From Thermodesulfobacteriota bacterium (lineage in GTDB: Bacteria; Desulfobacterota_D; UBA1144; Nemesobacterales; UBA2774): a stretch of DNA of 45,505 bases. The stretch is taken from positions 1 through 45,505 of the forward strand of contig BQJP01000020.1 in NCBI GenBank assembly GCA_021604765.1, in the 5' to 3' direction. The notes under the pieces were generated by a model. That model had not been told where the DNA came from. It did no database searches and was given only the letters and a program-made list of their open reading frames with translations. Shown here piece after piece: positions 1 through 45,505 of the stretch. The stretch's first letter is position 1; each line of letters starts with the position of its first letter. The position numbers were made by a program, and so were the translations under genes.

Positions 1-1
1 A

Positions 2-3000
2 CTATTTCCTTCAATCAAACTCGAGCTAGTTTCAGTAACAACAGTTTTCCCTGGTGCTTCAGCGGAAGATGTAGAGAAGCTGGTTAGCATCCCAATTGAA
101 GATGAGATTAATGATATAAGTGGTATTAAAGTAATTAGATCAACATCCTCAGAGGGATTATCTCAAATCCTAGCAGAAATAGAAGCAGGTGAGGATACAC
201 AAAAGCTAGCCCAAGATATTAGATCTGAAGTTGCCAAGATTGAAGACCAACTCCCTGAAGATGCCGAGGAGCCGGTAACTGAGGAATTTGATGCAAACTT
301 CCCCCTTATCAGTGTTGCTATTGCCGGGAATGTACCCAAAGAAACCCTAAGAGCATATGGGCTCAGATTTGAAGACCAAGTCAAGCTCGTATCAGAGGTT
401 GATAATGTAGTTACTTCCGGTTTAGGTGATCCTGTTTTCTGGCTTTATGTAGACCCTGAAAAAGTAAGACAATACGAAATAACACTTGAGCAAATCGCAA
501 GCGTGATAGACCAGAAAAACCTTGATCTGCCCGGAGGAGCTGTAGAGCAAGGGGACGCGGAGTTCTTAGTACGCGTAACCGGAAGAGTAGAGGAAGTAGG
601 AGATCTGCTTAACATACCGGTAAAAAGAAACCCTGACGGCAGACACATTCTTCTTAAAGATGTTGCAAGAATAGAACAGGGTGAGCAAAAAACACGAACT
701 AAAGCCCGGGTGAATGGCTTGCCTGCTATTAATTTCTGGATCAATAAACAAAAAGGCGCAGACGCTATTGAAACAGTTGAGGGCATAGAAGAAGTAGTTG
801 AGGAATTTAAGAAATCTAAACCTGACGACATAGAAGTGTACGTAACTAACGATAGCTCATACTGGGTTCAAGCTAGATTTAACACTATGGTCAACAGCGG
901 TTCAATCGGACTTGTCGTCGTACTTTTAATCCTCGCACTATTTCTCGATTTCAGGTCTGCCTTTCTAGCGGCTATAGGTCTGCCTATTGCCTTTTTTGGG
1001 GCATTTATTCTTATGCAGTTCTCTGGTGTAACGCTGAATATTTTATCTATGTTTGGTTTGATACTAGTTCTTGGAATCATTGTAGATGACGCGATAATAG
1101 TGGCTGAGAATATCCAGAGGTATCTTCAGCTTGGGTATTCCCCGGTAGATTCGGCCATAAAAGGAACAAAAGAAGTAGCATTACCTGTTGTTGCTACTAT
1201 TCTAACCAACATAGCATCATTTCTTCCTCTACTGCTGGCAACTGGCTTAATAGGTAAGTTTATGGCCGTTATTCCAACAGTAGCTATATATGCGCTTTTA
1301 GTATCGCTCATTGAAGCGCTGGTTATCCTGCCTTCCCACTGCGCTGACTTTCTAAAGCCCCAGCCAAGAAATAAGCCCGCTAGAAGGTGGGTTTACAAGA
1401 TGCGGTTTTACTACCTGAAATCACTAGTGTTTAGCTTAAAAAACCGATATGTAACAGTCATAACATTTGTCTTAATGCTAGCTTTGACTTTAGTAATCTT
1501 TGCTAAAATACCTCGCATACTTTTCTACTCTCAAGACATCGCTCAATTTTTTGTGAGGGTCGAAAACCCAACTTGGTCTAAAATAGACTCCACTGAAGAA
1601 TCCGTTATAGAGGTGGAGAATGTCGTTAGAGAAACAGTTCCCAATCATGTACTTAAAGATACTGTAGCAATGATTGGCATGGATATCTCAAATGACCAAT
1701 CTGAGTTTGGTGATCATCTTTCCACACTAATAGTAGAATACGAAGATTTTGAAAACCGTAGCGAAAATGGTATTGAGCTAATGGAGGAAGTCAGAAACAA
1801 AGTAGAATCGACAGTAGTGGGACCGGTTAAAGTAGATTTTGTCAGTAACGAAGGCCCACCAGTTGGAAAACCTGTAGACTTCAGGATACAAGGAGCTGAA
1901 TTCAGCACCTTAAAAGACTTGGCCACTGAAATATCAACTCATCTAGAAACTATCCCAGGAGTCTACCAAGCAAGCGATGATCTAATTTGGGGCAAACCCG
2001 AAATCAGAATAAATGTGGATGAAACCAGGGCGGCTATATATGGTCTTGATACCACAACAATTGCAAGAGCAATAAGGGCTGCAGCCGAGGGTCTCACTGT
2101 TTCTCAAACCCGTCTTGGCACTGAGGAAGCGGATATTATAGTAAAGTACGAACTCCCGTCAGGAAATCTAATGTCCTTGCTAGAGTCTTATCAAATATTA
2201 ACACCACAGGGTGGATGGGTTCCACTTAGCAATGTAGTAACTATGAGCACTGAGCCTAGCATGCTAAATATATCTCGATATGATTTAGAAAGATCTGTAA
2301 GAATTACAGCAGAAATAAATGAACAAGCTACTACTGCTACAGAAGTAAACTCTGAAATTGAATCCTATTTAGATGAAAAATTAACTGATTACCCAGGTTA
2401 TTCTTATGCCTTTGGAGGAGAAGAGGAGCAAACAAGGGAGTCCCTTGAGAGTATTCAGAGATCAGCAATAATAGCTGTTCTTTTGATATACATAATTTTA
2501 GCCAGCATGCTTAGATCATACACCCAGCCTTTTATTATCATGGCAGTCCTTCCTTTCGCACTAATAGGCGTTATGGTTGGAATCCTTCTCAGAGGAGAAC
2601 CTCTAACATTGCCGGCGCTTATAGGAGTCGTGGCTCTTTTGGGAATTGTTGTTAACGACAGCTTGGTGCTGATGACATTCATCAATAGCCGGTTTAAAAA
2701 GATGAACAGAGTCCTTGCCGTGGCATTATCTGCTAAACACAGATTTAGACCTATTGTACTCACAACCGTTACAACCTTTGGGGGCCTTGGTACTCTAATG
2801 ATTAAATTCAGAGGGGAAGCGGCGTTTCTTGCTCCAATGGCAGTAGCTCTTGGATTTGGGTTATTATTTGCGACATTTATAACTCTAATTTTGATTCCAT
2901 GTCTGTATCTAATGCTAGATGATTTGAACATTTACATAAAAAAGAAATGGTCCATTTGGAGAGGGAAAAAAGAAGTTTCTACTGAATTGCCAGCAAACCC

Positions 3001-3022
3001 TAAACCGACAACAACCACATAG
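2..3022 (+). CDS. RND-family efflux permease (AcrB/HAE1-like), 5' end off the left edge
   Basis: Inner-membrane proton-driven efflux permease that would work with a periplasmic adaptor and an outer-membrane channel; neither is in the window. The frame is open from base 2, giving 1006 visible residues. AcrB-type proteins are usually about 1020-1050 residues, so only some tens of N-terminal residues are missing. The first in-frame ATG/GTG around 503 is internal and not the start. Visible parts are a porter-domain segment (VFPGASAEDVEKLV near the edge), TM4 with the acidic pair in GIIVDDAII (about visible residues 359-367), a second porter region, and a final membrane block with GIVVNDSLVLM (about residue 880). 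At that TM10 site AcrB has a proton-relay Lys; here the place is Val/Asn, so the relay must differ or the protein belongs to a divergent HAE1 subgroup. Substrate unknown. Confidence 0.9.
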   Translation, partial: LFPSIKLELVSVTTVFPGASAEDVEKLVSIPIEDEINDISGIKVIRSTSSEGLSQILAEIEAGEDTQKLAQDIRSEVAKIEDQLPEDAEEPVTEEFDANFPLISVAIAGNVPKETLRAYGLRFEDQVKLVSEVDNVVTSGLGDPVFWLYVDPEKVRQYEITLEQIASVIDQKNLDLPGGAVEQGDAEFLVRVTGRVEEVGDLLNIPVKRNPDGRHILLKDVARIEQGEQKTRTKARVNGLPAINFWINKQKGADAIETVEGIEEVVEEFKKSKPDDIEVYVTNDSSYWVQARFNTMVNSGSIGLVVVLLILALFLDFRSAFLAAIGLPIAFFGAFILMQFSGVTLNILSMFGLILVLGIIVDDAIIVAENIQRYLQLGYSPVDSAIKGTKEVALPVVATILTNIASFLPLLLATGLIGKFMAVIPTVAIYALLVSLIEALVILPSHCADFLKPQPRNKPARRWVYKMRFYYLKSLVFSLKNRYVTVITFVLMLALTLVIFAKIPRILFYSQDIAQFFVRVENPTWSKIDSTEESVIEVENVVRETVPNHVLKDTVAMIGMDISNDQSEFGDHLSTLIVEYEDFENRSENGIELMEEVRNKVESTVVGPVKVDFVSNEGPPVGKPVDFRIQGAEFSTLKDLATEISTHLETIPGVYQASDDLIWGKPEIRINVDETRAAIYGLDTTTIARAIRAAAEGLTVSQTRLGTEEADIIVKYELPSGNLMSLLESYQILTPQGGWVPLSNVVTMSTEPSMLNISRYDLERSVRITAEINEQATTATEVNSEIESYLDEKLTDYPGYSYAFGGEEEQTRESLESIQRSAIIAVLLIYIILASMLRSYTQPFIIMAVLPFALIGVMVGILLRGEPLTLPALIGVVALLGIVVNDSLVLMTFINSRFKKMNRVLAVALSAKHRFRPIVLTTVTTFGGLGTLMIKFRGEAAFLAPMAVALGFGLLFATFITLILIPCLYLMLDDLNIYIKKKWSIWRGKKEVSTELPANPKPTTTT

Positions 3023-3063
3023 CGAAAATTAGTTCTTGGATATAGTTACAATCTAGAGAAAAG

Positions 3064-3636
3064 TTATGTCTTTCTTTTCCACCAGAATATTGCAAGAATT
3101 AATATAGCGGCAATCGGAATTATGATCATCCAAATAACCTGCTCTATCAGTGCAGCTCCCGCCACAGCAGCTCCAAGAATTACACCTACAACCATAAACC
3201 TCCATTCGAAATGAACACCGGCTAGAAATGTTGCTAGAGCTAAAGAGAGAAGTGTTAAAAGTGCAAGCTGGTTATTATCTATACGACCAGTAGCAGAGTA
3301 TAAAAGATAGATAAGACCTATCGCTGCCAATAACCCTATCCAATGAAGAAGTTGTACCCAGATTATTCTTGATATCCCCTCACCTCTTTTTCTGGCTTTG
3401 GACCAGCCTATGTACAGACTGGTTAAACCGAATACTGGAACCATGGCAACCCAGAAATAAAAACTCTTAAAAGGACTGAAGTTGGTAATAGCTATCCCTA
3501 CCGTAGATAAAACAATTAGAGTAATTAATATTGCCTCTTCCTGCCCCACCGATTTCGCTATGTTCGACTTCGAAGGAATATTATCTCTGTTTGTATTAAT
3601 AGGTGTCTCTGAATTAGGGGCGCTGAATTCTGTCAT
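3064..3636 (-). CDS. Unknown multi-pass membrane protein, 190 aa
   Basis: I do not recognise the family. The first 35 residues are polar (Ser, Asn, Thr rich) and the rest holds about six hydrophobic segments separated by short basic loops (KARKRGEG near residue 82), ending in WWKRKT. The start is well supported: AAAGGAG lies six bases before the ATG, and a good promoter is just upstream at 3655-3683. It converges on the RND permease with only about 40 bases between the stops. It could be a small permease or an accessory membrane protein; nothing in the sequence gives a substrate. Confidence 0.7.
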   Translation of the reverse strand: MTEFSAPNSETPINTNRDNIPSKSNIAKSVGQEEAILITLIVLSTVGIAITNFSPFKSFYFWVAMVPVFGLTSLYIGWSKARKRGEGISRIIWVQLLHWIGLLAAIGLIYLLYSATGRIDNNQLALLTLLSLALATFLAGVHFEWRFMVVGVILGAAVAGAALIEQVIWMIIIPIAAILILAIFWWKRKT

Positions 3637-3654
3637 AATTATCTCCTTTGTTCC

Positions 3655-3683
3655 AGTATATCACTTATAATCCGAGCAGACAA
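3655..3683 (-). promoter_or_regulatory. Sigma70-type promoter for the 190-aa membrane protein
   Basis: Read on the minus strand this is TTGTCT, a 17-base spacer, then TATACT. The predicted transcript start is about 11 bases before the ATG at 3636, leaving just enough leader for the AAAGGAG site. Confidence 0.6.
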
Positions 3684-3760
3684 AATATGTGCTCTATAGG
3701 AGAGGATTAATAGCAAACTCAGAAAGTTATCTTCTAATGTTCAAATCTCAAAAATCTAGA

Positions 3761-3889
3761 TTAGAACGATGGATTGATAAAACTGAAATAAATGCCGCCT
3801 ATTGCTAAAAGAACTGTAGCACCGAGAATAGCAAATGCTACTAAGGCAAATAGTGCTGGATAAGAATTTGGCTTCTGGTTTTCAGACAT
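3761..3889 (-). CDS. Small single-pass membrane protein, 42 aa
   Basis: A short open frame begins with ATG at 3889, after GAGG and GGAG-like purine runs. It encodes a polar N-terminus (MSENQKPNSYPA), one hydrophobic helix of about 25 residues rich in Ala, Leu, Ile and Gly, and a short tail ending NPSF. That is the layout of a real small membrane protein, with the helix starting about residue 13. It is divergent from the ArsA-like gene and lies downstream of nothing obvious on its strand. No family is recognised. A chance open frame of this size is possible, but the clean polar/hydrophobic/tail pattern argues for translation. Confidence 0.5.
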   Translation of the reverse strand: MSENQKPNSYPALFALVAFAILGATVLLAIGGIYFSFINPSF

Positions 3890-3980
3890 AGCTCCGACCT
3901 CGCTAATTAATATTGGGATAATTATATTAAGCTCAGAGAAATTTATGTCAAGTTTAGAATTTCAATGCTATCCTTAAAAT

Positions 3981-5144
3981 ATGGGCAGAATCATACTTTA
4001 TACCGGAAAGGGGGGAGTAGGAAAGACAACAGTTGCCGCAGCGACCGCGCTTCAGGCTGCAAAAAAAGGCAATAAAGTTCTAGTTATCTCTACAGATGCC
4101 GCCCATAGTTTGCGAGATGTATTTGATCAGGAGCTAGGACCGGAACCCGTTAAAGTTGCAAAGAATGTATACGCTCAGGAAATTGATGTTTATTATTCTG
4201 TCGATAAATATTGGGGAAAGTTAACAAGCTATATTCAATCGCTTTTTAACTGGATGCAAGTAGACGACATATTGGCTGAAGAATTCAGCGTGTTTCCAGG
4301 AATGGAGGAAGTTGCTTCATTTCTTTGGGTTTATAGCCATTACAAGGAAGAGAAATATGATGTAATAATTGTTGACAGTGCTCCAACCGGAGAAACTCTT
4401 AAGCTTTTATCTCTCCCAGATGTGGCCCGTTGGTGGCTGGTCAAGGTTTTCCCAATTGAGAGAAAAGTTCTAAAGGTCATAAGACCTGCAGTAAAAGTAG
4501 TCTCAGATATGCCACTGCCTGAGGAAGATACATATAATGCAGTTGAGAACTTGTTTTCACAACTTAATGCTATACACCAGGTCTTTTCAGACCCCGACAT
4601 AACATCAATAAGACTAGTATTAAATCTGGAAAAAATGGTAATAAACGAAACCCAGAGAGCATATACCTATCTTAATCTCTATGGCTATCCCGTGGACTCG
4701 GCGATTGTAAATAGAGTTATGCCACCAGATCTTGACCATCCATATTTTCATGAATGGAAGAAATTCCAAAAAAAATACATGAAAGATGTAAAAAATCTTT
4801 TTAATACCATACCAATTCACGAAGCTCCATTAGTATCTAAAGAAGTGCTAGGGAAAGATGCGCTTTCTGAATTTGGTAAGGCGTTATTTTCAGATAAAGA
4901 CCCCGCTCAAATATTCCATAAAGGAAAACCTTATGAAATCATTAAGGAAGAAGAGACTTACAGCATCGAGTTGAAACTCCCCTTTGTCAGCAAAAAGGAA
5001 GTAAATCTCCACCAGGTTGGAGAAGAACTTACAATACAAATTGAAAATCAAAGAAGAAACATATTCCTACCCAAGTTCTTAGCTAAACTTAACGTAGACA
5101 GCGCTAATTTAGATAATGGTGTTCTCAAAGTTACTTTTAAATAG
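3981..5144 (+). CDS. ArsA/Get3-family ATPase with C-terminal Hsp20-like domain
   Basis: A deviant-Walker ATPase of the ArsA/GET3 type. The P-loop GKGGVGKTT is at residues 9-17, the signature Lys is K10, STDAAHSL (37-44) matches the switch I region, and IIVDSAPTGET (about 129-139) is the switch II region. Residues from about 318 to the end form a small beta-rich domain like the alpha-crystallin fold often fused to bacterial ArsA proteins (ArsA_HSP20). The 387-residue protein contains no cysteine at all. It therefore cannot bind arsenite through thiolates as plasmid ArsA does, and it lacks the CxxC zinc site of Get3. A client-protein or membrane-protein handling role fits better than arsenic export, but this is inference. 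No arsB, arsR or arsD is nearby. There is no Shine-Dalgarno; a TATCCT hexamer ends six bases before the ATG, so the message may be leaderless. Confidence 0.88.
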   Translation: MGRIILYTGKGGVGKTTVAAATALQAAKKGNKVLVISTDAAHSLRDVFDQELGPEPVKVAKNVYAQEIDVYYSVDKYWGKLTSYIQSLFNWMQVDDILAEEFSVFPGMEEVASFLWVYSHYKEEKYDVIIVDSAPTGETLKLLSLPDVARWWLVKVFPIERKVLKVIRPAVKVVSDMPLPEEDTYNAVENLFSQLNAIHQVFSDPDITSIRLVLNLEKMVINETQRAYTYLNLYGYPVDSAIVNRVMPPDLDHPYFHEWKKFQKKYMKDVKNLFNTIPIHEAPLVSKEVLGKDALSEFGKALFSDKDPAQIFHKGKPYEIIKEEETYSIELKLPFVSKKEVNLHQVGEELTIQIENQRRNIFLPKFLAKLNVDSANLDNGVLKVTFK

Positions 5145-5176
5145 CATAATTCAAATCAAATAACTACAAAGTTCAG

Positions 5177-5235
5177 TTAACATATCTTTAACACTAAATT
5201 AAATTAGAATTAATATCGAAGTATTAATGTATAAT
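5177..5235 (+). promoter_or_regulatory. Four 11-bp-period TTAACA-type repeats and a -10 box (Pho-box-like)
   Basis: Hexamers TTAACA (5177), TTAACA (5188), TTAAAT (5199) and TTAATA (5210) follow one another at exactly 11-base intervals. A perfect TATAAT is at 5230-5235. Tandem repeats with an 11-base pitch are the binding pattern of PhoB/PhoP/SphR-type response regulators; TTAACA units are known for Bacillus PhoP and CTTAAC-type units for cyanobacterial SphR. The next gene downstream is the PAP2-like protein at 5419, after a leader of about 175 bases. Confidence 0.5.
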
Positions 5236-5338
5236 TAATGGCAGATAATTTAAACAGATTAGATGTAGAGAAACACCCTTCTTTCAACAATGCAATCAAT
5301 ATTGGGGCTTTACATTCGTGATTAAGGAGTTCATTATT

Positions 5339-5371
5339 ATCTTTGGGTTTGGCCCGATGGAATTGGCATAA
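5339..5371 (+). pseudogene. Possible remnant of a tatA-like start (FGFGPMELA)
   Basis: After an AAGGAG site (about 5324-5329), codons from 5342 read FGFGPMELA, which resembles the N-terminal FGxGxxEL motif of TatA. The codon where ATG would be expected is ATC, and a TAA follows at once. In the next frame the translation continues IIIIGRVFP before another stop. This could be a decayed fragment or coincidence; the match is only about nine residues. Confidence 0.18.
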
Positions 5372-5418
5372 TTATTATAGGGAGAGTATTCCCCTAAGAT
5401 AGACGCAGGATATCCAAG

Positions 5419-6057
5419 ATGGAAATAAATAAAAGTTATTACACAAGATTCTCAGAATATACATTTATCTCACCCGAGTGGAAAAATAGATGGGCACTCA
5501 TAGTGTCTGGTGTTTTGAGTCCACTATCAATAGCAATCGCTGCAGTGGCCGTTGCAGGTTATGCGATTAATAATGAATCCGCACTTAGCTGGATTGCGCT
5601 CTACATAGCATTGTCTATATTGCCACCAACGCTATATATAATGTATTTGGTCCGGAAGGGAATAGTTACGGACTTTCATTTAAATGTAAGAGAGGAGAGG
5701 ACTAAACCTTTTATATTAATGACTATTAATACTGCATTGGTATTTTTAGTTATGTTACTTTTAGGAGCTCCGAAATTAATATTGATAGTTATAGCAACTG
5801 CGGTATTACAGCTATTTTTTATGCTTGTGATAACCCTGAAATGGAAAATTAGTGGTCATTGTACAGCCGTTACCGGACTCGTGGTGCTGGCACTAGCTCT
5901 TTTTGGAGAAAGCTTACTGCCGCTCATTCTATTAATTCCCTTAGTAGCGTGGTCTCGTGTTCGACTCAAACGCCATACTCTGAGTCAAACAGTAGCAGGC
6001 GCCTTTATGGGTGGAGTAATTGTTAGTACCCTTTTATATTTCACCAATATCCTCTAG
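5419..6057 (+). CDS. PAP2-like membrane phosphatase family protein, 212 aa
   Basis: Membrane protein with about six hydrophobic segments. Three spaced motifs resemble the PAP2 (phosphatidic acid phosphatase type 2) signature: REERTKPF at 91-98 for KxxxxxxRP, SGH at 145-147 for PSGH, and SRVRLKRHTLSQ at 179-190 for SRxxxxxHxxxD. The last acidic position is Gln here and the Pro before SGH is Ile, so catalysis is not certain. Known PAP2 membrane enzymes dephosphorylate lipid phosphates or pyrophosphates at the membrane; the substrate here is unknown. Upstream Pho-box-like repeats (5177-5215) would fit a phosphate-regulated phosphatase. The ribosome-binding site is weak (GCAGGAT). A degenerate non-enzymatic PAP2 relative is the main alternative. 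Confidence 0.65.
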   Translation: MEINKSYYTRFSEYTFISPEWKNRWALIVSGVLSPLSIAIAAVAVAGYAINNESALSWIALYIALSILPPTLYIMYLVRKGIVTDFHLNVREERTKPFILMTINTALVFLVMLLLGAPKLILIVIATAVLQLFFMLVITLKWKISGHCTAVTGLVVLALALFGESLLPLILLIPLVAWSRVRLKRHTLSQTVAGAFMGGVIVSTLLYFTNIL

Positions 6058-6130
6058 AATTAACCCTCATTCTTCAAAAACTATTTAAACCTATCACCTT
6101 TTACAGTTAATAAATAACAAGTTGCCAAAT

Positions 6131-6163
6131 CTTAACACAATCTTAACATTTCTCGGTTAATTT
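6131..6163 (+). promoter_or_regulatory. Two CTTAACA repeats 11 bases apart with a following -10-like box
   Basis: CTTAACA occurs at 6131-6137 and 6142-6148, separated by CAAT, so the pitch is 11 bases. TAATTT at 6158-6163 lies nine bases after the repeat pair, close to the roughly ten-base gap between Pho box and -10 in PhoB-activated promoters. It sits upstream of the gene at 6201 and resembles the array at 5177-5215. Confidence 0.45.
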
Positions 6164-6200
6164 TAGAGCTCTGTATTGAAGTTTAAAGGAGACCGCAAAA

Positions 6201-6773
6201 ATGAGCACACTTTCAGACAGACAATTGATAGAGACCAAGTTTGAGACACTAATTTCAAAATCAAAAATTTATATTAAAACCAGGAATGAAACGGAACTAA
6301 TATCTCTAAGAGAAGATATTGAAAATCTTAAGGAAAAAGTTCATGCTGGTCTAGATAATAAAACTAATATTCATAATATAAATTACTTAACATCTCTTAA
6401 GCTCATGCTTTCAATACTTCAGAAATTCACTTGTTCAGTGGAATTAATGGAGAATATGAAATCGAAAAAGCCGCTTTATGAACAACTAGATACTAAGCAG
6501 ATGCTGGATATTTTGCTACCCAACATTAAATGTTTAGTAGAATATGACAACTGGACTGAGAATCTAAATACCCAGAAGCTTGAACAGGATTATGAATTCA
6601 TTGAATCACTTGAAGATCAGCATAAAAGAGTACTTCTAACTTATTTAATACAGGACTGGCACAATATGGATGAGGTTATAAACTTACTTAAAATCGGCGA
6701 GATATATAAAAATATTGCAGAAAAGCTTGTAAGCCTGTCTGTAATATCCAACTATTTAGAAAAACAGAATTAA
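6201..6773 (+). CDS. Unknown helical protein, 190 aa
   Basis: No family recognised. The sequence is charged, Leu/Lys/Glu rich and probably all helical, with no signal peptide and no membrane segment. Cysteines occur at about residues 77 and 111, with no metal-binding pattern. The start is firm: AAAGGAGA lies eight bases before the ATG. The Pho-box-like pair at 6131-6148 suggests phosphate-linked control and, together with the helical make-up, raises the thought of a PhoU-like role, but no PhoU motif is visible. It converges on the glycosyltransferase with four bases between the stops. Confidence 0.75.
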   Translation: MSTLSDRQLIETKFETLISKSKIYIKTRNETELISLREDIENLKEKVHAGLDNKTNIHNINYLTSLKLMLSILQKFTCSVELMENMKSKKPLYEQLDTKQMLDILLPNIKCLVEYDNWTENLNTQKLEQDYEFIESLEDQHKRVLLTYLIQDWHNMDEVINLLKIGEIYKNIAEKLVSLSVISNYLEKQN

Positions 6774-6777
6774 AACT

Positions 6778-7782
6778 CTACCTTAGTGAATCCGAGTTAG
6801 ACTTATAATTAAGTATGCGATCTACAATCTGAGGCACATTATTTTTGTAGTCGGCATGATAAAGGAACGAAGAGTTAACCCAATCACTGAGTCTGCTAGA
6901 AAAATCTTTCCCAATCTCATTAACAACCGGAATTCCTAAACCCTTAAGCGCCTCTGCATTACACTCTTGTTCATACTGCCTTTTCATTGGAATAACCATA
7001 AGTTTCTTTCCCAAATAAAGCGCCTCTGCTGGTGTATCAAACCCGGCGTTACAGAGTAGACCCTGGCAACTTGAGAGGCTTTGAACAAAGCTACTATTAT
7101 CTACCCGGCAAACTGTGACGTTGTCCTCAGTAAATGGCTCGCCTTTGTAATGCTTTGAAAATATCTCCCAGGGAACATCGATTGTCTTTAAGATCCGAAT
7201 TATATAACGCTCATCGTAGGAAGGCAGATAAACGGTATAGTGTCCGTCATTTTTAACTTCTGAATCTCTTATTTCCTCACGAATTATCGGCGTGGTAATA
7301 AAATCGTCGTATTCTTTAAAATGGAGCCCTATCAAGCTATCGCCGGGAGCATACCATTTCATAACAAACTGCTGAAATCGGTTTTGTTGATCCGGCCTCG
7401 GAGCCTTGGAAGAGAGCAATGAGGCCTGATGAGAAATACTAATGTGGGGTATGCCCTTTAATTTTGAAGCCCAGGCAGTAATTGGCTCAAAATCACTTAA
7501 GACCAGATCATACTCATGAACAGGTAGACTATATATATCCGAAACTAGTTTAAATGGGTTAGCAGACCTGATCGATTTCCAGTAATCTATCCCACCCTTC
7601 TTGCCAAACATAAAACCTAATCCACGAAGTTTGTACTTAATATCAAACCCGAGATTAACTTCATGATGAAGACCGCTTATCAGAACATCGACTTCCGCCT
7701 TTTTAACTAGATACTTAAGTATCTCTCTTGAATGAATAATGTGACCGTTTCCGGTACCTTGAATCCCAAATAGAATTTTCAT
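6778..7782 (-). CDS. Glycosyltransferase, MJ1255/VC2487-like (GT-B fold)
   Basis: The N-terminus MKILFGIQGTGNGHIIHSRE has the glycine-rich GxGxGH loop of UDP-sugar transferases related to MurG/GT28. The C-terminal half contains LLCNAGFDTPAEALYLGKK (about residues 237-255), the donor-sugar binding region in which a conserved Gly/Glu segment contacts the nucleotide, followed by PMKRQYEQECNA. At 334 residues the length matches the MJ1255/VC2487 group, whose members have no firmly assigned substrate as far as I know. It probably acts in the cytosol or at the inner membrane on a lipid or polysaccharide precursor. It stands alone: the upstream gap (7783-7972, 190 bases) shows no other gene. Confidence 0.78.
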   Translation of the reverse strand: MKILFGIQGTGNGHIIHSREILKYLVKKAEVDVLISGLHHEVNLGFDIKYKLRGLGFMFGKKGGIDYWKSIRSANPFKLVSDIYSLPVHEYDLVLSDFEPITAWASKLKGIPHISISHQASLLSSKAPRPDQQNRFQQFVMKWYAPGDSLIGLHFKEYDDFITTPIIREEIRDSEVKNDGHYTVYLPSYDERYIIRILKTIDVPWEIFSKHYKGEPFTEDNVTVCRVDNSSFVQSLSSCQGLLCNAGFDTPAEALYLGKKLMVIPMKRQYEQECNAEALKGLGIPVVNEIGKDFSSRLSDWVNSSFLYHADYKNNVPQIVDRILNYKSNSDSLR

Positions 7783-7972
7783 TTGCGCTTTACATTCATC
7801 AACAGCATGTCTTAATTATCTACTGCAACTATATCATGCTTGTCGCTCCATCTTCTAATGACATCCATATCAAACCCGCACAGTCAAAAAAATGTACCTG
7901 ATAGTGAATGCTAAGACATACTTGGCTCAAAATATTGATATAAGTGAGATAGAGAAATTATATTGATTTAAG

Positions 7973-9226
7973 TTATTTAGAGAGCATTGTAATTGATTCT
8001 ATATGGAAAGTTTGTGGGAACATATCAAAAGGGCGAATCTTGACAACTTTGTATCCCAGCTCATCTAACTTTTTCAAATCCCTTGCTAGGGTTGCCGGAT
8101 CACAAGACACATATATAATTTTTTCTGGATCTAATTTAACCAGTCCATCAATAATTTCTTTAGCCCCTTCCCTTGGAGGATCCAAAACTACTAAATCAAA
8201 CTTCTCTTCTTGATCATTTAAGATTGTAATGGCATCTTCAGATGAAGCATTTTGAAAAACTATGTTTGTAACTGAATTCAGCTCCGCATTTTTATTGGCA
8301 AGTTTTACTGAATTTTTACTGATCTCTATACCAAGCACTTCTTTTGAAGCTTGGGCAAGTGGGATCGAAAAATTTCCAATTCCCGAATACAGATCCAGCA
8401 CTGTTGTATTTTCATTTAATTCAGCCCACTCTATAACGGTATTAATCATAAGCTCATTGATTGAGCTATTTACCTGGTTAAAAGCAGAAGGCGTTGTCAT
8501 AAATTTGTTGCCTAGAATACTAAATTCAAACCCTGTCTCCCCTATGCCTGCAATTGAAACATTCTCAGTTTCCTGATGTCTTTTTAGATGACGGTGGAGA
8601 GTCTTTAACGTATCACCCTTCCTATTATGCACTGGAACCAGAGTTATCTGTGATTTAACCCCATTTGAGGAAATATGTATCTTATCGAGTGGAAAATGAG
8701 GATCTCCAAGTGAAGATAGGACATCAGATATCTTAGTTATTGTTTTGTCTACTATCTCCTCAGATATGGGACAGGATTTGATCGAAACCTTCCGGGTGCT
8801 CCCTTTCTGATTATAACCCAAATGCCACTGACCTTTATAGAACCATGCCGAAAGAGTGACTTTATTTCTAAACCCGAATTCCTTTGGAGAAGAGGCAATG
8901 GGTTCGACGGGGATATTATGAAGACCGCCTATTCTACCCATTGTTTCCTTTAAAATATGCTCTTTTTCTCTAAGTTGTGCGGGGTATGTTAAATTTTGAA
9001 GCTGACATCCTCCACAGAGTTTAAATACTGGGCAACTGGGCTCTATACGGTCAGGAGAAGGTTCTATAATATTGGCTATAACAGCTTGTGCGTAACTGCC
9101 CTTGTCTTTAATAATATTTATTTCTAAGACGTCTTTAGGAAGACCGCCTATGACAAAAAATACCTTTCCATCCTTTTTTGCAATACCCGCACCGCCAAAT
9201 GCCAAACTCTCTATTTCTATCTGCAA
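7973..9226 (-). CDS. rlmD: 23S rRNA (uracil-C5)-methyltransferase, RlmD/RumA family
   Basis: SAM-dependent RNA m5U methyltransferase with an N-terminal TRAM domain (residues 1-55), a 4Fe-4S cluster motif with Cys at 65, 71, 74 and 152 (CPVFKLCGGCQ, then SCPIS), and a Rossmann methyltransferase domain containing LDLYSGIGNFSIPLA and VLDPPREGAK. The nucleophilic Cys is in YVSCDPATLARDL (about 375). The cluster favours RlmD-type over TrmA; RlmC or a tRNA enzyme of the same superfamily remains possible. The start is TTG at 9226, chosen because AAAGGA sits eight bases upstream and overlaps the end of queA. It is 15 bases downstream of queA, so argG-queA-rlmD probably form one transcript. Confidence 0.88.
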   Translation of the reverse strand: MQIEIESLAFGGAGIAKKDGKVFFVIGGLPKDVLEINIIKDKGSYAQAVIANIIEPSPDRIEPSCPVFKLCGGCQLQNLTYPAQLREKEHILKETMGRIGGLHNIPVEPIASSPKEFGFRNKVTLSAWFYKGQWHLGYNQKGSTRKVSIKSCPISEEIVDKTITKISDVLSSLGDPHFPLDKIHISSNGVKSQITLVPVHNRKGDTLKTLHRHLKRHQETENVSIAGIGETGFEFSILGNKFMTTPSAFNQVNSSINELMINTVIEWAELNENTTVLDLYSGIGNFSIPLAQASKEVLGIEISKNSVKLANKNAELNSVTNIVFQNASSEDAITILNDQEEKFDLVVLDPPREGAKEIIDGLVKLDPEKIIYVSCDPATLARDLKKLDELGYKVVKIRPFDMFPQTFHIESITMLSK

Positions 9227-9241
9227 ATTGCTATCCTTTGA

Positions 9242-10249
9242 TTAGTTTATAAACATCGCATCCCCATAACTAAGGAAACGGTAACCCATTTCTCTGGCAT
9301 CATCATATGCTTTAAATATATACTCGTATTTAGAGAATGCTGACACCAACATGAGCAATGTAGAACGAGGTAGGTGAAAATTAGTAATCAGCGCATCCAC
9401 TACTTTAAACTCAAACCCAGGCACAATAAAAAGATCTGTTTGCCCTATTTGAGGTATTACTTCACCATCTTCGGTTACTGAGGACTCCAGAGTTCTTACA
9501 ACAGTTGTACCAACGGCAATCACTCTTCTACCTTCAGCTTTAGCCCGATTAATTGCTGTCGCTGTAGCTATTGGAATCTCTCTATACTCTGCATGCATTT
9601 TATGATCTTCAATATTTTCAACTTTGACTGGCTTAAAAGTTCCTATTCCAACGTGAAGAGTAACATATTCTATCTCCACACCATTGGATTTAATTTGATT
9701 CAACAGTTCCCGAGTAAAATGGAGACCTGCTGTTGGAGCTGCGATTGCGCCCTTTTTATCAGCATATACTGTTTGATAAGAAATTTTATCAGACTCCTGG
9801 GCTTCTCGGTTAATATATGGAGGCAAGGGCATTTTGCCATACTTTTCAATGTATTCATCTACATTTTTTTCAAATTCTATAAACCAAACATTACTTTCAT
9901 TTTTTGACAATGTTCCCCTGAGACCATGGTCGAATTTAAGTTCATCATTATTTTTTGGGTTTTTAACCAAACATTCCCACACTTTTTCATTAAGTTTATT
10001 AACAAGCAGAATTTCTATTTCTTTTCCAGATTCCCGTTTTCCATAAAGTCTTGCAGGAATAACCTTGGTGTTGTTTAGTACTAGCAAATCGCCAGATTTG
10101 AGAAAGTTAGGGAGCTCGTAAAAGTTTTTATGACTTATCTCACCACTATTCTTATTTAAGAGTAGTAACCTAGAATTCTGCCTTTGATCTTGTGGATGGT
10201 ACGCAATTTGTTCTTCCGGCAGGTGGTAATCAAAATCTGAGGCTTTCAT
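9242..10249 (-). CDS. queA: tRNA preQ1 ribosyltransferase-isomerase QueA
   Basis: Transfers the ribosyl part of S-adenosylmethionine to preQ1 in the wobble position of certain tRNAs, giving epoxyqueuosine. Typical features are the N-terminal MKASDFDYHLPEEQIA, LLVLNNTKVIPARLYG, the GAIAAPTAGLHFT motif and the C-terminal LITNFHLPRSTLLMLVSAF. I start at ATG 10249 because the family begins at this MKxSDFDY. A GTG at 10264 would add five residues and overlaps the argG stop by one base (TAGTG), with AAGGG before it, so it may couple translation. No other queuosine gene is in the window. Confidence 0.93.
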   Translation of the reverse strand: MKASDFDYHLPEEQIAYHPQDQRQNSRLLLLNKNSGEISHKNFYELPNFLKSGDLLVLNNTKVIPARLYGKRESGKEIEILLVNKLNEKVWECLVKNPKNNDELKFDHGLRGTLSKNESNVWFIEFEKNVDEYIEKYGKMPLPPYINREAQESDKISYQTVYADKKGAIAAPTAGLHFTRELLNQIKSNGVEIEYVTLHVGIGTFKPVKVENIEDHKMHAEYREIPIATATAINRAKAEGRRVIAVGTTVVRTLESSVTEDGEVIPQIGQTDLFIVPGFEFKVVDALITNFHLPRSTLLMLVSAFSKYEYIFKAYDDAREMGYRFLSYGDAMFIN

Positions 10250-10263
10250 TAGGGACCTATACA

Positions 10264-11469
10264 CTAACCCTTTTTATCTAAGAGTTTCTTAACTGATAAT
10301 CTAAGCGCGTTAAGCTTGATAAATCCTGTTGCATCTGCCTGATTATAAATGCTGTCTTCCTCAAAGGTTGCAAGGTCCTCTTGGTAGAGTGAATACGGAG
10401 ATTTTCTGCCTGCAATGATGATATTGCCCTTATAAATTTTTAACCTTATAGTTCCACTCACATTTTTCTGAGATTGCTCGATTGCAGCACTCAGCATGTC
10501 CATTTCTGGAGAATACCAGAAACCATAGTATATAAGTTCAGAGATTTTTGGTATAAGAGAATCTCTCAAATGCATAACTTCTCTATCCATTGTGAGTGAT
10601 TCTAGGGCTCTGTGGGCTGCATGCAGTATGGTGCCTCCGGGGGTTTCATAAACGCCTCTTGATTTCATGCCAACAAAACGATTTTCAACCAGGTCTACCC
10701 TACCAACGCCGTTAGCTCCGCCCACTTTGTTGAGCGTATCTAGTATTTCTGATGGTGTTAATTCTTTGCCGTCTATTTTAGTAGCTGCACCATTTTCAAA
10801 ATCTATATCTATATATTGAGGCTCATTAGGAGCCCTTTCTGGGGATACGGTCATTTCAAACATATCCTCAGGGGGTTCATTCCATGGGTCTTCCAATATG
10901 CCGCCCTCATAGCTAATGTGGAGAAGATTTCTATCGCAGCTATACGGTTTCTCTAAAGTTACTGGTACAGGAATATCATTTTTCTTCGCATAGTCTAGTA
11001 ATGCTGTTCTTGAGTTAAGATCCCATTCACGCCATGGAGCAATTACTTGAATATTTGGGTTAAGAGCATAGTAGGTAAGCTCGAACCTGACCTGATCGTT
11101 GCCCTTACCGGTAGATCCATGAGAAACAGCAAAAGCATTTTCTTCCTGAGCTATCTCTATCTGCCTTTTGGCGATTAGGGGACGAGCTAGTGAAGTTCCA
11201 AGTAAGTAGACACCTTCATAAATTGCGTTTGCTTTTATTGCAGGAAAGACAAAATCTGAAACAAATTCGTCAGTTAAGTTTTCAACATATACCTTACTTG
11301 CACCAGTTTTTATTGCTTTTTCCCTTACTTCTTCAAGGTCTTCACCCTGACCTACATCAGCTACATAGGCTATGATTTCAGCATCATATTTTTCAGCAAG
11401 CCATTTCAAGATAACAGATGTATCAAGCCCGCCTGAATACGCTAGTACAATTTTATTTTTATCACTCAT
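10264..11469 (-). CDS. argG: Argininosuccinate synthase
   Basis: Joins citrulline and aspartate with ATP to give argininosuccinate, the seventh step of arginine synthesis. The N-terminal ATP-pyrophosphatase loop [10 protein letters not shown] is at residues 10-19. Other family blocks are [22 protein letters not shown] and [17 protein letters not shown]. At 401 residues it is full length. The start is fixed by CAGGAGGG about ten bases before the ATG. It leads an apparent operon with queA and rlmD, while argH (38.2 kb) and argC (21.7 kb) lie elsewhere. A 7-base direct repeat upstream was seen, but no ArgR box was recognised. Confidence 0.96.
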
Positions 11470-11584
11470 TTACCAAAATCCCTCCTGAATCCCAAGAGCT
11501 AACCACACTTAAGCTGAGATTAGCTGAGTCGTAATACATTATTGATGAACAATAAATAGTCTTATTTAACAGATATAAATTTCT

Positions 11585-12025
11585 TTAAGGTTGTTCCTGC
11601 TGCCCTTGAGTTTGCGGTCTTAAATCGTGGAGATAAAATTTGACGTTGTTATTATCGTAAAACTTCTCAAGTGTGTAGCCTATATACTCTATTTTTTCTA
11701 ACTCGTCTCCATTATATGCCGCTTTCTTCACTTCGTCGGACAACTTGCAGTCCACTTGCACATCTTTAGTCGGGCTATCGTTCGCTATGAACTTTATTCT
11801 CAGCTCCTTGTCTAACTCTAGGTTATTGGGAGTTACAAAACCCAGTGCCATTTTGGAATCTGCAAATTCCATTACGATGAGCCTTACAACATCCTTGCTT
11901 TTGCCATCCGGACTACCTTCGACGTTGAAAGTGTAGCCGTAATAATTCACAGTTTTGCCAGCCTCGTTGTAGGAATTCAGATTCCAATAGTCTTCTGAAT
12001 CCACCATGCACATTATTTGAAGCAT
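11585..12025 (-). CDS. Unknown protein, 146 aa
   Basis: No family recognised. It is probably a small cytoplasmic beta-rich protein: there is no signal peptide and no membrane segment. Aromatic and acidic residues dominate the first half (YYGYTFNVEG, IVMEFADSKMALGF), with one Cys at about 94 in QVDCKLSD, and the Gln-rich tail ends PQTQGQQEQP. The start is supported by TGGAGA six bases before ATG. A TATAAT promoter lies about 45 bases upstream. It is 115 bases ahead of argG on the same strand and appears to have its own promoter, so co-transcription with argG is uncertain. Confidence 0.7.
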   Translation of the reverse strand: MLQIMCMVDSEDYWNLNSYNEAGKTVNYYGYTFNVEGSPDGKSKDVVRLIVMEFADSKMALGFVTPNNLELDKELRIKFIANDSPTKDVQVDCKLSDEVKKAAYNGDELEKIEYIGYTLEKFYDNNNVKFYLHDLRPQTQGQQEQP

Positions 12026-12070
12026 TTTTCGTCTCCATTCATATTATTTGAGTGTTAAAATTTTTGAAAC

Positions 12071-12099
12071 ATTATACCTTCTCAGAGAAATATTAACAC
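12071..12099 (-). promoter_or_regulatory. Promoter for the 146-aa unknown gene
   Basis: Minus-strand GTGTTA, 17-base spacer, TATAAT. The -10 is perfect and the -35 weak. The predicted start is about 40 bases before the ATG at 12025. Confidence 0.45.
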
Positions 12100-12110
12100 T
12101 TTTTGGAACA

Positions 12111-12812
12111 CTACCGTTTCAAGCCAATACAACTCAACTGTGTGCTGACGCCCTTACCCTCTCTGCGATATGAAAAAAAACTTTCATTACATTTAGTGCA
12201 GATATCTATGACCTCAATATCTGCTACACCAACTCTTTGTAATTGAAGCCTATTCGCTATACTAAGATCAAGAAAATATTTGGATTTAGTTGATTCAAAC
12301 AAATACTGGTCAGTATTATCAAATTTTTCCTTAAACAGAGACGCAACATCCTCTCCTACTTCATAGCAACATTTCTTAATAGACGGTCCAATTACGGCCG
12401 TGAGCTCGGAGGGACAAACCCCATAGTTGGACTGAATAACTCTTACTGTATTATCCGCTATTTCAGATAATGTGCCTCGCCACCCCCCATGAACCGCAGC
12501 TATAACTGAATTGCCCTTATCAACAATTAGAATTGGAACACAGTCTGCCGTTCTAATCCCTATACCCACGCCCTTTAATCTAGTTACAAGAGCATCACCT
12601 TCTGTAAGATTATGATGATTTTCCGGGTCGTTTACTATAACTACATCTCCACTGTGTACTTGTTTAAGCTGGGCCAATCTCGATAAATTAAAGTGCTTTT
12701 CTATAATAGAGGCATCGGCGCCGGCGCTCCTATCTGCAAACCCATGCACTAAACCCTCAAAAGAAGCTAGTCTTTCAGATAGGACAAAATTCACTTTATC
12801 TCTCATCTCCAT
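12111..12812 (-). CDS. pgeF: Peptidoglycan editing factor PgeF (YfiH/LACC1 family)
   Basis: Cytosolic protein of the former DUF152 'multicopper polyphenol oxidase' family. Bacterial members are reported to keep L-Ser out of the peptidoglycan stem peptide by hydrolysing misincorporated UDP-MurNAc-L-Ser. The catalytic metal-type triad is visible: His in QVHSGDVV, Cys in RTADCVPIL and His in AVHGGWRGT. Also present are AVIGPSIKKCCYEVGEDV and the C-terminal CTKCNESFFSYRREG. The gene overlaps the end of rluD. Three starts are possible (TTG 12824, ATG 12812, ATG 12806); I choose 12812 because GAG lies seven bases upstream. Downstream neighbours of RluD-type genes are often pgeF, which supports the call. 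Confidence 0.88.
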   Translation of the reverse strand: MEMRDKVNFVLSERLASFEGLVHGFADRSAGADASIIEKHFNLSRLAQLKQVHSGDVVIVNDPENHHNLTEGDALVTRLKGVGIGIRTADCVPILIVDKGNSVIAAVHGGWRGTLSEIADNTVRVIQSNYGVCPSELTAVIGPSIKKCCYEVGEDVASLFKEKFDNTDQYLFESTKSKYFLDLSIANRLQLQRVGVADIEVIDICTKCNESFFSYRREGKGVSTQLSCIGLKR

Positions 12813-13761
12813 TAATTTTCTCAAAGTACTCTAGAACTATTTTCATGTCCTCTGCAAGCGGTGCAGTGAATTCTACCCATTTATCATTTTCCGGATGAGT
12901 AAAGCCTATCTGTGATGCATGAAGCGCTTGGCGGTTAATTGTCTTTTCGGCATCAGATAACACTTTGTTTTTCTGTTTTTTATGACCATAAACTTTATCA
13001 GCCAAAATAGGGTGACCATTCTCAGAAAAATGAACTCTTATCTGATGAGTCCTTCCGGTTTTAGGCTCAGCTTCAACAAGACATGCCGATTCAAATCTAT
13101 TAAGAACTTTCCAAAACGTTAGAGACTCTCTTCCGGATTTAGATTTTGATGACATCTTGACCCTGTGCACTGGATCTCGCCCTATTACAGATTCAAATGA
13201 TCCTGAGTCCTTGTTAAGGTTGCCTTCAACAATAGCTAAATACCGTTTTTTAACTGTTCTGGATTTAAACTGGTTTACCAGAGAATTGTGGGAATGATCG
13301 TTCTTTGCTACTACCATAACGCCGGAAGTTTCTTTATCCAATCTATGGACTATCCCAGGGCGAATCTTGCCGCCAATACCAGAGAGGTCTTTGCATCTAA
13401 AGAGTAGAGCATTAACTAAAGTTCCCGTCTTTACTCCGGCTCCCGGATGCACAACCATGCCGGCAGGTTTGTTAACTACAACAATAGAAGAGTCCTCATA
13501 GATAATTTCGATATCTATGTCTTCAGCTTCAGCGTCTATTGACTCAGGGGCGGGCAGATTCACGTAGACGATCTCGCCCTTATCAAACTTTTTAGAAGGT
13601 TTTATAGGCTGTCCCTTAACCAATACATTATTATCGTCTATAAGCTTTTTTATTTGTGAACGGGTATGCTCAGAAAGAAAATGGGCCAGAACAATGTCTG
13701 CTCTCTTGCCCGATAATTCCTCTGTAATTTCAAATGTTTCTTTTTGTTCTTCTTTAGTCAT
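12796..13761 (-). CDS. rluD: Large-subunit pseudouridine synthase, RluA/RluD family
   Basis: Isomerises uridine to pseudouridine in RNA, most likely 23S rRNA helix 69. An N-terminal S4 RNA-binding domain covers residues about 12-75 (GKRADIVLAHFL, then LVKGQPIKPSKKF). The catalytic domain contains VVNKPAGMVVHPG and GIVHRLDKETSGVMVVAK, where the Asp of HRLD is the nucleophile. It ends with the RTHQIRVH block. Length 321 is normal. The S4 domain and sequence favour RluD over RluA or RluC, though exact specificity cannot be read from sequence. It overlaps pgeF. A TATACT -10 box at 13806-13811 could drive it; no clear Shine-Dalgarno precedes the ATG. Confidence 0.9.
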   Translation of the reverse strand: MTKEEQKETFEITEELSGKRADIVLAHFLSEHTRSQIKKLIDDNNVLVKGQPIKPSKKFDKGEIVYVNLPAPESIDAEAEDIDIEIIYEDSSIVVVNKPAGMVVHPGAGVKTGTLVNALLFRCKDLSGIGGKIRPGIVHRLDKETSGVMVVAKNDHSHNSLVNQFKSRTVKKRYLAIVEGNLNKDSGSFESVIGRDPVHRVKMSSKSKSGRESLTFWKVLNRFESACLVEAEPKTGRTHQIRVHFSENGHPILADKVYGHKKQKNKVLSDAEKTINRQALHASQIGFTHPENDKWVEFTAPLAEDMKIVLEYFEKINGDER

Positions 13762-13845
13762 AGAAATTCAATGTGTTAGAATTCCGATCCGGATTAATGA
13801 GGAAGAGTATACTAGATTTAATTATAAGTTTAAGTCAAATATAAG

Positions 13846-13874
13846 AAAGCCCCTCCAATAATTGAAGGGGCTTT
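13846..13874 (-). terminator. Rho-independent terminator after the IPTL-CTERM gene
   Basis: A 14-base inverted repeat with one mismatch is built around AAAGCCCCT/AGGGGCTTT. On the minus strand it is followed by a T-rich run. It sits 35 bases after the stop of the secreted protein and before the rluD promoter. Confidence 0.75.
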
Positions 13875-13908
13875 ATATTATTCAAATTAGAGACCGATGT
13901 TAATACTT

Positions 13909-15177
13909 TTAGATTTTGGATACGCGTATACGTCTTCGAACGGCTATCAATCCGATAATACCCAATACTCCTGCCATGGCTATTAAACCCCACTCTGAAA
14001 TTGTAGGTACTGGAGTGACTGGAGGCGATTCACCTGTTCCGGAGACAAGTGGAAACGGTAGTCTTAGAGCAACTAAGTTTTGCATGTTAAGTCCAATGGT
14101 ACATAACTGATATAAGCCTTCTGGTATAGGATCATCGGTAAAGAAATCCGTCAAATTCGGATTAGAAGTTTGAGATGATATAACAAATTGCTCCCACTCT
14201 CTATTGCCAGAAGGATTTGTATTCTCAAATTCTCTCCCATCTGGGAAAAGTACTTTATATTTCACAGCAGGGGCTCTATGTGTGAAATTAAAAAAGTCAC
14301 TTTCGCCTGTTAAGGTTCTGTCGTCAAATGGGGCAGGAGGATTAATCCCTTCGGGCTCAGCATCTGAATCTGGTGGCGCAAAGTCGGGAATAGTGTTAGG
14401 AGTATTTTGATCATCTGTATCGGTATCTGTACCATCCTGATTTCCATGATCGAAATCAGCATCCCATATAGTTAACTCGGCAATTTCATTAGGAACTTGG
14501 AAGAATAGACAGATCTCACCATCATATGTTGAAACTGCATAGTCTTCAGCCTGAATTCCATCATCCAAATTTGAATTTGGAAACACTGTCGCAATATCAA
14601 GCGGACTTCCAAAATCTCCGGATACTGCAAACGGTTCATCAAGAAATAGTGAATCAGAAGACCTTACCTTGAAATTGTTCTGAGTATTAACATCATCAAG
14701 TAAAACTATTCTAAGGGTATACACATAGTTTCCATCAGCATCTAGAGCTTGAGGACTTGTAGGAAAAGAAAAGTCAGCCCAGTCGTTATTTGGTAAATCA
14801 GTTGCGAAAATTTCAAATATTACAGGACCAGCATTATCTTTATCCGGATCAATAATTACAGAATAAGAAAAATTACCCGCAACACCTAAATCCCAATTAC
14901 CGTCAATTAATGCTCCAGGAGAGTCACCGTCAAAAATTCCCAAAGAAAACTCTACCGAGTTTGGCGCTACAACTATTTGAAGATTGTTTTCTTTGGGCGT
15001 AAAAGTATTAAAATTTGTCCCACCTGTTAGAGAAAGCAATCTTGCATCTCCAACTTCGCAAGTAGGTAAACAAAAAGGATTGGGTGATGTTAACTGAGCC
15101 TTTGAAGATTCAGGAAACAAAGAAAGAACTGAAAGAATTACAATAAAAACAGAAAAATTTATGACTCTGCAAATCAT
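13909..15177 (-). CDS. Secreted IPTLxxWG-CTERM protein, 422 aa
   Basis: An exported protein of unknown function. The N-terminus is a signal peptide (hydrophobic run at residues 5-20, likely cut after SKA around 27). The middle is Asp, Pro and Asn rich and beta-like, with the segment DGTDTDTDDQNTPN near residue 240. The C-terminus is a tripartite sorting tail: VPTISEWG at about 390, a hydrophobic helix, then RRRIRV. This matches the IPTLxxWG-CTERM signal, which in other bacteria is paired with exosortase H and marks proteins for cell-surface handling. No exosortase is in the window. It has its own terminator and a strikingly patterned promoter (15196-15248). The start follows GAGGGG about nine bases upstream. 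Confidence 0.8.
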   Translation of the reverse strand: MICRVINFSVFIVILSVLSLFPESSKAQLTSPNPFCLPTCEVGDARLLSLTGGTNFNTFTPKENNLQIVVAPNSVEFSLGIFDGDSPGALIDGNWDLGVAGNFSYSVIIDPDKDNAGPVIFEIFATDLPNNDWADFSFPTSPQALDADGNYVYTLRIVLLDDVNTQNNFKVRSSDSLFLDEPFAVSGDFGSPLDIATVFPNSNLDDGIQAEDYAVSTYDGEICLFFQVPNEIAELTIWDADFDHGNQDGTDTDTDDQNTPNTIPDFAPPDSDAEPEGINPPAPFDDRTLTGESDFFNFTHRAPAVKYKVLFPDGREFENTNPSGNREWEQFVISSQTSNPNLTDFFTDDPIPEGLYQLCTIGLNMQNLVALRLPFPLVSGTGESPPVTPVPTISEWGLIAMAGVLGIIGLIAVRRRIRVSKI

Positions 15178-15195
15178 TTTAGGGCCCCCTCATGC

Positions 15196-15248
15196 AAGTT
15201 ATCAAAGGATTATATTATTTGATAACTTATTTATAACATAATTATAAC
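15196..15248 (-). promoter_or_regulatory. Perfect 11-bp dyad over a TATAAT plus three 11-base-period repeats
   Basis: AAGTTATCAAA at 15196-15206 is repeated inverted at 15218-15228 with 11 bases between. The minus-strand TATAAT (15209-15214) lies inside the spacer. On the minus strand three units, GTTATAA, GTTATAA and GTTATCA, recur every 11 bases (15242-15248, 15231-15237, 15220-15226) and cover the -35 region. This is probably the promoter and operator of the secreted protein; the dyad could also fold as a leader hairpin if transcription starts further upstream. Confidence 0.5.
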
Positions 15249-15375
15249 CTTCCAACACTTAGCAATCAAATACTGTTCATATTATATAACTTGCCTTGAA
15301 TGGTCTTTATTCCCATTATTTTAGTGTAACAATAAGCCTGAAGATTCACGGATCAAAGTTAGGTTATAGATAATA

Positions 15376-16146
15376 TCATGTATTAATTAACACAATATTT
15401 GGGTTTTTATTGTCAAAAAATTGTGCAGCACTACCTTGGTTAACTGAGACTTCTAAAAAACCTGAGCTTCCTATTATTACAAGCAAATCGCCTCTAGCTA
15501 CGTCCTGGTATGATTTGGCAACGGTGTCAACAACAAAATCATCTATACGAATCTCTCTAGGATTATCTATCATGTCTCTGGAAATATTAGTTATTAAATT
15601 CCCAAATGAGTCCACATAAATAACTTCACCAACTATTTCACCACCTTTTATCTCAGGCTTCCTGATTTCTAATAAGATTGGATTCTTAAGAACCTCACCA
15701 AAATCTTGAATATCAATACCCAAGGACAAGTGAGCGGCTACTGGCGCAAATATATCTCTTCCATGAAAGGTTCTACTCAAATCTTCAAGCATAAATTCTG
15801 TATTTGTGATTTCAAATATGTTTACCCTCTTACTTTCTTTTAAAACAAACGAAAACACCCCATTATCAGGGCCTATGAATATACCCTCTTCTGTTTGAAC
15901 AATAATTGGCTTTCTCTCACTCCCTACACCCGGATCAACCACAACTACATGAATAGAATCTTTTGGAAAATATTTGTAAAAACCCCATAGTGTATATGCT
16001 GCTTTAAAGATGTCGTATTTTGGGATTCCATGAGTAATATCTGTGACAACAGCTTCATTATTTGTTCCCAAAATAACCCCTTTCATAGAACCAACATAAT
16101 GGTCATCTACACCAAAATCTGTTGTTAGCGTTATTATTCGTTTCAC
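15376..16146 (-). CDS. SAM hydroxide adenosyltransferase (DUF62 family)
   Basis: Members of this family split S-adenosylmethionine with hydroxide into adenosine and methionine; relatives are the fluorinase and chlorinase. Family landmarks are the N-terminal ITLTTDFGVDDHYVGSMKG, VVVVDPGVGSERKPI, FIGPDNGVFSFVL, the FHGRDIFAPVAAHL segment and the C-terminal VDSFGNLITNI. Length 256 is typical of the non-halogenating family, which lacks the fluorinase insertion loop as far as I can judge by eye. The start is GTG at 16146, with AAAGGG about ten bases upstream. It is divergent from the MBL hydrolase with a 74-base gap. Confidence 0.85.
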   Translation of the reverse strand: MKRIITLTTDFGVDDHYVGSMKGVILGTNNEAVVTDITHGIPKYDIFKAAYTLWGFYKYFPKDSIHVVVVDPGVGSERKPIIVQTEEGIFIGPDNGVFSFVLKESKRVNIFEITNTEFMLEDLSRTFHGRDIFAPVAAHLSLGIDIQDFGEVLKNPILLEIRKPEIKGGEIVGEVIYVDSFGNLITNISRDMIDNPREIRIDDFVVDTVAKSYQDVARGDLLVIIGSSGFLEVSVNQGSAAQFFDNKNPNIVLINT

Positions 16147-16220
16147 TTTCGTTTGCCCTTTAATACTAGTAGTGATAAAGTGCTTCTATTAAAAATAACT
16201 CAAATGTGAGTCATTGAGAA

Positions 16221-16970
16221 ATGAAGCTAACAATATTGGGATCTGGAACATGCATACCGCATAAGCAAAGAGGGTCATCCGGATATCTTTTAGAAACTCT
16301 CAATTCTAAAATCCTCCTAGATTGCGGAAACGGTACTACCTGGAAGCTCGAGAAAATAGGGGTCAATTATCTGGAGATTGACCATATTTTTTTCTCACAC
16401 CTGCATCCGGATCATACGGGAGATTTGGTTCCGTTTTTATTCGCCACAAAATACTCTCGCAATAAAACAAGAGAAAAACCTTTATTTATATGGGGCGGCA
16501 AAGGATTTGTTAAATTTTTTGATGCCCTGAAGAAAGCCTACGGCAGCTGGATTGTTCCCGAGCATCTAGTTCTCGATGAGATAAGAGACGGTTCAGAGAC
16601 TTTTCAGGATTTTAAAATAGTTAGCACCAAAGTTCCTCATATGGAAAACAGTCTAGCTTACAAAATCACCTCAGGTGAGAAGTCGATAGTATATTCAGGA
16701 GATACTGATTATTCAGAATCTTTGATTAACCTCGCTGCTAAGTGCGATCTTCTAATAATTGAGTGTGCATTGGCTAATGAAAGTCTCAAAATGAAAGGTC
16801 ACCTCACACCAAACGAAGTTATAAAAACAATCAACGAGGCAAAACCTAAAAAAGTCTTAGTGACCCACTTCTATCCTGAATGTGACGAAGAAAAAGTAGT
16901 TGAAACTATTAGAAGTAATGCAGACATTGAGGTAATAGAAGCTCAGGATTTATTAGAAGTACCGATATAA
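16221..16970 (+). CDS. MBL-fold metallohydrolase, RNase Z-like
   Basis: Metallo-beta-lactamase fold enzyme. The dinuclear metal site is visible as FFSHLHPDHTGD (H60, H62, D64, H65), VPHMEN further on, YSGDTDYSE and a final VTHFYPE. The start LTILGSGTCIPHKQRGSS resembles the RNase Z/arylsulfatase branch. At 249 residues it lacks the long flexible arm with which RNase Z binds tRNA, so tRNA 3' processing is uncertain and a small-molecule or nucleotide phosphodiesterase is equally possible. It is transcribed alone and divergently from the SAM-cleaving enzyme. The ribosome-binding site is weak (GAG). Confidence 0.8.
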   Translation: MKLTILGSGTCIPHKQRGSSGYLLETLNSKILLDCGNGTTWKLEKIGVNYLEIDHIFFSHLHPDHTGDLVPFLFATKYSRNKTREKPLFIWGGKGFVKFFDALKKAYGSWIVPEHLVLDEIRDGSETFQDFKIVSTKVPHMENSLAYKITSGEKSIVYSGDTDYSESLINLAAKCDLLIIECALANESLKMKGHLTPNEVIKTINEAKPKKVLVTHFYPECDEEKVVETIRSNADIEVIEAQDLLEVPI

Positions 16971-16990
16971 CCCTGCACAATTCACATAAC

Positions 16991-17039
16991 TTGACTTAAC
17001 ATTTCAAATAATCTAATCTAAAAAGCGAGCAAGCGCTCG
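16991..17039 (+). promoter_or_regulatory. Promoter with palindromic operator at the transcript start
   Basis: TTGACT (16991-16996), a 17-base spacer and TAATCT (17014-17019) predict transcription from about 17026. Exactly there lies the inverted repeat CGAGC-AAGC-GCTCG (17026-17039). It is unusually GC-rich for its surroundings and well placed to be a repressor site for the nitroreductase gene. Confidence 0.5.
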
Positions 17040-17117
17040 GCAAGAGGCTATGTGTAGCTATTTAAAGCAGTATCATTAAAATTACTATGTATAGACAAAA
17101 AATAAGGAGGCTTATGA

Positions 17118-17999
17118 ATGGAACTTTTAGAAGCGATTGGAACAAGAAGGAGTATTAGATTTTATAAACCGTGGCAAGAGGTAGAAGATTGGAAAATCCA
17201 AAGAATACTTCAAGCGGCAAGATATGCATCATGTCAGGGTAATTGCGGTTCAACTGAGGCAATAGTTATTGATAAGAGAACATATCCAGAAGACAAGTTT
17301 GAGCAAATAATTGAGTGCGCTTCTCCTTTTAACGAGCAACCCCTAAGGCAAGCTCCTATTGTTATTGCATGGCTTATTAATATGGATGCTTGGTACAAAG
17401 AGCTTGTAGAATCGTTTTCCGTACTATTTCCCGCACGAGCAGTAACTGCAGCGTATGGATGGACATATAAAATTCTTACTGAGTCTACTTACCCAAGACT
17501 AATGAGCTTCCCAAGGGAAAGGGCAGAGGATTTACTCAGAATTGAAGCAGGGCAGGCTATTGCAAATTCGCTACTAGCCGTAACAGAACTTGGACTTGGT
17601 GCTTGTCTTCTCGCTACAGGAAGAAAGCCAGCTGAATTCCCCAAAGTTTTAGGAACACCGGAAAACGTAGTACCTATATGGCTTATGTCAGTAGGTTATG
17701 CCGCGGAAACCCCGGGGCAAAGGCCTAGGAAAAGGTTTGACAAACTATTTCACTATAACGAATACGGCACACCGCTCAAACAAGATGAAGAGGTTAAGGA
17801 ACAGTTAAGGGCGGAAAATATGATTCAGCCAATGGCCCCACATCCAGGAAGAGATGAGGAGTTAAAACATCTTTGCAAAATGTTTGGTCTTAACGAAGGG
17901 ATGCCGGATATGCCTAAAGATAAAATTAAAGCTCTCTACGAAGAAGATTCTATTTACTACGGTGAAGTACCAGAAGGTCTTGAAGATAAGGGAGTTTAA
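17118..17999 (+). CDS. Nitroreductase-family flavoprotein with long C-terminal tail, 293 aa
   Basis: FMN-dependent oxidoreductase fold. The N-terminal motif IGTRRSIRFYKP (residues 7-18) is the FMN phosphate-binding Arg cluster; GQAIANSLLAVTELGLGACL (about 151-170) is the central family block. Family members reduce nitroaromatics, quinones or flavins, but the natural substrate cannot be read. The protein runs about 70 residues beyond the usual nitroreductase end, with KRFDKLFHYNEYG and a charged tail. The start at 17118 is set by AAGGAGG seven bases upstream; an overlapping out-of-frame ATG lies at 17114. It is a single gene between a promoter/operator (16991-17039) and a strong terminator. 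Confidence 0.83.
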   Translation: MELLEAIGTRRSIRFYKPWQEVEDWKIQRILQAARYASCQGNCGSTEAIVIDKRTYPEDKFEQIIECASPFNEQPLRQAPIVIAWLINMDAWYKELVESFSVLFPARAVTAAYGWTYKILTESTYPRLMSFPRERAEDLLRIEAGQAIANSLLAVTELGLGACLLATGRKPAEFPKVLGTPENVVPIWLMSVGYAAETPGQRPRKRFDKLFHYNEYGTPLKQDEEVKEQLRAENMIQPMAPHPGRDEELKHLCKMFGLNEGMPDMPKDKIKALYEEDSIYYGEVPEGLEDKGV

Positions 18000-18009
18000 C
18001 TAAATTATT

Positions 18010-18045
18010 GAGGTGAAAGAATATATTTTAAAATTCTTTCACCTC
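18010..18045. terminator. Bidirectional terminator between nitroreductase and aldolase genes
   Basis: A perfect 13-base stem, GAGGTGAAAGAAT paired with its complement around a 10-base loop, is followed on the plus strand by ATTTTTA. The opposite side is also AT-rich, and the two flanking genes converge here. Confidence 0.8.
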
Positions 18046-18072
18046 ATTTTTATCAATAATTTAAGTACAGAG

Positions 18073-19152
18073 CTAAGCTACAGTAATTTCATCATCCAAA
18101 TAAACATTTTGAACAGCATTTAGTATCTCCACTCCGTCTTTCATTGGTTTCTGAAATGCTTTTCGCCCTGTAATAAGCCCCATACCACCAGCTCTTTTAT
18201 TAATCACCGCAGTCCTGACTGCTTGAGTTAGATCATTACCCCCGTCACCAGTTGAAGCTCCACCTGAATTAATTAGTCCCGCTCTTCCCATATAACAGTT
18301 CACAACCTGATAACGCGTGAGATCTATTGGGTGATCAGTTGTGAGTTTTGAATAAACTCTTGGGTCGGTTTTGCCGAAATTAAGAGCGGTGAAGCCGCCG
18401 TTGTTCTCTGCCTGCTTCTGCTTGATAATATCTGCTTCAATTGTTACACCAATATGATTTGCCTGACCTGTTAGATCTGCAGATACGTGATAATCGGCTT
18501 CTTTGGTTTTAAATGCAGGATTTCTCAGATAACACCAAAGTATAGTTACCAGTCCCAGAGTATGGGCATATCTAAACGCTTCTGCAATTTCTTGCAACTG
18601 ACGATGGCTTTCAGGAGAACCGAAGTAAATAGTGGCGCCCACCGATACAGCGCCCATTTCAAAAGCCTGATCCACATTAGCGAATAATATTTGATCGTAA
18701 GTGTTTGGATAAGAAAGAAATTCATTATGATTAAGTTTTACAATAAAGGGGATTTTATGTGCGTACTTTCTTGCAACCGATCCCAAAACTCCTAATGTAG
18801 AAGCAACCCCGTTACATCCGCCTTCGATTGCGAGTTTAACAATATTCTCAGGGTCAAAATAAATTGGATTAGGAGCAAATGAAGCCCCTGCTGAATGCTC
18901 AATACCCTGATCTACAGGCAGAATTGATAAATATCCGGTTCCTGCGAGACGACCAGTATTAAAAAGAAGCTCAAAGTTTCTAAGAACAGAGTTAGGACGG
19001 TCAGTAGGAATAAAAATATCATCAATAAAAGATGGCCCTGGTAAATGAAGTAGTTTTTTTGAAACGGTCTTACATTTATGATTAAGAAGATAATCCGCTT
19101 CTTTTCCTAAAAGTTTTACAGTTGAGTCAATACCGCCTTTTGTTTTAGCCAT
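18073..19152 (-). CDS. fbaB: Fructose-bisphosphate aldolase class I (FbaB/DhnA type)
   Basis: Reversibly splits fructose 1,6-bisphosphate into two triose phosphates through a Schiff-base lysine, without metal. The sequence follows the DhnA/archaeal-type class I family: [19 protein letters not shown] (about 98-116), [18 protein letters not shown], and ADIIKQK, whose Lys is the likely Schiff-base residue. It ends with [12 protein letters not shown]. Length 359 is close to E. coli FbaB. It lies 121 bases after pgk on the same strand, so it may be read through from gap-pgk or use its own promoter. Together these three enzymes cover the middle of glycolysis or gluconeogenesis. Confidence 0.92.
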
Positions 19153-19273
19153 CGCCTTATTGTGCTCCTGTTTAGAATTTTTATATTATTTTGTCTAACA
19201 TATATCCGATATGAAATATAAATTCTCTAAGATCAAAACGGCGAACTCAATCAAATAAGGGACTTAATAATAA

Positions 19274-20494
19274 TCAATTTGCTGCAAGAGTAACATTGTT
19301 CTCTTTATCATCCAGTATTGAAATACCAGGAAGTTTCGCTCCGCCCAAGAATTCCAGCAAAGCTCCTCCGCCAGTGGAAATATGGGTAATCTCTGAATCA
19401 AGCACTTCAGCATTACGAATAGATGCTATAGTTTCTCCACCGCCAACAACTGTTGTTGCCCCACGCCAGGTTGCAAGCGCCACAGCGCGGGCCACCTGTG
19501 TAGTTCCAGCTGAGAAATCTCCCACTTCAAACACTCCCATAGGTCCACCCCAGAAAATAGAGCCGGTACCCCTAATCTGATGAGCAAACAATGCCGCAGT
19601 TTTGGGACCTATATCAAAACCCTGCAAATCATCAGGGATGTTCCCATCCATAACCATACAATTTTTTCTTTTTTCAAATCCACCGGCTACCACATGATCC
19701 ACTGGAAGAAATATCTTATCTCCGTATTTCTCTAATGACTCTTTTGCCCAATCTACCATGTCATTCTCTACTATTGAATTGCCAATGTTCATCCCTTTAG
19801 CTTTTAAAAATGTATACGCAACACCACCGCCAAGAAGAACTTTATCCGCTTCTTCTATTAAACTTTTAAGAGCATGTATCTTATCCTTAATCTTGCCGCC
19901 CCCGACTATAACCACAAATGGACGCTCCGGATTTTCACGGATTCTTGTTAGAAACTTAAGTTCCCTGCTCACCAAAAAACCAGCAAGTCTATGATTGAAC
20001 TCCAGCGCCATTCCATAAGTAGAGGCGTGCTTTCTGTGGGATGTTCCGAATGCATCATTAACATATATATCTGCAAAAGAAGCTAACTCTTTTGAAAATT
20101 CAGGATCATTATCAGTTTCTTCTTTATGAAATCTCAGATTTTCAAGCAGCATCACTTCACCGTCATTCAGCGAATCTATAGCTTTTTTGACTTCACTGCC
20201 AATTACATTTCCTGTGAAATTTACTGATTTTCCTAAGAGTTCTGACAATCTGGTTTGAATGGGTTTTAGTGAAAGATCAGGAATTGTAATTCCTTTAGGC
20301 CGCCCAAGGTGAGTGCCAATAATCACTTTGGCTTTTCTTTCAATTAAGTAGTCAATCGTTGGTATTGCTCGTCTAATTCGGTAATCTTCACTGATCTTCC
20401 CATCTCTGATGGGGACATTAAAATCTACTCTGACAAATACTCTTTTCCCTTCAAACTCAGAATCAGGTAGATCAGATATTACCAACTTGCTCAT
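19274..20494 (-). CDS. pgk: Phosphoglycerate kinase
   Basis: Interconverts 1,3-bisphosphoglycerate plus ADP with 3-phosphoglycerate plus ATP. Clear landmarks are RVFVRVDFNVPIRDG near the start (substrate-binding Asp/Asn), GTHLGRPKG, LLENLRFHKEE, FVVIVGGGKIKDK and the nucleotide-binding WGGPMGVFE with the C-terminal STGGGALLEFLGG. Length 406 is normal. The ATG overlaps the stop of gap (ATGA), so the two are translationally coupled. Confidence 0.97.
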   Translation of the reverse strand: MSKLVISDLPDSEFEGKRVFVRVDFNVPIRDGKISEDYRIRRAIPTIDYLIERKAKVIIGTHLGRPKGITIPDLSLKPIQTRLSELLGKSVNFTGNVIGSEVKKAIDSLNDGEVMLLENLRFHKEETDNDPEFSKELASFADIYVNDAFGTSHRKHASTYGMALEFNHRLAGFLVSRELKFLTRIRENPERPFVVIVGGGKIKDKIHALKSLIEEADKVLLGGGVAYTFLKAKGMNIGNSIVENDMVDWAKESLEKYGDKIFLPVDHVVAGGFEKRKNCMVMDGNIPDDLQGFDIGPKTAALFAHQIRGTGSIFWGGPMGVFEVGDFSAGTTQVARAVALATWRGATTVVGGGETIASIRNAEVLDSEITHISTGGGALLEFLGGAKLPGISILDDKENNVTLAAN

Positions 20495-21501
20495 TTTGAC
20501 TTATCCCCTACGTATTCTATCAAGTCTACTACCCTTGAGGAGTATCCATACTCATTGTCGTACCAGCCAATAACTTTAACTAAGTTGCCTTTTACCACCG
20601 ATGTAAGAGGTGCATCAAATATTGCTGAATGAGGATCACCAATGAAATCAGAAGATACTAGTTCTTCGTCTGAATACCTTATATATCCTTTGAGTTCACC
20701 CTCGGCTGCCTCTTTATATTTCTGGTTAACTTCTTCAATCGTAGTATCTTTTTCAACTTCACAGGTAAAATCAACCACGGAAACATCTGAAGTAGGCACT
20801 CTCATAGCTACAGCGCTCATCTTCCCATCTAGTTCTGGATAAATAAGTTTTATTGCGCTTGCAGCACCAGTGCTTGTTGGAATTATTGACATAGCAGCGG
20901 CCCTGGCTCTTCTTAAGTCTTTATGAGGGGCATCAAGAATCTGCTGGTCGTTTGTATAAGAATGTACTGTGGTCATTTGACCTTTTACTATTCCGAAATT
21001 TTCGTGTAATACCTTCACAATCATTGCAAAACAGTTGGTCGTACAAGAAGCATTTGAAATTATATTGTGTTTTTCGCTGTCGTATTTATCTTCATTAGCA
21101 CCTAGAACTGCTGTAAGATCAACATCTCCTTTGGCGGGGGCTGTGATAATAGCTTTCTTTACTGTTTCACCTAGGTGAGCGGATACTTCTTCTTTACTTC
21201 TGAAAACCCCGCTTGCTTCAACAACAAGCTCGGCTCCAACTTCATGCCAGGGTATGTTTGCCGGATTTCTTTCAGAAAATACCTTAATAGGTTTACCGTC
21301 TATCACCATATGACCGTTCTCAGATTTGACTTCACCTTTATATGGTCTAAAGATTGAGTCATATTTAAAAAGGTGTGTAAGTGTTTTTGAATCGGAAATA
21401 TCATTAATTCCCACAAATTCTATGTCACTCCTTTGAAGCCCAATACGAAGAACATTCCTTCCGATTCTTCCAAATCCGTTAATTCCGACCTTAATTGACA
21501 T
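20491..21501 (-). CDS. gap: Glyceraldehyde-3-phosphate dehydrogenase, type I
   Basis: Oxidises glyceraldehyde 3-phosphate with NAD(P) and phosphate. The Rossmann start is VGINGFGRIGRNVLRI; the catalytic Cys is in SNASCTTNC (about 150-158), followed by the His in VHSYTNDQ; the C-terminus has WYDNEYGYSSRVVDL. The Asp that usually selects NAD over NADP near residue 33 appears as GINDISD, so NAD use is likely. GGAGG lies nine bases before the ATG. It is first in an operon with pgk, driven by the promoter at 21578-21606. Confidence 0.97.
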   Translation of the reverse strand: MSIKVGINGFGRIGRNVLRIGLQRSDIEFVGINDISDSKTLTHLFKYDSIFRPYKGEVKSENGHMVIDGKPIKVFSERNPANIPWHEVGAELVVEASGVFRSKEEVSAHLGETVKKAIITAPAKGDVDLTAVLGANEDKYDSEKHNIISNASCTTNCFAMIVKVLHENFGIVKGQMTTVHSYTNDQQILDAPHKDLRRARAAAMSIIPTSTGAASAIKLIYPELDGKMSAVAMRVPTSDVSVVDFTCEVEKDTTIEEVNQKYKEAAEGELKGYIRYSDEELVSSDFIGDPHSAIFDAPLTSVVKGNLVKVIGWYDNEYGYSSRVVDLIEYVGDKSK

Positions 21502-21577
21502 TGATTAATTCCTCCGAAAAAGCTACCCTGAAATAGCCTTAAGTCATTTTCTTTACTTCTATTTCTCTAAGTGTAGA

Positions 21578-21606
21578 AAACTACCTTTCTCAGCAATCGG
21601 AGTCAA
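21578..21606 (-). promoter_or_regulatory. Promoter of the gap-pgk operon
   Basis: Minus-strand TTGACT, 17-base spacer, TAGTTT. It predicts a leader of about 70 bases before the gap start. Confidence 0.5.
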
Positions 21607-21667
21607 GAATGTGCCCGTAAATTAAGTAATAGAGCAACAAACTTGTGGTGGTAAAGTTAATTTAGAC

Positions 21668-21696
21668 TTGTATTTAATAATATTCCCTGATATTTT
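21668..21696 (+). promoter_or_regulatory. Promoter of argC, close to the start codon
   Basis: TTGTAT, 17-base spacer, TATTTT. The -10 ends eight bases before the argC ATG, so the message would be leaderless or nearly so, in keeping with the lack of a Shine-Dalgarno. Confidence 0.4.
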
Positions 21697-21704
21697 CAAT
21701 TTCC

Positions 21705-22745
21705 ATGGATAAGAAAAAGGTAGCAGTACTTGGAGCAAGTGGATATACCGGTAGCGAGTTAATGAGATTCCTGCTAGTACATCCAAATATCGAAGTTGTC
21801 CACTTAACAGCGGAAAAACATGCTGGAAAGAGGATCTCCGATGTATTTCCTCATTTAAGGGGATTTTTGGATTTAGAGCTTAAACCACTTAAGCCTAAAT
21901 CAATCCCAAAAGATATTGATGTAATTTTCGCAGCCCTACCTCATGGCACTTCAGCGGAGATTATTAAAGAATTGTATGATAGGGATGTAAAAATTATTGA
22001 TCTAGGCGCTGATTTCAGGATCAGCAATAAGAATTATAAGAAATGGTATGGTCAGCACCCTTGCCCTGAATTAATTAAAAAGGCTGTTTATGGAATTACA
22101 GAGCTAAACCGTGAAAAAGTGAAAAAGGCAAAGTTAGTAGCTAATCCTGGTTGTTACCCAACTTCATCTATTCTTGGACTGGCTCCAATATTAAAGAATA
22201 AGATTGCAGATGAGTCTTCAATCATAGTAGATTCTAAATCTGGGGTAACTGGTGCGGGCAGGTCTCCGTCACTTGATTATCATTATTCAGAAGTTAATGA
22301 AGGCCTAAAAGCCTATAAAGTGGGTGAGCATCGTCATATGCCTGAAATAGAAGAGGCTCTTTCCAATTATTCAGGCCTTAAGGTAAATGTGTCATTCACA
22401 CCACATTTGATACCTATGGATAGGGGCATTTTGTCAACAATTTATGTGAATCTAAATAAAAAGATTACAACTAAGCAGCTTATTGGTTTATACAAAAAGC
22501 ATTATCAAGATGAGCGGTTCGTTAGAATTTGTGAGGAGAAAGTATATCCTTCTACAAATCAAGTCCGGGGTTCTAATTACTGTGATATAGGAATTAAGGT
22601 CAACAGCTCTAATAATACGGCTGTAATTGTATCCGTGATCGACAACCTCGTGAAAGGCGCCTCAGGACAGGCTGTTCAAAATATGAATGTAATGCTTGGT
22701 TTTGATGAAGATATGGGTCTTGAAGCTACCCCTGTATTCCCATAA
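21705..22745 (+). CDS. argC: N-acetyl-gamma-glutamyl-phosphate reductase
   Basis: NADPH-dependent reduction of N-acetylglutamyl phosphate to the semialdehyde, third step of arginine synthesis. The N-terminal dinucleotide loop VLGASGYTGSELMRFL, the active-site Cys in ANPGCYPTSS (about residue 148), SKSGVTGAGR and the C-terminal VIDNLVKGASGQAVQNMN are all in place. Length 346 is typical. It has no clear ribosome-binding site and a promoter almost touching its ATG. It converges on the cysteine desulfurase with nine bases between the stops; argB, argJ and argD are not in the window. Confidence 0.96.
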   Translation: MDKKKVAVLGASGYTGSELMRFLLVHPNIEVVHLTAEKHAGKRISDVFPHLRGFLDLELKPLKPKSIPKDIDVIFAALPHGTSAEIIKELYDRDVKIIDLGADFRISNKNYKKWYGQHPCPELIKKAVYGITELNREKVKKAKLVANPGCYPTSSILGLAPILKNKIADESSIIVDSKSGVTGAGRSPSLDYHYSEVNEGLKAYKVGEHRHMPEIEEALSNYSGLKVNVSFTPHLIPMDRGILSTIYVNLNKKITTKQLIGLYKKHYQDERFVRICEEKVYPSTNQVRGSNYCDIGIKVNSSNNTAVIVSVIDNLVKGASGQAVQNMNVMLGFDEDMGLEATPVFP

Positions 22746-22754
22746 AAGTATTGT

Positions 22755-23915
22755 CTATTTAACCCGCCTAATCCTTTCTACAACTTTGGGAAAGATAGAT
22801 GCTACATAATCAATATCGTCTTTTCCAGTAAATCGCCCCAGACTAATTCTTATAGAAGCTGCTGCTTCGGCCCTTGTTAATCCCATTGCGGATAAAACAT
22901 GAGAAGGATCTACTGCACCTTCCGAACAGGCAGAACCAGTTGAAATAGCAACACCCTCAATATCCAGATTCATAGCAAGGGATTCTCCCTGTGCACCTAA
23001 AATACTTAGATTAAGAGTATTCCAGAGCACGTTTTCAAGTGATCCGTTCAACTTGATATTCTCTATATTCTCTTCAAGACTTTTTAGTAGTTCATCTCTA
23101 AGATTACTAATCTTTGATTGATCACTCAGCATTTCTTCTGAAGCAATGGCACTTGCTGAACCTAATCCAACTATACCAGCTACATTTTCAGTGCCCGAAC
23201 GCTTTCCTCTTTCCTGACCTCCTCCGTGAATTAAAGGGGACAATGGAGAATGTTGAGAGAAGCTGTCCCTAACAAAAAGAGCACCAACTGATTTGGGTCC
23301 GTAAAATTTATGCGCAGAGATAGCAAGCAGATCAGCTGGGATCTTATTGAGATCAATATCAATCTTTCCAGCTGCCTGAACAGCGTCAGTGTAAAAAAGA
23401 ACTCCTTTCTCCTTAACAATTTCAGCTATTTTTTCTAGAGGGAAGATAACCCCTGTTTCATTGTTGGCATACATACAAGAAACGAGAATAGTAGAATCAG
23501 AAATAGAATCCCGAAGCTCATTCAAATCCACAAGCCCATCACTATTAACTCCCAAGTAGGTAACTTCAAATCCTTGCCCCTCTAAAAATTTAAACGATTC
23601 AAGAACACATTCATGTTCAACTTTTGTAGTTATTAAATGATTCTTGTTATCGCTTAGACCTTTAAGGGCACTGCTTTTGATAGCAAAATTCGCCCCTTCA
23701 CTACCACCTGAAGTGAATATTATCTCTTTTGGAGTTGCCGAGATGAGACCAGCCACTTGCTCTCTTGCCCTATCCAATGCTTCTTTTCCCTTTCTACCAA
23801 ATGAATGAATGCTGGAAGGGTTTCCGTAGTGCTCACCTAGATAAGGCAACATCTCCTCCAGAACTCTCGGGTCAATTGGTGTTGTTGCATTGTAGTCCAA
23901 ATACACTTTCTTCAT
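22755..23915 (-). CDS. Cysteine desulfurase, NifS/IscS type
   Basis: PLP enzyme that takes sulfur from cysteine as a persulfide for Fe-S clusters and thiolated tRNA. It starts VYLDYNATTPIDPRVLEEM; the PLP Lys is in ISAHKFYGPKSVGALF (about 200), and the persulfide Cys is in STGSACSEG (about 325). The HGGGQERGKRSGTEN segment is also typical. Length 386 matches class I enzymes. It stands without iscU, iscR or nifU, so its acceptor is not shown by context; IscS and NifS cannot be separated by sequence alone. It is 15 bases downstream of oxyR on the same strand and may be co-transcribed with it. Confidence 0.93.
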   Translation of the reverse strand: MKKVYLDYNATTPIDPRVLEEMLPYLGEHYGNPSSIHSFGRKGKEALDRAREQVAGLISATPKEIIFTSGGSEGANFAIKSSALKGLSDNKNHLITTKVEHECVLESFKFLEGQGFEVTYLGVNSDGLVDLNELRDSISDSTILVSCMYANNETGVIFPLEKIAEIVKEKGVLFYTDAVQAAGKIDIDLNKIPADLLAISAHKFYGPKSVGALFVRDSFSQHSPLSPLIHGGGQERGKRSGTENVAGIVGLGSASAIASEEMLSDQSKISNLRDELLKSLEENIENIKLNGSLENVLWNTLNLSILGAQGESLAMNLDIEGVAISTGSACSEGAVDPSHVLSAMGLTRAEAAASIRISLGRFTGKDDIDYVASIFPKVVERIRRVK

Positions 23916-23930
23916 TTGTTTGTACTCAAT

Positions 23931-24836
23931 TCAAACTTTATAAGATTCAAGAAGTGATTCATATATCTCATTAACGATTAAAATGAATTCTAGTGCAAGT
24001 TTAGACAATTTCCTGTCTTTATGCCATGCTGCAACAATATTTCTAGATGGAGACTGCCCTTTTATCTCCCGATACTCACAGCTCTGTGAAGAATCAGTCA
24101 TAACAAGCATCTTGGGAACTAAGGATATCCCATTACCATAAGATACGCAGTGCTGAATAGTAGACAGATTCCATGTGCGGCATATTATTTCAGGATTAAT
24201 CTGTTTCTCATAACAGAAACTTTTTATCTGCTCTCCGAGGCAGTGCTCCTCTTCTAATGCTATAAAAGGGATGGATTTTAGATCATCGATCTTAATATTC
24301 TTTATTTTTGATAGTGGGTGTCCAGGAGATAATGCTAGAACCAATGGATCATCAAAAAGAGTCTTTGTCTGAATTAAGGGATCATCAATAGGTAGACTCA
24401 TAATTGCAATGTCTACATCCAGGTTAATTATGTCTTTGATTAACCTGTCAGTCAGATTTTCGTTTACCTTTATTCGGGAGACAGGAAATCTTTTGCCATA
24501 TTTGTCTAAAGAACCAGGCAATAGATAAGGAGCAATAGTTGGTATCATGCCTACTGAAAGGGTTCCCGAGCCGGAATCGACATCATCTAAGATTGCCGAT
24601 TTGATATTACTGGCTTCGCTCAATATAAGCTTAGCTCTGGGAAGAAGCGCTTTTCCAGCTTCTGTTAATGCGACTTTTCTATTTAACCTTTCAAATAGTT
24701 CTTTACCCAGCTCATGCTCAAGCTTAATGATTTGCTGACTTAGTGAGGGCTGTGCGACGTAGCACCTCTTAGCGGCTTTACTAAATCCGCCAGTTTCTGC
24801 CACTGCTACAAAATATCTTAATTGATGAAGTTCCAT
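23931..24836 (-). CDS. oxyR: OxyR, hydrogen peroxide-sensing LysR regulator
   Basis: LysR-family transcription factor. Residues 1-60 are the winged helix-turn-helix (MELHQLRYFVAVAETGGFSK, then QPSLSQQI). The sensor domain has HCLGEQIKSFC, aligning with the peroxide-sensing HCLRDQAMGFC of E. coli OxyR. Counting from ATG 24836 the two cysteines fall at exactly residues 199 and 208, the E. coli numbering, which strongly supports this start over the frame's upstream extension to 24908. AGGAAG lies nine bases before the ATG. It is divergent from katG, with an OxyR-type operator between the two starts, so it probably activates katG and controls itself. Confidence 0.93.
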   Translation of the reverse strand: MELHQLRYFVAVAETGGFSKAAKRCYVAQPSLSQQIIKLEHELGKELFERLNRKVALTEAGKALLPRAKLILSEASNIKSAILDDVDSGSGTLSVGMIPTIAPYLLPGSLDKYGKRFPVSRIKVNENLTDRLIKDIINLDVDIAIMSLPIDDPLIQTKTLFDDPLVLALSPGHPLSKIKNIKIDDLKSIPFIALEEEHCLGEQIKSFCYEKQINPEIICRTWNLSTIQHCVSYGNGISLVPKMLVMTDSSQSCEYREIKGQSPSRNIVAAWHKDRKLSKLALEFILIVNEIYESLLESYKV

Positions 24837-24884
24837 GATATCTATCTTCCTAAAATGTTGAGTCTTATAGCCACAATCGTAGTT

Positions 24885-24921
24885 ATAGGTATAAACTATA
24901 CAACACATAGCAAATGAATAT
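24885..24921. promoter_or_regulatory. OxyR-binding site between oxyR and katG
   Basis: Quarter-sites ATAG (24885), CTAT (24896), ATAG (24907) and ATAT (24918) are spaced exactly 11 bases apart, matching the OxyR consensus of two ATAG-N7-CTAT motifs separated by seven bases. The first half, ATAGGTATAAACTAT, fits every defined position including the inner T and A. The second half is degenerate at its last unit, but another CTAT lies one further turn along at 24929. The site is centred about 60 bases before the predicted katG transcript start. Confidence 0.8.
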
Positions 24922-24950
24922 TAGACAACTATACCATAAATTGTTTATTA

Positions 24951-24956
24951 TATAAT
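24951..24956 (+). promoter_or_regulatory. katG -10 element
   Basis: A perfect TATAAT. The -35 region (around 24928-24933) has no good hexamer and is occupied by a CTAT unit, as expected of an activator-dependent promoter. Confidence 0.6.
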
Positions 24957-24979
24957 CAGTCTGGGACATTTAAATTTAA

Positions 24980-27220
<2,241 letters not shown>

Positions 27221-27316
27221 TATATCTTTAGAAGAATTATTTAGCACGACTACCGAAGAATGGTATGAAAACTTTTCTTCGTAAATAAAACTCTATAATC
27301 ATCTTTAAAAATATAG

Positions 27317-27345
27317 AATGAAGCCCTTTGGATAAGGGCTTCATT
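27317..27345 (+). terminator. Terminator downstream of katG
   Basis: A perfect 12-base stem, AATGAAGCCCTT paired with its complement around a five-base loop, is followed by ATT. A weaker 7-base hairpin lies at 27254-27281. Confidence 0.7.
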
Positions 27346-27401
27346 ATTCCATGTTGATTTCATCCCTAAACAATTCATATTACAGTATTTTGTATATGGT
27401 A

Positions 27402-27429
27402 TTGACCCTTTCTTAAGAATATGTAACTA
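27402..27429 (+). promoter_or_regulatory. Promoter of the pheT-ihfA-DUF502-tilS operon
   Basis: TTGACC, 16-base spacer, TAACTA. The -35 is strong and the -10 weak. It is the only promoter-like pair seen between the katG terminator and pheT. Confidence 0.4.
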
Positions 27430-27452
27430 TTTCATATTGTCCTGGGGCAAAA

Positions 27453-29864
27453 ATGAAATTCACACTAAACTGGCTAAAAGATTACATAGATTTCGATCTA
27501 TCTCCTGAAGAACTATCCCACAAGCTTACTATGGCTGGGCTTGAGGTAGAAGATGTTATTTATCAGGGGAAAGGTCTTGAAAATGTAATAGCTGCCCAGA
27601 TTACAGAATTAACACCCCATCCGGACGCTGAAAAACTTTCACTCTGCAAGGTCACCGACGGTGAGAACACATATCCTATAGTCTGCGGCGCAAATAACAT
27701 GAAGGCTGGAGACAAAGTTGCTCTTGCAAAAATTGGGGCAAAACTCCCGCCGGGGCCAAAATTTGAGGATGGTCTTAAAATCAAGAAAGCAAAGATCCGG
27801 GGAGAGGTTTCAGAGGGCATGTTATGCGCTGAGAACGAGCTTGGACTTGGAGAAGAGAGTGACGGCATCATCATACTTCCACAATCAGCAAATGTAGGAA
27901 AGGCTATTGTAGATGAGTTGGGTATAAACGACGTAATTTTCGAAGTCGGCATCACTCCAAATCGGCCGGACTGCCTAAGCGTTATAGGAGTTGCTAGAGA
28001 AGTAGCCGCACTAACGGGCAATAGAGTTAAACATCCGGATTCGAAAATCAGTGAAGAAGGCGAGGAAATAAATAACATTGCAAAAGTAGAATTACTTGAT
28101 CCTGGGAAATGTCCGAGATATTCATGCAGGGTCATAAAGAATGTAAAAATCGGTCCTTCCCCAGCCTGGTTAAAAAGAAGACTTGAGGCTTCTGACATTA
28201 GATCAATAAATAACGTTGTTGATATAACAAATTTTATCCTTCTTGAGTACGGGCAACCACTTCATGCTTTTGACTACGACCTGTTGGAAGGCAATAAAAT
28301 TGTAGTAAGAGCAGCTAAAAATGGCGAGACAATTACAACATTAGATAATATCGAGAGAAAACTCGCGGATTCTGATCTTCTAATATGCGACGGGAAAAAA
28401 CCTATTGCTCTAGCTGGCGTAATGGGTGGAGCAAATACCGAAGTATCGGAAAGCACAACAAATGTATTGCTTGAAAGCGCCTACTTTGATCCCACAACTG
28501 TTAGAAAAACTTCAAAATCTACCGGACTCAGATCAGAATCTTCTTATAGGTTTGAAAGAGGCATTAACCCAAATGGTGTTACCAACGCTCTCAATAGAGC
28601 AGCGGAACTAATAAGAGAGTTGGGTGATGGTGAGATTGCGAAGGGTCTGATCGATGAATATCCTTCAATAATTGAGCCCGCTGAGGTAAAAATATCCTTG
28701 GATCGTGCAAATAAATTTCTTGGAACCAATATTAACTCCGATGAATTAATTAAAATAGCAAATGGGCTTGAATTTGAGAACCTGGGATCAGACAAAAATG
28801 ATTTCACATTCCGCATCCCTACTTTCAGAGTCGACATAACAAGAGAAATCGATTTGATTGAAGAAGCTGCAAGACTTCACGGATACGACAATATACCCAC
28901 TACTCTGCCCGCTGTCAGAATGAAATCTGACAATGTAAATATCAACAAATTGGTTCAGGATAAATTCAAAGAGGTCTTTATATCAGCTGGGTTTAATGAG
29001 GTAATTAACTATAGTTTTGAAGATCACGAGTTACTCAGCCTTATAAACAAAACACAAGCGCTCAAAATATTAAATCCACTTACAACAGAAAGCTCGGCAA
29101 TGAGAACAAGCCTTATACCAGGTCTTTTAAAGAATGCCGTTTTAAATTTAAACCATCAGCAAGAAAACTTAAGACTTTTTGAAATAGGCAAAGTATATAT
29201 TCCTATAGAAAACAAAGAATTACCAAATGAGATTAGAAAAATAGCCGCGACGGCAACCGGAACGAGAATGCCGGAATTCTGGGGCAAGAAGGAATTTGAT
29301 TTCTTCGATTTTAAAAGCATCTTGGAAAAGGGTTTTGAATCCCTAATGATATGGGATGATGTCGTATTTCAGGATGCTCAGGAAATCGAATTTCTTCACC
29401 CCGGAAAATCGGCAATGCTTGTAATTGATGACGAAGATATAGGATATGTAGGAGAGATTCATCCGAACTTAAGCGAGAAACTCGATATATCGAAAGGTTT
29501 ATATTTACTGGAAATTGATTTAGACAAGATTGCTTCACTTTCCAGGAAAAAGAAAAAAACATTTAAACCGCTTCCGAAGTTTCCTTCTGTAAGAAGAGAT
29601 ATTGCCTTAATCATAGATGAGTCGATACCTGTTGGAGGCATATTGGAAGAGATAGGAAAATCAGGTTCTTCTTTGATAGAGAATGCTGCTATATTTGACG
29701 TCTATACCGGAGATAATGTAGAAGAAGGCAAGAAGAGTGTTGCGGTATCGCTTCAGTTAAGAGCAAAAGATAAAACTCTGACAGAAGAAGAGATTAATAA
29801 AGCCCAGGAAAAAACACTTAAAAAACTTGGTTTGGCTCTTGGCGCAGAATTACGTACAATATAA
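27453..29864 (+). CDS. pheT: Phenylalanine-tRNA ligase beta subunit
   Basis: Beta chain of the alpha2-beta2 enzyme that charges tRNA-Phe. Domains in order: N-terminal MKFTLNWLKDYIDFDLS, EMAP-type OB fold (about 40-150, with TPHPDAEKLSLCKV), the B3/B4 editing region, the B5 fold (about 405-475), the catalytic-like core, and the C-terminal FDX-ACB anticodon-binding domain (from about 710, PLPKFPSVRRDIALI). Length 803 is typical. Unusually, pheS is not upstream: katG is. The stop is 21 bases before ihfA, so the common pheT-ihfA link is kept. Confidence 0.96.
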   Translation: MKFTLNWLKDYIDFDLSPEELSHKLTMAGLEVEDVIYQGKGLENVIAAQITELTPHPDAEKLSLCKVTDGENTYPIVCGANNMKAGDKVALAKIGAKLPPGPKFEDGLKIKKAKIRGEVSEGMLCAENELGLGEESDGIIILPQSANVGKAIVDELGINDVIFEVGITPNRPDCLSVIGVAREVAALTGNRVKHPDSKISEEGEEINNIAKVELLDPGKCPRYSCRVIKNVKIGPSPAWLKRRLEASDIRSINNVVDITNFILLEYGQPLHAFDYDLLEGNKIVVRAAKNGETITTLDNIERKLADSDLLICDGKKPIALAGVMGGANTEVSESTTNVLLESAYFDPTTVRKTSKSTGLRSESSYRFERGINPNGVTNALNRAAELIRELGDGEIAKGLIDEYPSIIEPAEVKISLDRANKFLGTNINSDELIKIANGLEFENLGSDKNDFTFRIPTFRVDITREIDLIEEAARLHGYDNIPTTLPAVRMKSDNVNINKLVQDKFKEVFISAGFNEVINYSFEDHELLSLINKTQALKILNPLTTESSAMRTSLIPGLLKNAVLNLNHQQENLRLFEIGKVYIPIENKELPNEIRKIAATATGTRMPEFWGKKEFDFFDFKSILEKGFESLMIWDDVVFQDAQEIEFLHPGKSAMLVIDDEDIGYVGEIHPNLSEKLDISKGLYLLEIDLDKIASLSRKKKKTFKPLPKFPSVRRDIALIIDESIPVGGILEEIGKSGSSLIENAAIFDVYTGDNVEEGKKSVAVSLQLRAKDKTLTEEEINKAQEKTLKKLGLALGAELRTI

Positions 29865-29885
29865 AAATTACAGCGAGGTATAGAG

Positions 29886-30170
29886 ATGACAAAAAAAGAA
29901 CTTGCAGATGTAATTCATACGAAAATTGGATTATCAAAAAGGGAGTCGGCTGAGATTGTTGAATTCTTTTTTGATGTTACCAAAGAGAGGTTGGCTAAAG
30001 GTGAGGGAATAAAGCTTCCGAGATTCGGCAGCTTTAGAGTACAGAACCGTAAAGCCAGAAAAGGGAGAAATCCTGCAACTGGCGAAACTATCGAGATTGC
30101 CGAGAGAAAAGCCGTTGTTTTTAAACCAAGCAGATTCCTCCGCGATTCTATCGATAAACATACAGACTAA
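29886..30170 (+). CDS. ihfA: Integration host factor alpha subunit
   Basis: Small DNA-bending protein of the HU/IHF fold, 94 residues. It starts MTKKELADVIHTKIGLSKRE. The beta-arm region KLPRFGSFRVQNRKARKGRN with NPATGETIEI is the DNA-intercalating arm with its conserved Pro, and FKPSRFLRDSI closes the protein. IHF-alpha is favoured over HU by the GIKLPRFGSFRVQNR stretch and by position after pheT. GAGG lies seven bases before the ATG. No ihfB is in the window. Confidence 0.9.
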   Translation: MTKKELADVIHTKIGLSKRESAEIVEFFFDVTKERLAKGEGIKLPRFGSFRVQNRKARKGRNPATGETIEIAERKAVVFKPSRFLRDSIDKHTD

Positions 30171-30173
30171 TGT

Positions 30174-30842
30174 ATGAAACATATCTATAATTTTTTTAGG
30201 CAGAATATCCTTACGGGGATATTGGTCACCATACCATTTGCGTTAACTATATTTGTACTATACAAGCTTGGAACTTGGATAATTGGGCTTGTAAGTGCAG
30301 CACCTAATAAATTTATTGGTGAACTCCTCAATCAACAGAACCCTTTAGTATCCCAAAGCATTTTATTTGCAATCGGACTAGTAGGAGCAATCCTGATTGT
30401 CCTTGTTGTGGGAGCGGTTGCAAGAAACATACTAGGACGAAAGCTAGTTGGATTCGGTGAATATCTTATCAACAAAATTCCTCTTGCTAGGACTGTATAT
30501 ACTGCCACTAAGCAAATAATAGAGACTGTCATGGGAGGAGGAGGAATGAAGAACCTAAAGAGGGTTGCAATGATCGAGTACCCTCGGAAGGGAATTTATT
30601 CAATAGGATTTATTACGAGTACGATAGAAGACGGAAAACATCACAATAAGTCTGGAAGAAAGCTTGTTAGTATTTTTGTGCCCACCACACCCAACCCTAC
30701 CAGCGGGTACTATATTATGCTTCCGGAAGAAGATATAAAAGAGCTATCAATTTCGGTAGAGGACGCATTCAGGATCATCATGTCTGCGGGTCTCGCCACA
30801 AACAATATAGAAGATGCTGGACAGGGTAACAAAGACACTTAA
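30174..30842 (+). CDS. DUF502 family membrane protein, 222 aa
   Basis: Inner-membrane protein with a hydrophobic hairpin at the N-terminus (residues about 11-35 and 58-85) and a soluble C-terminal domain. Family marks are TGILVTIPFALTIFVLY near residue 13, GRKLVGFGEYLINKIPLARTVYTATKQ in the middle and FVPTTPNPTSGYYIMLP. The function of DUF502 is not established. It begins three bases after the ihfA stop and its end overlaps tilS by 29 bases, so all are in one operon. Confidence 0.85.
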   Translation: MKHIYNFFRQNILTGILVTIPFALTIFVLYKLGTWIIGLVSAAPNKFIGELLNQQNPLVSQSILFAIGLVGAILIVLVVGAVARNILGRKLVGFGEYLINKIPLARTVYTATKQIIETVMGGGGMKNLKRVAMIEYPRKGIYSIGFITSTIEDGKHHNKSGRKLVSIFVPTTPNPTSGYYIMLPEEDIKELSISVEDAFRIIMSAGLATNNIEDAGQGNKDT

Positions 30843-32184
30843 AAAATATAAAATGCTCACGCAAGGTGAGAAAGTAGTGCTTGGAGTCTCCGGGGGCGCA
30901 GACTCAATAGCCATGCTCTACGCATTAAATGAATTAATCGAGTATGGTCTTGAACTTATTGTTGCTCACTTAAATCACGGCATAAGAGGCGATGAGGCAA
31001 AAAGAGACGCCGACTTCGTAAAGGAAACAGCCAGGGCGCTGGGACTTACCTATGTATATGGTGAAGTTGATGCTTTGAAATACAAAGAAGAATTTCAGCT
31101 TTCCACTGAAGATGCAGCGAGAACCCTAAGATATAAATTTTTTGATCAAGTACTGGCAAAACACTATGCTACTAAGTTAGCCACTGCCCATACGCTGGAT
31201 GATCAGGCGGAGACTGTCTTGATGAGATTAATTAGAGGAAGCGGATCAAAAGGCCTATCAGGAATTCCACCCGTTTCAAAGAATATTATAAGACCGTTGA
31301 TTGAAACAAGCCGCTTAGAAATTGAGGGATACCTCAAGGCTAAGAATATTTCCTGGATCAATGATTCTTCAAATGATTCAAAGGAATTTCTTAGAAACAA
31401 AATCAGACATGATCTACTCTCTGAGCTTGAAACCTACAACCCTCAGATAAAACAAACTCTATCTAGAACTGCAGATATCTTAAGATCCGAGGAAGAGTTC
31501 ATTTCCAAAGAAGCATATAAACATTTTGACAATGTATTTAGCGCAAACAAATTAGAGCTGGTCGGAAATTTAAATGATTATCGTAACATCGAACAAACTC
31601 TAAGATTCTCATTGCTCAGACTCGCAATTGAGAAACAAAATAGTAGTTTGAAGAATATCTCTTCGACTCACATAGTTTCAGCAGATGATTTTTTATTGTC
31701 AGAATCAGTATCTGGTGAGGTTGAGCTTCCCGAAGATACAGTTATTGCTAAGGGCTACAATACTTTTCTGTTAACCAGGAGAGCTGAGCTTGAACGTGAA
31801 TTTTCATATGCGATACAGTCGCCCGGAAAATGGAGCTTCCCTGAATTTGAGGTTGAGGTTTCAATTCTTAAAACTGATACTCTCGACGAAGACAATGAAA
31901 GTGTGGCATATTTTGATCTTCAATTAGTTGAGTTTCCTATGGAAGTGAGAAACTTTAGACCAGGTGATCGGTTTTCTCCACTCGGGATGACTGCATCTAA
32001 AAAACTCCAGGACTACTTTACTGATATAAAACTTCCACAGTTCCTAAGATCAAGAGCGCCAATATTCCTCTCTAAGGGCGAAATCATCTGGATTGGCGGT
32101 ATCAGGATCGATAATCGTTTTAAAGTTACAGACAGAAAAAGGGAAGTATTAATGATGAAACTAATCAGACCAAGCTGGTCTTAA
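30814..32184 (+). CDS. tilS: tRNA(Ile)-lysidine synthetase
   Basis: Attaches lysine to C34 of the AUA-reading tRNA-Ile, switching both its codon and its amino acid identity. The PP-loop VSGGADSIAML is at about residues 25-35; further family segments are AHLNHGIRGDEA, TAHTLDDQAETVLMRLIRGSG and FLRNKIRHDLL. The C-terminal TilS domain starts near FRPGDRFSPLGM, giving the full 456-residue two-domain form. It overlaps DUF502 by 29 bases, which suggests coupled translation. Confidence 0.93.
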   Translation: MLDRVTKTLKKYKMLTQGEKVVLGVSGGADSIAMLYALNELIEYGLELIVAHLNHGIRGDEAKRDADFVKETARALGLTYVYGEVDALKYKEEFQLSTEDAARTLRYKFFDQVLAKHYATKLATAHTLDDQAETVLMRLIRGSGSKGLSGIPPVSKNIIRPLIETSRLEIEGYLKAKNISWINDSSNDSKEFLRNKIRHDLLSELETYNPQIKQTLSRTADILRSEEEFISKEAYKHFDNVFSANKLELVGNLNDYRNIEQTLRFSLLRLAIEKQNSSLKNISSTHIVSADDFLLSESVSGEVELPEDTVIAKGYNTFLLTRRAELEREFSYAIQSPGKWSFPEFEVEVSILKTDTLDEDNESVAYFDLQLVEFPMEVRNFRPGDRFSPLGMTASKKLQDYFTDIKLPQFLRSRAPIFLSKGEIIWIGGIRIDNRFKVTDRKREVLMMKLIRPSWS

Positions 32185-32199
32185 AAGTTCTTTTTAAGA
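32179..32199. terminator. AT-rich hairpin spanning the convergent tilS and ROK stops
   Basis: TCTTAAAA and TTTTAAGA form a perfect eight-base stem around a five-base loop. It contains the stop codons of both genes. The stem is weak (mostly A-T), so terminator activity is uncertain. Confidence 0.35.
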
Positions 32200-33153
32200 G
32201 TTGTTGTGTAAAGCTAAATATACCGATCCTAATATCCCTGCATCATCTTTGAGTAACCCCTTTTTGATTTTTGCTCTTTGCATTGGAGCGCGAAAAGCCC
32301 TTTTCTTAGCTTCTCCAATTGTAGTGTTAATAAATAAGTCCCAAGCGTTTGATACCCCTCCCCCTATCACAACCATCTCAATATTTAAGAGATTAACAAG
32401 ATCGGCAATCCCTATTCCCAAAGCTGTTCCGACTTCCTTCCAAATACTAAGTGAGAACTTATCTCCTGAAGTTGCAGCCTCCATTACAATTCTTGGTATA
32501 TCTTCAATATGCGTATTCTCGGTCGTTTCTCTAAGTACAGTATTCAAATGTTTATCTTCAAGCCCTTCATGAACCATTCTTCTAATCGCTGTAGCTGAAG
32601 CATAGCTTTCTAGACAACCATAGTTGCCACAGTTACAAAGCGCTCCCTCAGGATAGATTGTAATATGACCTATTTCCCCTGCCATACCATCAGCTCCTGT
32701 CCATAGCTTGCCGTCTAAAACAATCCCTCCTCCAACACCTGTACCCAGAGTGACCATTATCATAGAATTTACGTCCTTAGCAGCCCCCATCCACCACTCA
32801 CCCACTGCAGCGCTATTCGCGTCGTTCTCTATAACTAAGTTTAAATCTGATCCAAGCTTTTCATTGAGCACAGATCTTAAAGGATAGTTATCAACATTCA
32901 TTATATTTGGGGCTTGAGTAATAATCCCTGTTTTAGAATCTATAATTCCAGGAATCCCTATCCCTATGTTCGCTACTTTCTCTCCTTTACTAATATCGGC
33001 AATAAAACTAGTTAAGTTTTCGATGAGTTTATCAATTCCTTGATCAGCCTCGGATGAAATTTTCGCCCTTTTGAGGATATTACCTTCGCTATCTACAAGT
33101 GCGCCTCTTAAATTAGTGCCTCCAATATCAATTCCAATTATGTTATCAGCCAT
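32194..33153 (-). CDS. ROK-family sugar kinase, probable glucokinase
   Basis: Phosphorylates a hexose with ATP, most likely glucose. The N-terminal phosphate loop IGIDIGGTNLRGALVD, GIGIPGIID, the substrate segment VIENDANSAAVGEWW, GTGVGGGIVLDG and the ROK zinc site CNCGNYGCLESYAS (about 175-188) are all present. Length 319 is typical, and there is no N-terminal helix-turn-helix, so this is an enzyme rather than a ROK repressor. N-acetyl-sugar or mannose kinases are alternatives. It is a single gene with a good promoter at 33192-33220. Confidence 0.88.
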   Translation of the reverse strand: MADNIIGIDIGGTNLRGALVDSEGNILKRAKISSEADQGIDKLIENLTSFIADISKGEKVANIGIGIPGIIDSKTGIITQAPNIMNVDNYPLRSVLNEKLGSDLNLVIENDANSAAVGEWWMGAAKDVNSMIMVTLGTGVGGGIVLDGKLWTGADGMAGEIGHITIYPEGALCNCGNYGCLESYASATAIRRMVHEGLEDKHLNTVLRETTENTHIEDIPRIVMEAATSGDKFSLSIWKEVGTALGIGIADLVNLLNIEMVVIGGGVSNAWDLFINTTIGEAKKRAFRAPMQRAKIKKGLLKDDAGILGSVYLALHNNS

Positions 33154-33191
33154 AGTTATTCCTTTTCATGTTATAATTTCCTTCTCAATAA

Positions 33192-33220
33192 ATATTACTA
33201 AGTGCCGGAAGACTAAACAA
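33192..33220 (-). promoter_or_regulatory. Promoter of the ROK kinase gene
   Basis: Minus-strand TTGTTT, 17-base spacer, TAATAT, giving a leader of about 30 bases before the ATG at 33153. Confidence 0.55.
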
Positions 33221-33232
33221 TAATATTAGATT

Positions 33233-34138
33233 ATGCCAATTAAAAATAAGATACTTTGTTTCGAAAGTTCGCTAAATGCAAACGAGGAGATGTATGGAAC
33301 CGCTCCTAGAGCAGATGTCTGGTTCTTACTCGAATATAGAGGACATTGGTCGGGTAGTGCATTTAAAGACAGTAAAATACCCAAAAAGGTAAAGTCCTAT
33401 TTAAATAAGGCAATTAAACCTGTAAAGAATTCCCGTTTGCAGGTTATAAAAAAACAAAGAAACTCTGATCAACACCTGAAGTTTTATATTGCAGTAACTG
33501 AAGAAAAGAACCCGAGATTATATGAGTTTAAGATTAATAACTACGAAGAGCTACTATCACTGAACATAAAAAAGGTTTTAAAATCAGATAAACACCTATC
33601 TGATGACAAAATATATATCATCTGTACAAATGGGGAATACGATATTTGCTGCGGCAAATTTGGCATGCCGGTATATCTTGATATTACCAAAGGAAAGTAC
33701 GAACCTCAAACTTGGGAAGCAAATCATATCGGTGGGCATAGGTTTGCTTCTACCTTTGTATGCCTTCCACATGGTTTAGTTTATGGTCGTGTTAGAGAAG
33801 GAAAGGTCGCGGAACAGCTGATTAAACAGTACGAAAGCGGTGAAGTTAATCTGACAAGCTACCGGGGTCGTTCATGTCATTCAAGTGAAGTGCAGGCAGC
33901 AGAATACTATTTGAGAAAAGAAACCGGGATTACAGAAATTTCAAATCTAAGCTTCAAAAGCTCTAAGAATAATGACAAGAAGTATAATATTAAATTTGTA
34001 TCACCATTGGATGAAGCAGTCTATAGAATTAAGCTTAGGCAGGATAAAAATGCAGTTAAAATTATCAAAAGCTGTGGAGAAAAGAATTCTTATATTCCAG
34101 AGTTTAGGCTTCTAAACTACAATAAAATTCAAGATTAA
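33233..34138 (+). CDS. Sucrase/ferredoxin-like (Suc_Fer) family protein, 301 aa
   Basis: Member of the thioredoxin-like [2Fe-2S] ferredoxin family misnamed 'sucrase'. Visible conserved residues are C131 in ICTNGEYDICCGKFG, with C139 and C140, and H165, GGHR (167-170) and C177 in FVCLPHGLVYGRV. The early FESSLNANEEMYGTAPRADV segment is also typical. A redox or electron-transfer role is plausible but unproven. There is no Shine-Dalgarno; TAATAT at 33221-33226 ends six bases before the ATG, so the message may be leaderless. Its 3' end overlaps the convergent MscS gene by four bases. Confidence 0.82.
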   Translation: MPIKNKILCFESSLNANEEMYGTAPRADVWFLLEYRGHWSGSAFKDSKIPKKVKSYLNKAIKPVKNSRLQVIKKQRNSDQHLKFYIAVTEEKNPRLYEFKINNYEELLSLNIKKVLKSDKHLSDDKIYIICTNGEYDICCGKFGMPVYLDITKGKYEPQTWEANHIGGHRFASTFVCLPHGLVYGRVREGKVAEQLIKQYESGEVNLTSYRGRSCHSSEVQAAEYYLRKETGITEISNLSFKSSKNNDKKYNIKFVSPLDEAVYRIKLRQDKNAVKIIKSCGEKNSYIPEFRLLNYNKIQD

Positions 34139-34986
34139 CTATTTGATTTATATTTTCTTAAAAATCTCTTAAGTATTGCCTGCTCTCTATTCCATTTTTC
34201 TGAAAACGGTGTTGGAAATCGCAAGACGAGATCAATTTCATTAGGTTCAGGCAGTTCTATAGCCACCCTCGGTTCGACAGTAGAATGAGCAATGTTTATT
34301 TTGTAACGAAGTGAATCAAAGTGAGTTCTTGCATGGCTTAGATAATCCTCACATTCAGTATTCGCTACTTCTAACAATATTTCCTCGGCCTTTTCCCATT
34401 CGTCATCTGTAGTCATCGGTATGGTTAATGTATGAAGGATATATTCCTTCATATAGGATTCATTAATTAGAGGTGATAAAAGAAAAGTGCTATTAGGAAT
34501 AGTAATTGAACGGCCTGAGAATAGGTTTGATCTCTTACCCGGTCCAAGTTCCTGTATTGTGGTGGATAAAAAATTATGATCCAGAACTACTCCTCTCATG
34601 CCATTAATCTCTATATAATCTCCTACAGTGTATGCATTTGTGGCAGATCTGAATATTTCCCAATTAGCGCTGGATATAACTTCTTTAAAAGCAAATACTA
34701 TAGCAAAACCTAATGCTACAAATGACAGCGCAAGGGCATGTATTTCTTTTGACCATATGAAAATTACACCGATGACAAAAACAAAGATCATCAAGTTTCT
34801 TATATGAATAGCTCTTCTCTTTCTTATTTCAAAAGCAAGGCGTGTTTGAGAAGAAAATATGCGAATCATTAAAGTTTTAAATAACATAACCCCTATAAAA
34901 AGGAGTAGTGTTGTAATTATATCAAGCACTAAGGTATCTGACACCTGTGGAAGAAAACTCTTTATTTCGTCAATGAACTTGTCCAT
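34135..34986 (-). CDS. MscS-family mechanosensitive ion channel, 283 aa
   Basis: Inner-membrane channel that opens under membrane tension to release solutes in osmotic downshock. Hydrophobic segments lie at about residues 17-40, 62-80 and 83-108, the last being the pore-lining helix; the beta domain follows, with YTVGDYIEINGMRGVVLDH and ITIPNSTFLLSPLIN. Length is near E. coli MscS (286). The pore helix here is less Gly/Ala rich than in E. coli MscS, so gating may differ. GGGGA lies about nine bases before the ATG. It is 27 bases downstream of the small nitroreductase and probably co-transcribed. Confidence 0.83.
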   Translation of the reverse strand: MDKFIDEIKSFLPQVSDTLVLDIITTLLLFIGVMLFKTLMIRIFSSQTRLAFEIRKRRAIHIRNLMIFVFVIGVIFIWSKEIHALALSFVALGFAIVFAFKEVISSANWEIFRSATNAYTVGDYIEINGMRGVVLDHNFLSTTIQELGPGKRSNLFSGRSITIPNSTFLLSPLINESYMKEYILHTLTIPMTTDDEWEKAEEILLEVANTECEDYLSHARTHFDSLRYKINIAHSTVEPRVAIELPEPNEIDLVLRFPTPFSEKWNREQAILKRFLRKYKSNS

Positions 34987-35013
34987 ATATAGTTCCCCTT
35001 AAATGAAATAGAG

Positions 35014-35520
35014 TTATAAGCTATTTCCATAACTATTTAGATGAAATACTTGTTCTGGATCTTTTCTAAACTTAACAGAATTTGTTAATCTCTCATCAAA
35101 ATATCCAAAAGGTAAAACTGTAAGAATATTCAATTTGTCAGGAATATTTAAATAATTCTTAAGACTTTTCTCCTCAAGTCTTCCAATCCAGCATGTTCCA
35201 AGCTTATGACTCCATGCGGTTAAAGCCATATTCTGAACTGCTCTGGTGCTGTCTATCTCATGCCATTTGGACGCTGGATATGTAACAACAACTACTGCAA
35301 AATCAACTTGAGAAATGAAGCTGCCGCTTAAGCAATATTTTTTCATCTCTTTTAATTTAGATTTGTCTCTTATCAATATAAACTGCCACGGCTGATCATT
35401 ATGGGCGCTTGGAGCTAACCTACCTGCTTCAAGTACTTCCATAATAACTTCTTCCGGAACTTCCTTATCAATATAGCTCCGTATAGAACTAAGAGTTGAT
35501 ACGCAATCAAATACTTCCAT
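35014..35520 (-). CDS. Small nitroreductase-family protein, 168 aa
   Basis: FMN-binding oxidoreductase fold in its minimal form. The N-terminal Arg motif is STLSSIRSYIDKEVPEE, with one Arg rather than the usual pair. LEAGRLAPSAHNDQPWQFIL (about 30-49) is the flavin-contacting segment, and AVQNMALTAWSHKLGTCWIG the central helix. The substrate is unknown. It begins an apparent two-gene unit with the MscS channel and is divergent from the DUF5752 gene across an 82-base gap. Confidence 0.82.
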   Translation of the reverse strand: MEVFDCVSTLSSIRSYIDKEVPEEVIMEVLEAGRLAPSAHNDQPWQFILIRDKSKLKEMKKYCLSGSFISQVDFAVVVVTYPASKWHEIDSTRAVQNMALTAWSHKLGTCWIGRLEEKSLKNYLNIPDKLNILTVLPFGYFDERLTNSVKFRKDPEQVFHLNSYGNSL

Positions 35521-35561
35521 TTCTGTCTCCTATATTGTTTTTATTAATTGATCAAGAACCA

Positions 35562-35589
35562 TTGAGTATTAGAAAAAAGACTCTATACT
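35562..35589 (+). promoter_or_regulatory. Promoter of the DUF5752-treT pair
   Basis: TTGAGT, 16-base spacer, TATACT. The predicted start is only about seven bases before the ATG at 35603, too short for a normal ribosome-binding site. Confidence 0.55.
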
Positions 35590-35602
35590 TACGTCTCTAA
35601 TT

Positions 35603-36268
35603 ATGACTTCTAAAAACAAAAATATACAGACTATGCAGGTAAAAGATTGTGAAATCTTAAACATCGCCACAGCAGTTCGAGCACAAAACCTTAAAGAATT
35701 AAGGGATGAGCTCAAGACAATTCATCCAGAATCTATCTACTATCATTTCTGGGCTAGCAAGTTACGCCCGGCTTTTGAGAAGCCGGAATATAACAATGAT
35801 TTTGCTACTTGGGCCTATAAGAACCTACATAACAATATGCTGGCTGAACGTCTGAGCTTAATTAATCCGGGAATGTTTTCTAATATTGAGGATCTAAGAT
35901 CTAAATTAGTTGAAGTGATAGAATCGACATTGCAACAAGATCCATCTGTTGAGAACAGTAAGGAAAGTGAGCAATTTCAATTTACCAGAGCGGATATGAT
36001 ACTATTTAATTCGGAATTTTCTGTGTCTAAACCCGAAGAGCTAACCACATTAATTCCGACACTCCCCCTCGGGAGTATATATTTTCATTTCATCGAATCT
36101 AAAAACGGGCCCGAAGATATTAATACTTTTGTTTCAAGCGCAGGAGTTGATTATTCTGAATTAAGCGTTCAGTTATCTATACTTGATCCTTACTACTTTA
36201 CTTTAACAGAGCTGCGATCAAGAGCTTCTAAAATATTCAAAGACTTTTTCCAAGGAGCAAAAATATGA
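35603..36268 (+). CDS. DUF5752-like protein with two internal repeats, 221 aa
   Basis: Cytosolic protein made of two copies of a domain of about 95 residues. The first contains PESIYYHFWASKLRP, then LSLINPGMFSNIEDLRSKL; the second contains LGSIYFHFIESKNGP, then LSILDPYYFTLTELRSRA. The order and spacing are the same in both. I recall DUF5752 as the likely family and as a companion of trehalose-type glycosyltransferases, but its biochemical role is not established. The stop overlaps the treT start (ATGA), so the products are made together and may interact. There is no Shine-Dalgarno and a very short leader. Confidence 0.72.
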   Translation: MTSKNKNIQTMQVKDCEILNIATAVRAQNLKELRDELKTIHPESIYYHFWASKLRPAFEKPEYNNDFATWAYKNLHNNMLAERLSLINPGMFSNIEDLRSKLVEVIESTLQQDPSVENSKESEQFQFTRADMILFNSEFSVSKPEELTTLIPTLPLGSIYFHFIESKNGPEDINTFVSSAGVDYSELSVQLSILDPYYFTLTELRSRASKIFKDFFQGAKI

Positions 36269-37491
36269 GCGAGCTTCTTAGCGCCTATGCCAAGGTTGCA
36301 GGGCAAGATGCAGTTAGTAAGCTTCAGCAACTTGCTGCTCCAATGAAAGGAAAGAAATTTGTACATGTAAATTCCACACGTGTGGGTGGCGGGGTAGCCG
36401 AGATTCTCATGAAAATGGTTCCTCTCATGAACGAGCTTGGAATAGATACAAGCTGGGAAGTTATAACAGGGGAAGATAAATTTTATCAATGCACAAAAAG
36501 TATGCATAACGCCCTTCAGGGAGATCAGGTCGATATTGCAGATGATCTACTAAAGGCTTATGAAGAGACGAACTTCAAAAATGCCGAGGAACTTCGGCCA
36601 ATATTAGAAGAAACAGACTATGTCATCATACATGACCCCCAGCCTGCTCCTTTACTTAGCCTTTGTCCGAATAGAAGAGGAAAGTGGGTCTGGCGCTGTC
36701 ATATAGATGCAAGCAAGCCGCATCCACCGGTTTGGAACTACCTCAGCCAATACGTAAAAGACTACGATGCTAGTTACTTTTCACTAGCAGACTATGCTCA
36801 ACAACTCCCCCATACTCAGTACCTCATTCCCCCTAGTATCGACCCTCTTAGTGAAAAGAACATGGATCTTGATCAATCTGAAATTGAGTCTGTTTATGAA
36901 GAGTTCGATCTAGACCGCAGTCGCCCAATAATGCTTCAGGTCTCAAGATATGACAGATTTAAAGACCCAATTGGCGTCATTGAGGCATATAAGTTTGTTA
37001 AAGAATCAATGCCAGAAATTCAACTGGTACTCGCGGGCGGGGGAGCTACAGATGACCCTGAAGGCGAGGAAGTTCTAAGAGAGGTAAGAGAATCAGCTGG
37101 AGATGACCCTGATATACATATTCTCTTATTACCACCCGACGCTCATGTAACCATAAACGCTCTTCAAAGGGCTTCTGACATTATACTTCAGAAATCATTA
37201 AAAGAAGGGTTCGGTTTAACGGTGACAGAGGCAATGTGGAAGGGAAAACCTGTGATTGGAGGAAATACCGGGGGCATTCGACTCCAGATAGTAAACCACC
37301 ATACAGGATTTTTAGTGGACACTCCTGAAGGCGCTGCACTTAGAATCCAAGATCTTTTGCAAAACCCAGACAAGATGGAAGAAATTGGCAAGAACGCTAA
37401 AGAATATGTACGGGAGAATTTTTTAAATACTCGTCACCTTAGAGAAATACTTAGCCTCTTTACAATTCTCGATAACCAATCCAAAACATAA
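36265..37491 (+). CDS. treT: GT4 glycosyltransferase, probable trehalose synthase TreT
   Basis: Retaining GT-B glycosyltransferase. The N-terminal FVHVNSTRVGGGVAEIL and WEVITGEDKFYQCTKSMHNALQG match TreT, which joins a nucleotide-glucose to glucose to make trehalose in one step. The C-terminal donor-binding motif is EGFGLTVTE (EX7E), followed by AMWKGKPVIGGNTGG. Length 408 fits. Other GT4 enzymes making compatible solutes are possible. It is coupled by ATGA overlap to the DUF5752 gene. Trehalose would protect against osmotic or oxidative stress; a glucokinase-like gene and an MscS channel are close by, though not in the same operon. Confidence 0.82.
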   Translation: MSELLSAYAKVAGQDAVSKLQQLAAPMKGKKFVHVNSTRVGGGVAEILMKMVPLMNELGIDTSWEVITGEDKFYQCTKSMHNALQGDQVDIADDLLKAYEETNFKNAEELRPILEETDYVIIHDPQPAPLLSLCPNRRGKWVWRCHIDASKPHPPVWNYLSQYVKDYDASYFSLADYAQQLPHTQYLIPPSIDPLSEKNMDLDQSEIESVYEEFDLDRSRPIMLQVSRYDRFKDPIGVIEAYKFVKESMPEIQLVLAGGGATDDPEGEEVLREVRESAGDDPDIHILLLPPDAHVTINALQRASDIILQKSLKEGFGLTVTEAMWKGKPVIGGNTGGIRLQIVNHHTGFLVDTPEGAALRIQDLLQNPDKMEEIGKNAKEYVRENFLNTRHLREILSLFTILDNQSKT

Positions 37492-37558
37492 TCAAGCTAA
37501 GCTAATTTGAATTTTTAGGTACCCTAACTCTAAGCTATTAAATATCCGGAGATCAACA

Positions 37559-38020
37559 ATGGGACAATCTGTTAAAGTAGGTGATCTAGCTCCAAACTTT
37601 GCGCTTTTTTCTGAAACAGGCAAAGCTATTGAGCTTCAAGATTACATTGGTATAAAACCTGTAGTTCTATTTTTTTATCCAAAAGACAACACCACTATTT
37701 GCACTAAAGAAGCATGTCATTTCAGGGATAACTTCGATGAATTTCAAAAAATTAATAACGCTGAAGTTATTGGAATTAGCTCAGACACAGAAGAATCCCA
37801 CAAACAATTTTCAGAGAAACACAAGCTCCCTTTTTTGCTCTTAAGTGATCCGGATGAAGATGTTAGACAGGAATACGGGGTGCCGAAAACTTTAGGCATA
37901 TTCCCTGGAAGGGTTACTTATGTTATAGATAAAGACGGAATAATCCGGCATATATTCTCATCTCAATTAAATTACAAAAAACATGTAAAAGAAGCCCTAT
38001 CAGCTTTAAAATCAATTTAA
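37559..38020 (+). CDS. Peroxiredoxin, BCP/PrxQ type
   Basis: Thiol peroxidase that reduces hydrogen and organic peroxides. The active site is FFYPKDNTTICTKEACHFRD, with the peroxidatic Cys at 48 and resolving Cys at 53, the five-residue spacing of atypical 2-Cys PrxQ enzymes. The usual PGC/PVC before the Cys is TIC here. The C-terminal PGRVTYVIDKDGIIRHIF completes the fold. Length 153 is normal. GGAG lies eight bases before the ATG. No OxyR box was seen upstream, so control may be separate from katG. Confidence 0.9.
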   Translation: MGQSVKVGDLAPNFALFSETGKAIELQDYIGIKPVVLFFYPKDNTTICTKEACHFRDNFDEFQKINNAEVIGISSDTEESHKQFSEKHKLPFLLLSDPDEDVRQEYGVPKTLGIFPGRVTYVIDKDGIIRHIFSSQLNYKKHVKEALSALKSI

Positions 38021-38166
38021 ACCGAGATTGTGTGAATACCAACCTGAGGGCTTTTTTATCTCATCTACTTATAAATACTCTTCCTACATGATAAAGTTTC
38101 TAGAATATATGTTCTATCATGCAGAAAATGTTGGTAATATATTGGAACGAATTTGGGAGATATACA

Positions 38167-39549
38167 TTGAAGAATAAACTATGGGCTGGAAGGTTTAAAA
38201 AAGGGACTCATAAAGTAGCAGAAAAATTCTCTGCTTCAATCGACTTTGATCAAAGGCTTTACAAAGAAGATATAGAGGGCAGTATCGCGCACGCAACAAT
38301 GCTTGCGAACGAAGGGATTATATTAAAAAAAGAAGCAGACAAGATAGTAAAAGGCCTTAAACAAATAGAAAAGGAAATATCAGCAGGCAAGTTCCCATTT
38401 AGAGAAGAGTTCGAGGATATTCATCTTAATATAGAGAAACGCTTAATTGAGAAAATCGGAGATGTTGGCGGCAAAATTCATACTGCAAGAAGCAGGAATG
38501 ATCAGATTGCTCTCGATATGCGTCTTTATCTAAGGAAAGAAATTAAGGAAATTATATATCTGCTTAATAATATTTCTGATCATCTAGTTGACCTTGCTGA
38601 AGAGAACATCGATGCAAAAATCCCTCTTTACACACACGTTCAGAGAGGGCAGCCCATACTTCTGTCTCATCAGCTGCTTGCACTGTTTGAAATGCTCAAA
38701 CGTGACCGTGCACGCTACCTGGATTGTTTGAAAAGGGTAAATGTATTACCATTGGGAGCTGGAGCGGGCGCAGGAACAACATTTCCTATTAACAGGAAAC
38801 TTGTAGCCAAGCTTTTAAATTTCCCTGAAGTCTCAACCAACAGTGTTGATACCGTAAGTGATAGGGACTTTATTATCGAGTTTATCTCTACTTCCGCAAA
38901 TTTAATGATGCACCTGAGCAGAATTTCTGAAGAGTTTGTTCTCTGGTCTACTAAGGAATTTGATTTTGTGGACTTGGGAGATGAATTCACAACAGGTTCA
39001 AGCATTATGCCTCAGAAACGTAATCCAGATATGGCTGAGCTAATCCGAGGAAAAACGGGAAGGGTTTATGGTAACCAGGTTGCTATTCTAACTCTTATGA
39101 AAGGTTTACCCTTTTCATATAACAGAGACATGCAGGAAGACAAAGAACCCATGTTTGACACTGTCGATACCGTCAAGGCATGTCTTGAGGTGCTTTCAGC
39201 AATGTTGAACAGTATCAAGTTTAAGAGCGAGAATATGAAAGAAGCTCTTAATGAAGGATTCATTACTGCAACAGACGTTGCCGACTATTTGAGCCGAAAG
39301 GGTTTACCATTCAGGCAGTCTCATGAGGTCACCGGAAAGATAGTCAGCTATGCCGAGGGAAAAGGCCTTGAACTCATGGATCTTAATATCTCGGAATTCA
39401 AGAAGTTTTCTAAACTTTTCGAAGAAGATCTCTACAAATATATAACTCTGGATGGATCGATCAATAGCAGGAAATCCCACGGCGGCACTGCCAAAAAGAA
39501 TGTCCTCAAAATGATTAAAACTGCCAGGAAAGAAATTTCTGCATGGTAG
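38167..39549 (+). CDS. argH: Argininosuccinate lyase
   Basis: Splits argininosuccinate into arginine and fumarate, the last step of arginine synthesis. I place the start at TTG 38167: GGGAGA lies six bases upstream and the protein then begins as the family does, with LKNKLWAGRF. An ATG at 38119 would add 16 residues that look non-homologous. Family signatures include HTARSRNDQIALDMRLYL, YTHVQRGQPILLSHQLLA and the catalytic flexible loop GSSIMPQKRNPD. With this start it has 460 residues, the normal length. It is a single gene, not linked to argG. Confidence 0.95.
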   Translation: MKNKLWAGRFKKGTHKVAEKFSASIDFDQRLYKEDIEGSIAHATMLANEGIILKKEADKIVKGLKQIEKEISAGKFPFREEFEDIHLNIEKRLIEKIGDVGGKIHTARSRNDQIALDMRLYLRKEIKEIIYLLNNISDHLVDLAEENIDAKIPLYTHVQRGQPILLSHQLLALFEMLKRDRARYLDCLKRVNVLPLGAGAGAGTTFPINRKLVAKLLNFPEVSTNSVDTVSDRDFIIEFISTSANLMMHLSRISEEFVLWSTKEFDFVDLGDEFTTGSSIMPQKRNPDMAELIRGKTGRVYGNQVAILTLMKGLPFSYNRDMQEDKEPMFDTVDTVKACLEVLSAMLNSIKFKSENMKEALNEGFITATDVADYLSRKGLPFRQSHEVTGKIVSYAEGKGLELMDLNISEFKKFSKLFEEDLYKYITLDGSINSRKSHGGTAKKNVLKMIKTARKEISAW

Positions 39550-39636
39550 AATTCGTTCATACAAATCATAAATAGTAATCTAAGAGAATCCATCTGTGTT
39601 TGAGATGCATATTAAAGATTGGTGAACAAAAAAATT

Positions 39637-40596
39637 ATGGGTCTACTCGTAGAAGGCAAATGGCAGGATAAATGGTATGACACCAAATCAACTGGTGGGC
39701 GCTTTGTAAGAAGAGAAAGTCAATTCAGAGACTGGATTACAGCCGATGGGTCTTCAGGCTTTAAAGCAGAGTCAGACCGATATCATCTTTATATATCTTT
39801 AGCATGCCCCTGGGCGCACCGTGCTCTAATATTCAGAAAAATAAAAAAACTAGAAGATATAATATCTCTTTCTATCGTCGATCCCCTGATGGAAGAAAAT
39901 GGATGGGAGTTTACAGACTATGCGGGCACTATTGCAGATCCGATAAACAGTGCTGGATATTTACATGAAATATATACAGCAGCCAAACCCGACTACACTG
40001 GCAGGGTTACAGTTCCTATTCTATGGGATAAAAAAAAGAAGACAATAGTGAATAATGAATCTTCAGAAATTATTCGTATGTTGAATTCTGAATTTAACGA
40101 ATTTGGAGATTCTACACTGGATTTTTATCCTGAAGATTTAAGGGATGAAATTGAGAAAATCAATGCCGTTGTATACAACAACATCAATAATGGAGTTTAC
40201 AAATGCGGCTTTGCTACAACACAGGAAGCTTATGAAGAAGCATTTCATAAACTATTCAAAACACTCGATGAGATTGAAACAATACTCAGCAAGAACAGAT
40301 ACCTTGTCGGTGACAAATTAACAGAAGCTGATTGGCGTTTATTCACAACACTACTAAGGTTTGATTCGGTTTACTATTCTCACTTTAAATGCAATTTAAG
40401 AAGGATTGAAGAATACCCACACATGTCCAACTATATCAGAGAGTTGTATCAGTACCCGGGAGTCGCGGAAACTGTAAATTTCAAACATATAAAAGAGCAT
40501 TACTTCAAAAGCCATAAGACTATAAACCCCACTGGAGTAGTTCCAATCGGACCACAGCTTAATCTTTCCACACCCCATAACAGAATCAAGCTTTAA
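39637..40596 (+). CDS. Glutathionyl-hydroquinone reductase (YqjG/ECM4 family)
   Basis: Xi-class glutathione transferase that uses glutathione to reduce glutathionyl-hydroquinones. The N-terminal thioredoxin-like domain holds the active Cys in SLACPWAHRALIF; the family start MGLLVEGKWQDKWYDTKSTG places the first codon at ATG 39637. TTG at 39619 or GTG at 39622 would add six or five residues. The helical C-terminal domain includes NNGVYKCGFATTQEAYEEAF and VGDKLTEADWRLFTTLLRF. The presence of gshA 1.6 kb downstream, on the other strand, supports a glutathione-using cell. Confidence 0.9.
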   Translation: MGLLVEGKWQDKWYDTKSTGGRFVRRESQFRDWITADGSSGFKAESDRYHLYISLACPWAHRALIFRKIKKLEDIISLSIVDPLMEENGWEFTDYAGTIADPINSAGYLHEIYTAAKPDYTGRVTVPILWDKKKKTIVNNESSEIIRMLNSEFNEFGDSTLDFYPEDLRDEIEKINAVVYNNINNGVYKCGFATTQEAYEEAFHKLFKTLDEIETILSKNRYLVGDKLTEADWRLFTTLLRFDSVYYSHFKCNLRRIEEYPHMSNYIRELYQYPGVAETVNFKHIKEHYFKSHKTINPTGVVPIGPQLNLSTPHNRIKL

Positions 40597-40734
40597 ATTT
40601 TTTATTCTCTAAATTCACTATTGCTTATAAAGAAATTAGTAATGATAATTATCTTTAATGGCGACATTGTATAAACAATCTGGGTGTAATAGTTATTTGC
40701 AAGCTAGAATAGTCATTCAATTTTGGAGTATGGG

Positions 40735-42135
40735 ATGAATCCGGATTCCGGCAGCGCTGCACATCACAGAGGTTTGAACAAAGTAATATCTAAGCTTTCT
40801 ACAACTGAAAAAGGAAGCTCTATGGTCTTGTTTTGGGCACTTATTGTTGGGGCTCTAACAGGATTTATGGGAGCCTTATTTCAACTCGCCTTGGCTCAAA
40901 TAGCCACAGCAAAAGATATGTTCTTCGAGTTTCTGGAAGTAACTCCAGGATTACCGCTAATCAGCTCAATAATACTTTCAGGGGTAATGGTATTTATCGC
41001 ATTCTTATTGGTTAGAAAACTTGCACCTGAAACAGGCGGCAGTGGCGTGCAGGAAATTGAGGGTGGTTTGGAGGGGTTAAGGCCCCTTAGATGGAAAAGG
41101 GTTATTCCTATTAAGTTTTTTGGTGGCTTACTGTCTCTTGGAAGCGGCATGGTAATGGGACGAGAGGGACCTACCATTCAGATTGGTGGAAACATCGGAA
41201 AAATGATTTCAGATATTTTCAAAGTTAGTAAAATCGATACCCATGCTCTAGTTGCTGCAGGCGCAGGTGGAGGACTTTCTGCAGCTTTTAATGCTCCGCT
41301 AGCTGGAATTCTTTTTGTTATCGAAGAGATGAGACCAGAGTTTAAGTACAACTTTTTAACAGTTCAAGCCGTTATAATAGCTTCTGCTACCGCTGATATC
41401 GTGCTTAGGCTAATGGTTGGTCAACAACTAGCAATTCCAATGAATATGCTCTCTACACCACCATTACCTTCCCTTTTCTTGTTCTTAATATTTGGATGCG
41501 TGTTCGGAGTATTTGGATTTTTCTTTAATCGATTACTCGTACGTACGCTTAATTTCTTTTCAAACTTGACAGGTTGGCCGTTCACATTAACCGGTCTCAT
41601 CGTAGGAGGTATAATTGGAGCGCTTGTCTGGTACTTCCCTGATGCAATCGGAGGAGGTTACGTCGTTATACCTAAAGCTCTAAGCGGATCAATACCTGTT
41701 ATGATGCTTCTGTTACTGTTTTTTATCAGGTTTGGGACAACTATGGTTAGTTACGGTTCGGGTTCAATAGGGGGTATTTTTGCTCCTATGTTAGCACTTG
41801 GGACTTTATTTGGGATGTGGTTCGGACACTTTGCTCACTTCTTACTGCCCGAACTAGTCGTTCAGCCTGAAGTATTTGCAGTAGCGGGAATGGCAGCTCT
41901 GTTTTGTGCAACTGTGAGAGCTCCTCTTACGGGGATAGCCCTAACTATTGAAATGACTGGGAACTATCTGATGATACTGCCGCTAATCCTTACTTGTTTC
42001 ACCGCTACAATCGTAGCTCAGGGCTTAGGTGGGCAGCCTATTTATACGGTGCTTTTAAAAAGGACTTTAGATTTAGCTAAGAAATCAGGCCAGATGCTTA
42101 TGCCAGAGAAATCAAATGAACTTGAGAAAAGTTAA
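40735..42135 (+). CDS. ClC-family chloride transporter
   Basis: Homodimeric inner-membrane anion transporter with about 18 helical segments. The selectivity motifs are visible: GGSGVQEIEGGLEG (Ser that coordinates chloride, though Gln replaces the usual Pro), GREGPTIQ with the gating Glu, and NAPLAGILFVIEEM with the internal Glu used for proton coupling. Both Glu residues suggest a 2Cl-/H+ antiporter rather than a channel. There are no C-terminal CBS domains, as in E. coli ClcA. The start is ATG 40735 because GGAG lies six bases upstream; TTG at 40723 would add four residues. Confidence 0.9.
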   Translation: MNPDSGSAAHHRGLNKVISKLSTTEKGSSMVLFWALIVGALTGFMGALFQLALAQIATAKDMFFEFLEVTPGLPLISSIILSGVMVFIAFLLVRKLAPETGGSGVQEIEGGLEGLRPLRWKRVIPIKFFGGLLSLGSGMVMGREGPTIQIGGNIGKMISDIFKVSKIDTHALVAAGAGGGLSAAFNAPLAGILFVIEEMRPEFKYNFLTVQAVIIASATADIVLRLMVGQQLAIPMNMLSTPPLPSLFLFLIFGCVFGVFGFFFNRLLVRTLNFFSNLTGWPFTLTGLIVGGIIGALVWYFPDAIGGGYVVIPKALSGSIPVMMLLLLFFIRFGTTMVSYGSGSIGGIFAPMLALGTLFGMWFGHFAHFLLPELVVQPEVFAVAGMAALFCATVRAPLTGIALTIEMTGNYLMILPLILTCFTATIVAQGLGGQPIYTVLLKRTLDLAKKSGQMLMPEKSNELEKS

Positions 42136-42147
42136 GAGAATTATAAT

Positions 42148-43410
42148 TTAGGCTACTTCTTCTTTACAACCACCTTCATCCAGAATCTTTTCTATTTCAT
42201 ATCCTGCAGCTATAGTTGCAATACGAGCAACTAGCTCAAGAGCAGGAGAACATAGAGTATCTACTTCATCCAAATGCGTAGTCTCATCACAGGGATCTAT
42301 ATGAGCAAATTCCATTCCCCGTGAATTTAGGTTTTCCAAAGTACTGCGGCTCTTATTAAGTCTAAGAAAACCTCCAGCGACTTTAGAATCAACAAGATAA
42401 AATACCGGTTCGGCTGAAATATCAGAACCGTATTTAAAAGATGTTGGAATACCTTCCTGAATAACGACGTCTCTCACGGCATTTCCACCTTTACTAACTC
42501 TCATTCGTTTTCTTTTCTCTGAATTTAAACCCCTAACGTCATCTCCGCTTGACACATTCACAACAGCCATGCCATATGTACCGGAGTTGCTCTTGATAAA
42601 CAAATACGGCTCTTCAGAAACGCCCCTTTGCTCATATTCTGATTTTAACCTTGCAATCATATTATCAACTACTTGCGCTACTCTTTCTCTATCCTCTCGA
42701 TTATCGAAATCCACTCCATAATCTTCTATTGTATCGATAGATATTATCCAAGGGTCTAGTCCTAGGATATCAGCCACTTCTGCAGCAAGTTTATTGTAAA
42801 ACTCAAAATGTATGCTTTTTTTTCTTGTGTGCCAGCCTATCTCCACAGGAGGTTCTACAGGTTGGGTTATATCCCTTAGAGTTTGTGGGCACCGCTCGGA
42901 AAAGTCATTATTTATTAGTAATAAATCGGGGTTAAAATTTGGAATAGTTACTCTGTTATCTTGTTTTAAAGCTCTATAAGCTTTTACTTTGTTGCCTGAC
43001 GCCGCATCAAATTCCATTTCATTTGGTAAATCATCCTCTGATATTATTCCCACTTCCACCCTATAGCCTATTCTTTCAATTATAGATTTGAGTACCGATA
43101 TATTTTCCCAGTAAAAAGTATTTCTGGTATGAAGCTCGGGAACAATAAGAATATTACCAATGCTAGGATATTCCCTATTGAAGTAATCTTTAAATAGCGA
43201 AGATGCCTGATTTCTAAATATGTCTGAAAGATTATTAAAACCTGCTGGGAAAATATTAGTATCCACCGTTACAATCTTATGGTCAGATATTCTTAGATCA
43301 ACAGAAGTATAAAGTGGAATAAATGCTTTTTCGACCTGATCCTTAATCCATAAATCTAGTTTATCCTTATTTTCTGCTATTTTTCTATCTAATTCTTGAA
43401 GATGTTTCAT
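42148..43410 (-). CDS. gshA: Glutamate-cysteine ligase, Acidithiobacillus-type GshA
   Basis: Makes gamma-glutamylcysteine, the first step of glutathione synthesis. The sequence fits the third, ATP-grasp-like GshA family found in Acidithiobacillus and some proteobacteria, not the E. coli or plant types. Segments used: KAFIPLYTSVDLRISDHKIV at the start, NILIVPELHTRNTFYWEN, VEIGWHTRKKSIHFEFYNKL, PYLFIKSNSGTYGMAV and FYLVDSKVAGGFLRLN. Length 420 is typical. It lies seven bases after the RDD gene and is probably co-transcribed. No gshB is in the window; GS-HQ reductase is nearby. Confidence 0.85.
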   Translation of the reverse strand: MKHLQELDRKIAENKDKLDLWIKDQVEKAFIPLYTSVDLRISDHKIVTVDTNIFPAGFNNLSDIFRNQASSLFKDYFNREYPSIGNILIVPELHTRNTFYWENISVLKSIIERIGYRVEVGIISEDDLPNEMEFDAASGNKVKAYRALKQDNRVTIPNFNPDLLLINNDFSERCPQTLRDITQPVEPPVEIGWHTRKKSIHFEFYNKLAAEVADILGLDPWIISIDTIEDYGVDFDNREDRERVAQVVDNMIARLKSEYEQRGVSEEPYLFIKSNSGTYGMAVVNVSSGDDVRGLNSEKRKRMRVSKGGNAVRDVVIQEGIPTSFKYGSDISAEPVFYLVDSKVAGGFLRLNKSRSTLENLNSRGMEFAHIDPCDETTHLDEVDTLCSPALELVARIATIAAGYEIEKILDEGGCKEEVA

Positions 43411-43417
43411 TTATGTA

Positions 43418-43942
43418 TTATTCCTTTACAACGTAAGTTCCTGCAACTTTATCATGCCAAGATTGAGAGTTTCTATCAAATATAGACCAGATGAAACCAA
43501 GAAATAAGAATGAGGCTGAAATATAATAGCCGATCCACCTTACAAATGATTGCCAAAATCCAATTGAATTACCCTCGTCGGATATGATTCTAATCCCCAT
43601 TAACATCTTGCCAATGGTCCTACCCCCATAACCATTAAGAATAACAAAATAAGATGACCCGAGAAAAAATAGAAGCAGATATATTGGCATGAAAACTCGT
43701 CTTAAGCTAAAGGAATCTATATTCGTATCTTGCAAATAATAGATACCGACCCCAAAAGCCAGTAAAGAGATAATTGCTACTATAATTAGATCTATAAAGA
43801 ATGCCAGAGCCCTTGAATTTAATCCCGCCAAATTAAATGATATAAAGTCGTCATTATGGTTATCTGTTTCCATTATGGATTCAGGTAAATCACTCACAGA
43901 ATTTTTATCAGGATGAGTCTTATCTATATCGTTATTTGACAT
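43418..43942 (-). CDS. RDD-family membrane protein, 174 aa
   Basis: Small integral membrane protein with three or four hydrophobic segments. RDD marks are NSRALAFFIDLIIVAI, GGRTIGKMLMGIRIISDEG, and SIFDRNSQSWHDKVAGTYVV at the C-terminus. The function of the family is unclear; some members act in ion transport. The first about 35 residues are polar. I start at ATG 43942; a TTG at 43969 would add nine residues, and neither has a clear ribosome-binding site. It is first in an apparent operon with gshA. Confidence 0.82.
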   Translation of the reverse strand: MSNNDIDKTHPDKNSVSDLPESIMETDNHNDDFISFNLAGLNSRALAFFIDLIIVAIISLLAFGVGIYYLQDTNIDSFSLRRVFMPIYLLLFFLGSSYFVILNGYGGRTIGKMLMGIRIISDEGNSIGFWQSFVRWIGYYISASFLFLGFIWSIFDRNSQSWHDKVAGTYVVKE

Positions 43943-44092
43943 TTTATTTGATGCACTAACTGTTAGCAAAGATGCTTCTTATTTTTTGACTATTATCTAA
44001 GATCAAAGATGCCTGTGCTACCTCGTAGTATGTTACTTTATAATTCGAATCAAAAGCAAGTTAAATAAGGGAAAGAGATTTGATTAAAAGAA

Positions 44093-44135
44093 CTGCACCT
44101 GCTCATAAACTTATATAGTTTAGATACAGGTGCAG
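44093..44135 (-). terminator. Two-part hairpin terminator after the DsbA-like gene
   Basis: CTGCACCTG pairs with CAGGTGCAG (nine bases). Inside it TAAACT pairs with AGTTTA around a five-base loop, with four-base internal bulges on both sides. On the minus strand it is followed by TTCTTTTAATC. Confidence 0.7.
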
Positions 44136-44159
44136 TGAATTTTCTTAATTTAATTTTAT

Positions 44160-45425
44160 TTAGGAACCTTCAGATAATTTCAAGTCAATTGCTGACTTAA
44201 CACCCTCAGGGTTGGCTCCTGGAACTTTCATACCGTTGACAACAAAAGTTGGGGTGGAGTTTACACCAATAGATTGTGCTTCAGCCATGTCGGCTTTTAC
44301 TCTAGCCGCCATCTCATCTGACGCTACACATTTATCAAACTCTGCAGTGTTCAATCCTATTTCTTTAGCATAACCATTAAAGGTTTCATCAGCGGTTTCT
44401 AACTTAATTTTCTTCTGATTATCAAACACTTTATCGTGGAAAGCCCAGAACTTATCATTTCCTTGCTCATATGCGCAAAGTGATGCAATGGATGCTTTCA
44501 TAGCCCAATTGTGGTTTGGTAGCGGATACTGTTTAAAAGAGATTGAAACTTTACCTTCATAATCTTTTAAGATTTGAGGTAGCATTTCCTTTCCTCTTTG
44601 ACAAAATGGACACTGAAAATCTGAGTATTCAACTACAGTAACCTGGGCGCCTTCTGTCCCTTTGGTTGGAACATTATCAAGAGATATTCTGTCCATAGCT
44701 TCTTTGTGCGGGTCAATAGTTGAATCAAGGATATCTGTGCCTAGACCGGGTGCGCCTAAAACCATATGTTTTCCGTCCGTGCTAACAAAAAGAGGTACTT
44801 GCTGACGCGCACCGCCTATAGACCCCTTTTTTAAACCTGCAACACCTGTATCTTTAAAATCTTTGGTGCTTATAATATCTGTGCCCAAAATTACATACTG
44901 AGCATCACCCATTATGAAGAGTGGCACTTGATTTCTGCCTGCCTGAATCGTACCTTTCTTAAATCCCGCAAAACCGGAATCTTCAAAATCCTTAGTGCTT
45001 ACCAGACTTGCGCCTATCATTAGAGACTGACCATCTTCACTTATAAGAACCGGTATATTATTTGGACCGTATGGAATAGTGCCCTGTTTTAAACCCTTTA
45101 CACCAGATGCCTCAAAACTATCCGTGCTTGTGGGTTTACCTATTAGGACATATTTGCCGTCATCACTGATAATGAAAGGAAGTTCTTGATCTCCGCGATC
45201 AGTTATGATTGAAAAAACCCCTTCTTTAAATCCTTCGATTGGGCTCGCCTCAAACCCCGCTACTGTAACTTCTGCATCGGGTGGAACTTGAGTTCCAAAC
45301 CTATTCTTAAAGAAAGACTTTAATCTGGCAGCCTCATCTTTTGACATTGGTTCTGCAAATGAAGAACTCCCAACTATAAAAAAGCATAGCGCTAGTATTG
45401 CCGCTCCTAAAAATTTAACTCTCAT
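44160..45425 (-). CDS. Exported DsbA-like thioredoxin-fold protein with four N-terminal repeats
   Basis: Periplasmic protein of 421 residues. Residues 1-24 are a signal peptide (LGAAILALCFFIVGSSSFA). Residues about 52-226 contain four tandem repeats of roughly 43 residues; from about 250 comes a DsbA/BdbD-type thioredoxin domain with the active site CPFC at 272-275 and the cis-Pro in STPTF (about 390). Two more cysteines (C317, C366) could form a structural disulfide. It probably oxidises or isomerises disulfides in secreted proteins. AGGAGG lies seven bases before the ATG and a good promoter is upstream; it is a single gene with its own terminator. No DsbB or DsbD partner is in the window. 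Confidence 0.88.
   Translation of the reverse strand: MRVKFLGAAILALCFFIVGSSSFAEPMSKDEAARLKSFFKNRFGTQVPPDAEVTVAGFEASPIEGFKEGVFSIITDRGDQELPFIISDDGKYVLIGKPTSTDSFEASGVKGLKQGTIPYGPNNIPVLISEDGQSLMIGASLVSTKDFEDSGFAGFKKGTIQAGRNQVPLFIMGDAQYVILGTDIISTKDFKDTGVAGLKKGSIGGARQQVPLFVSTDGKHMVLGAPGLGTDILDSTIDPHKEAMDRISLDNVPTKGTEGAQVTVVEYSDFQCPFCQRGKEMLPQILKDYEGKVSISFKQYPLPNHNWAMKASIASLCAYEQGNDKFWAFHDKVFDNQKKIKLETADETFNGYAKEIGLNTAEFDKCVASDEMAARVKADMAEAQSIGVNSTPTFVVNGMKVPGANPEGVKSAIDLKLSEGS
44748..45272 (-). repeat. Four tandem coding repeats resembling the DsbC N-terminal domain
   Basis: Each unit has the form F-x-x-SG-x-x-G-x-KxGxI, then about 10 residues, PLFIxxDGxYxxxG. Examples are FEASGVKGLKQGTI, FEDSGFAGFKKGTI and FKDTGVAGLKKGSI, each followed by a segment like VLISEDGQSLMIGA. 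The pattern SPIEGFKEGVFSI then ISDDGKYVLIG in unit 1 recalls the DsbC/DsbG dimerisation domain. Confidence 0.75.
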
Positions 45426-45467
45426 TACTTGCCTCCTATTTCTTAAAAGCTATTTTGATTAGCTAAA

Positions 45468-45495
45468 ACTATACCACTGAATGTTTAGAAAGCAA
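45468..45495 (-). promoter_or_regulatory. Promoter of the DsbA-like gene
   Basis: Minus-strand TTGCTT, 16-base spacer, TATAGT, giving a leader of about 35 bases with AGGAGG near its end. Confidence 0.55.
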
Positions 45496-45505
45496 CAAAA
45501 ATAAA

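Follow-up and report, generated by a model that had tools for sequence, protein, structure and literature searches.

DsbC-type isomerases are V-shaped homodimers that are kept reduced by DsbD, and oxidoreductases of the DsbA class are reoxidised by DsbB or VKOR. According to the available parts of two sources, whether such an enzyme behaves as an oxidase or an isomerase is influenced by its N-terminal oligomerisation domain (PMC8900818, PMC4960241). The activity of ScsC varies with its oligomeric state, which is set by the N-terminal domain, and DsbC deprived of its N-domain is an oxidase that cross-reacts with DsbB (PMC8900818, in part), while DsbC-N/DsbA chimeras with chaperone activity are among the work cited in the part of PMC4960241 available. 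The same text gives Helicobacter pylori HP0231 (DsbK) as retaining chaperone activity without its dimerisation domain, so the N-domain is not always the source of that activity. The protein described here is encoded in a stretch of 45,505 nucleotides (the window) that constitutes an entire contig (C20) of a Candidatus Dadabacteria metagenome-assembled genome, whose 173 contigs add up to 3.42 Mb. Like DsbC and DsbG, it places a DsbC_N-type domain N-terminal to a thioredoxin-fold domain, and as in the E. coli DsbC sequence the Pro of its active-site loop is preceded by Thr, but it has four N-terminal units where these have one and a DsbA/Thioredoxin_4 domain with CPFC in place of the DsbC-type CGYC. 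HP0231 and the chimeras likewise join a DsbC/G-like N-domain to DsbA-like activity, although with one N-domain and, for the chimeras, by engineering (PMC4960241, same part). The protein is a real, conserved and lineage-specific variant of the known plan of DsbC_N plus DsbA domain. The reading preferred here, to which we give a probability of about one half, is that of a secreted disulfide oxidoreductase whose DsbC_N-type platform has been lengthened in place and would handle clients and/or join chains.

While the mechanism is argued by analogy, the anatomy of the fused protein is solid (Table 1). The earlier note had described four related units of about 43 residues ahead of a DsbA-type CPFC domain, and this is borne out by self-comparison, the unit HMM and Pfam. 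When residues 21-245 are compared with themselves the peak lies at offset 43, with a BLOSUM62 score of 125 over 40 positions, and lesser peaks are found at offsets 86 (score 87) and 128 (score 45); the best of 300 shuffles reached 45 and their mean was 16. A unit profile iterated over the fetched loci recovers four units in the window protein, of which unit 1 has a hairpin longer by approximately four residues. The core shared by 162 Dadabacteria units consists of a G-x-K/R-x-G turn, a Pro, an S-x-D-G-K/R-Y/F turn and a closing Gly, and one Gly is kept in 162 of 162. The units of the window protein contain no Cys. Judging from the N-terminal sequence, the fused protein is presumably exported to the periplasm.

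Table 1 Layout of the fused gene, its downstream neighbours in the window, and repeat-only genes in other genomes
Feature	Position	Strand	Basis
Whole gene, 421 aa: signal peptide, helix, four DsbC_N-like units, DsbA-like domain	44160..45425	-	ORF, ATG start, Pfam, unit HMM
Signal peptide, residues 1-24	45354..45425	-	cut site SSFA/E by eye; AF2 helix 2-19, low pLDDT
N-terminal helix, residues 29-46, opens DsbC_N-like domain	45288..45341	-	Pfam, AF2 models
Unit 1, residues 57-99	45129..45257	-	self-comparison, unit HMM, AF2
Unit 2, residues 100-142	45000..45128	-	self-comparison, unit HMM, AF2
Unit 3, residues 143-185	44871..44999	-	self-comparison, unit HMM, AF2
Unit 4, residues 186-228	44742..44870	-	self-comparison, unit HMM, AF2
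Linker with short helix, residues 229-253	44667..44741	-	AF2
DsbA/Thioredoxin_4 domain, residues 254-414	44184..44666	-	Pfam, AF2, VIA
CPFC active site, residues 272-275	44601..44612	-	both Cys invariant, 15/15 and 35/35 rows
Cys317, likely first half of second disulfide	44475..44477	-	invariant, 15 and 35 rows
Cys366, likely partner of Cys317 in the second disulfide	44328..44330	-	invariant, 15 and 35 rows
Thr391-Pro392, likely cis-Pro pair	44250..44255	-	invariant in 15 rows (A1); at least 90% of 35 rows (A2)
RDD-family membrane protein, next gene	43418..43969	-	PF06271, 94.8 bits; same place in relatives
GshA-type glutamate-cysteine ligase	42148..43410	-	PF08886, 418.2 bits; same place in relatives
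Repeat-only proteins	L044:6001-6450, L049:6001-6450, L019:2526-2972, L167:113-703		unit profile

Sequence comparison supports, with limits, a kinship of the units with DsbC_N. The Pfam DsbC_N model passes narrowly on the window protein (26.8 bits, cut-off 25, residues 39-97); taken singly, unit 1 (18.7 bits) and unit 4 (13.3 bits) fall under that cut-off, and units 2 and 3 give no Pfam DsbC_N match. Among the relatives the model scores 32.8 bits on the fused protein of L047, which has two units, and 34.6 bits on the repeat-only protein from locus L049, each in two stretches, while a six-frame search of the window's own genome with PF10411 returned no match at E 0.001. A profile of second units aligns with residues 35-74 of E. 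coli DsbC at an hhalign score of 31.5, compared with a maximum of 17.5 in 200 shuffles of DsbC; the first-unit profile aligns weakly, at 18.45 with shuffles up to 18.3.

The N-region is predicted to be a beta structure by two AlphaFold2 models, one of the full protein (mean pLDDT 88.1, pTM 0.71, 35-row alignment) and one of residues 26-235 alone (pLDDT 83.7, pTM 0.73, 12 rows). In both, a single helix (residues 29-46) comes ahead of unit 1, and the units are all built of a long hairpin followed by short strands, with the long helix absent from units 2-4. The proposal that the repeats are DsbC-N-like thus stands as to kinship, upheld by Pfam and the profile alignment to E. coli DsbC, but the helix of the DsbC N-domain accompanies unit 1 only, and the models argue against units 2-4 as full DsbC-N copies, of which they appear to retain the beta part alone. 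A helical N-terminal trimerisation region of the ScsC type was not found, the N-region being beta-rich in both models. Neither a Foldseek search of the PDB nor one of a viral structure library gave an N-region fold match below E 0.001, and DsbC is absent among the N-region fold matches listed by Foldseek and VIA, an absence that excludes nothing because the N-domain of DsbC shares a sheet across the dimer. In VIA the helix together with unit 1 weakly resembles 4r80, a protein designed with a cystatin fold (Z 4.5 and rmsd 3.2 over 64 residues), and E. coli amine oxidase (Z 4.7-5.0, rmsd 2.4-2.6 over 62-64; for 1oac, Z 4.7 and rmsd 2.4 over 62), in a domain of the latter that we take to be cystatin-like, although a Z below 8 may mean just a common arrangement.

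A beta-propeller array was considered and rejected: TolB chains fill 10 of the first 13 rows of the Foldseek PDB search, yet the best E is 0.018 and the overall rmsd approximately 19. A single unit (residues 74-113 of the model) is superimposed on one TolB blade with Z 4.1 and rmsd 2.1 over 39 residues (VIA), and no propeller or MORN family, presumably those to be expected for such repeats, is matched in Pfam by the window protein or its units at E up to 1. As modelled, the unit is blade-like, and a propeller reading of the array is unsupported. Tandem copies of a comparable kind occur in the BLIP/DUF2874/PepSY proteins, where a tie between DsbC_N and DUF2874 is possible and two copies form a concave sheet; each copy there has a helix, however, and no redox domain is mentioned in the part of PMC2954215 available.

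The DsbA/BdbD/ScsC-like character of the catalytic domain is supported by both sequence and predicted fold. Pfam assigns it to Thioredoxin_4 (108.8 bits, cut-off 23.2) and DSBA (76.8 bits, cut-off 25.6), whereas Thioredoxin_2 (PF13098) scores 17.3 bits against a cut-off of 27. The predicted model adopts the DsbA fold, with VIA matches to 3gyk (Z 22.9, rmsd 2.0 over 171 residues), 6eez (Z 22.6, rmsd 2.8 over 181) and 3eu3 (Z 22.5, rmsd 2.3 over 175). The matches at Z 22.5-22.9 are 3gyk, alpha-DsbA2 and BdbD, and the ScsC entries follow at Z 21-22. The likeness to all of these (Z ~21-23) lies in the catalytic domain; by sequence, too, the profile matches BdbD best. The N-terminal parts differ, as PmScsC and CcScsC have a helical trimerisation region and alpha-DsbA2 is trimeric like ScsC, and no beta array is reported for ScsC or alpha-DsbA2 in the part of PMC8900818 available. 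The group of BdbD, ScsC and alpha-DsbA2 holds both oxidases and isomerases. The alignment also shows CPFC in a structure whose deposited name is Corynebacterium diphtheriae DsbA, and therefore CPFC does not mark an isomerase. The only Cys residues of the mature protein are 272, 275, 317 and 366, and the spacing of Cys317 and Cys366 equals that of the Cys97/Cys146 pair named in the title of 3f4t, a structure of Wolbachia alpha-DsbA1; the two probably form a second disulfide.

The closest relatives, among the best 80 of 350 loci, come mostly from metagenome-assembled genomes (MAGs) labelled Candidatus Dadabacteria, with some labelled Deltaproteobacteria or Thermodesulfobacteriales. The search of 57 genomes of the window's phylum, its own included, reveals a graded distribution. 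Four units are found in six of the seven genomes of the window's genus (in the seventh a contig end truncates the gene), which makes an artefact of a single assembly untenable, and three units in eight of the nine genomes of the sister genera of its family; the profile search did not find the fused protein in the ninth. Families f2, f4, f6 and f7 have two units (24/24 genomes), and the class-level family f8, with genomes of ~1 Mb, has a single one (14/14, one with a broken frame). In the two genomes of f5 a pair of decayed units can be made out by eye, but the profile detects at most one of them, and that weakly, and the one genome of f3 gave no match in the profile search. On these sequences, the four-unit protein is the outcome of an increase from a single unit that is specific to the Candidatus Dadabacteria lineage. 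The earlier note had judged the architecture unusual, which holds insofar as no earlier description was found in the literature searched, but it is no one-off, belonging instead to a series of one to four units within this lineage.

Outside the Dadabacteria order, the profile detects no more than one unit in any of the loci among the best 80 of 350 (L064 onward). Proteins from Binatia and other MAGs (L069-L071, L075, L077, L079) share the two-part plan of DsbC_N plus DsbA-like domain with one unit, but lack tandem units and, in L077 and L071, have other gene neighbours. The Elusimicrobia loci L067, L155-L159 and L163 show a clear first unit and a shrunken second before the DsbA-like domain, the second possibly an independent duplication. 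Three or more clear units were not seen outside Dadabacteria in the best-80 loci and the phylum-wide samples, with fragments of at most 6 bits in L157 and L163, and a 1-bit fragment within the DsbA domain of L128, left out of the counts. At E 1e-4 the profile A3 has matches in at least 3 of 297 genomes for the phylum of L071, at least 9 of 294 for that of L067, at least 4 of 396 for that of L080 and at least 4 of 395 for that of L066; these are lower bounds because the first look limits the candidates scored, and the samples for the phyla of L071 and L066 are not independent, since their genome pools overlap. Of the 14 genomes picked for holding a best-80 locus, at least 10 match at E 0.01. 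Three DsbA-like paralogues of approximately 260 aa, whose N-terminus looks membrane-like and coiled (L164-L166, in G005, G002 and G010), were considered as members and placed outside the series because no unit was found in them.

The trees suggest how the array grew. In a unit tree of 46 columns, the first units of two-, three- and four-unit proteins group together (SH-aLRT 92), and the third and fourth units of the window's genus are sisters (88); after each other, these two are nearest the third unit of the three-unit proteins (mean score 94 each). The simplest reading of the unit sequences is a passage from one to two, three and four by duplication of the C-terminal unit. The catalytic-domain tree, in which row L169_f5 was entered as a whole ORF, unites the three- and four-unit rows (99/95) and the four-unit rows (99/92), while the split between Dadabacteria and the outgroup is weakly backed (88/72); because the three-unit rows form a clade of their own (87/61), units may also have been gained independently. 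Neither row L169_f5 nor this tree's count of five changes, which scores a decayed second unit as a separate state, enters the reading. Within the window protein the identity between units is 36-48%, compared with 55-67% to the same unit of L008, the most divergent congener compared. Between the window and L036, dN is 0.127 and dS 2.145 for all units and 0.109 and 1.546 for the DsbA part, values to be read with dS close to saturation or undefined in several comparisons; for L033, which is truncated at residue 376, the DsbA-domain figure is left out. The identities by position and a dN far below dS indicate that the units are kept, each in its own place. Growth by slippage that is neutral or nearly so, with function unchanged along the series, would agree with duplication at one end and with a unit number that tracks phylogeny, but it is made very unlikely by these same identities and low dN, and by a number constant in all readable genomes of the genus (6/6) and of the sister genera (8/8).

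The position of the fused gene is also widely maintained. The order of a metallo-beta-lactamase-fold gene, purB, the fused gene, RDD and gshA is found in the four-unit loci L034, L035 and L036 as well as in the two-unit loci L045, L047, L049, L058, L046, L051 and L055, with an additional opposite-strand ORF separating the fused and RDD genes in L047. The three-unit L041 has an RDD-type gene and then gshA downstream, the one-unit L109 and L101 have purB, the fused gene and gshA, L168 and L169 keep purB and gshA, and L053 has the RDD-type and gshA genes with purB absent. The RDD gene begins with a zinc-ribbon-like part in several relatives. The window's own genome carries a purB-like ORF on contig C44, where the first 20 codons of the fused gene are found as well. 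Pfam is the basis of the names of RDD and gshA in the window, the lactamase-fold gene of L034 and RDD of L049; the other names were given by eye. The adjacency of gshA may be mere co-transcription; together with a GST-domain protein, an AhpC/TSA protein and a peroxidase farther off in the window it fits a thiol theme and proves nothing. Elsewhere in the window, positions 13909-15177 on the reverse strand encode a protein of 422 aa with an IPTL-CTERM sorting motif (PF18203) at its C-terminal end, which presumably points to an exosortase-like system in this genome, and positions 503-3022 hold an 839-aa AcrB-family ORF near the contig start, which lacks the N-terminal part of the family since its profile match begins only at position 207 of 1021.

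Besides the fused proteins, four of the seven f4 genomes (G022, G026, G028, G034) encode a secreted repeat-only protein of 154-197 aa (open frame) with no DsbA domain and two units, or three in G028. Its gene directly precedes the fused gene in three of these genomes and follows purB at a contig end in G028. Such proteins bear on two further explanations of the array. The units could form a stiff beta arm that binds no clients and merely sets the distance from the envelope or a partner to the catalytic domain. Signals resembling a lipobox by eye in the one- and two-unit proteins L046, L048, L051, L101 and L109 are in line with this, as is the long low-complexity stretch ahead of the platform in L046, L048 and L051, as if these were tethered, and the unit tree suggests that the insertion of units beside the catalytic domain would increase its distance from the helix-bearing unit. 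The window protein has no lipobox, however, the conservation of units at each position with dN far below dS exceeds what a bare spacer would need, and the repeat-only proteins, having no catalytic domain to place, would be left unexplained, which renders the spacer idea unlikely. Alternatively, the units might serve oligomerisation only, their edges pairing between chains as in DsbC dimers and thereby gathering catalytic domains. DsbC dimerises via its N-domain and trimeric ScsC-type enzymes are isomerases, as stated in the part of PMC8900818 available, and repeat-only proteins could pair with the fused protein; yet a single unit suffices for the DsbC dimer and the rise to four is unaccounted for, and oligomerisation as the sole role is likewise improbable.

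The preferred reading of a lengthened platform that handles clients and/or joins chains would proceed along the following lines. First, the C-terminal DsbA-class domain, with its CPFC site and Thr-Pro pair, would exchange disulfides with client proteins. Next, the ancestral platform would have been a single unit, extended to four in place by successive duplication of the C-terminal unit, and it would most likely act like the N-domain of DsbC in holding or orienting non-native clients and/or joining chains, with the additional units widening the client surface inside one chain. Finally, the platform would favour isomerase and chaperone behaviour over plain oxidation; by the analogy with ScsC, DsbC and the chimeras, the array should favour the handling of misfolded clients. 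The window's own genome encodes a 289-aa frame (L115 on contig C29) that joins a VKOR domain to a CPHC-bearing thioredoxin-like part, and a CcdA-like DsbD_TM protein with a TlpA-like gene adjoining, while DsbB was not found there; thus an oxidising and a reducing partner both exist. If the enzyme is an oxidase it would be recharged by the VKOR-thioredoxin protein, and if an isomerase it would be reduced via the DsbD_TM protein. Client binding, oligomerisation, isomerase activity and the choice of redox partners are all suggested by analogy with the described enzymes. A more specific and unlikely version envisages a partner-free isomerase, in which the tandem units replace the second chain of DsbC, their length selects the clients and the repeat-only proteins act as a catalysis-free platform subunit.

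In the literature searched, with subscription papers and domain-architecture databases outside its scope, no description of tandem DsbC_N units was found, nor any paper that treats Dadabacteria together with DsbA, and a search of PMC8115339 for the terms disulfide, thioredoxin, glutathione and Dsb had no hits. Whether the N-domain of DsbC matters for chain pairing or as a client surface is a question that the engineered chimeras have probed (PMC4960241, available part). The Dadabacteria proteins form a naturally graded set, running from one unit to four in steps of one, with a shared gene position and a like catalytic domain, to which the repeat-only proteins can be added, and this series could separate the chain-pairing from the client-surface idea of the DsbC N-domain. 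It likewise provides a first look at disulfide handling in Dadabacteria, a little-studied phylum.
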